DNA of 64,000 nt from Tetmemena sp. SeJ-2015 (Eukaryota > Ciliophora > Spirotrichea > Sporadotrichida > Oxytrichidae). Shown one piece after another: positions 1 to 64,000 of the stretch. Position numbers and translations under genes: made by a program. The stretch is taken from positions 115,128 through 179,127 of the forward strand of contig JAJKFJ010022465.1 of assembly GCA_027382625.1 (NCBI GenBank), given 5' to 3'. Under the pieces are notes generated by a model. That model was not told where the DNA came from, made no database searches, and was given only the letters and a program-made list of their open reading frames with translations. Within the stretch, counting starts at the first letter, position 1. The number at the start of each line of letters is the position of its first letter.

Positions 1-1034
1 AGAAAAAAAAAGCAGTATGTTTTTTTCTCTCAAATTTGTGATATTCGATTATATCAATTTATATTCACTTTTAAAATTTATTAAAATAAATTTAAATCTT
101 ATTTTAGATTCGCTGTTTTGTATTGAGTTAGTTTTAACCTTATAATTTTATTTTAATTTTTCAACCTTTTAAGTCTTTTGAGAACTGCTAAGAGGATTTT
201 ATTGCTTAGAATATAAAAAATATATATATATTTGCTTAATTAGCTTTTCTTGTGTTTCATACAACTTCAAATTAATTAATTTACTAACTGAAAATGTCTT
301 GATCTAAGATTGCTTAAAGTTCTACTTATAATTGTTAAATTTTGCATCTTAAATTTGTGAAAGTAAATGATTGCGAGTTTTTGAAAAATAAGGAGAAGAA
401 ATTTTATTTTTATTTTAACTCTCAAAAGCAAGTTGGGTATCTTCTTATTTTTAAAGAATGCGATTAGAGTCTGAAATGAGTATCTTTCTTAGAGGTCTAT
501 AAAAATATAAATATTTTGAATGAGATTAGATAAACTTAATTAGTGGCAATGAGTTAAAGGAGTTATCATGTGCTTTTGGTGAAGAGGATATTAAGTTCTT
601 GATCTTTTGTGAGACCCAATATTAATTTTCTTCAAGGATTGCAAGCTTTATAATTTTACTTCTTGAACTAAATTATCATTTTCTTGATAGCTTTTACTGG
701 ATCTGATTGAGGATAAATCTGATTAGCCATCTACCTACTGCTCTTCTTATTCTTTAAAAGGGTCAAACTACTCTATTTCAGATTTTACAAATCCATTCAA
801 TAAAATAATTTATAAATTCATATTGCTGACATAGTTTAATACATATGGGTAACCATATTAAGATATTATTAATAACTAAAGTTCCCTTATTTTAACATAA
901 ATTGAGTTTCATTAAAAGAGACTAAGCGATAGTGTATTTTTAACAAACTATTAAACTCTTGTCTTAAAATAAATGTTATATAGGTAAAATTTCAAGAGTC
1001 GCAATCAAGAAAAGTTTAATAAAAACCTTGCTAT

Positions 1035-1160
1035 TCATGGCCATGTCTTCATCCATTTATAATCATTAAAATTCTCACGCTCATTGCTTTAGCCGCTGCA
1101 AAGCACAAAATTATCGATGAAGAGTTTTAGGCTCAAATACTAATCAAAACAATAATTAAT
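1035..1160 (-). CDS. Coding island, unassigned, ends in TGA
   Basis: Reading the minus strand with TAA/TAG as Gln gives about 40 residues with normal amino-acid balance, including NERENFNDYKWMKTWP followed by TGA at 1035-1037. It stands out from the surrounding A/T runs. It could be the last MDS of a fragmented minus-strand gene whose other pieces lie at higher coordinates. No family is recognised and no start codon is evident. Confidence 0.25.
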
Positions 1161-2492
1161 AAATACCATAAATTCAATATAAACTAAAACATTTAACAAA
1201 AAATATTCTATATAATTATCTCGCTTCCTGAATTTTAAACTGTCTTTTAAGTCTAAAAGATTCAGTTATAAAATTAGCGCTTTAGTTGCATAATCCGTTT
1301 AATTAAAAAATTTCCTTTAATTTTATTGGCTAATGTAAAATTAAAAATAATTATATTTTGACTACAAAAGTTATTTTAAAATTTGAGTGGCTTTAATTTT
1401 ATTTAATAAAAGATTGATCATCCTACTATTTGTTAAATTTTGATTTGATTTTCTGTATTAACGACTATTTTTCTATCACGAAATAAAAGTAATTTAATAA
1501 ATACTAATGCTATAATGTTTTTTAAGCAAGAAAGATGGAGGAAGTTTCAGTCAAATTAATGATAGGAGCACTTTGAGAAAAATTTTATTTCATAATTTAA
1601 GTCTTTATTAAAATAAAGCTAACGAAGATTTGTATTTTTATCTTTTAGAAACAATCTTTTAGATAAGGTTTAATACATTTTTATCCAAAATATTAAATTA
1701 CCGAAGAATAAAGAGACTCACCCCTTCAAAAAAAAGATTGGATGACCCAAAAAATAATTCCATTCCTTGAATCTGAAAATGTTTTTCGATTAGGATAGAG
1801 GGCTAGATAAGTCATTAGTAGAAGTTATAGAGTCATCGAGGCTTGAATATAGTTTCCATGTTTTTTCCTCACAAAACGAAGATAGGAAAAGAAAATCACA
1901 ATATTTAAAATAAGCAGGAGAAATAATTTGATAAAAAATAATTATATTTTTTATTTTTAAGAAATATATAATTTATTTGTTAATTATTTAACTGATTTTA
2001 ATGATCTTACTAATGCTGCGGTGCTTTACTTCTGCAGCATTCTATTCAGGCTCAATGAGTTTAGATGTTTGAGATTCATAACTTGGCTGAGTCTTCCTTT
2101 CTAGGGATTTTATTATACCACAAGTGGACTTTAGTATTGAAGTTTATTAAACTCTGGTGTATTTAATTTACTATTCTAGTACCCTTTAATCAGACTTCGA
2201 CGAAAATGAAGCTTAAGATATTATATTAAAATAGATGAAAGAAGATTTAAAAAATAGCATTTTATTTCGGGGTAGAACAAAATAATTCTTAGATTTCTGA
2301 ATTAACTCATTTTATAATTTAAAGCTAATACTAGCATAAAATTAAATATAATTTGTATTAATTTCTATAAAATTTAAGAGCCCTGGTAATCTAATTTTCT
2401 TTTTATTTTTTTAATTTTAGGAGATTCTCGCCATCTAACTCTACAAATTGTTTATGTATAATTAATCAATACAAAATGGCCTATATGATACT

Positions 2493-2708
2493 TTAATTAT
2501 CCACAGCAAGAACAAAAACAAGATTTCCTTCTGGCGCAGATCTATAACTCACTTTCTTTTCCAATATTTGTTGATACATTAAGAGTTTAAGACAATATTG
2601 ACTTCTCATTTCATTACAATTTGCTGTTTCTTGTATTATTATTTTGTTCTTATTGCAAAGTGAATTCCCAAAAGGACTTAGAAATCTATTCTCTATTTTT
2701 ATTGACAT
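2493..2708 (-). CDS. Coding island, unassigned
   Basis: A 71-codon stretch from an ATG at 2708, with mixed charged and polar residues, for example QQILEKKVSYRSAPEGNL. It has no AT-run character, unlike its flanks. Under the Gln code the frame continues past the TAA at 2493 into AT-rich sequence, so the true 3' border is probably an IES junction rather than a stop. No family recognised. Confidence 0.3.
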   Translation of the reverse strand: MSIKIENRFLSPFGNSLCNKNKIIIQETANCNEMRSQYCLKLLMYQQILEKKVSYRSAPEGNLVFVLAVDN

Positions 2709-3479
2709 TTAATAGCAGTTGAACTACATCAGGTTTATTTGAAAATTATTAACATTTTTGAAAAGTAGGAGTTCTCAAAAATTTAGAATTTTTATTAACA
2801 GATTGCTTCCACTTATCTTTGAGGCGACAATCTATAAAATAAAGTAGTTTCTAAAATTTTATCGACATAAATTTAACTTAGAAGTCATATATTAATGAAA
2901 TTTAAATTAAAGAATAACTAATTTTAATGTAATCTATTTAAGAATAAATATTTTTAATTTATGTAATAATCTTTGATATTTGAGTTGGAATGATAATTTA
3001 TGAGCTGTTTGATTTTTGAGATGATGATTATGAGAAATTTAAAGCGTTTTAGAATGCTGAGCTCTATCTCTTTCACTCAATTATTTTTTGGAAGAAAGAA
3101 TTTGGTCTTACTTCTTGCTTTACTCATTACTTAATACAAATTATTTATATAGGTATATTTTAACAAAAAACATATCATACATAAATTTTTGTTAGAAATT
3201 CTTAATTAAATTTGCTAAACAGTGTATGAACTATTAAATTAAAAAATATTATACTTATTTAAGATATTAAAAAACATAATCAGCTACTTATCCCATTTAA
3301 TATTAATATTATCAATGTATTCATTTAAAAGAATTAAAAATATTTAAAGCAGATAGAAGATATTTAAATTTGTTTATAGAGTAATTATATTTGCCTGTAT
3401 AATATTACCTATTAGTAAATTACTTTTGAGAGGGTAAGATTGAGGTGACTCTGCCCTTGGGAGGGTGAGTTTAGTTTAT

Positions 3480-3786
3480 CTTTGATTTGACAAAATATTA
3501 GATTTGTAGAAAGTTTTATCGTCGTTAGTAACTACGTTATGCCAGACATAGAATGGAGATTTTGGTGCATATTTTCCAATAATTTGTCTGCTGAATATTT
3601 TCCAAGCTTTTCCTTTACTTTTTACGCCATTTAGCTAGTCTTGTTCAACCTCATCTAGCTCTAAGTTATAAAGAATTGGGGGCATTCCATCAAAGAATGG
3701 ATCAAATAAATCATAATATTAATATCCGAGTACCTATAGCATCAAAATAATATAGATTCATTCATAAAACAATTATAAAATTATTT
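3480..3786 (-). CDS. Coding island, unassigned
   Basis: About 95 codons on the minus strand without TGA, of clear protein-like composition: an aromatic and acidic first part (YQYYDLFDPFFDGMPP) followed by a basic part (GKAWKIFSRQIIGKYAPKSP). An in-frame TGA lies just upstream near 3760, so the segment either starts at the nearby ATG or is joined to another MDS there. No domain recognised. It is one of the best coding signals in the first 7 kb. Confidence 0.4.
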
Positions 3787-4032
3787 AAATCAATACTATT
3801 TTGTGTTATTCCATTAATTTTATTTTTTACAAATTTAATTAACTTAGGAATAATAAATTAAAAGAAATAATTTCGAGTTCATTCAAATTTATATTTTTTG
3901 TAATAAATAAACTTGGAAGTTCTTCTCATAATATATTTTTTATTGCTATTATATATTATAAAATTTGAAAGAGAAAAATTTGTTTTATTTAAATGAAAAA
4001 ATGGATAAAAGAAATATAATTATGCTCTAAAT

Positions 4033-4256
4033 TGAATAAGATGACTATAAGATCTGAGAGATGCATTAATAATTTGAATAAATCTTTCTTTTGATATGAG
4101 TTAACTTGACATCTGTGTTTTGATCGTAGTATTCAAATGAGTTTTCATTTTATATTTCAGATGGATCTGTCTCTATGTGTTAGAATTGCTCCTTGCTAGC
4201 CTTCTTTGACTTAAGGAGATTTGACTAAGCTACGTTTAGTATTTTGTCTCTCATGA
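4033..4256 (-). CDS. Coding island, paralogous to the 5.8-kb island
   Basis: Around 70 codons from an ATG near 4255, hydrophilic (for example FEYYDQNTDVKLTHIKRK). Its 3' part is similar at the DNA level to the island at 5608-6072: both contain an AAAAGAAAGA run and then GCATCTCTCAGATCT or its near match about 25 bases later, but in different reading frames. The two are therefore related copies, at least one of which has shifted frame. Confidence 0.35.
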
Positions 4257-5607
4257 AAGTGAACCTCCTCAATTTTTAAGAGGAGGGGCTGGGGGAATAT
4301 TAAGAACTCTTTGACATTGAAGCCTACAAATTTTTTGAAGTACTTTAAACTCCTATTTTCAAAGTATTACGTATATTTGCTACACTCTGCTTTTAAATTT
4401 ATATATTACCTTAAATAATTAGATAGGCTAAATACCAAAAACAATTCTCTCTAAAATTTTATCGAATATATTTATAGAATAACGGGAACACTTAAGTGTA
4501 AAACAATTTAAAGTAATGTTTATGGGATTTTAAAAATTACAATTTTAAATGCTTTAAGGCACTTTAATTCTAATTTCTGCTATAGTTTGAGAGATTATTA
4601 TTGCTACTTTTAAAAGAGATTTTATTTCCCTCTTCATTTTGATTCCTGGGCTAAAGATTTCTTAAAAACAGAGCAGCATATAATTATATCAATTTACAAC
4701 TATATATCAACTTCTACTACATCAAACTTAAATTATTTTCTTTCATTTTTTAAAACAATTAACCTGGTATATATCAAGAATTCCAATTGCTTTAAAATCT
4801 TATACAAAAAAAAAAAAATAAATAAGTTTTTCTTTTACATTGTAAATTGGATTTAGAAATATTACAAATAAAATAACTTTAAACACCTTGCTTAATAGTT
4901 CTCCACCTATAACCTGCTTTTTATTGGCTAATTTTTAAAAAAATTGATTATCTAAATGAAAGACCAAAGCTTATTTCTTAAAGCAAACACAGACCACAAA
5001 ATATTTCAATATTGAATTTTTTTCTATTAAAGGGAATAAAAGTGACGACAAAACTTAGTAAAATAGAGTAAGACAATTAAAGATATTTTTTAATTTTGCA
5101 AAAGTAAATATTAATTTTATCTTTTAAAAGATAGATCTTCCCATCTACTTAAAATATTATAATCATCATATCGTATATATAAATTTATCCCAATAAGATT
5201 ATGCTCTTATTCTCTCATTATTTATTTAGTAACTAAATTAGAAAGATAAGATGATAAGCTGTTTATTTCTTGAAATTAAAATAAATTATCTAATAAAATA
5301 AAAATGAAGGAACAAATCTTACTTTTGCTTAGCAAAATAAGTTCTAATCTGGCTTAAAACAAATTTTTCTTCTATCTATTTTGACGATTTTTATTATATT
5401 TTTTTCTTTCAAAAAAAATGATATTTGATAGATCTTAAAATAAAAATGTTGCTTATCGCATTAACATTGTGTTTTAATTTATTTAAATAGCCGATCAGCT
5501 ATTTGAAAATAATTTGATTTAATAATTTTACCTAAAGAGAAAATAGGCTACATAATTTTTTTTAATTATTACAGCAGTATAAATAACAATTTACTTCATA
5601 AATTCTT

Positions 5608-6072
5608 CAAACTCTCAAGTAATTTACTTCGATATTGTATTGCAAATCTATCATGAAGCTTATTTTTACTCCCATTTTGCAGTTTATTTTTATTAGAGGT
5701 CTCCATTGAAATTATTTTTATTTTTATGATTATTTTTAGCACTTTCTTACAATAAAAATTGGGCATAAGAGAGTTAAAAGATATTTTAGATCTGAGAGAT
5801 GCTTCTGAAGATCTACATACTCTACATTCTTTCTTTTATAATGTGAATATATACGAGCAGCATTTTAAGGAAATGGGGAGTGACTCTTAAGAAGTTTGTT
5901 TGAGTGATCTTTGTCTAAATTTTCAACTACTACTGTGGAGATCCTTCTATCATTTTACTTTCTTGAAAATATTTGTAATTCCTCAGCTTCATTGCCTTCA
6001 AAATCAAACTCTCCTTCTTTAAGCAAGTTTATTTTTAACTAATCATTTATATTTAATTTGTCAACCCTCCTT
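5608..6072 (-). CDS. Coding island, unassigned
   Basis: The longest protein-like frame in the first 7 kb, about 150 codons on the minus strand bounded upstream by a TGA near 6073. The first hundred residues are acidic and basic with little hydrophobic character, ending in YVDLQKHLSDLKYLLTLL; the remainder becomes AT-biased. Part of it is repeated, frame-shifted, at 4033-4256. No family recognised. Confidence 0.4.
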
Positions 6073-6407
6073 CAAGGTAACCTCTAATTCTGTAAATAAT
6101 TAGATTTAATAAATTTAATAATTAAAAACAAATACTAAATATATTTTTTACTTAATTTCACAAATTATCAATTAATCTATCTATTATAAGTTTATTTAAG
6201 AAGGAGATAATTTTAAACTTGATAAATATATTGAAATTGAGTTAAAATACTTTAATTAAAAATTTGAGAATAGAATATAGTTTAGTTAGGGAGTCAATAA
6301 TTATGATGATTCATTATGCGAACTTAAAATTTCTTTTGACTCGGAATCATTTTTATATTTGTCAATATTAACTAATTAATGTATAGAATTTCTTTTCATT
6401 CATTTAT

Positions 6408-6720
6408 TTTTCCAAATTTTTTAAAAAATTTAAACAAAAAAATTTAAAAAATTTTTTAAAAAAATTTTTTTTTTAAAGTTTTTACGATAATTAAAAATTA
6501 AAAATCTTTTTTAAAAAAATATGAAAAAAAAAAGTTTTTAAAAAAATTTTTTTAAAATTTAAACAAAAATTTTTTTAAAAATAAAAATATATATTGGCTG
6601 ATATTTAAAAAAAAAATATTTTTACTAAGGTAACATTAATTAAATAGCTAGACCTTGAAAAAAAAAATAATGTTGTGTGAAAAAATAATTTTTAAAAAAA
6701 TGATAATTTTAAATTTTAAG
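6408..6720. repeat. A/T homopolymer-rich low-complexity block
   Basis: About 300 bases made almost entirely of alternating runs of A and T (runs of 5-10), including imperfect self-complementary stretches. It contains no open frame of normal composition and separates the unassigned islands from the plus-strand fragment at 6724. Confidence 0.7.
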
Positions 6721-6723
6721 AAA

Positions 6724-6882
6724 AGATATGAACAAATTATGGGTTATGCGGGTGGTTAGATGGGTTGCTACTAAGATCTTTGTTCAAGTGATTATACTTT
6801 GTTGAAGACCTTGACTGAGAAGGATTTGATGATCGACTGCTTGATTAGTAATCCAGATGGGGATTTTCCTTTGCAAATTTGA
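6724..6882 (+). CDS. 3' coding fragment, unassigned
   Basis: Fifty-two codons on the plus strand ending in TGA at 6880-6882, with a Gly/Met/Tyr-containing start (MGYAGGQMGCYQ) and the end TLTEKDLMIDCLISNPDGD. In-frame TAG and TAA fall at Gln-compatible positions. It is directly downstream of an A/T block, so its upstream MDSs are missing or lie elsewhere. It might be the last MDS of a scrambled or truncated gene. Confidence 0.35.
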
Positions 6883-7220
6883 CTCCATTATTTGTAACTT
6901 CAATTTTTGCTTGAACTTCACACACTTTTCTAATTATAAAAAATAAAAAAAAATTTTTGTAAATTTTAACAAAATTTTTCAAATCTAATTTTTTAAATAA
7001 ATAAATTTTGGAAAGCTTTTTTTTAAAAATTTTTATATGAAATTTAAACACATTCTCCCCTCATCCTATCTACAAAAATCTGATTTGCAATCCAAATTTA
7101 TTATAATCTAATATATGATGAAGATCAAGTGTAATTCAGGAGATGCTTAAGAGGATAAATGACGTAAATCTATTAGTATTTATATTAAAGATATCTATAT
7201 CTATCACTCGCACATTAAAG

Positions 7221-7927
7221 ATGAGCATCAAGGTCCACTACTTCGACATCTACGGCAGAGCTGAGCCCATCAGAATGCTACTCGCTCACAAGAAGGTTGA
7301 CTTCGAAGATCACAGAATTGCAAGATAATTAAATAATTATAAAGAGAAGACTGGCCAAAACTAAAGGCAGAACTCCCCCTTGAGTTCGGCCAAATTCCCA
7401 TGGTCGAGATTGACGGCAAATCCATTACTCAAACTTCCTCCATCATGAGATTCCTTGGAAAGAAGTACGGTTACTATCCCGAGGACGTTGAGACTGCTTA
7501 CAAGGTTGACTCCTTCATGGATGGACTCACAGACCTTCTTGTCACCCTTGCAAGAAGCATGAATTATTTAATTGCTTCTTTAAAATGAAATAAGCTCATT
7601 GATTTTATGAATGAGCCTGATGAAGAGAAGAAACAGGCCTCTCAGATTGAGATGGCTACTGTTGTCATTCCTAAATTCTTGGCCATCGCAGAGAAGCGTA
7701 TTTCTGAGAACTCAAGTCCTCTCCACGTCGCAGGAGACTCCCTCACTATTGCTGACTTTAACTTTGCTGGCCTTATCTTCTCTGCCTTCTATAACGAGGG
7801 CAATGAAAAATCTGTTTTTCTCCAAAGCATTCTTGGCAACTTCCCTAAGACCAAAGCTTATGCTGAGAACCTTAGAGACGTGGAGCTAAAGGAGTATCTT
7901 GCTACTAGACCCCTTAGACCTTTCTGA
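7221..7927 (+). CDS. Glutathione S-transferase, sigma class (GST copy 1)
   Basis: Glutathione conjugation enzyme. The N-terminal thioredoxin-like domain begins SIKVHYFDIYGRAEPIRMLL, with the catalytic Tyr of sigma/alpha-type GSTs at residue 7 or 8 and the GRAEPIR signature. The central segment FGQIPMVEIDGK..TQTSSIMR holds the cis-Pro and glutathione-binding Gln/Ser. The helical C-terminal domain carries SLTIADF. With two IESs removed the protein is about 210 residues, normal for the family, ending in TGA. IESs are at 7322-7341 and 7559-7606. It is first of five tandem copies and lacks the IESs that the paralogs carry near residue 21 and near FYNE. Confidence 0.9.
7322..7341 (+). other. IES in GST copy 1, pointer AAGA
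   Basis: AAGA is repeated at 7322 and 7342. Removing 20 bp joins HRIAR to EDWPKLK in frame. Confidence 0.8.
7559..7606 (+). other. IES in GST copy 1, pointer ATGAAT
   Basis: ATGAAT occurs at 7559 and 7607. Removing 48 bp, which contain an in-frame TGA, restores RSMNEPDEEKK. Confidence 0.85.
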
Positions 7928-8109
7928 GATATTAACAGCAATTGCATATCTTAGATTTATCAATTTATTTTTTTAGATCCATCCAAATTCTATTTCATAG
8001 ATAAAATATTCTGATAAAAAGCTAAAATGCTTGGTTAAAATCACATTCAAGGAATATCTAAATACGAAGTCAGTTTTATTTTATAAATATATTTACAAAA
8101 CTATCGACA

Positions 8110-8871
8110 ATGAGTGCAATTAGGATCCACTATTTGGATTTGTACGGGAAGGCTGAGCAATCAAGAATGCTATAAAACTATATCTATATTATTAATTTGT
8201 TGCTTCTTGCTTACCATAAGCTCGACTTTGAAGACATAAGATACCAGAGAGAAAAATATAGATTTAAACTTATATAATGAGAAGAATTCGCTACTGCCAA
8301 AGATAAACTTGGATTGGAGTTCGGACAAGTACCTATGCTTGAGATAGAGGGAAACAAGTATTTCTAAAGTGTATCTATATTGAGGCTCTTGGGGAGAAAG
8401 TTCGGCTATTATCCAGAAGACCCATTCCAAGCCTATTTGGTTGACTCTTTCATAGATGGACTTAAAGATATTCCTAAAGTATTCTAGAAAGTTTGCCATT
8501 ATTAAATACAATTAAAGCTTTTAATGAACCAGACGAGGAAAAAAAGAAACAAGCCTTCAAAGAATTCGTAGCGCCTGAGATCTCAAACTTTTTCGCTATA
8601 GCTGAGAAAAGATTAACAGAAAACTCAAGCCAATTCTACGTGGTTGGTGATTCGATAACTATCGCAGATTTTAGCTTTGGAGCTCATCTTTTTTCTCTTT
8701 ACTATAATTAGAGCAATCTAAATTAATTAAATTAGTTAATATTTTAATCCTTATTAGCCTCTGCTGTATCCTATAATTGAAACTTTTCCTTTGATTAAGG
8801 CATACGCTGAAAATCTTAGAGACAAAGTGCTGAGAGATTATCTAAAGTCAAGGCCTCCTAAATTTATTTGA
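8110..8871 (+). CDS. Glutathione S-transferase, sigma class (GST copy 2)
   Basis: Second tandem GST. It starts MSAIRIHYLDLYGKAEQSRMLL; the usual GRAEPIR motif reads GKAEQSR, so it is a divergent copy. It keeps FGQVPMLEIEG, the SILR helix start and SITIADF, and ends in TGA at 8871. In-frame TAG and TAA codons fall on Gln positions. Four IESs (8168, 8249, 8492, 8715) interrupt it; after removal the frame is continuous to about 210 residues. Likely role is glutathione conjugation or isomerisation in the cytosol; the altered N-terminal motif may mean a changed substrate preference (inference). Confidence 0.85.
8168..8200 (+). other. IES in GST copy 2, pointer TGCT
   Basis: TGCT at 8168 and 8201. 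Removing 33 AT-rich bp gives RMLLAYHKLDF, matching the paralogs. Confidence 0.85.
8249..8278 (+). other. IES in GST copy 2, pointer GAGAA
   Basis: GAGAA at 8249 and 8279. Removing 30 bp, which include a TGA, gives RYQREEFATAK. Confidence 0.85.
8492..8520 (+). other. IES in GST copy 2, pointer TT
   Basis: A minimal TT pointer. Removing 29 bp joins FQKV to NEPDEEKKK; the limits are uncertain by a base or two. Confidence 0.6.
8715..8745 (+). other. IES in GST copy 2, pointer AATC
   Basis: AATC at 8715 and 8746. Removing 31 bp gives YYNQSNPYQPLLYP, matching copies 4 and 5. Confidence 0.8.
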
Positions 8872-9688
8872 ACTTTACAGTTTTTGTTAATTAAATTTCA
8901 TGCATTCAAAATCTATTTAGTAAATAAAAATAAAACTGAGTAAAGGAGTGGCTGTTAGAGTGTTTCTAATTCAATATATTTTTCACTTTTTATTCTCCTT
9001 TATATTTTAATTCCTTAAACCATGCAAATTTTGTCTGCGAGCGTTCAGTTCAGAGTTAGAAATCTCAGATTAAGAAAATTATGAAGATTAAAAGAGTGAT
9101 ATCTCCATATCTTAAAACTATCAGGTGCTATCATTATTATTAAAGAAAAATTTAATAACATTTATATTATATTATAAAATAAAATGCAGATACAAGAGCT
9201 AATAAACTTACTCAAAATAGAAAGAAGTTTTAATCTGCCAAATCAATTTTAATTAAACTATAAACTTAATCAATTGAGATTAATTATATGCTATTTTCAA
9301 ACTTTCATTAAAAAAATTTTATTCTCCCGAAGTTTGCTTCTATAATTTTTAACATCAATTTTTTATTGAACTTCTTTCACTTATCCAACCTTTCCCTAAC
9401 CAACTCAATAAAATAAACTAATAAAATTTTTATTGAATTATTTCAAATTTATTAAAATTTGGTATATAATTTTAATAATTTTAATCGAAATTACTTTTTA
9501 ATTATAAGCAATAAGTTTAAGAAAGCATCTCTATAAATTTAATTGTTTTATCTTAATAAAATTCTACTTAACATTTAAATTTAATCTTAATTTTTAATAA
9601 AGACACTGAAGTCGTGTCACTTCTAAAATTAATATAAACGTAATTGACGTGTATTAATTATTATTAACTACAAAATAAACCAAAGTAC
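8872..9688. other. Intergenic spacer with a divergent repeat copy
   Basis: AT-rich spacer between GST copies 2 and 3. Near 9016-9150 it holds a divergent copy of the repeat found at 18790 and 24520, recognisable by GTTCAGTTCAGAGTTA. Nothing else is seen. Confidence 0.5.
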
Positions 9689-10418
9689 ATGAGCATTAAA
9701 GTCCACTACTTCGACATCCACGGCAGAGCAGAGCCTATTAGAATGCAAATATATATTATTGCTTCTCGCTCACAAGAAAATTGACTTCGAAGATCACAGA
9801 ATCGCAAGATAATCACTTTTAAATAATTATAAAGAGAAGACTGGCCCAAACAAAAAGAAGAACTCAATCTCGAGTTCGGCCAAATTCCAATGGTCGAGAT
9901 TGACGGCAAATCCCTCACATAATCACGCTCAGTCTTGAGATTCCTTGGAAAGAAGTACGGTTACTATCCAGAAGATATCGACACCGCTTACAAGGTTGAC
10001 TCCTTCACCGATGGATTTGCTGACTTCGTTGCTACTCTAGCAAAAAGCCTCGATCATTAATTTTCATAACAATTGAAAAAGAATTCGCATAACTTATTTA
10101 AATGAGACTGACGAGGAAAAGAAAAAGGCACTTCAGATTGAAATTGTTACTGATGTCATCCCTAAATTCCTAGGCATCGCAGAGAAGCGTATCTCTGAAA
10201 ATTCAAGCCACCTTTACATCGCTGGAGACTCCCTGACAATCGCAGATTTCACGTTTGCTGGGTTCATATTCTCTGCCTTCTATAACGAGGCTAATGAGCA
10301 TGCTGCCACGATGCAAGGCATTCTTGGGAACTTCCCTTTGACGAAGGCGTATGCTGAGAATCTTCGTGACGTGGAACTCAAGGAGTATCTTGCTACACGA
10401 CCCCTCAGAATTTATTGA
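9689..10418 (+). CDS. Glutathione S-transferase, sigma class (GST copy 3)
   Basis: Very close paralog of copy 1: SIKVHYFDIHGRAEPIRM at the start, FGQIPMVEIDGKS in the middle, SLTIADFTFAGFIFSAFYNE and KEYLATRPLRIY before TGA at 10416-10418. Three IESs (9744, 9806, 10056) must be removed. The second IES sits at exactly the same codon as in copy 1 and shares the pointer AAGA and much of its sequence, so it predates the duplication. Copy 1 lacks the first IES, so that element was gained in this copy or lost from copy 1. About 208 residues when joined. Confidence 0.9.
9744..9759 (+). other. IES in GST copy 3, pointer TGC
   Basis: TGC at 9744 and 9760. Removing 16 bp restores RMLLAHKKIDF. Copy 1 has no insert here. 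Confidence 0.85.
9806..9831 (+). other. IES in GST copy 3, pointer AAGA
   Basis: AAGA at 9806 and 9832. Removing 26 bp gives HRIAREDWPK. It is homologous to the 20-bp IES of copy 1. Confidence 0.85.
10056..10101 (+). other. IES in GST copy 3, pointer AT
   Basis: Removing 46 bp between two AT copies joins KSLDH to ETDEEKKK in frame. The pointer is minimal, so the edges are approximate. Confidence 0.6.
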
Positions 10419-10913
10419 GAGTTTTTACAAATTTTCAATATCTTCAACGATATTTTATTAAATCTACTTTTGGATATTTCCTTTCATATTTTCAAGTCAA
10501 GATATATTATAAAGCGAAGGTATTTTTATATATTAAAAACAAAGAATATCTATGCTTTCAATTTTTGATATTTATTTCTTCAAAAAAGAAGATAACTTTA
10601 ATTGCAAAATAACTTTCGGATAATTAAATTTGTATCGCTGTTTTAATGGGGCAATTGCAACCTAAAAAGCATATAATATCTTAATTTAAACGCCTCACAA
10701 TAATTTAGAAACTTTACTAACTAAATAAATTATCTTACATTTCTCCTTTACTAAATTTGGTCAAAATGAGAAAAAAATTTCGAACGCCTTAATATATTTT
10801 AGAAAATAAGAGCCTCAGAAACTAAGAGAGTACACGTAATTAATCTGTTATATAAATTGTCATTGCAATATCATTAAATAATTAAAACTTCCAAGTCCTA
10901 TACATCATAAGAT
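10419..10913. other. Intergenic spacer
   Basis: AT-rich spacer between GST copies 3 and 4; no gene, repeat or RNA signal is seen. Confidence 0.5.
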
Positions 10914-11698
10914 ATGAAACTCTACTACTTAGATGCTCATGGCAAAGTAGAGCACATTAGGATGCTACTTCATTCATTACTATATTTTTTATTAGTAACA
11001 AAAATTAATTAATTACAGTAATTACCATAAAGTGCCTTTTGAGGACATTAGATACTCTCGAGAGTTTAATTATGTTTAATGAGAAGATTTCCCAAACATC
11101 AAGGGCTCTTTGGACTTGGAGTTTGGTCAAGTACCGATGCTTGAAATAGAAGGTAGACACATGACACAGAGTTTGAGCATCCTCAGATACCTTGGCAAGA
11201 TTTACGGCTACTATCCTTCCGACATTGATCTAGCTCATCAAGTTGACTCTTTCATTGATGGACTCTACGATCTTTTGGACTTCCTTATAAAGGGATTTAA
11301 TTCAAAATAGATTCTTATTGAATATTAATTAATATATTCAGTTAATTGATAGAGGCAAATGAAGAGAGACAGGCTTAGATTTTTAAAAGCTACAATGAAG
11401 CAGAAGTTCCAAAGCTGCTCGGGGTTGCCGAAAAAAGACTCAAAAATAATTCGGCCTCATAATTCATCGCAGGTGAGTCAATAACCACTGCTGATTTCTG
11501 CTTCACAGCAATTCTTTTCTCTCTTTTCTACAACGAAGCCAATCCTTAATTAAATTATGGTTAAATTTGAATAATCCTTCCACTTCATAAGCTTTGGCTC
11601 ACATTGATGAATTCCCTCTTGTGAAAGCATATGCAGCAAATATGAGGAATACTATATTCAAAGATTATCTAGATCAAAGGGCTCCTAAATTTTTATGA
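10914..11698 (+). CDS. Glutathione S-transferase, sigma class (GST copy 4)
   Basis: The most divergent of the five copies, beginning MKLYYLDAHGKVEHIRMLL: the GRAEPIR signature reads GKVEHIR, while the catalytic Tyr region (YYLD) is kept. FGQVPMLEIEGRHMTQSLSILR and SITTADFCF are normal. Four IESs (10972, 11060, 11287, 11541) are required, the last with a 7-bp pointer. Joined length is about 205 residues to TGA at 11698. The fold and a GST role are well supported; activity towards typical substrates is uncertain because of the altered motif. Confidence 0.85.
10972..11020 (+). other. IES in GST copy 4, pointer ATT
   Basis: ATT at 10972 and 11021. Removing 49 bp gives RMLLHYHKVPFEDIRY. Confidence 0.8.
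11060..11080 (+). other. IES in GST copy 4, pointer GAGA
   Basis: GAGA at 11060 and 11081. Removing 21 bp, which hold the in-frame TGA, gives RYSREDFPNIK. Confidence 0.8.
11287..11348 (+). other. IES in GST copy 4, pointer ATA
   Basis: Removing 62 bp between ATA copies gives DLLDFLIEANEERQ in frame. The exact borders are uncertain. Confidence 0.55.
11541..11572 (+). other. IES in GST copy 4, pointer AATCCTT
   Basis: A seven-base pointer at 11541 and 11573. Removing 32 bp gives FYNEANPSTSQALAHIDEF. Confidence 0.9.
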
Positions 11699-12363
11699 CA
11701 TATTGAAAACCTTATCGAGACAATTTCAAATCTTAAACCTACTTGATAACTTAGATTTGTAATAGATTTGACGTTTTCTCTTATTTTTAATTCATCCTTT
11801 TACTTTAAATTTTGAGGAAAGAGTTTGATTTAACTTTTAATTATTTTATACAAATTATTATAGTAGAAATTGAAATTGTCTATTATATTCGAATTTTTGT
11901 GGTATTTGCTTTTTTCTTGTATTGAATTTAACAAATTATGAATATAATAGTATAGGAGATTTGCTTTAGTTCAGCATCAAAAACTCTTTGTTCTACTTAT
12001 TATTATTTTATATTTGAATTGTTTTAATTAAGTTAAAATTCTACTTTATTTTTATATTTCTATAGAGTTTTCCTATTTACTATGAGTAAAAACTTTCTCT
12101 AATCTGAATATGCTTCGGAATTCATCCTTCGACATAATTTATTTTTATGATACCATGTGCAATGATAATAATTGCTTTCTTGCATAAATAAATACTGATT
12201 GTATAATGGAAAAGGTAATTAAATTAAAAAGGAATTAAACTTGAATTAATATCCTTTAAACTAATATAAAGATAATTTAATCTGATCAAAATCTCCTTGT
12301 GCAAACAATAACCTATTACATACTCAAATTAGTAGTAATTAAGATATAATCTAAAAGAAAGAT
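11699..12363. other. Intergenic spacer
   Basis: About 660 bp of AT-rich DNA between GST copies 4 and 5. I see no coding island or repeat. Confidence 0.5.
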
Positions 12364-13087
12364 ATGACCTCCACTATCAAGGTGTACTACTTCGACGTCC
12401 ATGCAAGAGCTGAACCCATCAGAATGCTTCTTGCTCATATTCAATCCTTTATTTTTGTTCACAAGAAAGTCCAATACGAAGATATCAGATATTAGAAAGA
12501 ATACAAATGCTTTTTATTTAAGAAGAGTTTGCTGCTGTGAAGGACACTCTCGGACTTGAGTTCGGACAACTCCCTATGGTTGAGATAGACGGTGGCAAGT
12601 ATGTTCAAAGTGGTTCCATAATGAGACTCCTGGGTAAGAAGTTTGGCTACTATCCCGCAGATATTGAGGAGGCCTACAGAGTAGACTCCTACATCGATGG
12701 GCTTATTGATTTACTCAACCTACTGGGAAGATCAATGATAATATATGTATTACCAATGAACGAGCCAGATGAAGAAAAGAAAACCGCTTCTTTCAAGCAA
12801 GTGTTCTCAGTCGACCTCCCTAGATTCTTCACAGTCATGGAAAACAGACTCAAATCAAACTCAAGCCCCCTCCATTTAGTCGGAGATTCACTCACCACTG
12901 CTGATTTCCACTACGCAGCCATCTTATGCTCACTCTTCTACAATGAGCACAATTATTTATTAATCCTTTCTCAGCTCAGGCACTCCCCATCCTAGATCAC
13001 TTCCCAACTATCAAGGCTTACTCAGAGAACTTGAGAGATGTGGTTCTCAAGGAGTATCTGGCAACTAGACCAGCAAGATTCATCTGA
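12364..13087 (+). CDS. Glutathione S-transferase, sigma class (GST copy 5)
   Basis: Fifth tandem GST: TIKVYYFDVHARAEPIRMLL at the N-terminus, FGQLPMVEIDGGKYVQSGSIMR in the thioredoxin domain, SLTTADFHYA and EYLATRPARFI before TGA at 13087. Four IESs of 24, 33, 21 and 11 bp are present. Two are multiples of three without TGA, so a naive ORF runs through the 21-bp one and would insert seven false residues. The 11-bp IES at 12951 is among the smallest in the window. Joined protein is about 210 residues. Confidence 0.9.
12435..12458 (+). other. IES in GST copy 5, pointer TCA
   Basis: TCA at 12435 and 12459. Removing 24 bp gives RMLLAHKKVQYED. Confidence 0.8.
12497..12529 (+). other. IES in GST copy 5, pointer AAGAA
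   Basis: AAGAA at 12497 and 12530. Removing 33 bp gives RYQKEEFAAVKD. Confidence 0.85.
12733..12753 (+). other. IES in GST copy 5, pointer CAATGA
   Basis: CAATGA at 12733 and 12754. Removing 21 bp gives GRSMNEPDEEKK, the same position as the third IES of copies 1-3. Confidence 0.85.
12951..12961 (+). other. 11-bp micro-IES in GST copy 5, pointer AAT
   Basis: AAT at 12951 and 12962. Removing only 11 bp restores FYNEHNPFSAQALPILDHF. Confidence 0.8.
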
Positions 13088-13174
13088 GAGTTATTTATTT
13101 CTTTTTCCTTTAAGTTGATTAGATGATTAAATGAAGGATTGACGTTATAATTAGAGTAATATAATTGGGGTAAT

Positions 13175-14166
13175 ATGGATCAAAATGTTATGAACACCAC
13201 CCGCAACCTCCTCAACAAGTTTAAGCAAGGCAGAGTTGAGTAAGATAAACAATCTTATAAAGTATTTCTCAGGATATCAAGAGCAGATGGGCAGACTAAG
13301 GACAGAGTAGAAGTGTGGAGGAAGAACTTGCACCACCTAACTGATGATCTCCTCAAGCAGGTAAATTTTAAATTCTAGTTGATATTGCGTACTTCTTATT
13401 CTTCCAATAATAATTGATGATGGGTGTAGTCGAAACTGCTAGATGAACTTGACAACGGAGGAACAAAGACTGCTGATGGAGGAGGAGAACTCAAGAAGGA
13501 CTACTTCGACCACCTTGTCACACAACTCTCAAAAGAAATACAAGACATCATGGCTATAATCTAAAGGGTCCTTTCACTTCCTCAACAGTTCGCCAACAAG
13601 CAGAAGAAGGAGAGTAACCTATCACACTTGCTTTCATTTTTATTACAGATATCGAGAATCAGTGGAGAATTATCTCAGACTCCATGAAGAATGAAGTCAC
13701 TAAGGTCCTAGGCTTTGCTCAAGATCCAAGTAAGTTAATATTAATATAAAAGCTTTAATAGACTCTGACCACATGGCGTTGATTGCGAAACTGCTGAACC
13801 TGAAAGATAACTTACTGAAGCAGGTGTTCATGGGAATCCTATATCGCAAATTGGTGATCTGGATGGATTTAAATATCCAGTCAGACGAGTTCGTTCATTC
13901 TAGTAAATTTTAATCTGTTTAACTCAATGTTCTCAGAGGTGGTTGATGCAATAAATCTCATTAATGACTACAAAGAGCAACTCCACTACGTCCCTTCAAA
14001 GCTCTTTTACGGAGAGGTGGATCTTAACTCACACGGCATCTACTCACTCAACAACGAGCAAGCAACTGACTCAGTTCCTAATCTAGAAGCACTCTGCAAT
14101 TCCTTCGTTGAGATGGAAAACCTCATCAAGAAGAACTTCAAATAATCAAAAATAATATTGTTCTGA
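13175..14166 (+). CDS. Hypothetical protein with four GT-AG introns
   Basis: Not recognised. From ATG 13175 (MDQNVMNTTRNLLNKFKQG) the frame runs to TGA 14164-14166 after removing introns 13361-13429, 13614-13648, 13730-13761 and 13903-13936, all GTAA..AG and three of them 32-35 nt. The product is about 270 residues, hydrophilic and probably all-helical (QLSKEIQDIMAIIQRVLSL; LNLKDNLLKQVFMGILYRKL), without signal peptide or membrane segment. No IES is needed, in contrast with the GST array upstream. In-frame TAA/TAG fall on Gln positions. Confidence 0.75.
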
Positions 14167-14574
14167 AAAATTTGAGTATAAGGCAAATTATAATTAAAGG
14201 AATTATGCTTTATAAAATGCCAACTTGGCTGCTATAGATTATCAAAATTGAAGTTGTTTATTTATATCTAAATTATTCTCTTAAATATGAATTAATTTGA
14301 TATTTAAATATATTTCACAATTATTTTAGATAGAGAGAGGATGGCAGAGAATTACCTAATTAAATAAGTTCAACCCATCTGCCATCAGAGTGTGCAAATC
14401 AAGGCTTTTTTAATTCATCATAAGTTTAACTTAGGTAACAATGTTTATTCGAAATTTATGATAAAAGGAAGAATGCGTGATAGAATTAGCATATTTTATT
14501 TTTTACATTTTCATCCTTGAAATTCTATTAATTAAATACTAATGCAATATCTGGTATAAATTGTTTATTTATGA
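14167..14574. other. Intergenic spacer
   Basis: AT-rich spacer of about 400 bp; nothing coding or repetitive is seen apart from a short GC-richer patch at 14335-14400. Confidence 0.4.
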
Positions 14575-15603
14575 ATGACTTTTTCTTAAATTAAATCTTC
14601 CCTATAATTATTTGAGTTCAAGCTATCGTCTGAGAAGCTGCTTAAATTCTCAGACTCAAACCCAGTTTAACTTACTCTCAGAGAGGAACTGGAGCAGGTC
14701 TATAAGCAGAAGAATCTGCTGGAGGACGAGAATCAAAATCTAAAGCTATCTCTCATCGCCAATAGGGAGAACGACAGCAAGAACCTCATGGAGCTCCACT
14801 AGTCAGTTGAGAAACTCAAGAACGATCTTCAGATTCAGCAGCTCATGAATGAGGAGAAACTGAGGACTATCAAGAACATGGAGGGATTGCAAATCAAACT
14901 CAAGCACCAGCTCAAGAACTCTGAGGATGAGCGCAACAGACTCAAAACATGGTACATTCCCAGACTAAAGGAAACCAGAAAGTACCAAAAGGACCTTGCC
15001 GCTGAATTGGAGAAGATCAAGCAGGACGCTGAGCTACTTCCCTCCATGTTCAGGGCTGAGGCACTATTCAGGCACTAGTGCAAGCAGGAGAAAGATCAGG
15101 CAGAAGATGTCATGAAGGATGCTGTCCGCAAGTACCAAGCTCTTCTCAAGGAGAGAGACGACCTTCGCCATGAGCTTGAGAGAAAGGAAAGATTATCCTT
15201 GTAGGCAATAGCAGCGAGATCTAACATGAAAACACATTTGGATTAGGCTTCTCAGTCTCTCAAAGACTCAGAATCTCAGAACAGAGGCTTGATGTAGAAG
15301 CTAAGAGATGCAGAGGAGGATGTGGCTTTCTACAAACGCAAGCACGATGACATGTTCAACTCAGTCTCAGCCCTTAACAAGCGTATTGAAGAATTGGAGT
15401 CCCATAAACTGCACTTGCTCGAGAAACTTAAGGCTCAGGGAGATAAGGGTGGTCTAGAATACATCATCAAGACACAGAAGCTGGAGAACATAAAGGGAAA
15501 AGAGTTGCAGGACAGAGTGGTTGTAGAGGACTATAGACCGGAGCTCAACAGAAGTAAGAACACTTCAGACCCTAATTCAGTCAGCGACCAATATCCTCTT
15601 TGA
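14575..15603 (+). CDS. Coiled-coil protein
   Basis: A single uninterrupted frame of 342 codons from ATG 14575 to TGA 15601-15603; the ATG at 14571 is in a different, closed frame. Almost the whole protein is a long charged alpha-helical coiled coil (EELEQVYKQKNLLEDENQN; ERDDLRHELERKERLSLQA), with a tail after residue 310 containing VVVEDYRPELNRSK. No introns or IESs. Such proteins are common in ciliary and basal-body structures, but no signature allows a specific call. Confidence 0.8.
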
Positions 15604-15824
15604 ACTGAAACACGTCAACATGAAAACGTATTTTAAACTTGTCAAACTATTATTGCAAACTATAGTAAATTAGTCATAAGATTCAGATTTGGTAGGGAAT
15701 TGTAGTTTCTTAGCTGAATTAAAATTTTATTGATTAAAATATCAACTCCTTCATTTACAAAGAATAAATATCCTATATATTTATCTATTTATGCTTTTAT
15801 ATAAGTGATTGGAATAGCATCAAA

Positions 15825-17624
15825 ATGGGAAATGCTTGCACTTGCATAAACGAAGAGTCCCGCGACAAGGATGAGTTCAAGAACATCACCACAGACCGCA
15901 AGGATAGAGAAAAACAGGCTGTCGTCATCCAAAAGAACTATAGAGCCTACTAGGCACGGAAGTAGTACTCACAAATGAAGCATTCAGTCTCCAAAGGATA
16001 AATAAGCATGCATTTCATTTCTTTTTATTGATAGTCAGGGTTTGGGAATACCCCTGTGGAGCAAATAAGCGAAAGCTAAGTTTAGCTTTTGCCCCTCATC
16101 AAAGTAACTAATCATGTATTCAAAGTTATTATAGGAAATTAGCATCAGACTGGGACCTTTTGACTTTGAATCTAATAAGAACACCAAGATCCAGGGGAAG
16201 CAAGAGAACAGGCCTCCATTCAGACTAGTAAATGGAGCAATTTACATCGGAGAATGGTAAGCATCAATGACGTTTATTCTTCTGTATTTTATTTTCAGAT
16301 TAATCTATCCTGCAATTCTATTCATCTTAATATATCTAAGAATTTAAAACAAAATCGCCAAAGCCTTATAGAAATACAGTCTAAGAAATATAAGCAGAAG
16401 CTTGAGATCAGAGTTGAAGTGATATATTTATTAACTTATATTTAAATTTCTTAATTTTTAATGTCTGTTGACTTTCTTCCATCTCCCCAAATATCTCTGC
16501 AAGTGTCTTTAAGTTCAACTGTATCTCGAAAGCATTAGTGAAAGTAGGGTGTCTGCTCGTCCATTCTCTCTCTAGTGGAACTCTGGTATTTAAGTTGCTT
16601 GGTTGGAGTTGAAATGTTTTTGAAAACTTTTGACACTTTCACTATAAATGAGTTTTCTTACTTTTCTGATAATCAACATACTCTCCGATATACTTTTCCT
16701 TCTACTTGAGTGAAGACGAGTTAAACAGACACCCTACTTTCACTAATGCTTTCGAGATACAGTTGAACTTAAAGACACTTGCAGAGATATTTGGGGAGAT
16801 GGAAGAAAGTCAACAGACATTAAAAATTAAGAAATTTAAATATAAGTTAATAAATATATCACTTCAACTCTGATCTCAAGCTTCTGCTTATATTTCTTAG
16901 ACTGTATTTCTATAAGGCTTTGGCGATTTTGTTTTAAATTCTTAGATATAATAGGAATCCGTTTACAAACCAGAGAGAAGGGAAGGGAAAGCAAATATGG
17001 CCTGACGGGTCTTATTACGAGGGGTACTGGCTGAACGACTAAGCAAATGGCAGAGGAAGACTTATTCACGCAGATGGGGATGTTTACGAGGGAGATTGGA
17101 GTCGTGACAAAGCAGACGGATTTGGAAGGTATACTCATATGGATGGGGCGATGTACGAAGGACAGTGGAAGGAAGATAAGTAGCACGGGAAAGGAAAGGA
17201 GTAGTGGCCTGATGGAGCTATGTACGAAGGTGATTACGTTAATGGCAAAAAGCATGGGATAGGCAAGTTCATGTGGTCAGATGGCTCTGTTTATGAAGGT
17301 TAATTCGTTGACAACAATATCGAAGGCGAGGGGATGTATCGCTGGGCAGACGGCAGAACTTTCTCAGGCTAATGGAAACTAAATAAGATGCATGGCAAGG
17401 GAGTGTTCACATGGAGTGATGGCAGGAGGTACGAAGGAGAATACATTGAAGACAAGAAACAGGGTAATGGAGTATTCTTTTGGCCAGATGGAAGAAAATA
17501 CAAAGGCCAGTGGTTTAACGGCAAGTAGCATGGGCGTGGAACGTTTGTAGCAGTAAATGACTAATAAAGAGAGGGAGAGTGGATAAATGGGAAAAGAATA
17601 AGGTGGATAGATGAGAAGCCATGA
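15825..17624 (+). CDS. MORN-repeat protein with N-myristoylation and IQ motifs
   Basis: Starts [17 protein letters not shown], a good N-myristoylation and palmitoylation signal, followed by an IQ-like calmodulin-binding motif ([17 protein letters not shown]). From about residue 100 there are nine or ten MORN repeats (YYEGYW, VYEGDW, MYEGQW, VYEGQF, RYEGEY, KYKGQW) to TGA 17622-17624. MORN arrays usually tether proteins to membranes or ciliary and cortical structures. Interruptions: one near 15985-16034 (IES or intron), a 31-nt intron GTAACT..TATAG near 16105-16140, and a large one at 16257-16954 that contains an IES with an inverted repeat. Product about 360 residues. Confidence 0.85.
16297..16943. 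mobile_element. 647-bp IES with long inverted repeats
   Basis: Bounded by AGAT at 16297 and 16944. It holds two inverted arms of about 224 bp, 16332-16555 and 16726-16950, which are identical as far as I can read, separated by a 170-bp unique spacer. The arms and spacer contain protein-like frames, among them the minus-strand [17 protein letters not shown] in the arm and [14 protein letters not shown], a MORN-like peptide, in the spacer. It resembles a foldback element or an inverted duplication of foreign coding fragments. No transposase is present. Confidence 0.7.
16332..16555 (+). repeat. Left arm of 224-bp inverted repeat
   Basis: Matches the reverse complement of 16726-16950 base for base by eye, to within one base of length. 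Confidence 0.85.
16726..16950 (-). repeat. Right arm of 224-bp inverted repeat
   Basis: Reverse complement of the left arm. Its outer end overlaps the putative AGAT pointer of the enclosing IES. Confidence 0.85.
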
Positions 17625-17738
17625 ACTTATAAGTCTTTATTTGGTGCAGTGTGAATTAATCTCTAACCTTATGAGATATTAAAGTATCAAGTAAATATCA
17701 GTCTTTATGTTAATTAAGAATTTACACACTTCACTCTG

Positions 17739-18659
17739 TCAGTTGCTTGGGTGCATTCCCGAGTCTGTAGAATCATTAAGCATTTAAGATGATGAGTTAC
17801 TTTATTGACTTTGGGAGGCGAATTGCAGCTTGATTGATTATTCCTTAACCATGAGCTTCTCTTTCTTTAAGTCTTTCTTTTATTCTATACAAAAATATGA
17901 GAATAAGCAAATAATTACCCTCCTTTTGCTTTCTTTTGGATCTGCGATTGAGGCGAATGCTGTCATCATAGACTCCCTTGTTCTTGAGAGTGATGTCGCT
18001 ATTTTATTTAGCGAATTGAATGTCCTGAAACAAAAGTAATATACATGAAAGAGTGTGTTACCAATTGTTTTCCGAAAAAGTTAAAACCTCTCAAGTCAAC
18101 TATAGCTCTGTCAGCCATTTCTTATTCTCTGAATACCACAAATGCCTGCCCTCTCATCTTTTGCGAGTTGTTTGAATTGCGGACATGCACTTCTTACACC
18201 TCTCCAGCTTGTGAGAACAGCTGATACAAGCTTATCTTCAATTCTATTTAAAATATTTTAAGAAGAAAGAAGATTAAGGAAATATACTGAGAGTATAGTA
18301 GAGAAAATATTGATTACCATCAACTTTGATTCTGTCATTGAGATTCTTGACGTAAATAGTGGGCACTGAATTAGCGTACTAAATGTTATACGGAAATAAG
18401 TTACCTATTGCTGAGTCTGCATATGGGGTGGCTAATAAACTTGAATGTGCTGCTGAAAATGAGGAGCAGGTGGCTAAGGAACTCCATGTCTAAATGGAGA
18501 GGTAAAGCTTTTAATAATTTATACATCTTTTTATTTCAACATTTAACTTTAACTGTAAATCTTATATTACCCTGCGAGATGCAAATTACCTGTTTGATGT
18601 TGCTGCATTTAGGGAGCAACTTATTGAAGGGGCTAGACATTAGAGGGGCCTATATTCAT
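17739..18659 (-). CDS. U1A/U2B''-type snRNP RRM protein
   Basis: Spliceosomal RNA-binding protein. After a Gln/Pro-rich N-terminus of about 65 residues from ATG 18659 comes an RRM with RNP2 PTIYVKNLNDRIKVDEL, RNP1 KMRGQAFVVF and the closing KQLDIQFAKQNSDI, the pattern of the first RRM of U1A and U2B''. The C-terminal third is Lys/Ser/Gln-rich and has no second RRM, so it resembles the short U2B''/SNF-like proteins truncated after RRM1. Several GT-AG introns (for example GTAATC..AATAG in the RRM and GTAACA..TTCAG after GKQL) are needed; no IES. TGA is at 17739-17741. Confidence 0.8.
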
Positions 18660-19559
18660 TATAGCTAAAAATTTAATAAAAAAGAGAATTAAATTAGATA
18701 TTAAATTAAAATGGAATAAATCAGTGGCAGTTGAAGTGTGTCAGATTTAAATAATAATTACACCATTCGATTCAGCATCAAATTCTAAGAACTTTTTATC
18801 CTTGCAACTTTTGTGAGGGATCGCTCAGTTCAGAGTTATAAGCGACACAAGTTTTGATGAAGATGAGTATTACGATGAAGAGGAATGTGCACATCATATC
18901 TCGATGCTGAGAGGTGTTACGAAGATGATTAAAGAAGAAACTCATATTATTTTTGGATAAGCTTTCGAACAAGCTGCAGATCAGGGGGTGAATCTACGAT
19001 TTCAACTGACACGAAGTTGCAACTCTCCATTTATTATTTTAACTAATCACCGATTTTAATTAAAATTCCTACTATAATGGGTGAGGGAGCCCTGGAATAG
19101 GTCTTTGAGTTAGCTCTGCATGATGAGTAGGTTGATTCTGCATTTTAAAATATTATACTTTATCCATATTTTATACAATAAACTTTATGTAAATGTTTTA
19201 GATTTGGAAAAATAAAATAAACCAAATTTAAACTTAGCTTTTGTCAAATATTATGGATTCAGGGATTTCAAAGTGCATTTTAAATAAGGATATTTATTAA
19301 TCAATAAAAATAATTGTTTATAATCCTTTATAAATAATTTAGGCTTATATAAGTGGAGTATGTAGTTGCCTTCCTTAGGAATCATTACTTATTTAAGCTT
19401 TTTATAATTTGAAAAAATTAATTTCATCACTTAGAGTAATTATTTTTAAGATTTATTTCTGTCTAACTCTGGATATTTAAGAATTCTTTATAATTAATTG
19501 TAAACATCATTATAAAAGCCCTAATTTTAATTGAGACTAAATAAGAAGATAGAGCAATT
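18660..19559. other. Spacer containing dispersed repeat copy A
   Basis: AT-rich DNA with the repeat at 18790-19078. An open plus frame inside the repeat (DEDEYYDEEECAHHISMLRG) suggests that the repeat derives from a coding sequence. Confidence 0.45.
18790..19078 (+). repeat. Dispersed repeat, copy A
   Basis: About 289 bp, from ACTTTTTATCCTTGCAA to ATTCCTACTATAAT, clearly homologous to 24520-24800 and more distantly to 9016-9150. This copy keeps the longest frame: 80 codons without TGA, acidic and then amphipathic. The other copies are frame-broken. Confidence 0.8.
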
Positions 19560-20215
19560 AATAAGTAATTTTTTCAGCTACTAAGCCTTTTTTCTCATCT
19601 TCTGGTGTCGCCTTCGCAAGATGCACTCATTTCCAAAAGTAATCCAGTCCTTCCTGGCCTTGTGAGCGATGCCATATGCTTCGAGGTAAGATCAGGTCTA
19701 GGTTCTCGCAGATCTCATCACGCTTTCGCGAGGCCTCCCTATAGGGACAAGGATGACATTATGGGATTTGTGCATCTTGGTGATATTCTTTAGCTCTGAG
19801 AATTCTCCTATCTTCCTCCCGAGGATTCAATATTCAGAGTTGCGTCTGAAGTAGTAGCCGATGTTATCTCTCAACTCCCCTTTCAGCTTAATTTTCACTC
19901 AGGTAAAGATCTCTTTCTACTTATAGCAGATTTCCTCCAGGTATTTCCCACCATCATATGCTTTGCATTTGTTAATAAGAGTACAAGCCATCCGCAAGAC
20001 TACAACTACGCGATTGGGATGCTGCAAAGGCACTCCTAGTCGGACATTAAATACTGGTCTTGATCTGCACCCAGTATCCTTCCAGGAGAGAGTCACTCAT
20101 CACCAAATCATATCTATTGCCAGATTTTCCTTTTTTATTCCTCAATTAATGTTCTCCACAGTTTTTTATTTCTATTAAAAAGCGGTTCATTTTTCTAAGG
20201 TGTGAACCTTTTGGC
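19560..20215 (-). CDS. Germline ORF interrupted by in-frame TGA, nuclease-like motif
   Basis: A long minus-strand reading with good protein composition. Near 20100 one frame reads GNRYDLVMSDSLLEGYWVQIKTS, a D-x(n)-QxKTS arrangement seen in PD-(D/E)XK nucleases (weak inference). It then moves by a frameshift to LQHPNRVVVVLRMACTLIN and continues for over 130 codons. That frame is broken by at least three TGA codons, each at a place where Trp would fit: EIFT(TGA)VKIKL, RNSEY(TGA)ILGRK and RTQT(TGA)SYLEA. TAA/TAG also read as Gln. It may be a decayed transposon gene, or a germline-limited gene read differently. Confidence 0.45.
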
Positions 20216-20241
20216 ATCACCATCTGATCCTTCAATTTTTT

Positions 20242-21140
20242 TCAGTTTTTAAAAATGCTGTCTGATTCTATCCTCTTCTTCCACTATTCAGTGTTAATTT
20301 TGACAACTCCCTTGTGGCCGTTGAGATCCCTCTTCCTATCTTTGATCAATTCTTTTATTTTATCAGAACTGAAATCAGGCTTAAAGACAGCTCTCAAAGT
20401 CTGCTGGAAATGGTTCAATAGAGTTTCATTTAGCTCCCTAGAGAATCTCAATTCTGAGAATATCGATTATACCCTCTCTTCCCATTATTGCTATCTTTGT
20501 TGCGTAAAGATCTTTTGCTCCTTGAGTTCATCTTCCAGGTTTCTAATTCCCGAGAGCAATACTTTTGATTCAAGGCCATTAGTTAATTCTGCTTGTTATT
20601 AGAATTTATTTATCTCAAGCTCCATCTCCAATTTTGTATCAGTCTTTAGATTTGGGTCTTCTAAAATTTAATTTTGTAGCAAGTTAATCTGCTCTTAAAA
20701 GAGATGAATATTTAGTTTCATACTGATTGTTAAATAGCCAGAATATCTCAAATGTGATTTGGAGTGTTTCGAATTCCTCTTTTAAATAGTGTAAGTAAAA
20801 TAGAATCCTCTTTCTATATCTTCCTATGTTGAGAAATCTGCTTATCTAATTCTGATCTGCAGGATAGTATTTTCTTTTTAATTTTAATGAGCTGGCCTTC
20901 TTTGATCTTCAATATTTTAAACTAAATGCAAGAAGCAACTTAAATCTAGAGCTTTGGCTCCTAATTCTATGACTCAGAAATCTTTGGAGCTTATTGGGGC
21001 TGAGGTTATACTTGCTTGAGAGGGGGCTAATCGTTTTTATTGAATCCTGAGTTCTTCCTTCTGAGACGAGTATACTTAAAAGTCAAAGCCTCTCTTTACT
21101 CTGAAGTTGCTAGGGCAACATTATCTGTAAAATTATTATT
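20242..21140 (-). CDS. Coiled-coil ORF, frame-shifted
   Basis: A minus-strand protein-like region of about 290 codons whose frame moves three times. It starts Pro/Gln-rich (QPPLKQVQPQPQQAPK) and passes through LKEEFETLQITFEIFWLF. It then becomes a long coiled coil (LEMELEINKFQQQAELTNG; GIRNLEDELKEQKIF) and ends KRIESDSIFKN before TGA 20242-20244. Either it is a gene with small IESs I could not place, or a decayed copy. It directly precedes the TGA-interrupted ORF on the same strand, so the two may belong to one mobile element. Confidence 0.5.
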
Positions 21141-21324
21141 CAAAGTAAATATTAATTATAAGATGACAATCAATTTACAGCAGTCTTACCTTTTTTCGAA
21201 TATTTATTAGTCTTGCGGTGTCTCTATAAAATAATTTATTATTAATTGGAAAATTATAAAAATATTAAATAAAATTTATGATCAACTTTGCTGTCTGGCT
21301 CATCATATAACTTTCAGAAATACA

Positions 21325-21570
21325 ATGGGAATCAATGAACCGGATCTCACAAAGAACTCTGACTCACTCAGCTAGTATAGAATATGTGCAGAACCAAGTG
21401 AAAATTCAATGAATTCATCAGGATCACAAAAATACAAAGCCACGCATCAGAGGATGGAATAAAAACTTAAAAGTACTTTAAGATCAAGCTCAATATAGAA
21501 GAAATCGCGAACTCTCAAAAATCTCATCAAGTTTTGTAGGTGCCTTTCATTATTGTAGAAACCCATTTGA
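21325..21570 (+). CDS. Small basic Ser-rich protein
   Basis: Eighty-one codons from ATG 21325 to TGA 21568-21570 in good coding composition: MGINEPDLTKNSDSLSQYRI at the start (Gly2 could be myristoylated), then a Ser/Lys-rich basic tail (KSRTLKNLIKFC). TAG and TAA fall on Gln. It is alone on the plus strand between minus-strand mobile-element fragments, and may be a first exon or MDS only. Not recognised. Confidence 0.45.
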
Positions 21571-21940
21571 AATGAAAATTTCATGAAAATCTAATTAAAT
21601 ATACTATTTAATTTGGGAGAGTTAATTCTTCAAAATATTAATTACCTAATACGGCTTAATTATTCTCAGATCAGATTTTGGTTGTACCTTTAGGTCTTTA
21701 TCACAAATAATATAAACCTCTGATACTTAATATGCTATAATATAGCACAAATTAGAAAAGCTTAATATCAGCTATGTAATATAAATAAGAGCGATCTCGA
21801 GCTAAAGCTCAATATTATATAATTATTACCAATGCTTAAAACCCAAAAACCTCTGATTTTATATTCAGTGTAGCTATAGTAATTATAAGAGTGCTTGTAT
21901 TTATATATTTTTAGGTCTTATGCATAAATGGCTTACATCA
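21571..21940. other. Spacer
   Basis: AT-rich DNA, including a TAATATG-rich stretch at 21700-21800; no gene seen. Confidence 0.4.
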
Positions 21941-22545
21941 TCATAGAAATGCATCACACTTAACCCATGCTTATATAGCCTGCTCCCACTTCCTCATGCT
22001 GATCGTCCACATCTGTCTGATATCTGTCTCAGTCATTGCGATAATGATCTCTCCGACTCTTTTCACCAGTTGCTGCCTATAAGCTCAACTCAGATGCATC
22101 TTACTTGTTCTGGATCTGCTGACTCTAGAGCTGCTTCTTAATCATATGAGAAGAGAGACTCGACTGGATTGAGCCAGGGCGAATACTCCGCATTGAAGAG
22201 AAGCACTGCCTTGAACTTCCTGACAGTCTCCATCTTCTCCGAGTACTTATGGATCATTACATTGTCCATGAGGATCACGATCTTCTTGCTGTTCATCTCT
22301 CTGTCAGTGCGCACATAGCGCAGCGTCTGATATATGAAATTCTCGAAGAGCACTGAGTTGAAGGCTCCCTCAATGATCTGACTGCTGATTACTCTATCCT
22401 GGCTGATGGCTGCGATGAAGCTGAGGGAGAAATGTTGCTACTTGAGCTCAGACTTCTTGATCGCAAGCTCTCTTGTGAGCTAGACATAAAATCCCATTAG
22501 TGAATTGGATCGTGGGTTGTAGAAATAAGATTTATCTTAATTAAA
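21941..22545 (-). pseudogene. DDE (IS630/Tc1-type) transposase, C-terminal half, frame-broken
   Basis: The minus strand encodes the last two catalytic blocks of a Tc1/mariner-IS630 family transposase. The second Asp is in KIVILMDNVMIHKY and the third acidic residue in EYSPWLNPVESLF. A helical C-terminus follows (EIIIAMTETDIRQMW..KWEQAI) to TGA 21941-21943. At least two frameshifts separate the SLFSY block from the C-terminus, and the frame is closed by TGA upstream near 22560, so the first catalytic Asp is missing. TBE elements of oxytrichids carry this family of transposase, but no C4A4 telomere-like termini are visible here. Confidence 0.8.
22502..22533 (+). repeat. Inverted repeat with 23564-23593
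   Basis: The sequence GTGAATTGGATCGTGGGTTG, continuing with TAGAAATAAG, reappears inverted with one mismatch at 23564-23593, 1.03 kb away. Here it lies inside the transposase frame. Confidence 0.75.
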
Positions 22546-23527
22546 AGGCTAAAAACATCATCTAGAAGAAAAGTGTAAGATTTTAAAGAAAAAGTGGGGT
22601 GAGATTATAATATTATTCAATCAATCAGGGTGGTAGTCATAGCTAATCAACAATTCTTGATTTCATAATTTTAAAACTTATATTTAATTTGAAATTTTTT
22701 ATAGATGTTATAATCTGACTATAATATTTGAATCAAATTATTAATGTTTATTTTTTATTAGTCTATAGTGAGCCTTCAAAGTTTCATATGCTCAAACCTT
22801 ATTTGCTTATAATTTATACTGGGTAATCATAATGCAAAATTTTTTCCATTCTTTAAGTCCACTTTCATTCGTGAACTTGTATGACTTTTAAACAAATCGG
22901 AAAGTTTGGGTTTTTAAATAAGAATTCCCCTTATCGAGCATGTTTTGAAGTAGCGTGGCATGGTTCGAATTTTACTAGAGAGATTTTTTTTAATAAGTGC
23001 GAAAACGAGCTATTTCATTTTTTTTGTTTTAAGAAGGTGAATATTGAGTTTTTTTTTAGTATTTAAAAGTCATTCGGATTAAACATGGACATTGTGACAA
23101 TCGGAGGTAATTGAGAAAGGTTAAGGTTAATAATAAACAATGGGAGCTTCTTCGCACTGGAACAATTTTATAAATTGGATAATAGTAATGATTTTTTATA
23201 TATAAATCAGAAAGCTGCTATAAATCTCATTTTAATAAAGATGTTAATTGGAATTAAATACCTGAAATCTAATTGAGATAAATGAATTTAATTTTGATTC
23301 TCGCTACATTATTTTTCTTGATTAGTTTTGACTACTACCCTGAATGATAGAATATTAAATAGCAAAAGATTAGATTTTAATTAAATAATGACACCCCATT
23401 GGTTTATCACAGATCCCATATAGAGAAATCCAATTAAACATCAGATTTTTAATTTTATCTCTAAGCATTATATTAAACACCAATCAATATTCGTTTTAAT
23501 CTCTATTATCTCTAATCATTAAAGCCT
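22546..23527. other. AT-rich segment between the inverted repeats
   Basis: Mostly AT-rich. A minus-strand frame at 22792-23060 (HATLLQNMLDKGNSYLKTQ) has coding composition but no recognised domain; the plus strand of the same stretch is also open. No tRNA or other RNA is seen. Confidence 0.4.
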
Positions 23528-24265
23528 CAAATACATCTCTAATTAAGAATTAGGGTTTTAACTTATTTCTACAACCCCCGATCCAATTCACTTATTCGAT
23601 TTTACCTTCCAAGCCATTCATTCATGTTGCATTTCTCTTGCTAGATGCCAATGTACTTGAGCTCATCTACTTTCTCAGGCTCGATTATTGTCACTTCTTC
23701 TGTTTTCATGCTTACTGATGCTTCGCCCTCACTTCGATTATCTATAGCAGATCAGCAATGGAAATACTTCCATGCCTGAGGATGAGAGTTTGAGCGAGGA
23801 GTAATCCTCATTTGAGTTGCCTCATCCAGTCTCACATCATCCTCTCTCTCTCTCTCTCTCCTAATGTTTGAGTTGAGATTCAAGGATGCCATAGCTAATG
23901 AGAAAGGAGTGAGGCTCTATCTCGCCTAGGTCGGAGTGGACCTCGTTGAGTTTGCCTTTTACTGAGATCAGCCGGCTTGAGTAGTGAGCCTTTTTGACAA
24001 AATAAAATCTTTTTTTTCGCGACTACCAAATTCCTGGATCTGAAAAAAGCTTTGCTTCAAGTTAGATGTCTCTGAAATCTGGGGTTTTAGTTTTGCCGAT
24101 GCTGAAAGGAGTGGAGTTTTTCCCTCTATAGGTATCAAGGTGCAACCTTACTTTGAAAAGCTCTGTGATGAGAGTCTTTAGGCAAGTTGATTTGATTTTC
24201 GACTTAGCTCTATGGATGCTAAGAAGTCTCGGGGCCCTAGATTATTGCTTCCCTGAGGTTGCTTT
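23528..24265 (-). pseudogene. Decayed ORF with frameshift and in-frame TGA
   Basis: Minus-strand frames of strong coding character. The upstream part (KTLITELFKVRLHLDTYRG; KTKTPDFRDIQLEAKLFSD; FVKKAHYSSRLISVKGKLNE) runs to a GAGAGAG tract near 23860, where the frame moves. The downstream part is acidic (KTEEVTIIEPEKVDELKY) and has one TGA inside HPQAWKYFHC(TGA)SAIDNRSEG. It ends at TGA 23527-23529. The end overlaps the inverted repeat shared with the transposase. Probably a decayed accessory gene of a germline mobile element. Confidence 0.5.
23564..23593 (-). repeat. Inverted repeat with 22502-22533
   Basis: The second, inverted copy of the 30-bp sequence at 22502, differing by one base in the run of Cs. 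Confidence 0.75.
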
Positions 24266-24519
24266 TTCCTCCTTTCCCCCTTTTATAAAAAATAAATTTT
24301 TAGAGCATTTTTCAATACTGAGGCTCTGATGCAAAGATGAAGGAGGCCCCTTTAATCTATGATATAGTTAAGAAGGAAATTTTTAAAATTAAAAGTTATG
24401 GTTGAGAATTTAATAAAAAAGAGAAAAAAAAATTTTAAAAATTTAAAATTTTTAATTAAATAGGGCATTTTAATTTTCAGATTTAAAATAATTAAACCAA
24501 CCTTATTAACAAATTTAAA

Positions 24520-24800
24520 AACTTTTTATCCTTGCAATTTTTGTGAGGGATCGCTCAGTTCAGATTTATAAAAGGGCAAATTTTTGGGGGAAGAGGGAGA
24601 TTAAGATGAAGAGGAATGGCCACATATCTCGATGCTGAGAGGTGGTTACAAAGATGATTAAAAAAGAAACTCATTATTTTTGGGAAAATTTAAAGCTTAG
24701 AACAAGTAAAAAAAAAATAGGGGGGAATTTTAGATTTCCCGACACAAAAGTTGAAATTCCATTTTTTTTTTTCGATTTTAATTAAAAATTCCTACTATAA
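24520..24800 (+). repeat. Dispersed repeat, copy B
   Basis: About 280 bp homologous to 18790-19078 but degraded, with many single-base insertions and deletions in homopolymers. It shares GGATCGCTCAGTTCAGA and ATATCTCGATGCTGAGAGG. Confidence 0.85.
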
Positions 24801-24832
24801 TTAAGGTAGTGATTAAAAATTCTTTGATAGAC

Positions 24833-25618
24833 TCAATTTTAAAAAAATTTCGAAAAGACTTACCCTTATATTTCATCTTACTTTACTTAAAGCTGCTAAT
24901 TAAGCGTTTTAGCCTTCTTTCTGCTCTAGTTGCTCCTCGTTTTTTTCTCTCTAAGGTTGAAAAAGAGCAGCTTGATCTAAGCTCCATTGCTTGGCTGGCA
25001 AGTAATCAGAACGAAAGTTGCTTCCATCTACTGAAATGATAAGGCGCCTTCAAGGAAAAATTGAGAGAGCAACCTCGAGACCCAAAGCCTTTTTCTCATT
25101 GAAAAGGGGGGGGGCTCTCTTTTTACTTAGGATTGGTTTTTGAGAGTTCTGAACTTTTGATTGAAGGTCTCTTTCAAAAAATCCTGTTTAGCTATGTGAA
25201 GGGTGGCAAAATTTCAAAGTGGAAAACTTGCGATTTTTTCCTTGAGACTTAGTAGCGCACATCTAAACTTGGTAAGAATGAGCCTATATATTCCCATCCT
25301 ATTAAAAGCTAAGCTGGTAGCCTCAAGGAAAATGGGATCTTTCCTTCGATTCTTAAACCTTGTCTTGTAAGGTCTTGTCTTCCCAATCAAAAGATCGGCC
25401 ACCTTCTGCCTATGCTTGGCACTGCTCTAAAGATATGCTATCAACTCAAGCTCAGTTTCTGTGTAATAGTCTTTGGCTGTAGTTTGAAAGCTTTATGCCC
25501 TTCAATGATCTTAGTTTCTTTCTCTAACACCTTCGTCTTTCTTCTATTTTAAATAACTTTCAGCTTCAACAAATTGTACTCTTTAGTTGATTTTGCTGAT
25601 AGTGGAGTTTAGTTTCAT
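24833..25618 (-). CDS. Germline ORF with two in-frame TGA codons
   Basis: One minus-strand frame of about 260 codons from ATG 25618 (MKLNSTISKINQRVQFVEAE) to TGA 24833-24835. It is interrupted by only two TGA codons, RNQDH(TGA)RAQSF and IASFPL(TGA)NFATLH, with coherent basic protein on both sides (KVADLLIGKTRPYKTRFKNR; KETFNQKFRTLKNQSQVKRE). Both sites could be Trp codons changed from TGG to TGA. No domain recognised. It is near decayed transposon pieces, so an old mobile-element gene is likeliest. Confidence 0.45.
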
Positions 25619-25683
25619 GATTTCAATGCTAGAAGTACTCTTATAATCCGAAGCACAGCTAATCATCTGTGCTCAGGCTCTTC

Positions 25684-25950
25684 AAATCCACTAACTCTTG
25701 AGATGATTCTCAACTCGTTCAAGAGGTAGACGTAGTATAGGGTAATTTGGCAGTTGAGCCACATGAGGTGGGACCTCCCTATTATCAAGGATATTTTCAG
25801 TAAAATAAGTAAGCTTCTCAGCTTTAGGATTGAGAGGGAAGTTCTTCCCTAGCACAACTTTAGTCCATCTCATACTTGACTTCTCTTGTGATTTGATGTT
25901 GCTTGGCTTTATTGTTTGCTGATTTATTAGATTTAGTAATGTATGAATAA
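25684..25950 (-). CDS. Short ORF, unassigned
   Basis: Minus-strand frame of about 85 codons: KSQEKSSMRWTKVVLGKN, then FPLNPKAEKLTYFTEN, then LPNYPILRLPLERVENHLKS, ending at TGA 25684. Good composition, one possible ATG at 25873. No family recognised. It lies immediately upstream of the TGA-containing ORF on the same strand and may be part of the same decayed gene. Confidence 0.4.
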
Positions 25951-25982
25951 ATATTGAGCAAGAGCTAACTATTCAGTTATAA

Positions 25983-26644
25983 ATGGATGCCTCCTCTGAT
26001 GAGGGTGGATCTTTCTTTGAAGCTTTAACGCTTTCAATTTTGGAATTTTAAAACTTGTTCCTCCGATTTCAAATAGAAATTTTAAAGGCGGGTAGTCGTA
26101 ATTATTTAATATCAATGCAAGGAAGAGTTCCTTACAAATTTAAATTTCAGCTTCTTCATATTCGAGCACCCAATTTCAAGCCCTTCATCATTTAGCACTC
26201 CTTCAAAGAAGAGAGGACCAAAGCCTTATATTCTAGCTTCTTTCATTTAGAAGAAACTTGAGGATTTGAGTATACACTGCTGGACGTACATTGCTATCAG
26301 CGATTCAAATCTAGATAAGTACTTAAAAGATAAGAACATGAGCTTCAAGGGAGTTGCCTTTCAGTATTTGACTCAATCTTCAAGCAAGACTTCTCCTTCA
26401 AAATAAAGTGATTATTGATGAAACTAAGCCTATCCGCAAATTTTCGATTAGGCACTTCATGTATTCACCTGCTTGGGCCGCAAGAATTAAGAGTTTGATA
26501 TAGAGTACTATGCCTATTCAGCTATTTCACAGACTCCTCCAACATTAGGTGTTGAAACAGTCTTATCCTATATGCTTTATAAGAGAAATAAACACTCAAA
26601 TAATTATTAACAGAACGATTATAACTTATTTAAAATTCACTTGA
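25983..26644 (+). pseudogene. Frame-shifted ORF, unassigned
   Basis: Plus-strand coding signal in three successive frames. The first is MDASSDEGGSFFEALTLSI, the second KRGPKPYILASFIQKKLEDL followed by DKYLKDKNMSFKGVAFQYL, and the third IIDETKPIRKFSIRHFMYSP then AWAARIKSLIQ. It ends at TGA 26642-26644, just before the TBC gene starts at 26670. The frame changes could be unplaced small IESs or mutations. No family recognised. Confidence 0.45.
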
Positions 26645-26669
26645 ATTATGATTGCAAATAATCTGATTT

Positions 26670-29600
26670 ATGAAAGATCTAAAAATTTTTGCTTCAAAGA
26701 ATAAGGAAAGTTAAGAATTTTTAAAAGGAGAAAATAAATTCTTGCCCTCCAATTTGTAGATATAAAAGCAGTTTTTTACCTCAGATGACATAAAATCTAA
26801 GTTGATTGCTGCAATCCAGTTAGTGGAGTCTATCGATGAGAAGATTAAGCAAAATCCAGCTCAATACGATGCAAAGCAAGCAGCTCTCATGGCCTACGAC
26901 GAGAGAGAAAGACAAATCATTGAGGCAGGCTCACTCGTCAGAGGAGGCAACTTCCAATTATGGGATCCCAAATTTGGAATCATTAAGTAAGTTCAGCAGA
27001 TTATGAACAACATCACTTCATCTTATTCTTAGAGAGATAGTGCTTCTCTTTCTTCTATTGATCTTTTAATAATTGATTCTAACAATTTCTGTTAGTATTT
27101 TTGAGAACAAGGCGTATGAAGACCCAGAAGGACTACTAAAACTATCGAATAAGCAAATGAGGAATTTCAAGCAGTGGGTGAGACCCATGGAGGTAATATC
27201 GAGAGACTTGTTCATCAGAGGGAGGCCAGACGTTGCCACTAACATCACAGGCTATGAGGTGATGCAGAGGAAGATAGGAGATCTGACCTAAGTCTCCTCT
27301 CCTCACTTAGCAGTTGCTGCTCACTAGCGAACTGAAAATGAAAGTAACCCAAGGGGAGACTAGTCTCTATTGTCTCAATTTAACCCTCAAGACCAGATTC
27401 ATTATCCAAATCTACAAATCCTACCTGGAAAAGTACGTTGTTTAAACTATTTCATAACGGATATATTTGACGTGCCACATCTATTTTGATCGGAGGGCAG
27501 GGATCCACGTTAAGCGAGGTCTATTAGATAAACGTCAACTAAACTTTGCCCTCAGAGGTCCCCACTGATAATCAGAACGACTGGAACACCCGAGGACGAA
27601 AATGACGTTGGAATCCAATCTGTGCCTTAACTCCAAACAATAGGGCTAAGCTCGTTGGATTATAAAATCCACTCCCCTTTTGACATTCATCGGAGATGAA
27701 AGAGGACCAACTTATTTGTTTCTTGTTACAAGGCCGAACTTAAAAATGCCGGAGGGTTACGAGGGAAGAAGAGTTTTCATAGGAAAAGGGACCACATTCT
27801 TCAAGAGAGAAGAAAGACCAATTTTTGCCCACAAATAATATACCATACCCACTATAACCACATTGGCACTGAATAACTAGCTGCAGACTCACCTATTGAA
27901 GAACTTCTGATATGAGCCTTCTTAATACTCAGACTATAATAGTGAACTTCTACAAAGCTTCAAACATCAAGTCTAGGCTAAAATAGCAGCTTTCCATCTG
28001 GGCTCAACAAACAAAAGAACTTGAGGCAGGATCGTAATTATATAGTCATTATTGTCATACCCGCAGCAAGGGGAGAGAAGTATTGGCTACAAGCGGCCAC
28101 GTGGACTCCAGCCTTCAAAAGTAGTCTAAATCGTACATAATTATCCGGGGCCACTCTGGCCTCATCGAGCAACGAAGAGCTGCAGTATTTAATTTCAACG
28201 TGTGGAATACGTTTCCCATGCAGTCGAGTTTTTCGCTGCAGATAGATCCATGCAGTCGAGTATTCATGGCCATATGCTCAGTAACCACTAGCATGACAGC
28301 ATTCCTTCAACAATGAAGAACTAATTTTCCAACTAAAATATGGGGTTTGCCGCCGCAGAAAGCGATATAATGAGCACATCATAAAGGAATTAATCTCTAA
28401 GGGGTGGCGACTACTTTGACAATCAAAGAGACAGAGGAGATAGCAACATGTTTTCTTTTCACCAACTTAACAACGAAACCCATGGGTAAGGATCTGCTAG
28501 CGATATGTTATCCGAATATAACACAGCTGGGATGGCATCGAGAATGCAAAATTAGCAGTCATAAGGCATGGTTATCCTCAATCAAAAATATGAGAGAGCA
28601 CGAGATGTGAAGTATGAATCAGTTAAAGGTAGATCCTCTTCCATGTTGGACGAGGAACAAAAGGAGCTGACAGGAATTTTCGGAGGTCACATGCTTGATC
28701 AAAATGTTGATTATGAAGATCATAAAAGAAGGTCATCTTGTGGTGTGGCAACTGAAAATGCTAGAAAGACGAGTAGCAGCAATTTAATACGCAATATTTT
28801 TAACTTCTTTATCGCCTTAATTAAAGATTAAGGTTGCTACTCCTGTTTTCTTATAGAAGAGTACAGATAATATAAGGAAAAGTGAGGCTCAATTTCCACC
28901 TACTAATATTTAGAACTACGAGTTGTTGGACCCTTCAAAGCAAAAGTCTCCAGTTTAATATTAAGAATTTAGGAAGTAGAATTTTTCTGGTGAAAAAAAT
29001 TCTGAGATAGAGATTTTGAAAAATGCTAACGCGAGTTTTTTAAGTGATCCTGTAGTAAATAATAGTAACGAAAAGAATCAAATGAACTTATAGATTCAAA
29101 CTAATACGAAGCAGCTATAACATTCGGATAAAAAACAGCCGCCTTAATCAGTACCTATGGAGAATAAAAGAGATACTAGTCAAAATTAAGCTTAAATTTT
29201 GAATGACCTGGAGTCTGAAACTTTATGTTTTTATTAACTTTATGTTTTTATTAACTGCCTAAACCTAATCTAACCATTAGCAGTCATTGAAAAAAGTATA
29301 CTCGACCAGCAATTTGGAAATCAGCAGAGGGAATATTTCAATTGCTCAAACTTCTGTACTTCACCGTTAGGATTCTCAAGGAAGTTTCTTCAGCAGAATA
29401 AAGAACTACTTTGGAACCAAGCCCTAGAGTCAAATCATCGATCTTAGAAATCCTGATGTTGAGTACAGGTGTAAGTGCGGATAATCAGGAAAGACTTACG
29501 CTTGCAAGAGAGCAATTAAATGGCTTCAATATGCTTAGAACTATTCAGAACTTGAATATGAGAAAAATCGTCAGCTCTATCTCGGCCTAATAAAGTTTAA

Positions 29601-30968
29601 TACAGCTTCAGGCAGTGAATCTCAGATAGAAAGAGATATTCCGAGAACTTTTCCCAATTCGGATCCTTATATGTCAACCCCAGAAGGTTAGAAAAAGCTT
29701 TCAAACGTGCTCAATGCTTTTTCTAAGTACTTTAACTCTATCGGATATGTTCAAGGAATGAATTTCATAGTAGGAGCCTTATTGATGCACTGCTCTGAGG
29801 ATATTGCTTTTTGGCTCTTTGTTTCGTTGATCGAGGATTATGAAATGAGAGATATATATCAGCCTAAGTTGCCAGGTCTCTATAAGCACAGTTAAGTACT
29901 TTAGCTCCTTTAGATGGAGCATCTATAGAATCTATACTATCATTTTTCAAACTAAAACATATTGATTGAGATGTATGCGAGTGACTGGATTTTCGCACTC
30001 TTCTCAAATATTATCCCTATTACAGAGTACCATCACTTCTTGGACCATTTTTTCGTGAGTGGCTGGACCTTCTTTTACAAGTTTTCCCTCACTTTCTTGA
30101 AGTGTCATTCTTAGGAGCTATTGAATATGAATGACTTGAGTGAGATTCTGAATATGATCAAATTAAAGAGCGTTAAAAGGGAGACCTAGATTTAGGATTT
30201 TAAGTCCCCTCGTATAAGGTTTGACGAGAGTGGTTAAATTTCTGAGTTAGAGAGCATGAAGCGATACTCAGATACCTCTTCTATATCTCCTACAAGGCAA
30301 CAAAATGGATCAGTGACGAGGCAAGGAGGAGGTGGAGGTCTATTCAGTAGGATGTTTGGAAGAGAGTAACCCATCAACTCAGAGTCTTTCAAAGATGATG
30401 CTGTCTGGGAAAAAATTATCACTCTTAGTTAAATTAATTGAGAATGCATTTCTATAATCTTAGTAGCAAAGAATGGGAGAGAGAATTCAACGAGCAATTT
30501 GTGAATCAACTGTTAGCAAGCTTTGATCCTTAGAAGCTTGTGTTCAATTCAAGTTTTCCTGGTACTCCCAAAGATGTGTCTGTGGCTTACTCTCCAGAAA
30601 AAGTTGCTCCTCTCAGAGCAGAAATAATTGTTCCTCTAGATAATTCTCCCATTAATGAAAGGAGAAGCTTTGATAGAAGACCACCACTAGATGCTTCTAG
30701 AAAAGTTTCCAGCAATACCTTTGCAAGAAAAGACTAATAAAAGCTCTAAATTATCTTAAATGATGGTAAACTAAAATCATTACATCTTCCTTAGAGTAAA
30801 TGTCTGAATTATTTTATTAGAAATCCTCGATAGTAAAACATTGGTATGATTGAAGCAAATACAAGCACCAGATAAATAGTCTAACAAACGGTTTAATCTA
30901 GAGGCTCCTAGCAGAGAGATTCGAGGAAAAGCTTGCAGCCCCAGCATCAAAATAAGAGATTTGCTCCT
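26670..30968 (+). CDS. TBC-domain (Rab GTPase-activating) protein, IES-rich
   Basis: From ATG 26670 (MKDLKIFASKNKESQEFLKG) the frame can be followed to TGA 30966-30968 by removing one GTAAGT intron (26987-27093 region) and at least twelve IESs with pointers of 3-14 bp. The C-terminal third is a TBC domain: IERDIPRTFP carries the arginine finger and SIGYVQGMNF the glutamine finger, followed by AFWLFVSLIEDYEMRDIYQP and the helix bundle to about 30230. The tail is Ser/Gln-rich. The N-terminal 500 residues are not recognised. The role is stimulation of GTP hydrolysis by a Rab in membrane traffic. Total about 1,150 residues. Confidence 0.85.
27283..27316 (+). other. IES in TBC gene, pointer CTG
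   Basis: Removing 34 bp between CTG copies gives QRKIGDLLTSELKMKVTQG. Confidence 0.7.
27466..27484 (+). other. IES in TBC gene, pointer TTTGA
   Basis: A 19-bp insert. Removal gives RIYLIGGQGSTLSEV. Confidence 0.65.
27516..27554 (+). other. IES in TBC gene, pointer GAGGTC
   Basis: GAGGTC at 27516 and 27555. The 39-bp removal keeps the frame and gives STLSEVPTDNQNDWNTRG. Confidence 0.75.
27595..27603 (+). other. 9-bp micro-IES in TBC gene, pointer GACG
   Basis: GACG at 27595 and 27604. The nine bases carry an in-frame TGA together with the next IES border. Confidence 0.55.
27606..27652 (+). other. IES in TBC gene, pointer CGTTGGA
   Basis: CGTTGGA at 27606 and 27653. Removing 47 bp gives RGRWIIKSTPLLTFIGDERG. 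Confidence 0.85.
27901..27943 (+). other. IES in TBC gene, pointer GAACTTCT
   Basis: GAACTTCT at 27901 and 27944. Removing 43 bp gives LLKNFYKASNIKSRLKQQ. Confidence 0.9.
28045..28053 (+). other. 9-bp micro-IES in TBC gene, pointer GTCAT
   Basis: GTCAT at 28045 and 28054. In-frame removal gives QLYSHTRSKGREV. Confidence 0.5.
28095..28148 (+). other. IES in TBC gene, pointer GGCCAC
   Basis: GGCCAC at 28095 and 28149. The 54-bp insert has no TGA, so only the repeat betrays it. Removal gives LATSGHSGLIEQRR. Confidence 0.75.
28216..28247 (+). other. IES in TBC gene, 14-bp pointer
   Basis: CCATGCAGTCGAGT occurs at 28216 and 28248. Removing 32 bp gives NTFPMQSSIHGHMLSN, the only join that keeps both flanking frames. 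Confidence 0.92.
28771..28858 (+). other. IES in TBC gene, pointer GAGTA
   Basis: GAGTA at 28771 and 28859. Removing 88 bp gives ENARKTSTDNIRKSEAQ. Confidence 0.8.
29220..29253 (+). other. Tandemly duplicated IES in TBC gene, pointer ACT
   Basis: Two identical 17-bp units (ACTTTATGTTTTTATTA) in a row, followed by a third ACT. Removing 34 bp gives ESETAQTQSNHQQSLKK. Confidence 0.8.
30424..30458 (+). other. IES in TBC gene, pointer CTTAGT
   Basis: CTTAGT at 30424 and 30459. Removing 35 bp, which contain a TGA, gives IITLSSKEWEREFNEQF. Confidence 0.9.
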
Positions 30969-31263
30969 TGAATAGTATTTTAAATTAGTTTAAGTTAATT
31001 GAGGTAATAAGTTAACAGACAAAATATATCTTACTTTAAAAGAGCACCTCTAACTATTAAAAATTAATTGGTTATACATCATCATCATTATCATCATTAT
31101 CACATCTTCATCAAAACTTTATCAAACTTTTACCTATTATCTGCGCCCTTAAGATATTTCCCTTTTGTTTTTGTCTTAAAATCTTCCTGTTTTTTAAGAA
31201 GAGCAAAAAGATTAAGGATAATGTCAAATTGCAGACCTTGGTAGTAGTTTGATCACTAATCTC

Positions 31264-33888
31264 TTCATTAATTAGGTCTGCCTGCGCCAGAATTCTCATC
31301 GATGGAGCTTGGTGGCTGCTGCTGCTTTTATGCAGCCATTTTCATTTCCTTCTCCTCCATTAGGTACATTTTGGTCATAGCCTTGGCCCTAGTAGTAATT
31401 TTAATTGTAATATCCATAATCAGCTGGTGGTTGACCCTGTGCATATTCCTAACCCTAGTAATTATAACCATAGTAAGCTTGATTATAGTAAGATTGATCA
31501 TAGCCCGCAGCCTACGCATTTGGATCGACAGGGACTGCACCGTTGCATCAGAAGCTGGCTATTCAGGATTAGGCTGAGGATGCTATCCTTGATGGCCATA
31601 TTCAGCAGGGTAGCCCTAATGAGCACCATACTGCTACTGCTGCTGTTGGTAATAGTGATAATAATTAGGATCATACCTTCCTATCCTGCATACTACTAAT
31701 TATACCCGTATTGAGAGTAGTCATAATTCTAGTGTCCTTCAGCTCCTGGGTAAGAATTCTATTAAGACATTTGATTTGTATTTTATACACTTAAATATGG
31801 TTGGTAAGAAGCCTACGCTGCTTAAGATTATAGCTGCGCCATTTGCTGAAGATTGCTGACCACTCCAGGCTATAGAATTTTCATAAATATTTAAAGTTTA
31901 CATACCTTCATTTGGCTCTCCATGCTCGTCATAACTCCAACCTGTTAAAGCCATGCTAGCATAAGCAAGAGAGGGATTTGCCCATCAAGATATTAGAGGC
32001 AAAGCTACCACTCTCAGGTTTAAGAGAATCAGGAACTGCTCCATTAATCTGCTGACCATCTGATGCTAATCTCTACTGATTGAAAACTGCAATTCCACTT
32101 CCATAAGGATTCTTAGAATAATCGTATGAGCTTGCAGAAGATTGATTCATGTATCTTTGAATCAGACTCAAAATTTCTTGTCTAGCTATCTCTACGTTGT
32201 TTGGATCTCCATCAGCTTCTACGATTCTTTCCTCAGATGCTGGATCATTATTTTTCTGAGGTATAAAATAGCTTGGTATTGCTTTTTTGAGCAATTCCTC
32301 TAAGATTTTCTCCACTTTTACCTATAATGAGGCCAACAAACTTATCTGGAACTTTAATCTTATGATGAGGTCCTGAGAATGGATTGACATCTCCAACGTG
32401 AATCTAAGGATCATTTGCCCTTCTTTAATCCCTAATTATTTCCTCTATCATTTCCTTTGCCCTCTCATATTTATCCTTAGCTCCTTCTACAAATACATTC
32501 CTTAAATTACTGTTGGGAATTTCCTTCTTAGCAACCTGAATTTTAGCCCCGCTGTCTTGCTGAAGTTGTCTAATAGTTTCTCCTCCTTTTCCTATAATCA
32601 AACCTACACAGTCATTTGGAACTGGAATGATGTAAGCGTAGGGAGATGGAGGACCGTAAGGAGTCATCATACTATCATCCATTTATGAAGTAGGCACGGT
32701 CTAATTGTTAATCTACTAAGCAACGTTTAGCTACTCTTCTCTTATTTTGTTTCTAGTTAGACTCATCTGCTTAAATGACTCTCTCTATTGCATTTTCAGC
32801 CCTTTTTACATTTTCATACGAATCTCCAATAACCAAAACATGCTGATCATCATCGTCATCAGGTTAAGGAGCAGACCCTTCTTTCTAGGAGCCCTTGCCT
32901 CTTATTAAGATCTTGCATCCTGATTCCTCTTCAAGTCTCTTTTGGTAAAGACCCTTTGGCCCTATCAACAATCCTATAAAGTTGACTCCGGTATTCATAG
33001 GCAAGAAAATCTTCTTCTTTATCTTTGAGGAATCCTAGAGTGCACTTAAAATTGCAGGGGATAGATTTTAAAGTAAGGCTGGGTTTGATCCACCGAACAT
33101 CAAAGCAGGCTGACTTTGGTCTACTGTAATTCTTCGCACTAAAAAATGATTAGGAAAAAAATGAAATTACTTACTTTACTATTTGAGTTCTTCTTCTGTT
33201 GCGTCTCTCCATTAAAATTTTCTTCTTTTCTAAGGGATGGCGGGAGGAGGCATCAGATTGCGGTCCCCATTTTAAAATCCTTGCTAATTGTAAAAATTCT
33301 ACATTTAAGCTAAAGACAACTATTAATTTGCATATTTTTAATTGTTAGATGATTGTTATGAAGCTACAAAAGAGACATTACTTTCAAAAATAGACTTACG
33401 TAAATCTGTGAATCTGCTCAATCTTTTCTCTCTCCTTTGTTGCTCTTCGAGCATTTGCTATTGACTCATAGGTGTCTCTAGATTGTTTCTAGTTTGAGTT
33501 ATATCAGCGACTCTTTCCGCATTTTAAAACCCAGATGGAGGATTTTATACTATTGGTTAAGATGTTGGCGGCTGTTGACTAAATCCTCTGCTGTTGTCAA
33601 AATTTCCATTTGATGAGCCCCCTCTGACATCACTCTAGAACTAGAGTTTGGAAAATCTTGAGGATTCATTATTTATTTTACTTACCTGCCATTATTGTCC
33701 GTTCTTCTCTCGTGGCGATCTCCTCTATCTTTACTATCCCTCCTTCTCTCATCTTTTCTATCTCGCTTACTGCTTCTTTCACTGCTTCTATCTCTACTCC
33801 TTGAAGAATGTTTCTTGTGCTTTTTCTTATCTCTGTGCTTGTGGTCTCTCTTTCTCTCGCTTGAGCGGGATCTTGAATGCTTTCCCAT
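31264..33888 (-). CDS. Multi-KH RNA-binding protein with N-terminal RS domain
   Basis: ATG 33888 opens an RS/RD/KD-rich tail of 68 residues ([20 protein letters not shown]) and then spliced exons with GTAAG introns. The first KH domain, [33 protein letters not shown], is of the SF1/branchpoint-binding type. Two more canonical KH domains follow ([38 protein letters not shown]), and the C-terminus is Tyr/Gln/Gly-rich ([17 protein letters not shown]). Likely role is pre-mRNA splicing or RNA binding in the nucleus. Several one-base frame changes (near 32320, 32740, 31540) are unexplained. The end is TGA at 31268 or 31296 depending on the last frame. Confidence 0.8.
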
Positions 33889-34076
33889 TTTATCTCTGGT
33901 GAAATACTACTGATTATATATAGCAAGGTAATATGATTTCCTAATTTTATATTATAAGGGCCCTTTGTCATTTGATGAAGCATCTTTTAAATATTAGAAA
34001 ATTGGAGGAAAACATACAACTTAATTATCTATTATATAAAAATATGTTCAAGAGCTAGAGATTTTACGAGAGATTA

Positions 34077-35873
34077 TCAAAATTTATGATCAACAAAGCA
34101 AAATAGATTGTCGAGACTCTTTTGATCTCTCTTGTACTAGATATATCTATTGGGAAAATCTTTGGATCTGAATGTCACCGTTGATAGATAGCCTTAGTCC
34201 CCTATGTCAAAGTCTAGTTCCATATTAATTCCTTTCCTAATTGCCACATCTAAAACTTACTGAATTAGTTCAAATCTGCTATAGGTCTTAATTGATCCAA
34301 AGAGACACATGAAGTCAAGTTACTGCGCAATCAATGCCTATTAGTCGGCACCCTTTGAAAGGCTAGGATTTAGTGAGGACATTGGATTCATTAAACTTGT
34401 AGGTATGGAATTTTCAAGTTTCTCTGTCACTCTAGTCTCTTTCAAGATGGTACTTATTTTATTTAGCTTATCTTTGACGAGTCCTGCTGTCAATTTATTG
34501 TTGTGAGACATAGTAAATAGAGTAGAGATAGCTATGAATAATAACTGGAGATGCCTCATTGTCTTTTAAATCTCGCTGAGAGGATTTTCAGGGTCATCTT
34601 GGTACTTATTAAGGATACCCTTAACATACGAATCTAAGAGTGGCAATATGTCAAGAGTTGCAAACGTTTCGATCTTTGATTTATGTCTCTATACGATCTT
34701 AGTTACTAAATCTGTCACTACCTTATCAGGGATGTCAAGCATCTTAATCTGATCTATCATACTCTATTGCTGCTGCTTCATTATGATCTCCTTAGTGATG
34801 TCTAAGATATTGTTTGAGGGCCCAGAGTTTGGCTGGCCATTCATATGCTTCTCATACCCGTTTAGGTTTCCATTCTTAAGATGATCTTGCTTGTGGATAT
34901 CAAAGATTTGAGGGCCTTTAGTGTCGGTGCCATAGTACTGGTCAGAGTCAGTCATCCTTTCTCCAGCAAAAGCATTATGCCTGGCATCTATACTACCAGC
35001 ACCGCCTCCATTCATTTGATACAGCTGTGCTTGCATCTTTTCAATAGACCGGCCTCTCCCTCTACCTCTTCTCGGAGCTTAGAAACTTCCATCCAAACCA
35101 TGCCTTAAGTGCTCGTTTCCATTTATGTGATGCTCCATTTTCTGGTGTTACTGAATCAAATGCATTTATTGCTATTGCTGAGGATGCTGCTACTATTGCA
35201 GTAGTTGCTGCTGTTGCTGAATGAGTGGATGTGGATTTTATCCTCCGAAATTAAATGGATCATTGAATACCTTTTTAGGAGGTCGACCTCTTTTCTTCTG
35301 TCCGGGAAACCCTTAATGTAAAATGCCTGGCCCTTAGTTTGGTGCTCCTTCTCTATGATCGTCGAATCCTCCATTCATGGAGATTATGTGATTTTGTTGT
35401 CCACCTCTCGGAGCTCCATTTATCTGCTGCATGCTTTTATTGTGCTACATCTGCTACATTTGCATAAGGTTTGGTAATGGTATAACTTCTAAGCATACTA
35501 CTTCTTATTGCACTAGCTAGTCTATGGAAGTGATCTTTTGTCCATAGACGCTTTATAGTGTTAGATATGGAAACTTGGGTATCCCTATTTGTAAGCATAT
35601 GAATTCAAGGATCTGTTGAATATCATTCATCGCCTTGAGGTCAATTATAGTTTGCATTTTGATGCTCTTTTCAATGTTAAACTTTAGGATGTATTTGCAT
35701 CTCGGGTAATCTACGGGACCGTAGTTGAAAGCACTTCCATTTCCTATTGTTCTTTAGCCATTTAGGTTAGAATTGTGGTGAGCAGTACCAGAAGCAGATT
35801 ACTGAAAATTGGTATGAGTGCTCTGTCTTAACTTATTGTAAAAGCTTTCGTTGGTGGATGATGGTGAATTCAT
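34077..35873 (-). CDS. Gln-rich protein with AT-hook-like motif
   Basis: One continuous minus-strand frame of nearly 600 codons from ATG 35873 to TGA 34077-34079, with no intron or IES. Residues about 50-150 are globular (YILKFNIEKSIKMQTIIDLK; EFICLQIGIPKFPYL). Then a basic GQKKRGRPPKKVF motif, as in AT-hook DNA-binding proteins, is followed by long Gln runs (encoded by CAG, CAA, TAG and TAA mixed) and an RGRGRG patch. The last 250 residues are helical and soluble. Probably a nuclear chromatin or transcription protein; no named family. Confidence 0.8.
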
Positions 35874-36260
35874 AGCAAACAAATTTTTAGTTAACTTTTG
35901 AATACAACAACATACTCAAACTCTCGTTCTTTCTTCGATCCAAAAATTTAAATCGAGCATTAAATATTTAGTCATTAAATCAGAAATTAATTTAATAAAT
36001 GCTTTTAAAACAAATTAATAAGCTAAAAAATTATTAAAGCAAGAATAAATTGAAATAAGTATTTTATTCTATAAAGAATAGATAGCATTTTATAACTTTT
36101 GTACTAACCTTAAAAATTAAATCTCAAAGGAAACATTAAAAAAATGATCTAAAATATATTTATTTTTCAGATCCTTCCCGAATGAATGACAGTGTTAGAT
36201 CTGGGGAATTTCAAGAAATCATAATCACTTATCCAGACTAATTAAAGAAAATCTAGTTGC
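35874..36260. other. Intergenic spacer
   Basis: AT-rich. Minus-strand frames at the left edge (LDFLQLVWISDYDFLEIPQI) may extend the small gene next to it by one more frame change; otherwise empty. Confidence 0.4.
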
Positions 36261-36519
36261 TCATCTTCTCGCCCTAGGGTGCTAATCCTTTTCTGTAATA
36301 TCATAATCTGATTCAGATGCATCTGATTCATTGAAATATATGCTGAGAATTGTTTTGAATTTAATTTATTTCATAGAGATGCTTTGGAAACTCCATTTTC
36401 ACGCGCTCTTTGCTTGCCTTAAACTACTCCTCTTGCTCTCTTTGTCTTCTCGCCATATCCTCGATCCCTCTCATCTTCACGTATTATTCTTCACCCATCT
36501 AGAGCGTGATCTGATCCAT
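36261..36519 (-). CDS. Small charged protein with one IES
   Basis: Begins MDQITLQMGEEQYVKMRGIE, continues as a charged helix (RRQREQEEQFKASKERVKME) and, after removing the IES at 36332-36374, ends DASESDYDITEKDQHPRARR before TGA 36261-36263. About 72 residues. It sits between the sulfurtransferase stop and the Gln-rich gene. The alternative that it is the 5' part of a longer protein, with a further frame change downstream, is open. Not recognised. Confidence 0.5.
36332..36374 (-). other. IES, pointer ATGAA (minus strand)
   Basis: Forward TTCAT at 36327 and 36370. Removing 43 bp restores KHLYESDASESDYDITEK. Confidence 0.75.
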
Positions 36520-36594
36520 AATTATAAATTTGCAACAACATTATTTGATCCAGTCTGTCAGCGACTAAATAAAGATAATAAATCCATCATCATT

Positions 36595-37631
36595 CACTTA
36601 CTAGAGCCTGATTCATTCTCTTTGAAATTAGGTTCTGGAACTGATCCCTATAATCAATCATTAATATCATTTTAATATAACTAGCTTACATATTCAGTCC
36701 AAGAACCATCGTATAATTTAGTGTTATCTCCATTTCCAAGAAGTTCCAGAGCTAAATTCACTATGCATGCAGTCACACCTGATCCACAATAATTTTAATT
36801 AATCGTAATTCATTAACTTAAATAAGAGACTGTGCCTAAGTTCACATCGATGTCGTGCTTTAAAAACACTTGAGCAAGTTATTTGTCGCTCAGAAAAGTC
36901 TTCGTATTAGGATCAACGAGCTCTGGGAAAGGTAAATTTTTAGCGCCTGGGATATGTCCAGATCGCACACCAGGCCTTGGCTCAGGTTCCTCAGCTAAAT
37001 ATCTTGAGGCAGGTCTAGCATCTATAATTTGAGAGCTCAAGAAGCCGTGGATATGATAGTAAGCCATCTTGTGCATTTCATTAACATTCCTAATTACATT
37101 ATCAGGATTTTCTTCTGTATATTTGTATTCCTCAGGACTTCCCCTTTCCCACTATGCCTATTCTCCTTTCTCAGTCGCTCTAAATTATATAAACATCTCA
37201 AAATGGATTACCTTCCCTCAGTTTACCCATTTAGGAAAGCCTCCATTTAAAACTCTCACATTTTTGGCACCAAAGTGTCTAAAAGTAAAGCCACTCTTGG
37301 AGAAGTAAATATACCTAAATTATCGTAGCAGACTATTTCGTCTTATCTTTTGACACCAAGTTCATGCATGAACTTTTCAAATTGATCCAGTGTAGGGAAA
37401 TTATGAGGCAGATTTCCTTCTTTCGTGTTATCTGAAATGAGATCTATATCGAAGAATCTTGCTCCAGGGATCCTGCTCTCAAGGTGCTCACTCCATCCAT
37501 CTCTCTTCATAAAGGGCAGGAACCAAGAGCCATTAAGAATTCTCAAATTACTTGGCTTTTACTTGATGAGGTTTTCAAGCTATTATGTCTCAATCAACAA
37601 TTTATCTCTAATCTCATAGGAAGAAAATTAT
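36595..37631 (-). CDS. Rhodanese-type sulfurtransferase (mercaptopyruvate/thiosulfate)
   Basis: Two-rhodanese-domain enzyme that transfers sulfur from 3-mercaptopyruvate or thiosulfate. The N-terminal domain contains LRILNGSWFLPF..RIPGARFFDID, LGVKRQDEIVCYDN and AKNVRVLNGGFPKW. The C-terminal domain has SQIIDARPASRYLAEEPE, RSGHIPGAKNLPF and the active-site loop VSYCGSGVTA with catalytic Cys, which appears only after removing a 33-bp IES. A final GT-AG intron leads to GSVPEPNFKENES and TGA 36595-36597. One T seems missing from a T run near 37275, breaking VAFTFRHFGAK. The start is uncertain: the frame is open upstream of 37631 but has no clear ATG. Confidence 0.85.
36793..36825 (-). other. IES in sulfurtransferase, pointer TTAT
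   Basis: Forward ATAA at 36789 and 36822. Removing 33 bp, which contain TGA, joins GTVSY to CGSGVTA. Confidence 0.85.
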
Positions 37632-37773
37632 CTTGATGATTATGAGGTAGATAACAAAAGCTTAAACTTAAACTATTTTAAAGTATTTAAAATTGATGGT
37701 ATAGCTTCTTGGATGATAGTTTGTTAATTTTGCTAAGTATCATTTTATGGATGTTATTATATCTTTAAGATTT

Positions 37774-39837
37774 TCAATTTATCTTTAAATTTACTTTTTT
37801 GTCCATCTAATAAGACGAAGAAGAATACTCCTTCTTCAATAGAGCTTAATTTTTAGTATAAAATTCATACTTTAATTAAGACTGAGGTATATTTATTCTT
37901 CTCCAGAGTTCTTCATGTTTCCTGCTCACTCTAAAGTTCTTATGACTCTCCAAGAAATCTTTGATTTCATCGAATTTGACTTCTTAGTAGTTAAAGAACT
38001 CAATATTGTCTCTGCCTCCAACAAGCAAAAACTGTGGGGATTAATGGTTCTCTGCGAAGTTAATGAAAGGAGGGGTGACCTTATTCAAGCTAACATTTAT
38101 CTTAGATACAAGTAAAAGATAGATGATTGAATTATTAAAGTAATCTTTGCAAACTCAAACTAAGGGTAGACCTTTATTAGGTGGCTGAAGTAGACCTCAT
38201 ACTTTGCACACTGCAGGCAATCTTATTCATGCATCATCAGGAAAAGAGGTTTCTTGCCTTCCCTATTGTGCACATGCTCAATAAAGTTAGAACCATAGAG
38301 TCTCAAAGAGTCATCCCCTTCAATTTCGATATCAGTATCCTAAGTTTCGGTCTTCAAATACTGCTTCAGCTTTCCTTCTTTGTACTGAGTTAAAATATTA
38401 GCTAGAACAAATATAATCCAATTTAGAGCAACGAAGTTTGAGATGATTGCGGCTGAGTCAATTTCTGGATCCTTTCTCAGTATCTCTAATGACCAATCCA
38501 TCATAGCGATAGCCAGTGTCTTCATTCTCAAGAATTACTAAATGGAAAGTTCTCCTTCCATCTTCAATTCTTTCCAGCTGGAGGTCATGTACTACGTCAC
38601 CAATCTCCAATCCATTTATAATGGCATATTCATACTCTGGGTACTTTGAATAGCCTCCATCATATAGTTGCTTCAAAACATATCATAGAAACAAGAGATG
38701 TAAAGATATCATACTCTAAAACATACCTGTAGAAGACATAGTTCTATTCAATGACATGAATCGAATCATGGGTGGTAACTATTGCAACTATCGGCTTCTC
38801 AAAATTAGAGTAGAGTTCAATGTTTTCTAGATCAATGTAGTCCACACTTGATTTAAGAGCTGCTCTTAGATTCCTGTGAGTTTCCTCCATATCCATTCCA
38901 AATTGCACTTCCTGCACAAACTAGTACTCATCCAAAATGGGGCATCTGATCACTCCAATCTCTGAGTGGATGATTGAAGAGAACTTATCTGGGATGTAAT
39001 GTAGATCTTCCACATAGGCGAATTTGATATGTCTGTTTCTCTACTGTAGCTATTTGAATCTGTCCATGTAGATGTCTCTGAACTCGGGTCTTTAAATTCA
39101 AATAACCTAAAGCAAAGACATATTTAAAGAATCTGAAGAAGAGCCTAGAACGAAGTGATGGTCAATTTGGTTCCTTATTTAATGGAATCTCTCAAGGCTA
39201 GTAATTTTCTCAATGTCAAGAGGCTTGAATTCCCTGATGAATTAGTCCAAATGGTATGCATCTCTGTGGCCAGTGAATTTAACCTTCTCTTGTAATTCCC
39301 CAGCTACGACTCTGATACAAAGTTTATTAACTTGAAAGAACTTACCTTTGAATAAAGATAGTAGGGTATCTCTCAATCTTAAATCTGTCAGATAATATAG
39401 GGGCCTTATCACCATTCATTCTCACAAATATAGCGTTCTCCTCACCAAACTTAAAGTATTTTCTAGATATAAGTTCGTATTCTGGCATGAATGCTTTGCT
39501 ATACTCACACCATGCTATAAAAGAGATCACGCAAATGATGAAGATGAATTAGAATTAACTATCTTAGGATCAAATCTTCCAATCCATTCAATTTATTCAA
39601 CTTACGTGCATAGAAAAGAAGGACAATAATGGAATTTCTCTAGTCCCTTGCTAGCTTCTGAATCTTTTCAAAATTGAAGTCACTGCCCTCTATGATATTG
39701 TGGGTATCATAAATCAAGTTTTGATGGTCGCTTTTCATTTCCAATTCACTGAAGTCTGTGTTATCAGTATGGCCATAGTGCGCAGAAACAACCACTAATA
39801 GGCTTATAAGCACTGCTAAAGATTTCATCAACGACAT
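37774..39837 (-). CDS. Thioredoxin-fold ER protein (PDI-like) with CXXS and CXXC sites
   Basis: ATG 39837 gives a signal peptide (MSLMKSLAVLISLLVVVSA). A first thioredoxin domain follows, whose active site is FYAPWCEYSKAF, that is CxxS instead of CxxC, with the usual RFKIERYPTIF cis-Pro strand. A middle part resembles PDI b-domains (HSEIGVIRCPIL; NFEKPIVAIVTTHD). A second thioredoxin-like site, LFLMMHEQDCLQCAKYEVYF, has CxxC. Several short introns (GTAAGT..TATAG, GTAAGT..ATCAG) are removed. A one-base frame change remains near 38530. The 3' end at TGA 37774 is tentative. Probable role is thiol-disulfide exchange or chaperone activity in the secretory pathway. Confidence 0.7.
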
Positions 39838-40128
39838 TTTTATTTAATAAACAACACTTATTAGTTTTACAAGATATTTTTTTCAAGTAAGATATATTTC
39901 AAATTTTAAATGAGCCATGAGAAAATTAGAAGAAATTGAAGAGTGATGAAAATGCTAAGAGCAGCCAATCAAATGCAGACTCTCCTAATCTTTAATGCAT
40001 TTCTAAACTCACTTTGCCCTATAAATACTTAAAATAGTTTACACTTTATTAGTGAATTTCAATTAGTTTAAAAGCCGATGTTGCTTTATTAGGATTTAAG
40101 TCTGTCAATATAGCAAGCAAACCTCAAG

Positions 40129-40170
40129 ATGGCACCACCACAGCACCTCAAAGGAAATGGAAAGGGAAAG
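40129..40170 (+). other. H3 MDS 1, 3' pointer GGAAAGGGAAAG
   Basis: Carries the start codon at 40129. Its 12-bp 3' pointer (40159-40170) recurs at 40766. Any upstream limit is unknown. Confidence 0.85.
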
Positions 40171-41300
40171 AATAATGCTCAAGGAGAAATTATTATAATA
40201 TCGGCAAAGGCAAGAATATCTTACAGCAACGATAGCAATCCACTCATCAGACATCTGTGCAGTCAAATGACATTCCGAGAATGTCTTCCACTTCATCCAA
40301 GGGAATGTTTCCTATCAACAGATCCCCTAGCGGCCAGATCCCCAGATCTGCGCGAAAGACTGCGCCTCGCACCCAAACAGTCATCAGTTCTTAATTAACA
40401 CGTTTTATAGAATGGATTAATCAATGAAAGCCAGGCCAGCTAGCTCTGAAGGAAATCAAGAAGCTGCAACAGAGCACCAACCTCATGATGCTCACTCACT
40501 CTTTATTGCTAGAGACTAGTCAGAGAGATAGCTCGCTAAAACAACGAACATGTGGACAAGCTTTGATCGCTCTACAGGAGGCAGCCGAATGCTTCCTCAC
40601 CGGTCTGTTTAAAACATGCCATATTAAAATTAATGAGCTTGTTCGAGGATAGCTACCAGTGTACTGTTCACTTCAAATTTAGTCCTAAGAGAGCGCCGCC
40701 TAGAGCAAAACAGATGAAGATAAATGCCTAAATAATTTTAGAAAAGTGAATTAAAATATTTTTGAGGAAAGGGAAAGGGCAAGTTTCTCGGCAAAGGAAT
40801 ATTTTATAGCACCCAGAAGGCTGTCAGAAGATTCAAGCCAGGCAGAGGGAATAGATATATTTAGGAAATATCTAAATAAAATATAGAATAATTAGAATTG
40901 TAACGAAAAATTTTAAAAGATTTCTATATACAAACTTCAAATTTAGATATTTCAAATACCTTTTTATTCTAACCATAAAATTATCATTTATTTAAATTTT
41001 ACATACTTAATACTTTTTTGAATAAAATTGTGTTGATAAATATTAAACATGATGGCTCGGCTTCCCTTCTAGAGACTAATATAATTATATCTTCTACTAC
41101 GAACAGTCCAGGTTCTCACTCCAATCTTTGACTTCTTCTTAATTAAAAGAGAAACTGTTCACGCCAAGAGAGTTACTCTTTTGGCCAAAGACATTCAAAG
41201 AAATCAAAAATAATGTGTGCTCTAATTAATTTTTTCAGCTGGCTAGACGTATCCGCGGTGAGCGACTTTAATAAAAAGATGAAGAGTAAGTTGAGGCTCC
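40129..41300 (+). CDS. Scrambled histone H3 variant (possible CenH3)
   Basis: A histone H3 gene whose pieces are out of order. Assembling twelve MDSs by matching pointers gives one open frame: MAPPQHLKGN, then a long Gly/Lys/Ser/Gln tail of about 100 residues, then RKTAPRTQKAVRRFKPGQLA, LKEIKKLQQSTNLMM, RLPFQRLVREIARQNNE, SRFSLQSLIALQEAAECF, LFEDSYQCTVHAKRVTLLAK and DIQLARRIRGERL. Every H3 fold element is present and the spacing equals canonical H3. The long divergent tail and altered core suggest a centromeric or other special H3. MDS order in the DNA is 1-3-5-7-9-10-2-4-6-8-11-12. The 3' end is unclear, since the frame stays open to TGA 41578. Confidence 0.9.
40201..40375 (+). other. H3 MDS 3, pointers TCGGCAAAGG and GCACCCA
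   Basis: Encodes the Gln/Ser-rich tail up to RKTAPRT. Its 5' pointer matches 40788-40797 and its 3' pointer matches 40809-40815. Confidence 0.85.
40428..40490 (+). other. H3 MDS 5, pointers AAGCCAGGC and CATGATG
   Basis: Encodes KPGQLALKEIKKLQQSTNLMM. Its pointers recur at 40835 and 41048. Confidence 0.9.
40509..40550 (+). other. H3 MDS 7, pointers CTAGAGACTA and ACGAACA
   Basis: Encodes QRLVREIARQNNE. Its pointers recur at 41069 and 41099. An 18-bp IES separates it from MDS 5. Confidence 0.9.
40561..40609 (+). other. H3 MDS 9, pointers CTTTGA and TGTT
   Basis: Encodes LIALQEAAECFLTGL. Its 5' pointer recurs at 41126, and a 10-bp IES separates it from MDS 7. Confidence 0.85.
40640..40671 (+). 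other. H3 MDS 10, pointers TGTT and ACTGTTCAC
   Basis: Encodes FEDSYQCTVH. The 9-bp 3' pointer recurs at 41154, beyond the cluster of even-numbered MDSs. Confidence 0.85.
40766..40797 (+). other. H3 MDS 2 (displaced), 32 bp
   Basis: GGAAAGGGAAAG plus ten bases plus TCGGCAAAGG; fits exactly between MDS 1 and MDS 3 and shifts the frame so that the ATG at 40129 reads into the tail. Confidence 0.85.
40809..40843 (+). other. H3 MDS 4 (displaced), 35 bp
   Basis: GCACCCA to AAGCCAGGC; encodes TQKAVRRFKPG and joins MDS 3 to MDS 5. Confidence 0.9.
41048..41078 (+). other. H3 MDS 6 (displaced), 31 bp
   Basis: CATGATG to CTAGAGACTA; encodes MMARLPFQRL and restores the conserved LPFQRLVREIA of H3. Confidence 0.92.
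41099..41131 (+). other. H3 MDS 8 (displaced), 33 bp
   Basis: ACGAACA to CTTTGA; encodes EQSRFSLQSL and restores the canonical distance between REIA and ALQEA. Confidence 0.92.
41154..41197 (+). other. H3 MDS 11, pointers ACTGTTCAC and TTCA
   Basis: Encodes TVHAKRVTLLAKDI. It joins MDS 10 across a 491-bp excision that contains MDSs 2, 4, 6 and 8. Confidence 0.9.
41234..41300 (+). other. H3 MDS 12, pointer TTCA
   Basis: Encodes QLARRIRGERL. It is separated from MDS 11 by a 37-bp IES. The 3' limit is not determined. Confidence 0.75.
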
Positions 41301-41339
41301 TTCATTTAAAGATGAGAATCTATAAATTACCATTTTAAT

Positions 41340-41591
41340 TTCATGCTCTCTTCTCTCTGAGCCCTTTCCCTCCAGCTTTGCTTTCCCTCAACTATTTTCA
41401 AGAGTTTTTTGTCAATGCAGCGGCCCCAAGGGGTCATCCACTGATCTTCGATTTTCCTGGTCTCCTCTTTCTTGCAACTCAGCTACTCTGCGCTACTCTA
41501 ACTATCTTGAAGTGCAACTTGCAGAGAGGGGATCCAGAACTAGAGAATTTCTTTTGAGGTGCTTTTGCTTCACTTTCTGACTGTGTGCCAT
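41340..41591 (-). CDS. Small helical protein or coding island
   Basis: From ATG 41591 the minus strand reads MAHSQKVKQKHLKRNS, then in the next frame ALQDSQSSAEQLSCKKEE and DQWMTPWGRCIDKKLLKIVE, then WRERAQREESMK. The composition is strongly coding and helical but the frame moves once, so an IES or a mutation lies near 41520. It overlaps the open 3' extension of the H3 frame on the other strand, which argues that H3 ends before this point. Not recognised. Confidence 0.45.
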
Positions 41592-41804
41592 CTTGTCTAT
41601 AATATTCCTTTTCACGGTTGACTTTGTAGATTTCTTAAATCAACCTTGACACACTCTTTCTTCTTTAGCAAATATTTTGATTCGAAGAAGAGAAAATAAA
41701 AACTTTGCGAAACTGATTTAAAGAAGTCTGTAATAAAAATCATCATATAATAACGTGGAATTATAGCTTATAATTGAGGTGAAAAATAGTAAAGCTTAAT
41801 AATA

Positions 41805-44800
41805 ATGACTTCAATCGTTGGCAGCAAGTATCCAGATAAAATCAGCTCTCCCTTGGTTAGGAAAGTGGCATTTGAATAAGACAGAGGAATAGACTTTACG
41901 AGGCAGGTCACTGGAATGTCTAACAGGTCCAAGATATAGACATCGTAAGTATAGTCCATAAAAGTAACAGATATAACTTCACACTATTCACTTAGTGGCT
42001 CTTCTTTGGTTACAAATTTTTCATAATTTTGTTAGGCTTCTCGATAATTTTAATAGTATCGATACAATCGAAGTATATGTTTATGATATCGGATGGACAT
42101 GGATCAGATGTTCTTTGGGAGGACTTCTCAGCTTGGACAGTCCCAAGATTTCACGCAAGATCAAGAACCAGCCACTAACTCTAGCAGACTCAAATAGAAC
42201 AGCCAAAATGCCAGACAAAGTCAGACTATAGAATATTAGAACAAGCTAGCTAGCATTTCAATTCAAATAATTATGCATTTCTTGCTTTACTAATTAATTC
42301 TTACCTAGTTAACTTAGTCGAAGGTTTTTATTTCAGCTAACAGGACAAATCCCCATACTCCAACTTTATAGAACTCATGTTTATGGTTAAGTTTAACTAT
42401 ACGAACGCCTATGGTTTAATCTTCCTAGAAATCCCGGTTTCTAAACCCCTAGATGATTTACCTTCGCTCTAGCAGCTAAACTGGGAACAAACGTGAGTCA
42501 AGCGCTTAGGAAAGTTCTTAGTTTGCCCGTGCATCTTTAAAAGACCCCCAGCAAATACGCAAGAAAGTGAACTTGAACATTTCCATCAAAACCAAAAATC
42601 TGATTCAGGCTCCTTCTTCCTCTGCAATCAGTCACAGTCCCGCACCAAGACTTGTGTCCCCCGAGGAGCATCAGTTTCTTCTGCGGATGAATAACTTCAT
42701 CGACAGTTACAAAGACATTTTCAGCTTCCAGAAGGAGAAAATAGAGAGCGACATGAGATCGATAGTGGAGTATTACTACCATAACTCAGCCAAGTTTGAC
42801 ATCCGCAATATAGATCTTGTAGATGATGCTCTATCACTAGTGGAGAAGAAAGAGAAACAGATGAGCCACACTTACCAGGAATAACTTGAGCACTCGCGAA
42901 TGGTAATGAGATCATCAATAACCTTAAGAGGAATAAAATCCCACTCGGGACAAAAGTTGAAGAGTAAACAGTAAGTGATGAATATATAGCAGAATAGAGG
43001 ATTGTTAAGTTTACGTGAGTCAAACAGAGAAAGAAATTAGGGAGATCATGGGCAAGTTCAGGATCCGCATTAATCGCCAGGAGATGAAAGACGAAGGAAA
43101 TAAAGGCGTTAATAAGTGCAAAGATAATAAGAAGGCTTTCTTTGAATACAAACTTGGAAAGCTGTTTCTCAGGAATAAGGAACTTGATCCTTATGAGTAA
43201 GATTAAGAACGCAAGAAACTTGTCTAAAAAGTAACAAGAAAGCTTAAAGAGTCCATTTATAACTTTATATGAATAGCTATTCTTATTAAATTAAGAAGGA
43301 CCTACTGGATTTACAAACGTTGCAGGCTTAATAAAAGCAAAGCAAGAGGAGTGTGTCAATCAGTCCCACCCTAAAGAAAAAGAAGGTTACAGGGCTTGCA
43401 AGACTCAAAATGATCGCTCAAATAAAGAGCCAGGCTGCTCAAGAAGAAGGAGCGAGTCCTTAGAAATAATTACCAAGCTAAAGAGCGAGTACAACGATTC
43501 CTAAGCCATAGTAGTAGTCAAAAAGCAGGACACTGTTTCATCAATTGAGGACTTTTACTCAGAGGATGAGGAGCAACATACTGTGGATAAGCGATCGAAG
43601 AAGAAGTGAAGGAGTAAATTAATCCCTTAGAGGCTTCGGATCAAAAGGGATCAGCTGAGAAATCAGATAAAAGCAGTTCAGACCCCAAGCCTCAAGAAAT
43701 TAAAGTACTTATTTTATTCACTGAATTAAGATGGTGAAAATCAGGGAGAGGGGACTTTGCCAGAAGTCAGACAATCTAAAGCTAAGGGCTTCAAATTCAA
43801 CAGCATGCTAGACAAAGTAAAGATGATTTTTTACTACTACTGCCTTTAGAAAATGAGAATGCAAAAGAAAAACGATTCCTTGACTAATGATAAAACTGGT
43901 CCTATTTTACCTCTGCTAGACCTAAACAAGGCTAAGAATTAATCTCCAGATAAAAATACTCTACAAGTAGCCACAAATTCTAAGAACACAAGGGCTCAGT
44001 CTTCTAGTTCATCAGAGTCAAGCTCTTATCACAACAGAGATTTAAATGATAGAGATACGCTCAATAATTCTGCACTTCAAAATACTCTAATAAACGCAGA
44101 TATTAGTAAACTCTAAATTGATGCATCTTCTACTATCCTTAATTTAAATGAAAATTCAATATCATTAGAATGCATAATGAGTATTTAATGCAATAGAATG
44201 AAGTTGAACAATAGCGAAATGAGTCACTATAAAAGTAAGTCAGGCTCCCATAGGAAGATCAACTAAAGTGATCTTACTACAAACAGAAGTGTGCTGATTA
44301 CTAACAAAACTAACTTTGCAACTCTTAATCCCAAGATCAAATTCATCAAGGCTGTTCAACTTGCTGAGCCAAAAACTAAAGAGAGATACTCTTCCAGGTC
44401 AGAGTTATGCTATTATACTCCCGTTATATAATATTATATTGAGTTTAAGAGGATATCATTTCTGAGTCCAACTCCCATCCCCTAACGAACTTCACTTAAA
44501 GAAAGCTTTGATTTGAGAGGAGAAAGGGGTAAAGCAAGGACTTCAGCTTTGGGAATGATGGCGCCTCCAGACCTTAATTTTTCTCACCAACACTCAAATT
44601 CGACCGCAGGAGCTTACAACATGAATCAACAGTCTGCTAAACGAAAGTTACAGAGGTGAATCGAAGAAAGGTAAAGAACGTGATTCATGCCTGCCTTTAT
44701 TTGGAATCAGAGGCCAACAGGAAGCTGGGGAATTAGGCCATCAAGGAATTCGAGAGAGAACACTATTTAGAAGAGTTGCGACAGGACAGACTAGGAGACA

Positions 44801-45084
44801 CGATTGAGCTGCTAAGAGAGATGGAGATTGCAGAAAATCCTAAGAAGCTCAAGCAACTTTTTATGTATAAGGTAATCACTAACGATGACTACTTGCAAGA
44901 GCAAAGACTCATCAAGTTAAGTTTATAAATGAAATTGTCTTAGCATTTTCTTGCAAGTCTGAGTATAGATCTGGGCTCATGGATCCTTCCAGAGAAGTAG
45001 CTAGAATAGAGAAAAAGAGAAACATCACTATAATTATTTTTATCTAGAAACAATAAGCAGAATCAGGCTATTCTCAAAAAATGA
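41805..45084 (+). CDS. Large Ser/Lys-rich protein, unassigned
   Basis: Starts MTSIVGSKYPDKISSPLVRK. After a GTAAGT..TTGTTAG intron it enters a folded-looking part (TIEVYVYDIGWTWIRCSLGG; FIELMFMVKFNYTNAYGL). Then come helical stretches (NNFIDSYKDIFSFQKEKIES; QTEKEIREIMGKFRIRINRQ), a long low-complexity Ser/Asn/Lys region, and a helical C-terminus (LYLESEANRKLGNQAIKEFE; DTIELLREMEIAENPKKL) to TGA 45082-45084. Several frame changes (near 42545, 42990, 43265, 43610, 44655) need introns or IESs that I did not place with certainty. Roughly 1,000 residues. No family recognised. Confidence 0.55.
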
Positions 45085-45195
45085 TAGTGATTGACCACAG
45101 TTAGTATTTGTTGAAGGTATGAATTATAAGCTATAATAGTAATAAAAGAGCGAGCGTAGTTATAATAATATAAGTTTAAATAATTTGAATTCAAA

Positions 45196-45777
45196 ATGTT
45201 AAGAAAACCAGACTTCTTAGGCGGCGCAGGAAATTCCCACAAAGCCAACCCTGTCAACAAACGCAAGCAAAGACAGGAACTCTAAGAGGAGCAGAAGCAG
45301 GAAATTAAGGAAGCCTTCGATCTCTTCGATACTGACAAGACTGGCACCATAGATTATCACGAATTGAAGGTGGCCATGCGTGCTCTTGGCTTTGATGTAA
45401 AGAAGCAAGAGGTGCTCAATCTCATGAAGGAATACGATCGCGATGGCACTGGACAAATTGAGTAAACTAACATTGAGCATTTCAATAGATTAATCCTAAT
45501 AGTTTTACTAGTTTACCACGACTTCTTGGAGATCATGACTTATAAAATTAGCGAGCGCGACCCAGTAGAGGAGATCCTCAAGGCATTCAAGCTTTTCGAC
45601 GAGGACAACACTGGCCGCATCTCTCTTCGCAACCTCCGCAGGGTTGCAAGAGAGCTCGGTGAAAACCTATCTGACGATGAACTCCAGGCAATGATTGACG
45701 AATTCGACAAGGATGGAGACGGAGAGATCAATGAGCAAGAGTTCCTCAACATTATGAAGCAGACCAGCATCTACTGA
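45196..45777 (+). CDS. Centrin
   Basis: EF-hand calcium-binding protein of basal bodies and contractile filaments. After a basic N-terminus ([19 protein letters not shown]) come four EF-hands: [45 protein letters not shown] and [15 protein letters not shown]. The linker [20 protein letters not shown] and the end QTSIY match centrins rather than calmodulin. EF2 is split by an IES at 45463-45513; the joined protein is about 177 residues, ending in TGA 45775-45777. Confidence 0.93.
45463..45513 (+). other. IES in centrin, pointer TA
   Basis: A 51-bp AT-rich insert between two TA copies, not GT..AG. Removal joins GTGQIE to YHDFLEIM. Confidence 0.8.
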
Positions 45778-45981
45778 GTGAGATCTAGCCTCTGATAAAG
45801 AAATCCTTCCTGCTTAAGCGCAATAAATATTAATCCCTCTATATGAAAACTTAGCATGTATACAGTTTGTAGCTTTAAAATTTATCTTGGCCATTTTCAT
45901 TCTCAAGGAAATTCTCTCCACTATCAGCAGCTTAGGTAGATAGTTATTTGACTTAAATATTTATCAATAAAATTTATGCTA

Positions 45982-47235
45982 TCAATCGCCTTCTCTTGAG
46001 TCGCTCGAATCGTAAAGATCGGGTTCTCTCTCGTGTTGGGGGAGGTTTTCAAGTATATAGAGAGCCACAAATCTGACACTTCCTTTCTTAGTCAGGAGAT
46101 CCTCGTTTTAAGGCTCTTTACTTTGCTTCTTCTTAAGAGCAAAGATAGCATCACAAACTTTAACAAAATCAGAGCATACTTTAATAATCATCGTTAAGGA
46201 GAGTACCGAAAGTGTTGTTGAAGAATTTCCTGACTGGCATCTTCTTTTGGAGTTCTCTTGACTCAACTAACTCAAGCAAGCTCTCGAACATACGCTATGA
46301 ATCCATGGTGCGTTGTCTCTCTTCAAAGTCATAGAGTTTCTGGTGCTGTTGAGTCTTCTTCTTGGTGTAGAAATCGATCTCTTGCTTGAATCCTTGGTAG
46401 AATGCCAATCTCGGGTGATCCTCTGGCAACTCAGAGTAGGAGAGCCTAATGGACTCTAGTTCAGTGTAATTCCTGATAGCCTGTGCAAAGGTCTTTGCTT
46501 CTGCTTCTTCCCAGGGATCTTTGTCGTCTTCTTGAAACTCTAGCTCGATTAGTTCAGGCTTTCTATTCATCATTTCCCCGAATACTTTCAACATGGTGTT
46601 GCCAACTATTCCGATGTGAAGGCGCTTCACATTCTTATTTATCAGGATTGAATCGAAGAGTCTGCGAGTGCCCTCCTGCTGTAAACTCACTCCCTTGAAT
46701 AGCAGCTACTGCAGGGGGTATTCAGGGTTGAGCATGAGAGCATCGCCAATATACATGCCAGTTTTATCCTTCAAGTTATTTCTGGACATGTTCAAGTCAG
46801 TTATATTACTGCCTCCTTTCTTCTAAAGCACATCAGCTAGGTACAGAGCAGACTAAAAAAGGTTAGAATATTCTCTCCATACCAATAAGGAGAAGGATTG
46901 GGTAGGATTGTCAGTTAATGATAGCTTACCAAATCAGTGAGGTTATTGTTAGAGAGATCAAGAGGTCCTGAGAACTTGTCGTTGAGAAGCAGAGCCTAGC
47001 AAAGTGTCCTCACATCTTCGTCTGATAACTTTTCATATTCCTCTCCTTGGTAGCTCAGTTGTTTTATTTCCTCTCCTATGCAATTGTTACAAACATAGTT
47101 CATTCATAGTATAAGTTGATCCAGTGTTTATGATAAGAGAGTATTTTTGTGTTAATTACCTGAAGAAGTTATGGGAATGAGATTGTTTGTGAGGTAAGGG
47201 AGGTCTCTTTGGAAACGCCCAATCAAGCTACTCAT
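45982..47235 (-). CDS. Leucine-rich-repeat protein (ribonuclease-inhibitor type)
   Basis: From ATG 47235 (MSSLIGRFQRDLPYLTNNL) through three GT-AG introns (GTAATT..GCATAG; GTAAGC..TTTTAG; a 28-nt GTACTC..TAAAG) to TGA 45982-45984. LRR units are visible: GPLDLSNNNLTDLSALYLAD, NITDLNMSRNNLKDKTGMYI, VKRLHIGIVGNTMLKVFGEM and PELIELEF. The C-terminal 150 residues are helical and charged (KQEIDFYTKKKTQQHQKL). About 370 residues. Such proteins act as protein-binding scaffolds, often ciliary; the specific role is unknown. Confidence 0.75.
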
Positions 47236-47389
47236 TTTTATTAAGATTGAAATTATTTGCTTAATTATATTTCAAACAATAATCCATTATAAGTTTAATC
47301 AACTTGGAATTTCATTAAAATCACTCTGCCCTTTACTCGCTTTAGTAATTATTTGAATTAGCTTGCTATAATAATTTGTAGATTTGAGA

Positions 47390-50300
47390 ATGGCTCTAAA
47401 ACCTCAATAGGCTTAAGAGATGCTGGAGAAGCTTCTCACTCACAAGAATCTGAGGGAAGATATCAAATTCAGGGACTTACAACAAATTAAAATCAATGCT
47501 CCAATTAAATTTATTATAGTTGTGAAGGAGATAACAGAACCTAAAAATGCAGAAGTCTTCCTCAAACTAAGTAAGTTAAAGATAGCCAATTCTATGCCCT
47601 CTTAAATTTTGGAATTAAACTTATTTTAGGACTTCTTGATGTTCTGGACAAGGTAATAAGAGTATCCGAGTAAATGGATCACTTGATTCCTCTGTTAGTA
47701 GTAGTGGCCAAGTTCTTGATCTCTGGGACGAATAGTCATGCGCAAGAAATAAAAACCCAGATCTGCTCAGAGGAGAACAAACTCATTGAAAAGGCGTTTG
47801 CAATTGTCAAGAAAGCAACAAGAGTGGTACTCAGAGAAGATTACGAAAACTACAAAGCATTCAATGTCAATCCTTCTCTATACGACTAGAGACTCAATCC
47901 TCAGATGCCTCCTGACCAAATGCCAATCAAGAATTTCATTATCTAATCCGTTTAATATGCTAGGAGAGGATGAGGATGACAAATAGTTCAATAACATTCC
48001 GCCCATGTATAACTTTGAAGACTTAGAAAGTAAGCTCCTTCACAAAAGCAACTCATTTAAATAGCTTTGATAAATAATCTAATCAATTTTCATTATGTTT
48101 TAGGAATGCATGATGACCCAAACTATTCAATCAGGCTAAGTCGCTACAAAGAGAAACTACAGAGCAGGTCTAATGGAGTTCCATTTTTGGATGATCATGA
48201 AATCAAGCAAAGGGAGGAGGAACGAAAAATGTTTGGACTGCCTGGAACTATGCTTGCCACTGATATTTATTTAATTAGGCTTTATTAAAAAAATTATTAT
48301 GATGAAAAAAGGGAGGGTGGACAGAGGGTTAGCAAAGGAGGCGAAGGAGGTTTGAATATGTTTAAGCAGTAGCAGATTCAGAAATACGGATTTGTGGAGC
48401 CAGATGCATAAAATGTCGGCGCTAAGGAAAGAGTGGATGTAGAGTCAAGATTGAGGTACCTACTTCAGCATCCCTAAACGATTATACGTTTTATATTAAA
48501 TCCTCCAAAAGATTCAGTAATCTTAAGCAGACAAAAGTATGAAGAGTTACATTTTATCTTAAACTATTTTAAGAGTTCGTTGATAGTAAAAGAAAAAATC
48601 AGTAGTATGCAAACCCTAAGGTTAATATGAACAGTCTTACTTAACAGCAGCGTTTGAACGTAGGTCCTCGCTTTGTGTTTCCTTCTGTGATTGATGAGTA
48701 CGAGACCTTCTTCAATCCGATTCACTCCTTCATAGATGAGGATGGCCAGATAATACAAATTGACTCTCAGGGTGAAAATGTGCCCAGAGGCAACTGCTTC
48801 AAACCTGGTTCCATGATGATTAAGCTTACAAACTAAATGCGATACATGTATGTGCTGGCTATACTTATTCTCAAGAAAGTCGTCTTTTAATTTATTCACT
48901 TTTAAACATAAAATTTTAAAGTTTCTTAGCTCTTTAAGCCAGAGTTATAAAAGAAGGCACTTTACTATGAGACTTAAATGGGTGGAAGGAAAACTCCCAA
49001 CTAGCTAATTCAAACTCTTCTCTTCATTTCTGAAAAGGCTGAGTTTGAGAAAACTGTGTTCCCAGACTTTTTCATAGACATATTTCAAATAGAGGGAGAT
49101 GTGAATAGTATGACTGCTGAGGTTCTGTCGAACTTGTTAGAGCATCCTTCAGTAGTTCATTTCTTAATGGGGAATTTCGATTTTACTTACTAGGTGCTAT
49201 CTTCTTTAAGGGTAAGGAACTTACTCGCTCATAATTGTTATCATAGAAAGCAGAAGAAGCAGAGAAAATGAAGTGCCTCACTTATCTAGTTAAGAGTGTG
49301 CTTCATCTTACTTAGTCTCAAATTGGTTTTAAATAATATTCACATTATGATATAATCTCCTCAGTTTAAATTAACCATGGGTTCTGACAAATCAATCATA
49401 GAGATCTACGCATATCGGCTGCTAATTAAATGTTTTTTGGAGTCTGAGAAACCAAATTTATTGCTATTGCAGTATGTGGTTTAAACTTTTATCAGTGTTT
49501 CCAGAGACTCTAAGTTTTCTTTTGTAATGCTATTTCGATGATTAACTTTTGAATATAGCACTTGGTCTAAGCACTGAAATTGGAAAAGATAGATTTAACT
49601 TGGCGACTACTTCACTTCTTTAGCTACCTCGAAAATAACGGAGGTGATTAGAAAACTCAAGTTCAGTATACAAAAATAGTGATTCATTCTATTAATTACT
49701 GATTTAGTATTCTTTGTTCGCTTTGGATATTATAAATCAGCTTCTATTCTCTAAAGCTTATGTGCACCCTTTTTATGCCGAGGTGTAAGAATCTAACCTT
49801 AGTTAGCTGCTTCTTATTCTGTTTTAGGATAATTATAGACATCTATGAGCGTTATTACTTTGAGCAGATTCCAGTAGAAGTGTACGTCTCCTTCAATAAC
49901 TTGATTTCTAAGCTGATTCTGTCTGCATTCACTCGTTAGCGAGTTCAGGAGATCATCTTCAAGATAATAGACTAACCTGTCGACGATGGTAGTTCTACTC
50001 CTCTCTCAACTCCCAAGAAAGATAAAAATGGAAAAGCTTCTCCTGCTGGAAAACCAGTCACACCTAATAAGCCTGCAAAATTAAGCAAACAGAAATAGAA
50101 GGAGATCAAATTAGCATTAATTAAAGAAGCATATAATGAAATCTATATTGCATTTCTGTTGAGTGAGGAAAAGCTTGATGCTTATCTCAAGAAGCTCTAT
50201 CATTATTTCTATTAGTGTATGATATTTAATTCATAACTTGAAGTATCTATACACCTACTCTGGTCTTACTAAAGCCCTTTTCAATGACATTAAAAACGAC

Positions 50301-53300
50301 TCTCCCTACATTAGAAATACAGAGGAGGCTTATGACAGGAACTAAGAGTTTGTGGAGGCTATCAAATCCGGCATTTACGAATAGTGCTTCAACGAGCAAG
50401 ATCTAGATGCAATGCCAGAAGGACTTAACAATAATCCTCTGGAAACTAGAGTGATGTAGGTAACTATATGATGGAATAATTTAAGGAAGCGTTTCAGCAA
50501 CTTAGCTCTTTATCTTCAATGAAAAGTCAGGCCTGCTAATACAAAATGAGTTAGTTTTGGCTAAAGACATAGATGGAATGTTCCTTCGCTATGCCTTCGA
50601 GGATAGTCTCAAACTCATCATCTTAAAGCAAATGCAAAATGAGTTAATGGAGAGAAGGACAAAGTAAAATTAGCTCCTAGTTCTTAGTACGACTAAAAGT
50701 AGACTAATTGATGAGAAAATTTGTGCTCATTGTAAGGAAACCAGAGCAATAGCAAATGAAAATTATCAGCTTCTTATTAAGTACTATTTTCAGAAGTTTA
50801 TTCAACAGAGTTTCCATGGTGCTGATGGAGGAGTGTCAATGACCTTGGCAAATCAAGAGAGACAAGAAATGGAGCTGCAGCAGTTTGATAAGAATAAAGT
50901 ACTGGAAGTGAAGCATATTGGAATGTTCTAAACTATACTTACCTTCCAGATCGTAGAAGGCATGAATGTCTAGCTTTAAGGAACAAAGGAGGAGCTAGCC
51001 TCAAGCTTGGAGATTCTCTCATAAGTTAATATTTTATTATGATTCAAAGGGAACTGAATCTAATAGTCAAACTCGTAAAAACCACTATCTGTGGAGATAA
51101 TGAAAACCTGGATCCTCTGGATGCTTTATGCTTCATGATATTTCTCCATAAAATACTCTCAGCTAGCATCTAGGGGTAGAATTATAATGTTAGAATTAAT
51201 TTTTCTTTTCATATACAATTAGAAGTCAAATGACATCTTTCTTGAGTTCTTTATTAGCAGGAATCTAGCTCAGGTCGGCCACTCCTTCTTTGACATCCTC
51301 GTATAAAGCTTAAAGAATCCAAAGACTAGTTCATTTTCATTGAATCTTGAGGCCACAGATGACAAAGCTTAAAACATAGAATGCATTATCAAGTCTCAAA
51401 GAAGAGTACAAATAACTAGCTTAATATTTTCTTCCTTTCTCCATTATTTATGAAGGGCAAGGTGAAGATCTCCTAGAACTTGAAAAAAGTGAATCCCTCT
51501 AATTAGATTTACATGTTGGATATGCTGAGCATCCACTCAGCTAGTCATGTTGTGCTTCTATTTACACACATCTTGAACTAAGGGAGAAAGAAGTATCTCA
51601 TTCTTTTGGAGAAGAATATCTCAACTCTATTAGAATAGTGCACTCTAATCGTCAGCTTTTACATTCAAGGACAAAAATTAGATCAGCAACTCAAGCTTAG
51701 ATTAACTCATTTACTCTCTTTTTAAAAGAAGCACAACTTGAAAAGGCTCTGCAAATATATATTTATGGCTTTTCATTCCTCTTTAAAAATTGCAAGATAA
51801 TCATAGTCTTCTACTTTACCGTCTACAACTAATTCTTCACAGCTTTTGAAGCCTTTTTCATTAAACTGCCTGCTGAGAAATTAAATGAGACTCTCACTCT
51901 CCTTAAAGATTTCAAGAACACAAAAGTAGCCAATTAAATCCTTCAGATTGTGAAGAGTATAATTTCACTTAAGGATGAACTAACAACTAACCAAAAAGGT
52001 GCTGCGAAGATATACCTCTAGATCTTTAAAAATCTCTTTGAAATTGGAAGCAACTACATCATAGTAGATATTCTGAGAGATTTACCTAAGTAGTGCAAGG
52101 ATTAGCTTTTGTTCAATAACGACAAACTTAATGATGAATAACTAGCATCATAATTAAGAGGTATTTATCCTATTAAATTTGTTTCATCATTTAACAGTCC
52201 CTAAAATTCTGCCGAACTCAAGTTTAAATTGAGTTTTTGTGAGCTCTATTTCTAAACAGTTGTGATGCTCCTCTCTACAAACGAGCAAGAGAATTTCATT
52301 AAATCAATTAACCTAGATCTTCTTAAGAATTGCTATCATTTAAAATATTAAAGCTTTGTATCTTTATGATCAGAGCCTGAGCCAAATAATTGGAAACTAC
52401 TTAGAGATGCTACAAAACTCAGTAGAAGTTGAGCCAGAGTTAGAAACTTTCTTCCAAACTTTTACTGAATCTTTGGTAATAGTAACATAATTTTTCACAT
52501 CACTAACTTAGCCATCTTCTGCATTTGCATAATTTCTTTGTTAAGAGCCAGCAACAACTGCTTTTACTCAGATTTTGAAAAGCACTAAGCAAATCAGCGC
52601 CCAAACATCTTTAAGTGGCAATTTCATTTTCTCACTTACAGGCGCAGTATATAAAGTCACCCAGCAACTGTAGACAAAAGATGTTCCTAAGTTTATGATT
52701 GACTGCACTTCCAGTTTGCATGAGGTGCTTACATTACTTTTGGAAAGAGATGACTTGAGTCTAGAAGCAGTTTAATTCCTTGTATCCTCCACTAGAGTTA
52801 TTGCTTAACTTCTTAATTCTAGTTTTATAAACTGCATTTTGATTGCTTCAGGCTGCCCTAGGGACAAGATGCATTTGCTGAAGCCTCTTGGAAACCATTT
52901 AAGGTAAATACTTGACCAAGACTATCTGGAAAGAGCAGAAAGCTTCACAGGAAACTTGGAAGTTACAGAGCAAGATAGGAAAGCTTTTGTAGAGGAAACT
53001 AAATTTGTACTCGCTCTTCTCAAGCATGCAGAATCTAGTGAAATTCAAGATGCCAGCAACAAAGTACTTTCATTTTATTTAAAATAGAATAACTAAATAT
53101 AATGATTGATTATTTTCAAGCAGAGCAAAGATTATATAAGGTGCAGGTTTATTATCATTAAGCACTTTGAACTAAATTAAGAACTATCATCTAGAAAGAG
53201 CAAATTACAATAGCATGGGAGCCTCTAATTTCTAGAGCTAAATGCAAACTCCAAGTAGCAACAGTTCACATATATCTAGTTAGGCTCTCTCTCACTCATC

Positions 53301-53556
53301 TTCGCAACAATAAATGCAGTAAATGCATGGAATAACTAATTCAAAGCTTGTGATGTAAGCGGATAATGAATTTGAAAAAATACTCAACAAATATTCTTCT
53401 CAAAAGGAACTTGACTGGCTTGCAATTGCTAAAGAATCTTAGCGCCAGTTTCCACCTAGAAAAATGCCTGAACCTAACACTCTACGTAGCAATCAAAGCG
53501 CTGCAAAGTTCTACTTTTTTACTGATAAATAAGAGTACAAAACTTAAATGTAATGA
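47390..53556 (+). CDS. Giant protein, helical-repeat-like, unassigned
   Basis: Protein-like plus-strand sequence fills over 6 kb from ATG 47390 (MALKPQQAQEMLEKLLTHKN) to TGA 53554-53556 (end RSNQSAAKFYFFTDKQEY), with many short GT-AG introns. Characteristic stretches are MDHLIPLLVVVAKFLISGTN, RFVFPSVIDEYETFFNPIHS, DIYERYYFEQIPVEVYVSFN and YNEIYIAFLLSEEKLDAYLK. A Lys/Pro/Ser-rich linker lies near 50000, and a Gln/Ser-rich segment precedes the end. The repetitive helical pattern would fit a HEAT/ARM-type scaffold (inference). Expected size is 1,600-1,800 residues. No catalytic motif was seen, and exon limits were not all resolved. Confidence 0.6.
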
Positions 53557-53645
53557 TATATTTATTTTATAGCTTAACCTTTTTTTATCTTTAATAAGCT
53601 TAGTTAATGATTTGAATGATAATTTTTTTCCAGTAAAGTACAAAA

Positions 53646-56600
53646 TCATGAAAAATTCTATTACTGGGCTAGAAGTAGTTTCTTAAACATATCGATCTCA
53701 TTTTCTAACCCATTCTTTATCTCAATCTCTTCCTATTCTTTTTTATAAAGATTTGATCTTATCTCCAGATCTTTCTTGATTGATTCAAGCCTTAAAGCAT
53801 TTAATAGCAATAAACTTGATTCATTATGATTTAAGCATGTTATTCCAAAAGCTATTGCATTTTTGGGTAGTTAAACTTTAAAGCTAAGTCTATGCAAGTT
53901 TAGCCGCTGCCATCCTTAATGTAAATATCTCCTTTTATATTAGAGATACAAAAACCACATTTCATAAATTATATTGCCTGGATAGTTAATTAACAGTTAA
54001 AGCAGGTCATAATCATTTTATACTACAGCTAAGTGAAAGCTTGTATAGCCTAAGTACTGTTAGCTTTAGCAGGGGACATTTAAGTCCAATTCTGGAACGT
54101 ATCCTGAGAGCAACAATTTTTACAGAGACTTGTAACGCATTAAAATAGCAGTCATTAGAGGAGTGAAACCGTCATGGTTTAGATAATTAATATTCAGCTC
54201 TAAGGAAAGCAGCATGATCATCAGTTCTCTTCCAAGGCTTTTGGTAAAACTTGATGCTGGAAAAAATTCGCTCATTCTAAAATTAGGAACTGAATCTAGT
54301 TAAGTATTCACCTGTTGAATGATGTTATTGTTCGCAGGAACTAACTGCTTTGAACCTTGCTAAGAGCCTATTCGAGTTCGTAGATTTAAGAGCTACTCTT
54401 GGAATTGGTTTAGTGGTCAACGAGATACTGACTAGCTTGCTCCTATTAAATTTCAAGAGTCTCCATCTTGAGAAGTATCCTCTCCTCTGCACTCAACTCA
54501 GGTAGATTCTCTCTCACTAAATCTTCTGTTAGAAGTGTTTTATAGCTCAACAGAGGTCTTTCTGTAAGAGTTTTGTAGTTTCCAGATTCAAAGCTAGTCC
54601 AATTTTAGATGAGAAAGTCACAGTAAGATTACAACATGGCTTCAAGCTCCTAATTCAAATCAGCCTCTTATTGGTACTCATAGTAGCAGCACTTGTAAAC
54701 ATCTTGGATTAGTTCAAGAGAAATATCGCCTATGTAAGGGTTGAGGTAAATGCCTCTTGAAATTCTATTATTCCTAGACTCCACTTGAATGATCTTGTGG
54801 CTTATTTTAGCATCGTCTAAGTAATCTCTCTGGACTAAAGAGTCTAAATTACTCCATCTGAAGATTCGTAATGATTGAGAACCGAATACTGCACTAAAGA
54901 TAGTTACAAATCCAAAATTACTTCAAGAGAGGCAAAGAAGCTTGCTGCGTTACTTATGTATTACTTATTCTTAGATTTATGAGAGTCCTATTCTGGAGTA
55001 AGGCTTCTGCCAAGTTAAAAGCTCCATCATCTTAGAAGTCACAATCGAAAAGATCCAAGGTCTTTAACACTAAATTTTTCTTGAGAGCATCTGCCAAATA
55101 CTTCAATCCAACGTTGCCAAGCTAATTCTATCCTAAGTTTAGTCCTTTCAGACCTAGGTTATTAGCAAGGCAAACACTGAATTTTTTAAGGTCTTTTCCA
55201 ATTATTCGTGTTCTATTGAGTGATAAATATCGCAGTTGTCTTGAGGATGCTATAAGTGATCCAATCATATCCATTCCACTATTCAAAATGTATATTCTTA
55301 AAAATGATTATGTGCTTACTTTTTCCCAAAGAAATTGAAATCTAAGAATGAGGATTCTGATACTTGTAGGGATAGGCGTTTCAAATTGCTTGCCGATCTT
55401 AGCGTCAAAAGCATCATAAAAATGCTCTACTAGGTCTTTTAGTCCATCCTAGTCTATGAAATTATTCGTCAGATCAAGGGCAAATAGACTGTCGTCAAAT
55501 ATTCTAAGTCCTCTCCATTTTCTTTAGCTTATAATAATTTAAACGTTTGATACAAAACAAAAATTCGAATATTCTGAGAGTTTTATATTTTACTTTAAAG
55601 TTATAAGCACTAAGAGAAGCAGAGCAAGTCCTTGATTTCTGATTCTAGTGAAGTTAAAGCTTAATGACTTAATTGCTTTATTCTGATTAACAATTTAAGT
55701 GATAGCATTTATCTACGATAGAGTGAGGGGGTAAAAACCTCCAAAGATGAGTATATCCTTGGTCTCAGGAACTTAGAGGAAATTATTTGGGTCATTAAGG
55801 TTGCTGAGTTTGCGATAATGCTCCACAAAAAGTTTGTTGACATAGTTATACTCCCAAACTATTCTTTGCAAAGTATTCACAAAGAGCTTTGTCTTGCTGT
55901 GATTGTTATAAAAGCATACCAGAAACTCATACTCTAATTACTCAGTTTACTATGCGAGCAAAAGAATATCGAAGTATTGATTTATTATTTGAAAGAGGGT
56001 TGTCAGCCGTTTTCTTCTTTAAATCATCTAAGCTTCAGGCTTACCAATTGCAAGTAACTTTCTCAAAGATAAAGATAGTTAAGAAAATTAAATTCTAAAT
56101 GACTCAAAGCATTAGCATGAGGGGAAGTTTTCTTTGACTCAGTTATGTTGATGTCGAAATAAGGAATAAGTTTGATAAGAATTTCCACCTCCTGAAATGA
56201 TTTTAGATCTGAGGTAAGATTCGTAAATTTTTAGTTTTTCACACTTGGCTTATTCAACTTAAAATTAATTTATGAACCTAAAAGGAATGATCATATAATT
56301 ATAGGGTTAGCAAGTTCGGGAGCTGCATGGAGTTTCAAGCTCTTAAGTTGCTCTTTAAAGCTAAACCAATTATCTCCAAGTACTTGAAGCTTGTTCCTAA
56401 TTTCAACTGCTTTCTCACCATTGTAGACAGCATTCCTGATTAACTGCTCGTAACTAAACTCATCGAGGTTGCGAGAAATTTTAAAGTAGCTTTCTACTAT
56501 CTCAATCAGATTATTATTTTAAGGCTGCTCACAGTTTCTTAACAAGCCTTGAGCTTAAATTACATCTACACCTAGAACCCCTCTGGCATAGATAGAATAT

Positions 56601-57104
56601 TCATCGTTATTTAGCTTGACATTTGTTATCAGTGGCCTTGTCCAAATATAGAGAAGAACTACTTCCTCGTTCGAAATAAATTCTGGTTTCACATTCTACA
56701 GTAATAGTTGCAATGAAGGTGATTACTATAGGTCTTAGAGAATACTTTACAACTGCGATTTCTCAAAATTTTTCATGATTTAAGAAGAGTTGCCAGGAAC
56801 ATTCATTAGATGGGCAGTTTGTGATTTTGTTCTAGGTTAGGGTTACTACGAAGTCGCTCTATTTTGAGAAATAGGTGGCAGTTTTTAAGTTGATTTTTCC
56901 TACTCTTTGTCTTCTTCATAAGGATTAAGGGTTGACTTATTTAGGCCTATGGCTTTTTTCTTCTCTGCGCTTATAGTATTTGACTTTGCAGGAGTGTTAA
57001 TCCATATATCTTTATATCTTAATATATATGTAAATCCTTGGGAGAGTTTGAACTTGAGAGTATTAGAAGGTCTTTGGTTGGCTAAGTTCCTCGTCTGAAT
57101 CATC
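53646..57104 (-). CDS. LRR plus ankyrin-repeat protein
   Basis: Minus-strand gene from ATG 57104 (MMIQTRNLANQRPSNTLKF) to TGA 53646-53648. The first 250 residues are Ser/Gln-rich and then helical (RNAVYNGEKAVEIRNKLQVL). Leucine-rich repeats follow between about 56000 and 54900 (LGLKGLNLGQ; NLVLKTLDLFDCDFQDDGAF). Near 54150 comes an ankyrin-type repeat (NYLNHDGFTPLMTAILMRY), and the end is a coiled coil (KKEQEEIEIKNGLENEID). Several introns interrupt it. Probably a structural or scaffold protein; the combination of LRR and ankyrin repeats in one chain is unusual but occurs in protists. Confidence 0.65.
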
Positions 57105-57296
57105 ATTGTAGTATTAAAATTTCACAATCTATCCATTATTGTTAGTCACGTACATTCTTTTACAAATCCTGATTAAATTAATGCACAATTTAATGATAAT
57201 AACTACATCTATGAATCAGAAAAAAGAAATCCTTTTAGGATTGAATAATGAGTAAGGGTAGAAATTATAAATAATAAAAATAAATCAGAAGTAGAA

Positions 57297-57608
57297 ATGA
57301 CAGAAGGCCATCACGAAGTCCATCACTACACTGGCAACTTGGACCAAAGTTATCAAGAGAAATTCAAAGCTCACTATGCTAAGCATCCCAACACCCCTCT
57401 TTTTAGTGGAGTGAGAGGAGAGAATCAGTACATCTGGATTTACACTAAGAATGGATTTGTGGATGGCGCTAAAGTTGGAGCTGCAGTCGGCTTACTTCAG
57501 TCTATCTATTACAGAAAGATCAGAATCATTCCATACTACGCATTTGCATTTGGAGCCGCATATTCAGCTTTCCACGCCTCAAGTGCTTACTTCAGAAACG
57601 AAATCTGA
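57297..57608 (+). CDS. Small protein with Gly-zipper hydrophobic segment
   Basis: A clean 103-residue frame from ATG 57297 to TGA 57606-57608, no intron or IES. The N-terminal half is hydrophilic and His-rich (MTEGHHEVHHYTGNLDQSY). The C-terminal half has a GAKVGAAVGLLQ glycine-zipper-like stretch and an aromatic Ala-rich segment (YYAFAFGAAYSAFHASSAYF) that could be one or two membrane passes. Size and pattern recall small mitochondrial inner-membrane subunits, but this is only a guess. Confidence 0.7.
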   Translation: MTEGHHEVHHYTGNLDQSYQEKFKAHYAKHPNTPLFSGVRGENQYIWIYTKNGFVDGAKVGAAVGLLQSIYYRKIRIIPYYAFAFGAAYSAFHASSAYFRNEI

Positions 57609-57896
57609 GGAAAATTATTAGGGCTCGTGGAGATTTCTACTTCACCCTAATAAATTTAGATAGAGGCAACTTTGATCCTTTGAACGCAAGATGCTAATTT
57701 ACTTGCCAAAGTCAAGATCATTTAATGTCTTGAGATAAGCTATTATTTCAGACAATTATTTAAACTTATCATCATTCTTTCTTCACTAATATCAATTACA
57801 AAGATTGAATTAAAAAAATTCTACAAAAATTAAAAATAATATTGAGAAATAGATTGTTAAATTTTTTTCATCCTAAGAGTGATATAATTATTCAAG

Positions 57897-60800
57897 TCAT
57901 TGTCTTTTCTTGACGAATTCCAGAATGTATCTAACTCTTACTTGCTTGTGGCTGTATACCATGTACTAAGCCTTGCTGTCGTAGAAGTTCTCAGAAGAAA
58001 TGTTTTCTACTTCCTTCCTGAACTTTCCCATCATGTAGTCAGCAGTGACAACATGTGGTTGTAATCCAAATCTTCTTTCTTTAATGTTAAGGAACGATTT
58101 CTCTAACTGCTTTTCTTCATTCTCTTTCAAGTCTTTAGAAAACAAATAAATAAATTTGTAAATCTTCCTTTTCGAAATCCTCATCTTCCTAGTCTGACTC
58201 TGATTTTTCACTTTCATCATCCATATCTTCGTCATCGCTATCTGCTGCTTTCTAAAATAATTTTCATTAATTATCAAGTTTAGTTCTTCTTGCCCTTTTT
58301 AAGAGCAGCCATTTTTTTGTTTTCATTTTGCTTTTTCTTTGCTTGCTCTTGCTTTTCTTTTTCTTTAGTCAAGTATTCTGCGAAATTCTCAACATCTTTA
58401 TACACTTAAAAAATCAATACCACATTAAAATGCTCATAAACTTGCTTATTTGCTTCAATCTTGGGAGGTGGATAATTGATTACTGGTCCATGAGGAACCA
58501 ATACTCCATCCTCATCTAATATGTTGTGAGAGAAGTCGGGACCACAAGAAGACATTATTCTCACGCTGTGAGCACCCGCTGGAGGACGCTTCACATAGTC
58601 ATTCCAAGTCTGAGGGAAGTTAGAGATATTTCCTAAGGCCACTTCACAAAGCAGCAGATAAAACTTAGGTTCCATTTCTTCATCTTCTTCTTCTCCCAAT
58701 GAGCAGTAATCAATTATAAGATTAATACGTACAGAAAATTTGGTAAAGGTTTTTCTATAAAATAACTGCCAATAACTCCCCATTCTAAAATTTTGGTTTC
58801 ATACTTTACTTTCTTATATCATATCAAGCAGTATGAATATACATAGAAGGGTAACTCATTAATATATCATCTCTCTGTGATTTACTGTTTTACAGTATAG
58901 TACTCAAAGTTCAAACAATGATGCTTTCTTTCTATTCATGCTTCCTCTTTTTGTACTTCTGGATCTATCACAACTACACTATTATGTTTTTCACACCAAA
59001 ACAAATCATTCTAAAGGCAAGGTATAGCTCGCATTGCAGTTAATTATGATTCCCCTGCATCTTCTGCTCAGAAGTTTTGCTGCAGGCAACTTTAGTTCAG
59101 TTAGCAATAGAAGGATGCGAAAAGGGGAGGACAACGCCGTAAATCATATTTGAAATTTAAACATTTTCAATTCGCATAATTGACCACACCAATGACCTCA
59201 CCAATTCGCACTTGGAAAGTTGTCAAAGAAAACTCATAAAATTACTATCTGAGAATGCCATGCACTGATCTTCTAATTTCCTTTAGCAAGTAGTATCCTA
59301 ATTAGATTCTTCAGCTTCCAAATGAGTTTAATGAATTGAGAATTATTTCAGTACTTTCTTCCTTTGAAACAGCATTGAATATAGAAGATTCCACTCCTTA
59401 GCTTCTAGGCCTCTTAGAATTAATCTCTAAAATGTCATTGCAGTTGAGAGCTACTTCTTTGAGTTAGCTATAGGTCAATGGCATTGCAACAAACACTCGA
59501 ATTGTTCTCAAATCAAAGAGTCATATCTGATCTTAAAACATTATAACTGAAGGGTCCTAGATGTTTTCAGGAAACTGAGACTAAGTGTAGTAATAGCTAT
59601 ATCTCTTATGTTTTTCAATCTCTAGATTTATAAATCCTTCTATTTTATTAATACAGATGAAACCCAAAATATAATAAAGTTCTATTATGGTTCAGCTATT
59701 TTTAAAGAAAAATAATTGACAATTTTCCATCGAATTCATCCTATATGTAATATCATTCATTAAACTTAATCTATAGCTTTGGATGCTTGATCAGCAAAGT
59801 AAATGGCTTCTCCAAAGAGGCTCCCAGTCTCTCTTACTCCAACTGGCTTGATCCTCATTCCCTTTTGCAGAATTCCAATTATGTTTTGATTCTTTGTTCC
59901 GTGCCACAGCAGCATGTGATTGTGCACATTTTTAAATAACTCTTCTTCTGAAGCATCTCTCATTCCTGATTCATCGCAACTAAATATTCCACTCAAGCTT
60001 TAAAATTGCATTTCTAAAGTCATGATATGTTAAAGCACTCTTCAAATTATTTATTTAAAGCTTATTGGTTCATCTGTAGATTAGTCCTTGAAAGGACGAG
60101 ATTAAATTATTTTATTTTATAATTGATATTAAATCTTAAAAACTTTTATAAATTTCTCAAAAAGTACATGGATTCACAACAAAAATAGGCTGGGTGAAGG
60201 GTAGAAAGATAGTTGCCATTTTCTCAGCGTCATTGCTACCAGAACTGCCTCCTAATATGCATTGTAATTTAGCAAAACATTTTTATGTGCTGTGACTATG
60301 AATTTGCCTAAATAATGGAGAATCCAAAACTTTGCGAGAAAGTAGTAGTTCTTAAATTGTACTTCATCACTCTAAATCATTTTTTGAATGAGATTAAGGT
60401 TGTGAAGAGTAAGAGAGATACATAGAGAGAAAGAGAGTTAAATACAAGATCATGCACAGATTAAACTATCTCGGACCTCTAAAGAGGAATATATATTCGC
60501 CCTTGATTAATGGCCATTTTTCACATAAGTTTCTTAAAAGAAACTCTTATAACTCACTGTCATAAATTTGAAAAAGAGAAATTTATCATTTTAAGCCTCT
60601 AGTTTAGCAAAGAAGGTGAGAAAATTTGGGGTGCTGCTAGCTCATCAAACTGAATAGATTCACAGTTTGATCTAGCAGAGGCCTTTATAAATAAGCCCTC
60701 TATTTCATCTTTGCTGCTTTTATAAAGGATGGTAGAAAGTGTCGCAGTCTAAAATCTTTAAAGTGACGTTATAGACTTATTTGGGTAAGCTAGTAGTGGC

Positions 60801-61200
60801 TTCGGAATTTAACCATAAGTAAATTATTTAATTCCTCTTAAATTTTTATAAATAGATGCATTCAAGTATCGCATAATTAGCTTCGTCTCTTCATCAAGAG
60901 TTTATCCCTTAGCTTCGAATATATTCAGGGGTTTCAGTTTAATCGGTAGTTTGCCCTCTATAAATTCGATTGGATTATTCTATTTGAGAGAAACCATCGC
61001 TAACTTGAAAGTAGTAGTAAAGTTGTAAATCTCCTACATCTTTTCTAGCTCTCGGTCAATTTTATACTTTTACAAAAGTGGTTTCATCTCTCCGAATGAC
61101 TGATGAGAACTAGGGATTAAAGAGTAGTACCAATTTGTAAGCAAGAGTAGCTTCTAAGATATCTCCAACTTCTCCTCCTAATCTATTTAATTAAGTAAAA
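57897..61200 (-). CDS. Poly(ADP-ribose) polymerase (PARP-type ADP-ribosyltransferase)
   Basis: Transfers ADP-ribose from NAD+ to proteins. The helical regulatory domain is at 61170-60830 (NWYYSLIPSSHQSFGEMKPL; LDEETKLIMRYLNASIYKNL). The catalytic domain starts NHMLLWHGTKNQNIIGILQK, holding the H of the H-Y-E triad, then SLFGEAIYFADQASKAID (Y). It continues after a 1.06-kb IES with YCSLGEEEDEEMEPKFYLLL and CEVALGN. The chain ends YMVYSHKQVRVRYILEFVKK at TGA 57897-57899. The third triad residue is replaced or shifted, since AQYMVY stands where NEYIVY is usual. A highly acidic and basic insertion of about 120 residues precedes the last strands. The 5' end above 61200 was not found, and the 60100-60800 part was not fully joined. 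Confidence 0.8.
58712..59771 (-). mobile_element. 1.06-kb IES in the PARP gene carrying an ORF
   Basis: Pointer GATTA (forward TAATC at 58707 and 59767). Removal joins QASKAID to YCSLGEEEDEE exactly inside the PARP fold. The excised DNA includes a minus-strand ORF of about 150 codons, entered separately. Confidence 0.8.
59165..59660 (-). CDS. ORF inside the PARP IES, with in-frame TGA
   Basis: One minus-strand frame of about 160 codons of good composition (EKHKRYSYYYTQSQFPENIQ; RTIRVFVAMPLTYSQLKEVA; ESTEIILNSLNSFGS), with two TGA codons at Trp-compatible positions: MFQDQI(TGA)LFDLRT and NSFGS(TGA)RIQLGYY. It ends EVIGVVNYAN before TGA. The piece I-x-LFDLR recalls a WD-repeat strand, weakly. 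It will be deleted with the IES, so it is either a germline-limited gene or a decayed gene copy. Confidence 0.45.
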
Positions 61201-64000
61201 ATAACCCATTCTTAGATAAATAGTGAATGATTTAAATATAAATAAAAAAGACGCATTCCCAAAATAGCAGAAAACACTTAATTAAGACAAGCCAGATCTC
61301 TCAAATCTAAAAAAGGACCTTCAGGCACCCCCCATTTAAATTTTTCACTTATGTTAAAAATATGAAATCTCGTATTTCCACTTCAGTTTTAGTGTTTAGT
61401 TTACATGAATAGTTATTTTTAATGTTAATAAAGAGTTGGATTTTAAATTTCAAAATGATCGTGGATGAGGGCCGGGGTAGGGGATTAAACAGGGGGCCAC
61501 TCTTTGATTTTGTCTTAATAGAGGTTTTTGCAATATGGGCCTCGAATATCCGAAAAAAATGAATTTAAATTCTTTAGAAAACTCTATAAACCTATCTACT
61601 ATACTTAAATTGATTAGTGAAGTGGATTAATTCTTATAATTTTAAAGGGTTATGGATTTCGAAAATTTTAATTAAGACTGCTTAATAGGGCCACCGGCCA
61701 AAACACCTAAAATGACCTACCATTAACGGAGGTAAGTTTAAAAATCCACCATTTTACCATTCTACTCATCATTTAAAGAGCTATCTCCAGGTCCTATTTT
61801 GGCAGTCTTCCAAATTTAAATGGCGAAAAATATCGCAAAAGAGTGGATTTTCATAGGCAAATTTGAATTAAGAATGGTGACCATTTAATTTAAACAGCCT
61901 ACTAATTAATTAAATTCGATATAGTTTACTAGTATTATTAATTAAGACAACCAAATAGACTTAATTCAAACGTACCTCTCCACTGATTCTGAGTATTTAG
62001 ACAAAACAAAAACTCTCCCCCGTTGGATGATTTGATTATCAATTTGGTACTTTCATATGCTGAATGCTCGGCTGTAAAAAATTCAGACCCTAATAGTTTA
62101 TCTAAAAAAAGTTATCTTAATTCCAAAATAGATGACTTAATTCCTCATGGCAATGATTCTAAATGAAGAGGTCTTAAATGAATCTATAAAATTGCTTAAT
62201 ACCCAACTTAAATCGATTAATCTCAGCTTAATATCAACACTAATAACTCTTGAATTAAGAATGAACTCGTAATTCATTAATTTAAAGGTTTAAATAGATC
62301 ATCTGACTTTAGAGGATATTTGAAAAAATGGCTTCAATTGACTTAATTGAGAAGATCTAATATGCTTAATCTCCTCAATAATAACCTTGCTATCACTTTC
62401 TAAGACTCAATTCAATATGCTAGAATTATTTTTATTGATGAATATACAAATCATTTAGTTAATCCTGTGAATTAAGATTTTCATGAACTTCTTATCTTAA
62501 TTCAAATTCTCCAAGGTACACCATTACAATGTGAGATATGACTAGATTAAAGAGAAATAATTAAGACTTCGCCATATAAGTAAGAGGATATTTAATCTCA
62601 ATTAATCTCAACTCATAATAATCAATCTATCAAGAAGTCAATTACTCAATGAATAAAGTAATTTGATCTCTGCAAAAGTGTAGAGCTCTTTGACTTTCAC
62701 TTGGGCTTCACACATATGACTGACTAACTACTCAAGAATTAATAATTAAGAATAGTCTTAAAAACCATAATTTTTAATTAAGATTTTGACATTTAGTAAG
62801 CTCATTAAACTCTCTTTTAAGACTATTTTTTCGAAACTAACTTACTTAATAAAAATGAGAATCTTTGATTTGCTCATTACTCTCTCATAACACATCTCTA
62901 GAGTAAATTTGTTCCCATTAAAAGAATCAATTTATTTCTCAAGAGGGTCTTAATTTACTCCTGAAATAATTCAAGAACATAGTCTTAATTCTATATATAG
63001 AAGACTATTAAGAGCTAAGAGATTTCCTTTAGAGCTGAAAGGATTTCTCTATAGAGATTTCCTCTAGACACGGAAAGAATTCTATAATACCTTATTATTG
63101 GCGTATCTAAATAGTAACAGTGCCTACATAGTACATCAAAGCAATTAGATAGGCTTTTTGATTGATGAGCGATCAAATAAATTAAGTTCAGAATCTTAAG
63201 ATAGAAGTTTATCAATATTGAGAATTAAGATTTTAATTAAGTCATATTTTAGAAAGACTTTTCATCTAATTCTAAAGAAACTACAATTCTCTTTAGCATT
63301 ATTAAAAACTGAATTATCAATAGAAGTTTTCTCTTAAGGCTAGAAAATAATTGCTAATTACTCATATTCTATCAAAGGTTCTAATATTCTAGTGTTCATA
63401 AGTTGAGAAGACTTAATTCACTTCATCTTCGTAAAAGGTAAAAACATAGGAATTAATAAGAAAGTCATTAGAGAAAGGTGACTTAAAATTTGTAATAGCA
63501 TTTGAGATTGTCTTTCTAGTTTCTTTTTTAGCCTTATAATTTTTTTTATCAATTTCTTATATAAGAAGTGAAAGGCTATCAAATTTTATATGAGGCAATA
63601 GGGATTCAAATAATTCTGTCAATTAGTAGAGAGAGGGAATTTTTCATATTGAAAATCTTAAAAAGAAAATGGTATTTTTTTATATATGGAAAATTATATG
63701 AAGAAAATCAATTTATTAATACCCAAAAAGAATATATTTATTCCTTATTTATTTTAAATATTGATAATCATTCATTTTTTCGTTGAGATGAAAAATTAGT
63801 CGAGCAAAAGAGAACTTTTTATTCAGCCAGCGAAAGTTGGAAATTAAGCTTCCGGATGATTAAGCTAATCAAAAGGGACCGAACGAGACCCTTTTTGCGA
63901 AAATTTTTTCCTAAAAAAGTGCCATTTTTGGACCATTTTTGGCCATTTTTTCCAAATTTTTTTGTAACTAACACCATCAATGGATGCGCAAGATATGATT
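61201..64000. other. Non-coding AT-rich flank with recurring CTTAATT words
   Basis: No gene, RNA or transposon was recognised. Between 62000 and 63500 the words CTTAATT/AATTAAG and ATTTTAATTAAG recur far more often than elsewhere in the window. A short C/G-rich patch lies at 61460-61500 and a GGCCACCGGCC palindrome near 61691. Near 63900 there are two tandem variants of CCATTTTTGG. An open plus frame at 63568-63786 is AT-driven and not convincing. Confidence 0.5.

Follow-up and report, generated by a model that had tools for sequence, protein, structure and literature searches.

Can a stretch of germline DNA that holds the blocks of histone H3 out of order be read as one scrambled gene, and what would such a gene encode? 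We addressed this in a window of 64,000 nucleotides (positions 115128 to 179127 of contig C3143), which belongs to a germline assembly of 146 Mb in 5,213 contigs. A first-pass annotation of the window had proposed an odd/even scrambled H3 variant gene that can be solved by its pointers, and its exact reconstruction, a blind threading search and the GC content of its pieces make this the best reading. The locus almost certainly holds the odd-even scrambled, micronuclear precursor of a gene that encodes a divergent H3 variant in a spirotrich ciliate.

Reconstruction of the scrambled gene

Rebuilding the gene from the sequence reproduced exactly the 12 pieces (MDSs), their order, and all 11 pointers that had been claimed (Table 1). 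The germline order is 1-3-5-7-9-10-2-4-6-8-11-12, all on one strand; MDSs 1-3-5-7-9-10, then 2-4-6-8, and then 11-12 form separate ordered blocks, which is the odd-even ("repeat word") kind of scrambling. The displaced MDSs 2, 4, 6, and 8, described as 31 to 35 bp long, measure 32, 35, 31, and 33 bp, and the 491-bp interval bounded by the two copies of pointer 10/11 contains them in this order; the same interval had been named as the place of all four even MDSs. At 11 of 11 junctions of the 12-MDS map, the pointer stands at the end of MDS n and at the start of MDS n+1 and is present once in the predicted product, and the lengths given for eight of the junctions (12, 10, 7, 9, 7, 10, 7, and 6 bp) were the same on rebuilding. 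Pointers are 6 to 12 bp long at scrambled junctions, compared with 4, 4, and 5 bp at conventional ones, the last being that of the proposed junction 12/13. Conserved genes here have TAA and TAG inside and TGA at the end, the usual ciliate code, and the joined pieces were translated with code 6 (TAA/TAG = Q). They form one open frame, in which the H3 fold has the canonical spacing that had been reported for its blocks.

Table 1. Features of the scrambled H3 locus, in germline order (positions are those of the window)
Feature	Position	Strand	Product or content	Pointers (5', 3')	Evidence and remarks
MDS 1	40129..40170	+	start codon 40129	3' GGAAAGGGAAAG (12 bp), 40159-40170, twice in the whole window	coordinates counted from the start codon
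MDS 3	40201..40375	+	N-terminal tail to ARKTAPR	TCGGCAAAGG (10 bp), 40201-40210; GCACCCA (7 bp), 40369-40375	junction 3/4 found blind
MDS 5	40428..40490	+	KPGQLALKEIKKLQQSTNLM	AAGCCAGGC (9 bp); CATGATG (7 bp)	rebuild and both threading runs
MDS 7	40509..40550	+	QRLVREIARQNN	CTAGAGACTA (10 bp); ACGAACA (7 bp)	rebuild and both threading runs
MDS 9	40561..40609	+	LIALQEAAECFLTGL	CTTTGA (6 bp); TGTT (4 bp)	rebuild and both threading runs
MDS 10	40640..40671	+	FEDSYQCTVH	TGTT (4 bp); ACTGTTCAC (9 bp)	rebuild and both threading runs
GC-rich island, unassigned	40680..40720	+			between MDS 10 and MDS 2; possible extra or alternative MDS
MDS 2, displaced	40766..40797	+	GKGKFLGKG; 32 bp	GGAAAGGGAAAG; TCGGCAAAGG (12 + 10 bp)	GC 0.53
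MDS 4, displaced	40809..40843	+	TQKAVRRFKPG; 35 bp	GCACCCA; AAGCCAGGC	GC 0.57; rebuild and L013-guided threading
MDS 6, displaced	41048..41078	+	MMARLPFQRL; 31 bp	CATGATG; CTAGAGACTA	rebuild and both threading runs
MDS 8, displaced	41099..41131	+	NEQSRFSLQSL; 33 bp	ACGAACA; CTTTGA	rebuild and both threading runs
MDS 11	41154..41197	+	TVHAKRVTLLAKDI	ACTGTTCAC (9 bp); TTCA (4 bp)	rebuild and both threading runs
MDS 12	41234..41271	+	QLARRIRGERLQ	TTCA (4 bp); proposed TTTAA, 41267-41271	
Proposed IES 12/13	41272..41304	+	33 bp		additional to the earlier 12-piece scheme
Proposed MDS 13, start	41305..41315	+	AGA TGA after the pointer; stop 41313-41315	TTTAA, 41305-41309	coordinates run to the stop codon

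While its pieces, order, and pointers are exact, the 12-MDS scheme has no stop codon, and its frame continues past GER as far as 41580, running across open reading frames of the other strand. As candidate C termini we considered deletions at direct repeats of at least 4 bp that keep GER and reach TGA. Near the end of the gene there are 119 of these. The repeat TTTAA gives the shortest C terminus (...RIRGERLQR-stop) and, at 5 bp, is longer than the pointers of the next four in length; a rival TAAA (4 bp) gives one residue more. MDS 12 thus probably ends at 41271, with a thirteenth MDS following a 33-bp IES and supplying the stop codon, a proposal that was made because the 12-piece scheme has none and that draws on this need and on the 5-bp pointer. 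The 13-MDS model has a coding sequence of 537 bases for 178 residues (20.18 kDa, pI 11.6), with LPFQ at residue 106.

Comparison with chance

The claim that such a map is hard to obtain by chance stands for the protein threading, which scores far above all controls, but not for the pointer lengths, which by themselves are ordinary except at MDS 2. In the threading search, which was blind to the proposed map, an H3 guide was laid codon by codon and gapless along the region, with costed jumps allowed solely at words of at least 4 bases shared by both places. Guided by L001, another H3 of this genome, the region scored 215; the score fell to 66 when jumps were barred, and the opposite strand gave 32. 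The path ran through MDS 5-6-7-8-9-10-11-12, which covers 7 of the 11 junctions (5/6 to 11/12). The highest control scores with this guide were 49.0 in 100 dinucleotide shuffles, 47.8 in the two strands of 94 further 1.3-kb tiles taken from the window, and 59.1 in 300 guides with permuted columns. A second guide, L007, followed the same path with a score of 204 (maximum of 53.8 in 200 permuted guides). The H3.8-like guide L013, also from this genome, reached MDS 3 to 12, its spacing before RRFKPG being equal to that of the scrambled H3, and scored 196 (maximum of 54.3 in 200 permuted guides); 9 of the 11 junctions (3/4 to 11/12) were thereby found unaided.

When the even block was shuffled, the 22 bp of pointers at MDS 2 (12 + 10) were matched in 0 of 1,000 shuffles, whereas bridges of 16 bp (as at MDS 4, 7 + 9) arose in 651 and bridges of 17 bp (as at MDS 6, 7 + 10) in 312 of 1,000. 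The ordered chain of bridges, with an observed total of 77, is likewise ordinary beside a shuffle mean of 71.3 and maximum of 113. Repeats of at least 9 bp in the region number 9, within the range of 100 shuffles (mean, 4.62; maximum, 10), while those of at least 8 bp (27 versus a maximum of 26) and of at least 12 bp (2 versus 1) exceed the same number of shuffles. Since pointer lengths alone prove little, the case for MDS 3 to 12 is carried by the protein reading frame. Base composition agrees with the map: the 12 MDSs have GC contents of 0.43 to 0.59 (0.502 together) against 0.218 for the 11 intervening stretches combined, so the IESs are richer in A+T than the MDSs, and the sole intervening stretch at 0.50 GC is 10 bp long. 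Junctions 1/2 and 2/3, which flank MDS 2, fall in the unconserved, GK-repetitive tail, where pointer length, GC, and position point to the proposed joins.

Alternative readings of the locus

That this is an ordinary gene, collinear and interrupted by introns or simple IESs, is virtually impossible, although the fifteen other H3 loci of the genome are collinear: a collinear path scores 66 against 215, and the pieces with LPFQ, the loop 1 RF, and RRF lie downstream of pieces that they must precede. A dead, germline-only relic, an old H3 copy left in shuffled fragments and never assembled, would account for the outcome of a DNA search of the assembly with the locus, which returned only itself, with no second germline or macronuclear copy (the assembly may be incomplete). 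It would also suit the long branch of the scrambled H3, the longest of 19 rows (1.03), and the state of another H3 copy here (in L008/L009), which is visibly broken. Yet the frame is intact over all 11 joins with no stop before the proposed TGA, the spacing of the fold is canonical to the residue, and every join has its pointer and each piece a coding-like GC, which leaves the relic extremely improbable.

A rather unlikely variation on the best explanation, although a stronger rival than either of these, is that the gene is scrambled but its map differs, with MDS 2 unused, with the GC-rich island at 40680 to 40720 as a further or alternative tail MDS, or with another C terminus. Pointers of 7 + 7 bp, CACTTCA (40669/40289) and AACAGAT (40709/40317), could place the island in the tail without loss of frame; with pointers of 5 + 5 bp it gives KRAPPRAKQIPRSARKTAP, which recalls an H3 tail. 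A direct join of MDS 1 to MDS 3 at CAAAGG keeps the frame (by eye), and other deletions also yield a stop after GER. However, among 400 shuffled islands, 5% attain a pointer total of 14 bp, 23% one of 12 bp, and 73% one of 10 bp, the island precedes MDS 2 and so stands outside the ordered even block, and MDS 2 has its 22 bp of pointers. A DNA search of the assembly with the island found no second occurrence of it. It is very unlikely, if worth stating, that alternative unscrambling with the spare island gives two H3 tails, with histone variety then arising from DNA rearrangement in the developing nucleus; the setting would be one fast-evolving germline- or development-specific H3 in about 13 pieces, with the other H3 loci and the classic kinds of scrambled gene collinear.

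Nature of the predicted protein

The product predicted from the joined pieces is a strongly divergent, long-tailed H3. It matches the Pfam Histone domain (PF00125) at residues 61 to 172 with 109 bits (E = 2.4e-31; curated cutoff, 26.4), and its nearest relatives of solved structure are H3.3 and H3.1. The tail is H3-like only at ARKTAP, near K27, and lacks the canonical ARTKQTARKS; identity to the compared rows is at most 61%. In a 19-row tree its end branch is the longest (L014, 0.82; L013, 0.52), but this tree is poorly resolved (2 of 16 inner branches are well supported) and does not settle the place of the variant. A search for a close orthologue with the whole joined protein returned at least 7,964 H3-like proteins among at least 7,989 scored; the best 120 matches have 43 to 59% identity and carry names of plants, a green alga, and animals, with no ciliate noticed among them. 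Protein searches with the tail alone (residues 1 to 80) and with residues 60 to 104 gave no match. This divergence, and the existence of long-tailed variants in Stylonychia and Oxytricha, suggest an H3 replacement variant, probably with a role in development or the germline nucleus instead of that of bulk H3.

Could it be the centromeric H3 (CENH3) of this ciliate? Loop 1 of CENH3/CENP-A is typically, though not universally, longer than that of H3. The longest branch among the H3 rows and a divergent tail would fit, but loop 1 of the scrambled product aligns to H3 gap-free, and the best 60 of its 176 solved relatives are all H3 proteins, including an H3.1/CENP-A chimera. Another locus, L014, whose loop 1 is longer by four residues, is, judged from its sequence, a better centromeric candidate, which leaves this role unlikely for the scrambled variant. 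In O. trifallax, a second micronuclear H3, a candidate centromeric one that is apparently Contig13492, is highly divergent beside H3.8 (PMC9958989), much as the variant is here. As that source describes it, the Contig13492 protein has long extra predicted tails, and L014, which has both a C-terminal tail and the insertion in loop 1, may be more like it.

A counterpart of Stylonychia lemnae H3.7 is possible but doubtful. H3.7 and H3.8 are 20-kDa histones of the developing macronucleus and the micronucleus for which deviating tails are reported, and the scrambled H3 is like them in size and in its long divergent tail (PMC3918171). For H3.7, 180 amino acids (543 nt), 20.01 kDa, and LPFQ at 107, counted from K105, compare with 178 residues, 20.18 kDa, and LPFQ at 106 in the 13-MDS model; RFKPG is common to both, though also present in L013 and L014. 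The counterpart of H3.8 here is a different gene, L013, which has MKKKTAPA, a C-terminal extension, and two short IESs, KKKTAPA and the extension being the marks of Stylonychia H3.8 (PMC3918171). The scrambled H3, by comparison, has ARKTAPR and three residues after GER (13-MDS model), with no KKKTAPA or C-terminal extension. Against H3.7 itself, the signatures K3 (K4-like), ARK61M, and LVK105KLPFQ correspond here to MAPPQHLK, ARKT, and MMARLPFQ; the K3/K4-like motif is thus absent, and LVKKLPFQ and ARK-M are replaced. Size is a weak character, tied to the 13-MDS model, and the comparison with H3.7 is with its published motifs and size (PMC3918171).

An attempt to establish orthology to H3.7 by primer was rejected. 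The reverse complement of primer H3.7- (PMC3918171) can be read as SIQGLLAL, near SLQSLIAL in the scrambled H3, but the frame VFKAYWHF is also possible and is favored by a 57-bp amplicon in the available text of PMC5996456, if the same primers were used; furthermore, L007 fits the octamer equally, at 5 of 8 residues by hand count. When 18 S. lemnae primers, two of them for H4, were compared with 12 H3 loci from outside the window, none matched exactly (1 to 9 mismatches at best), which speaks against S. lemnae as the species.

Sister H3 loci and other genes

Fifteen other H3 loci have the fold covered (L001 to L003, two on contig C4000, five on C3153, and L011 to L015), and contig C4200 has a further fragment at its end. 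Each of the 15 is collinear: six (L010 to L015) are matched in two stretches and the other nine in a single one, and among these nine one copy is interrupted by a disrupted segment that contains a TGA. Sister IES pointers are 3 to 6 bp long at the six sites resolved of seven tried; the seventh, in L010, resembles by eye a GT-AG intron. The IESs of L011 and L012 lie at the same codon (H3 L70) as scrambled junction 6/7. L011 and L012 are close kin, and such a coincidence is not rare given the many junctions in the fold.

In Oxytricha and Stylonychia, the genes for actin I, TEBP-alpha, and DNA polymerase alpha are scrambled, and scrambled spirotrich genes have, as here, out-of-order MDSs with IESs between them and direct-repeat pointers of 3 to 19 bp (PMC2394655). 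Unlike those classic cases, the gene described here is a histone H3, with about 13 MDSs for 178 residues, and the genes of the classic kinds that were compared here are in order: the two TEBP-alpha-like loci (L058 and L059, 2 of 6 POT1-family matches, distantly like the Oxytricha nova protein) and 20 of 20 multipiece actin-family loci, hand-grouped from 65 matches, some of which look like duplicate contigs. As the missed H3 illustrates, pieces of 31 bp are invisible at this resolution, and these collinear loci therefore give no estimate of scrambling in the genome. Their order, and the distant similarity of the TEBP-alpha-like genes to that of O. nova, nevertheless make an oxytrichid host doubtful, and a more distant spirotrich seems likelier. 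O. trifallax has over 3,000 scrambled genes (PMC5312943), and scrambling is also reported from other spirotrichs, in which it affects 15.9% of chromosomes in Strombidium, 12.9% in Halteria, and 4.2% in Euplotes vannus (PMC10901763).

Proposed rearrangement and implications

Because the assembly shows no macronuclear copy, we infer the joining of the pieces in the cell by analogy with other scrambled genes. After mating, the germline copy would be rearranged in the developing macronucleus. The conventional IESs (9/10, 11/12, and 12/13) would tend to leave first, as conventional IESs tend to go before reordering (PMC2394655). The odd and even blocks (the latter being 2-4-6-8, within the 491-bp stretch between MDS 10 and MDS 11) would then be interwoven at their pointers along a template, possibly RNA, supplied by the old macronucleus and of the kind reported to guide rearrangement (PMC2939574; PMC5996456), and the finished gene would be expressed from a nanochromosome. 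Scrambled junctions are known to carry longer pointers (PMC5940158), and the 6 to 12 bp at scrambled junctions compared with 3 to 6 bp at conventional ones here agree with that pattern. Odd-even patterns and their combinations make up 96% of scrambled O. trifallax loci (PMC5940158). The IESs of 30, 52, 18, and 10 bp and the MDSs of 32, 35, 31, and 33 bp do not, in their lengths, suggest IES-MDS paralogy, which would fit an old scrambling event.

Odd-even scrambling is already well known, and here it affects a divergent histone whose sister genes are unshuffled. We found no scrambled histone gene in the full-text literature accessible to us; the tables of the O. trifallax germline survey (Cell 2014) may include scrambled H3 loci, and therefore we make no claim of a first case. 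O. trifallax has twelve H3 variants, whose germline order is not given in the available text of PMC5312943, and in that of PMC3918171 scrambling has one mention, as general background.

With about 13 pieces in a coding sequence of 537 bp, the locus is a compact and legible example of odd-even scrambling, and the fixed spacing of H3 lets most of its map be solved and tested without a macronuclear genome. A genome-wide Pfam Histone search gave 33 matches, among which the scrambled locus was not listed, while a search of the genome with the joined protein found it, in pieces. H3 repertoires read from germline genomes may therefore lack their most divergent members. Should the host fall outside the Oxytricha group, the locus would bear on the gene-by-gene spread of odd-even scrambling, for which its sister H3 genes, whose IESs are simple and in one case fall at the L70 site of junction 6/7, offer a within-family comparison.

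Histone H3 and TEBP-alpha-like loci

Within the scrambled H3 locus, the excised stretch separating MDS 10 from MDS 2 holds a GC-rich island (window 40680-40720), one frame of which translates as SPKRAPPRAKQMK; this island could possibly be an alternative tail piece of the window H3 gene. At codon L70, the IES position in two canonical-type H3 genes of the same genome (L011 and L012) is that of the scrambled junction 6/7 of the window gene. At the start of the window, GC is 0.19-0.26 over positions 1-7000 and mostly 0.30-0.41 in the remainder, and these 7000 nucleotides are perhaps a germline-limited stretch.

Other H3 and TEBP-alpha-like loci in the germline assembly holding the window (G000; C-numbers are its contigs)
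Locus	Gene	Position	Features
L004-L009	Six divergent H3 genes	C4000 and C3153	Near-identical
L013	H3.8-like micronuclear H3	C3349:110403-113642	MKKKTAPAEGG; C-terminal extension
L014	Divergent H3	C2966:48545-51763	Loop 1 with 4 extra residues; C-terminal tail
L058, L059	Two differing TEBP-alpha-like genes	C3207, C2601	Both collinear

The two TEBP-alpha-like genes each show only distant similarity to Oxytricha nova TEBP-alpha. The pieces of L013, which resembles the Stylonychia micronuclear variant H3.8, are collinear and interrupted by two short IESs with pointers TTCC and ACTT. L004-L009 are arranged as three back-to-back pairs, at distances of a few hundred bases, with a disrupted stretch containing TGA in one C3153 copy. 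L014, whose assembled sequence as read here leaves out the N-terminal tail, is a candidate centromeric H3 of a spirotrich.
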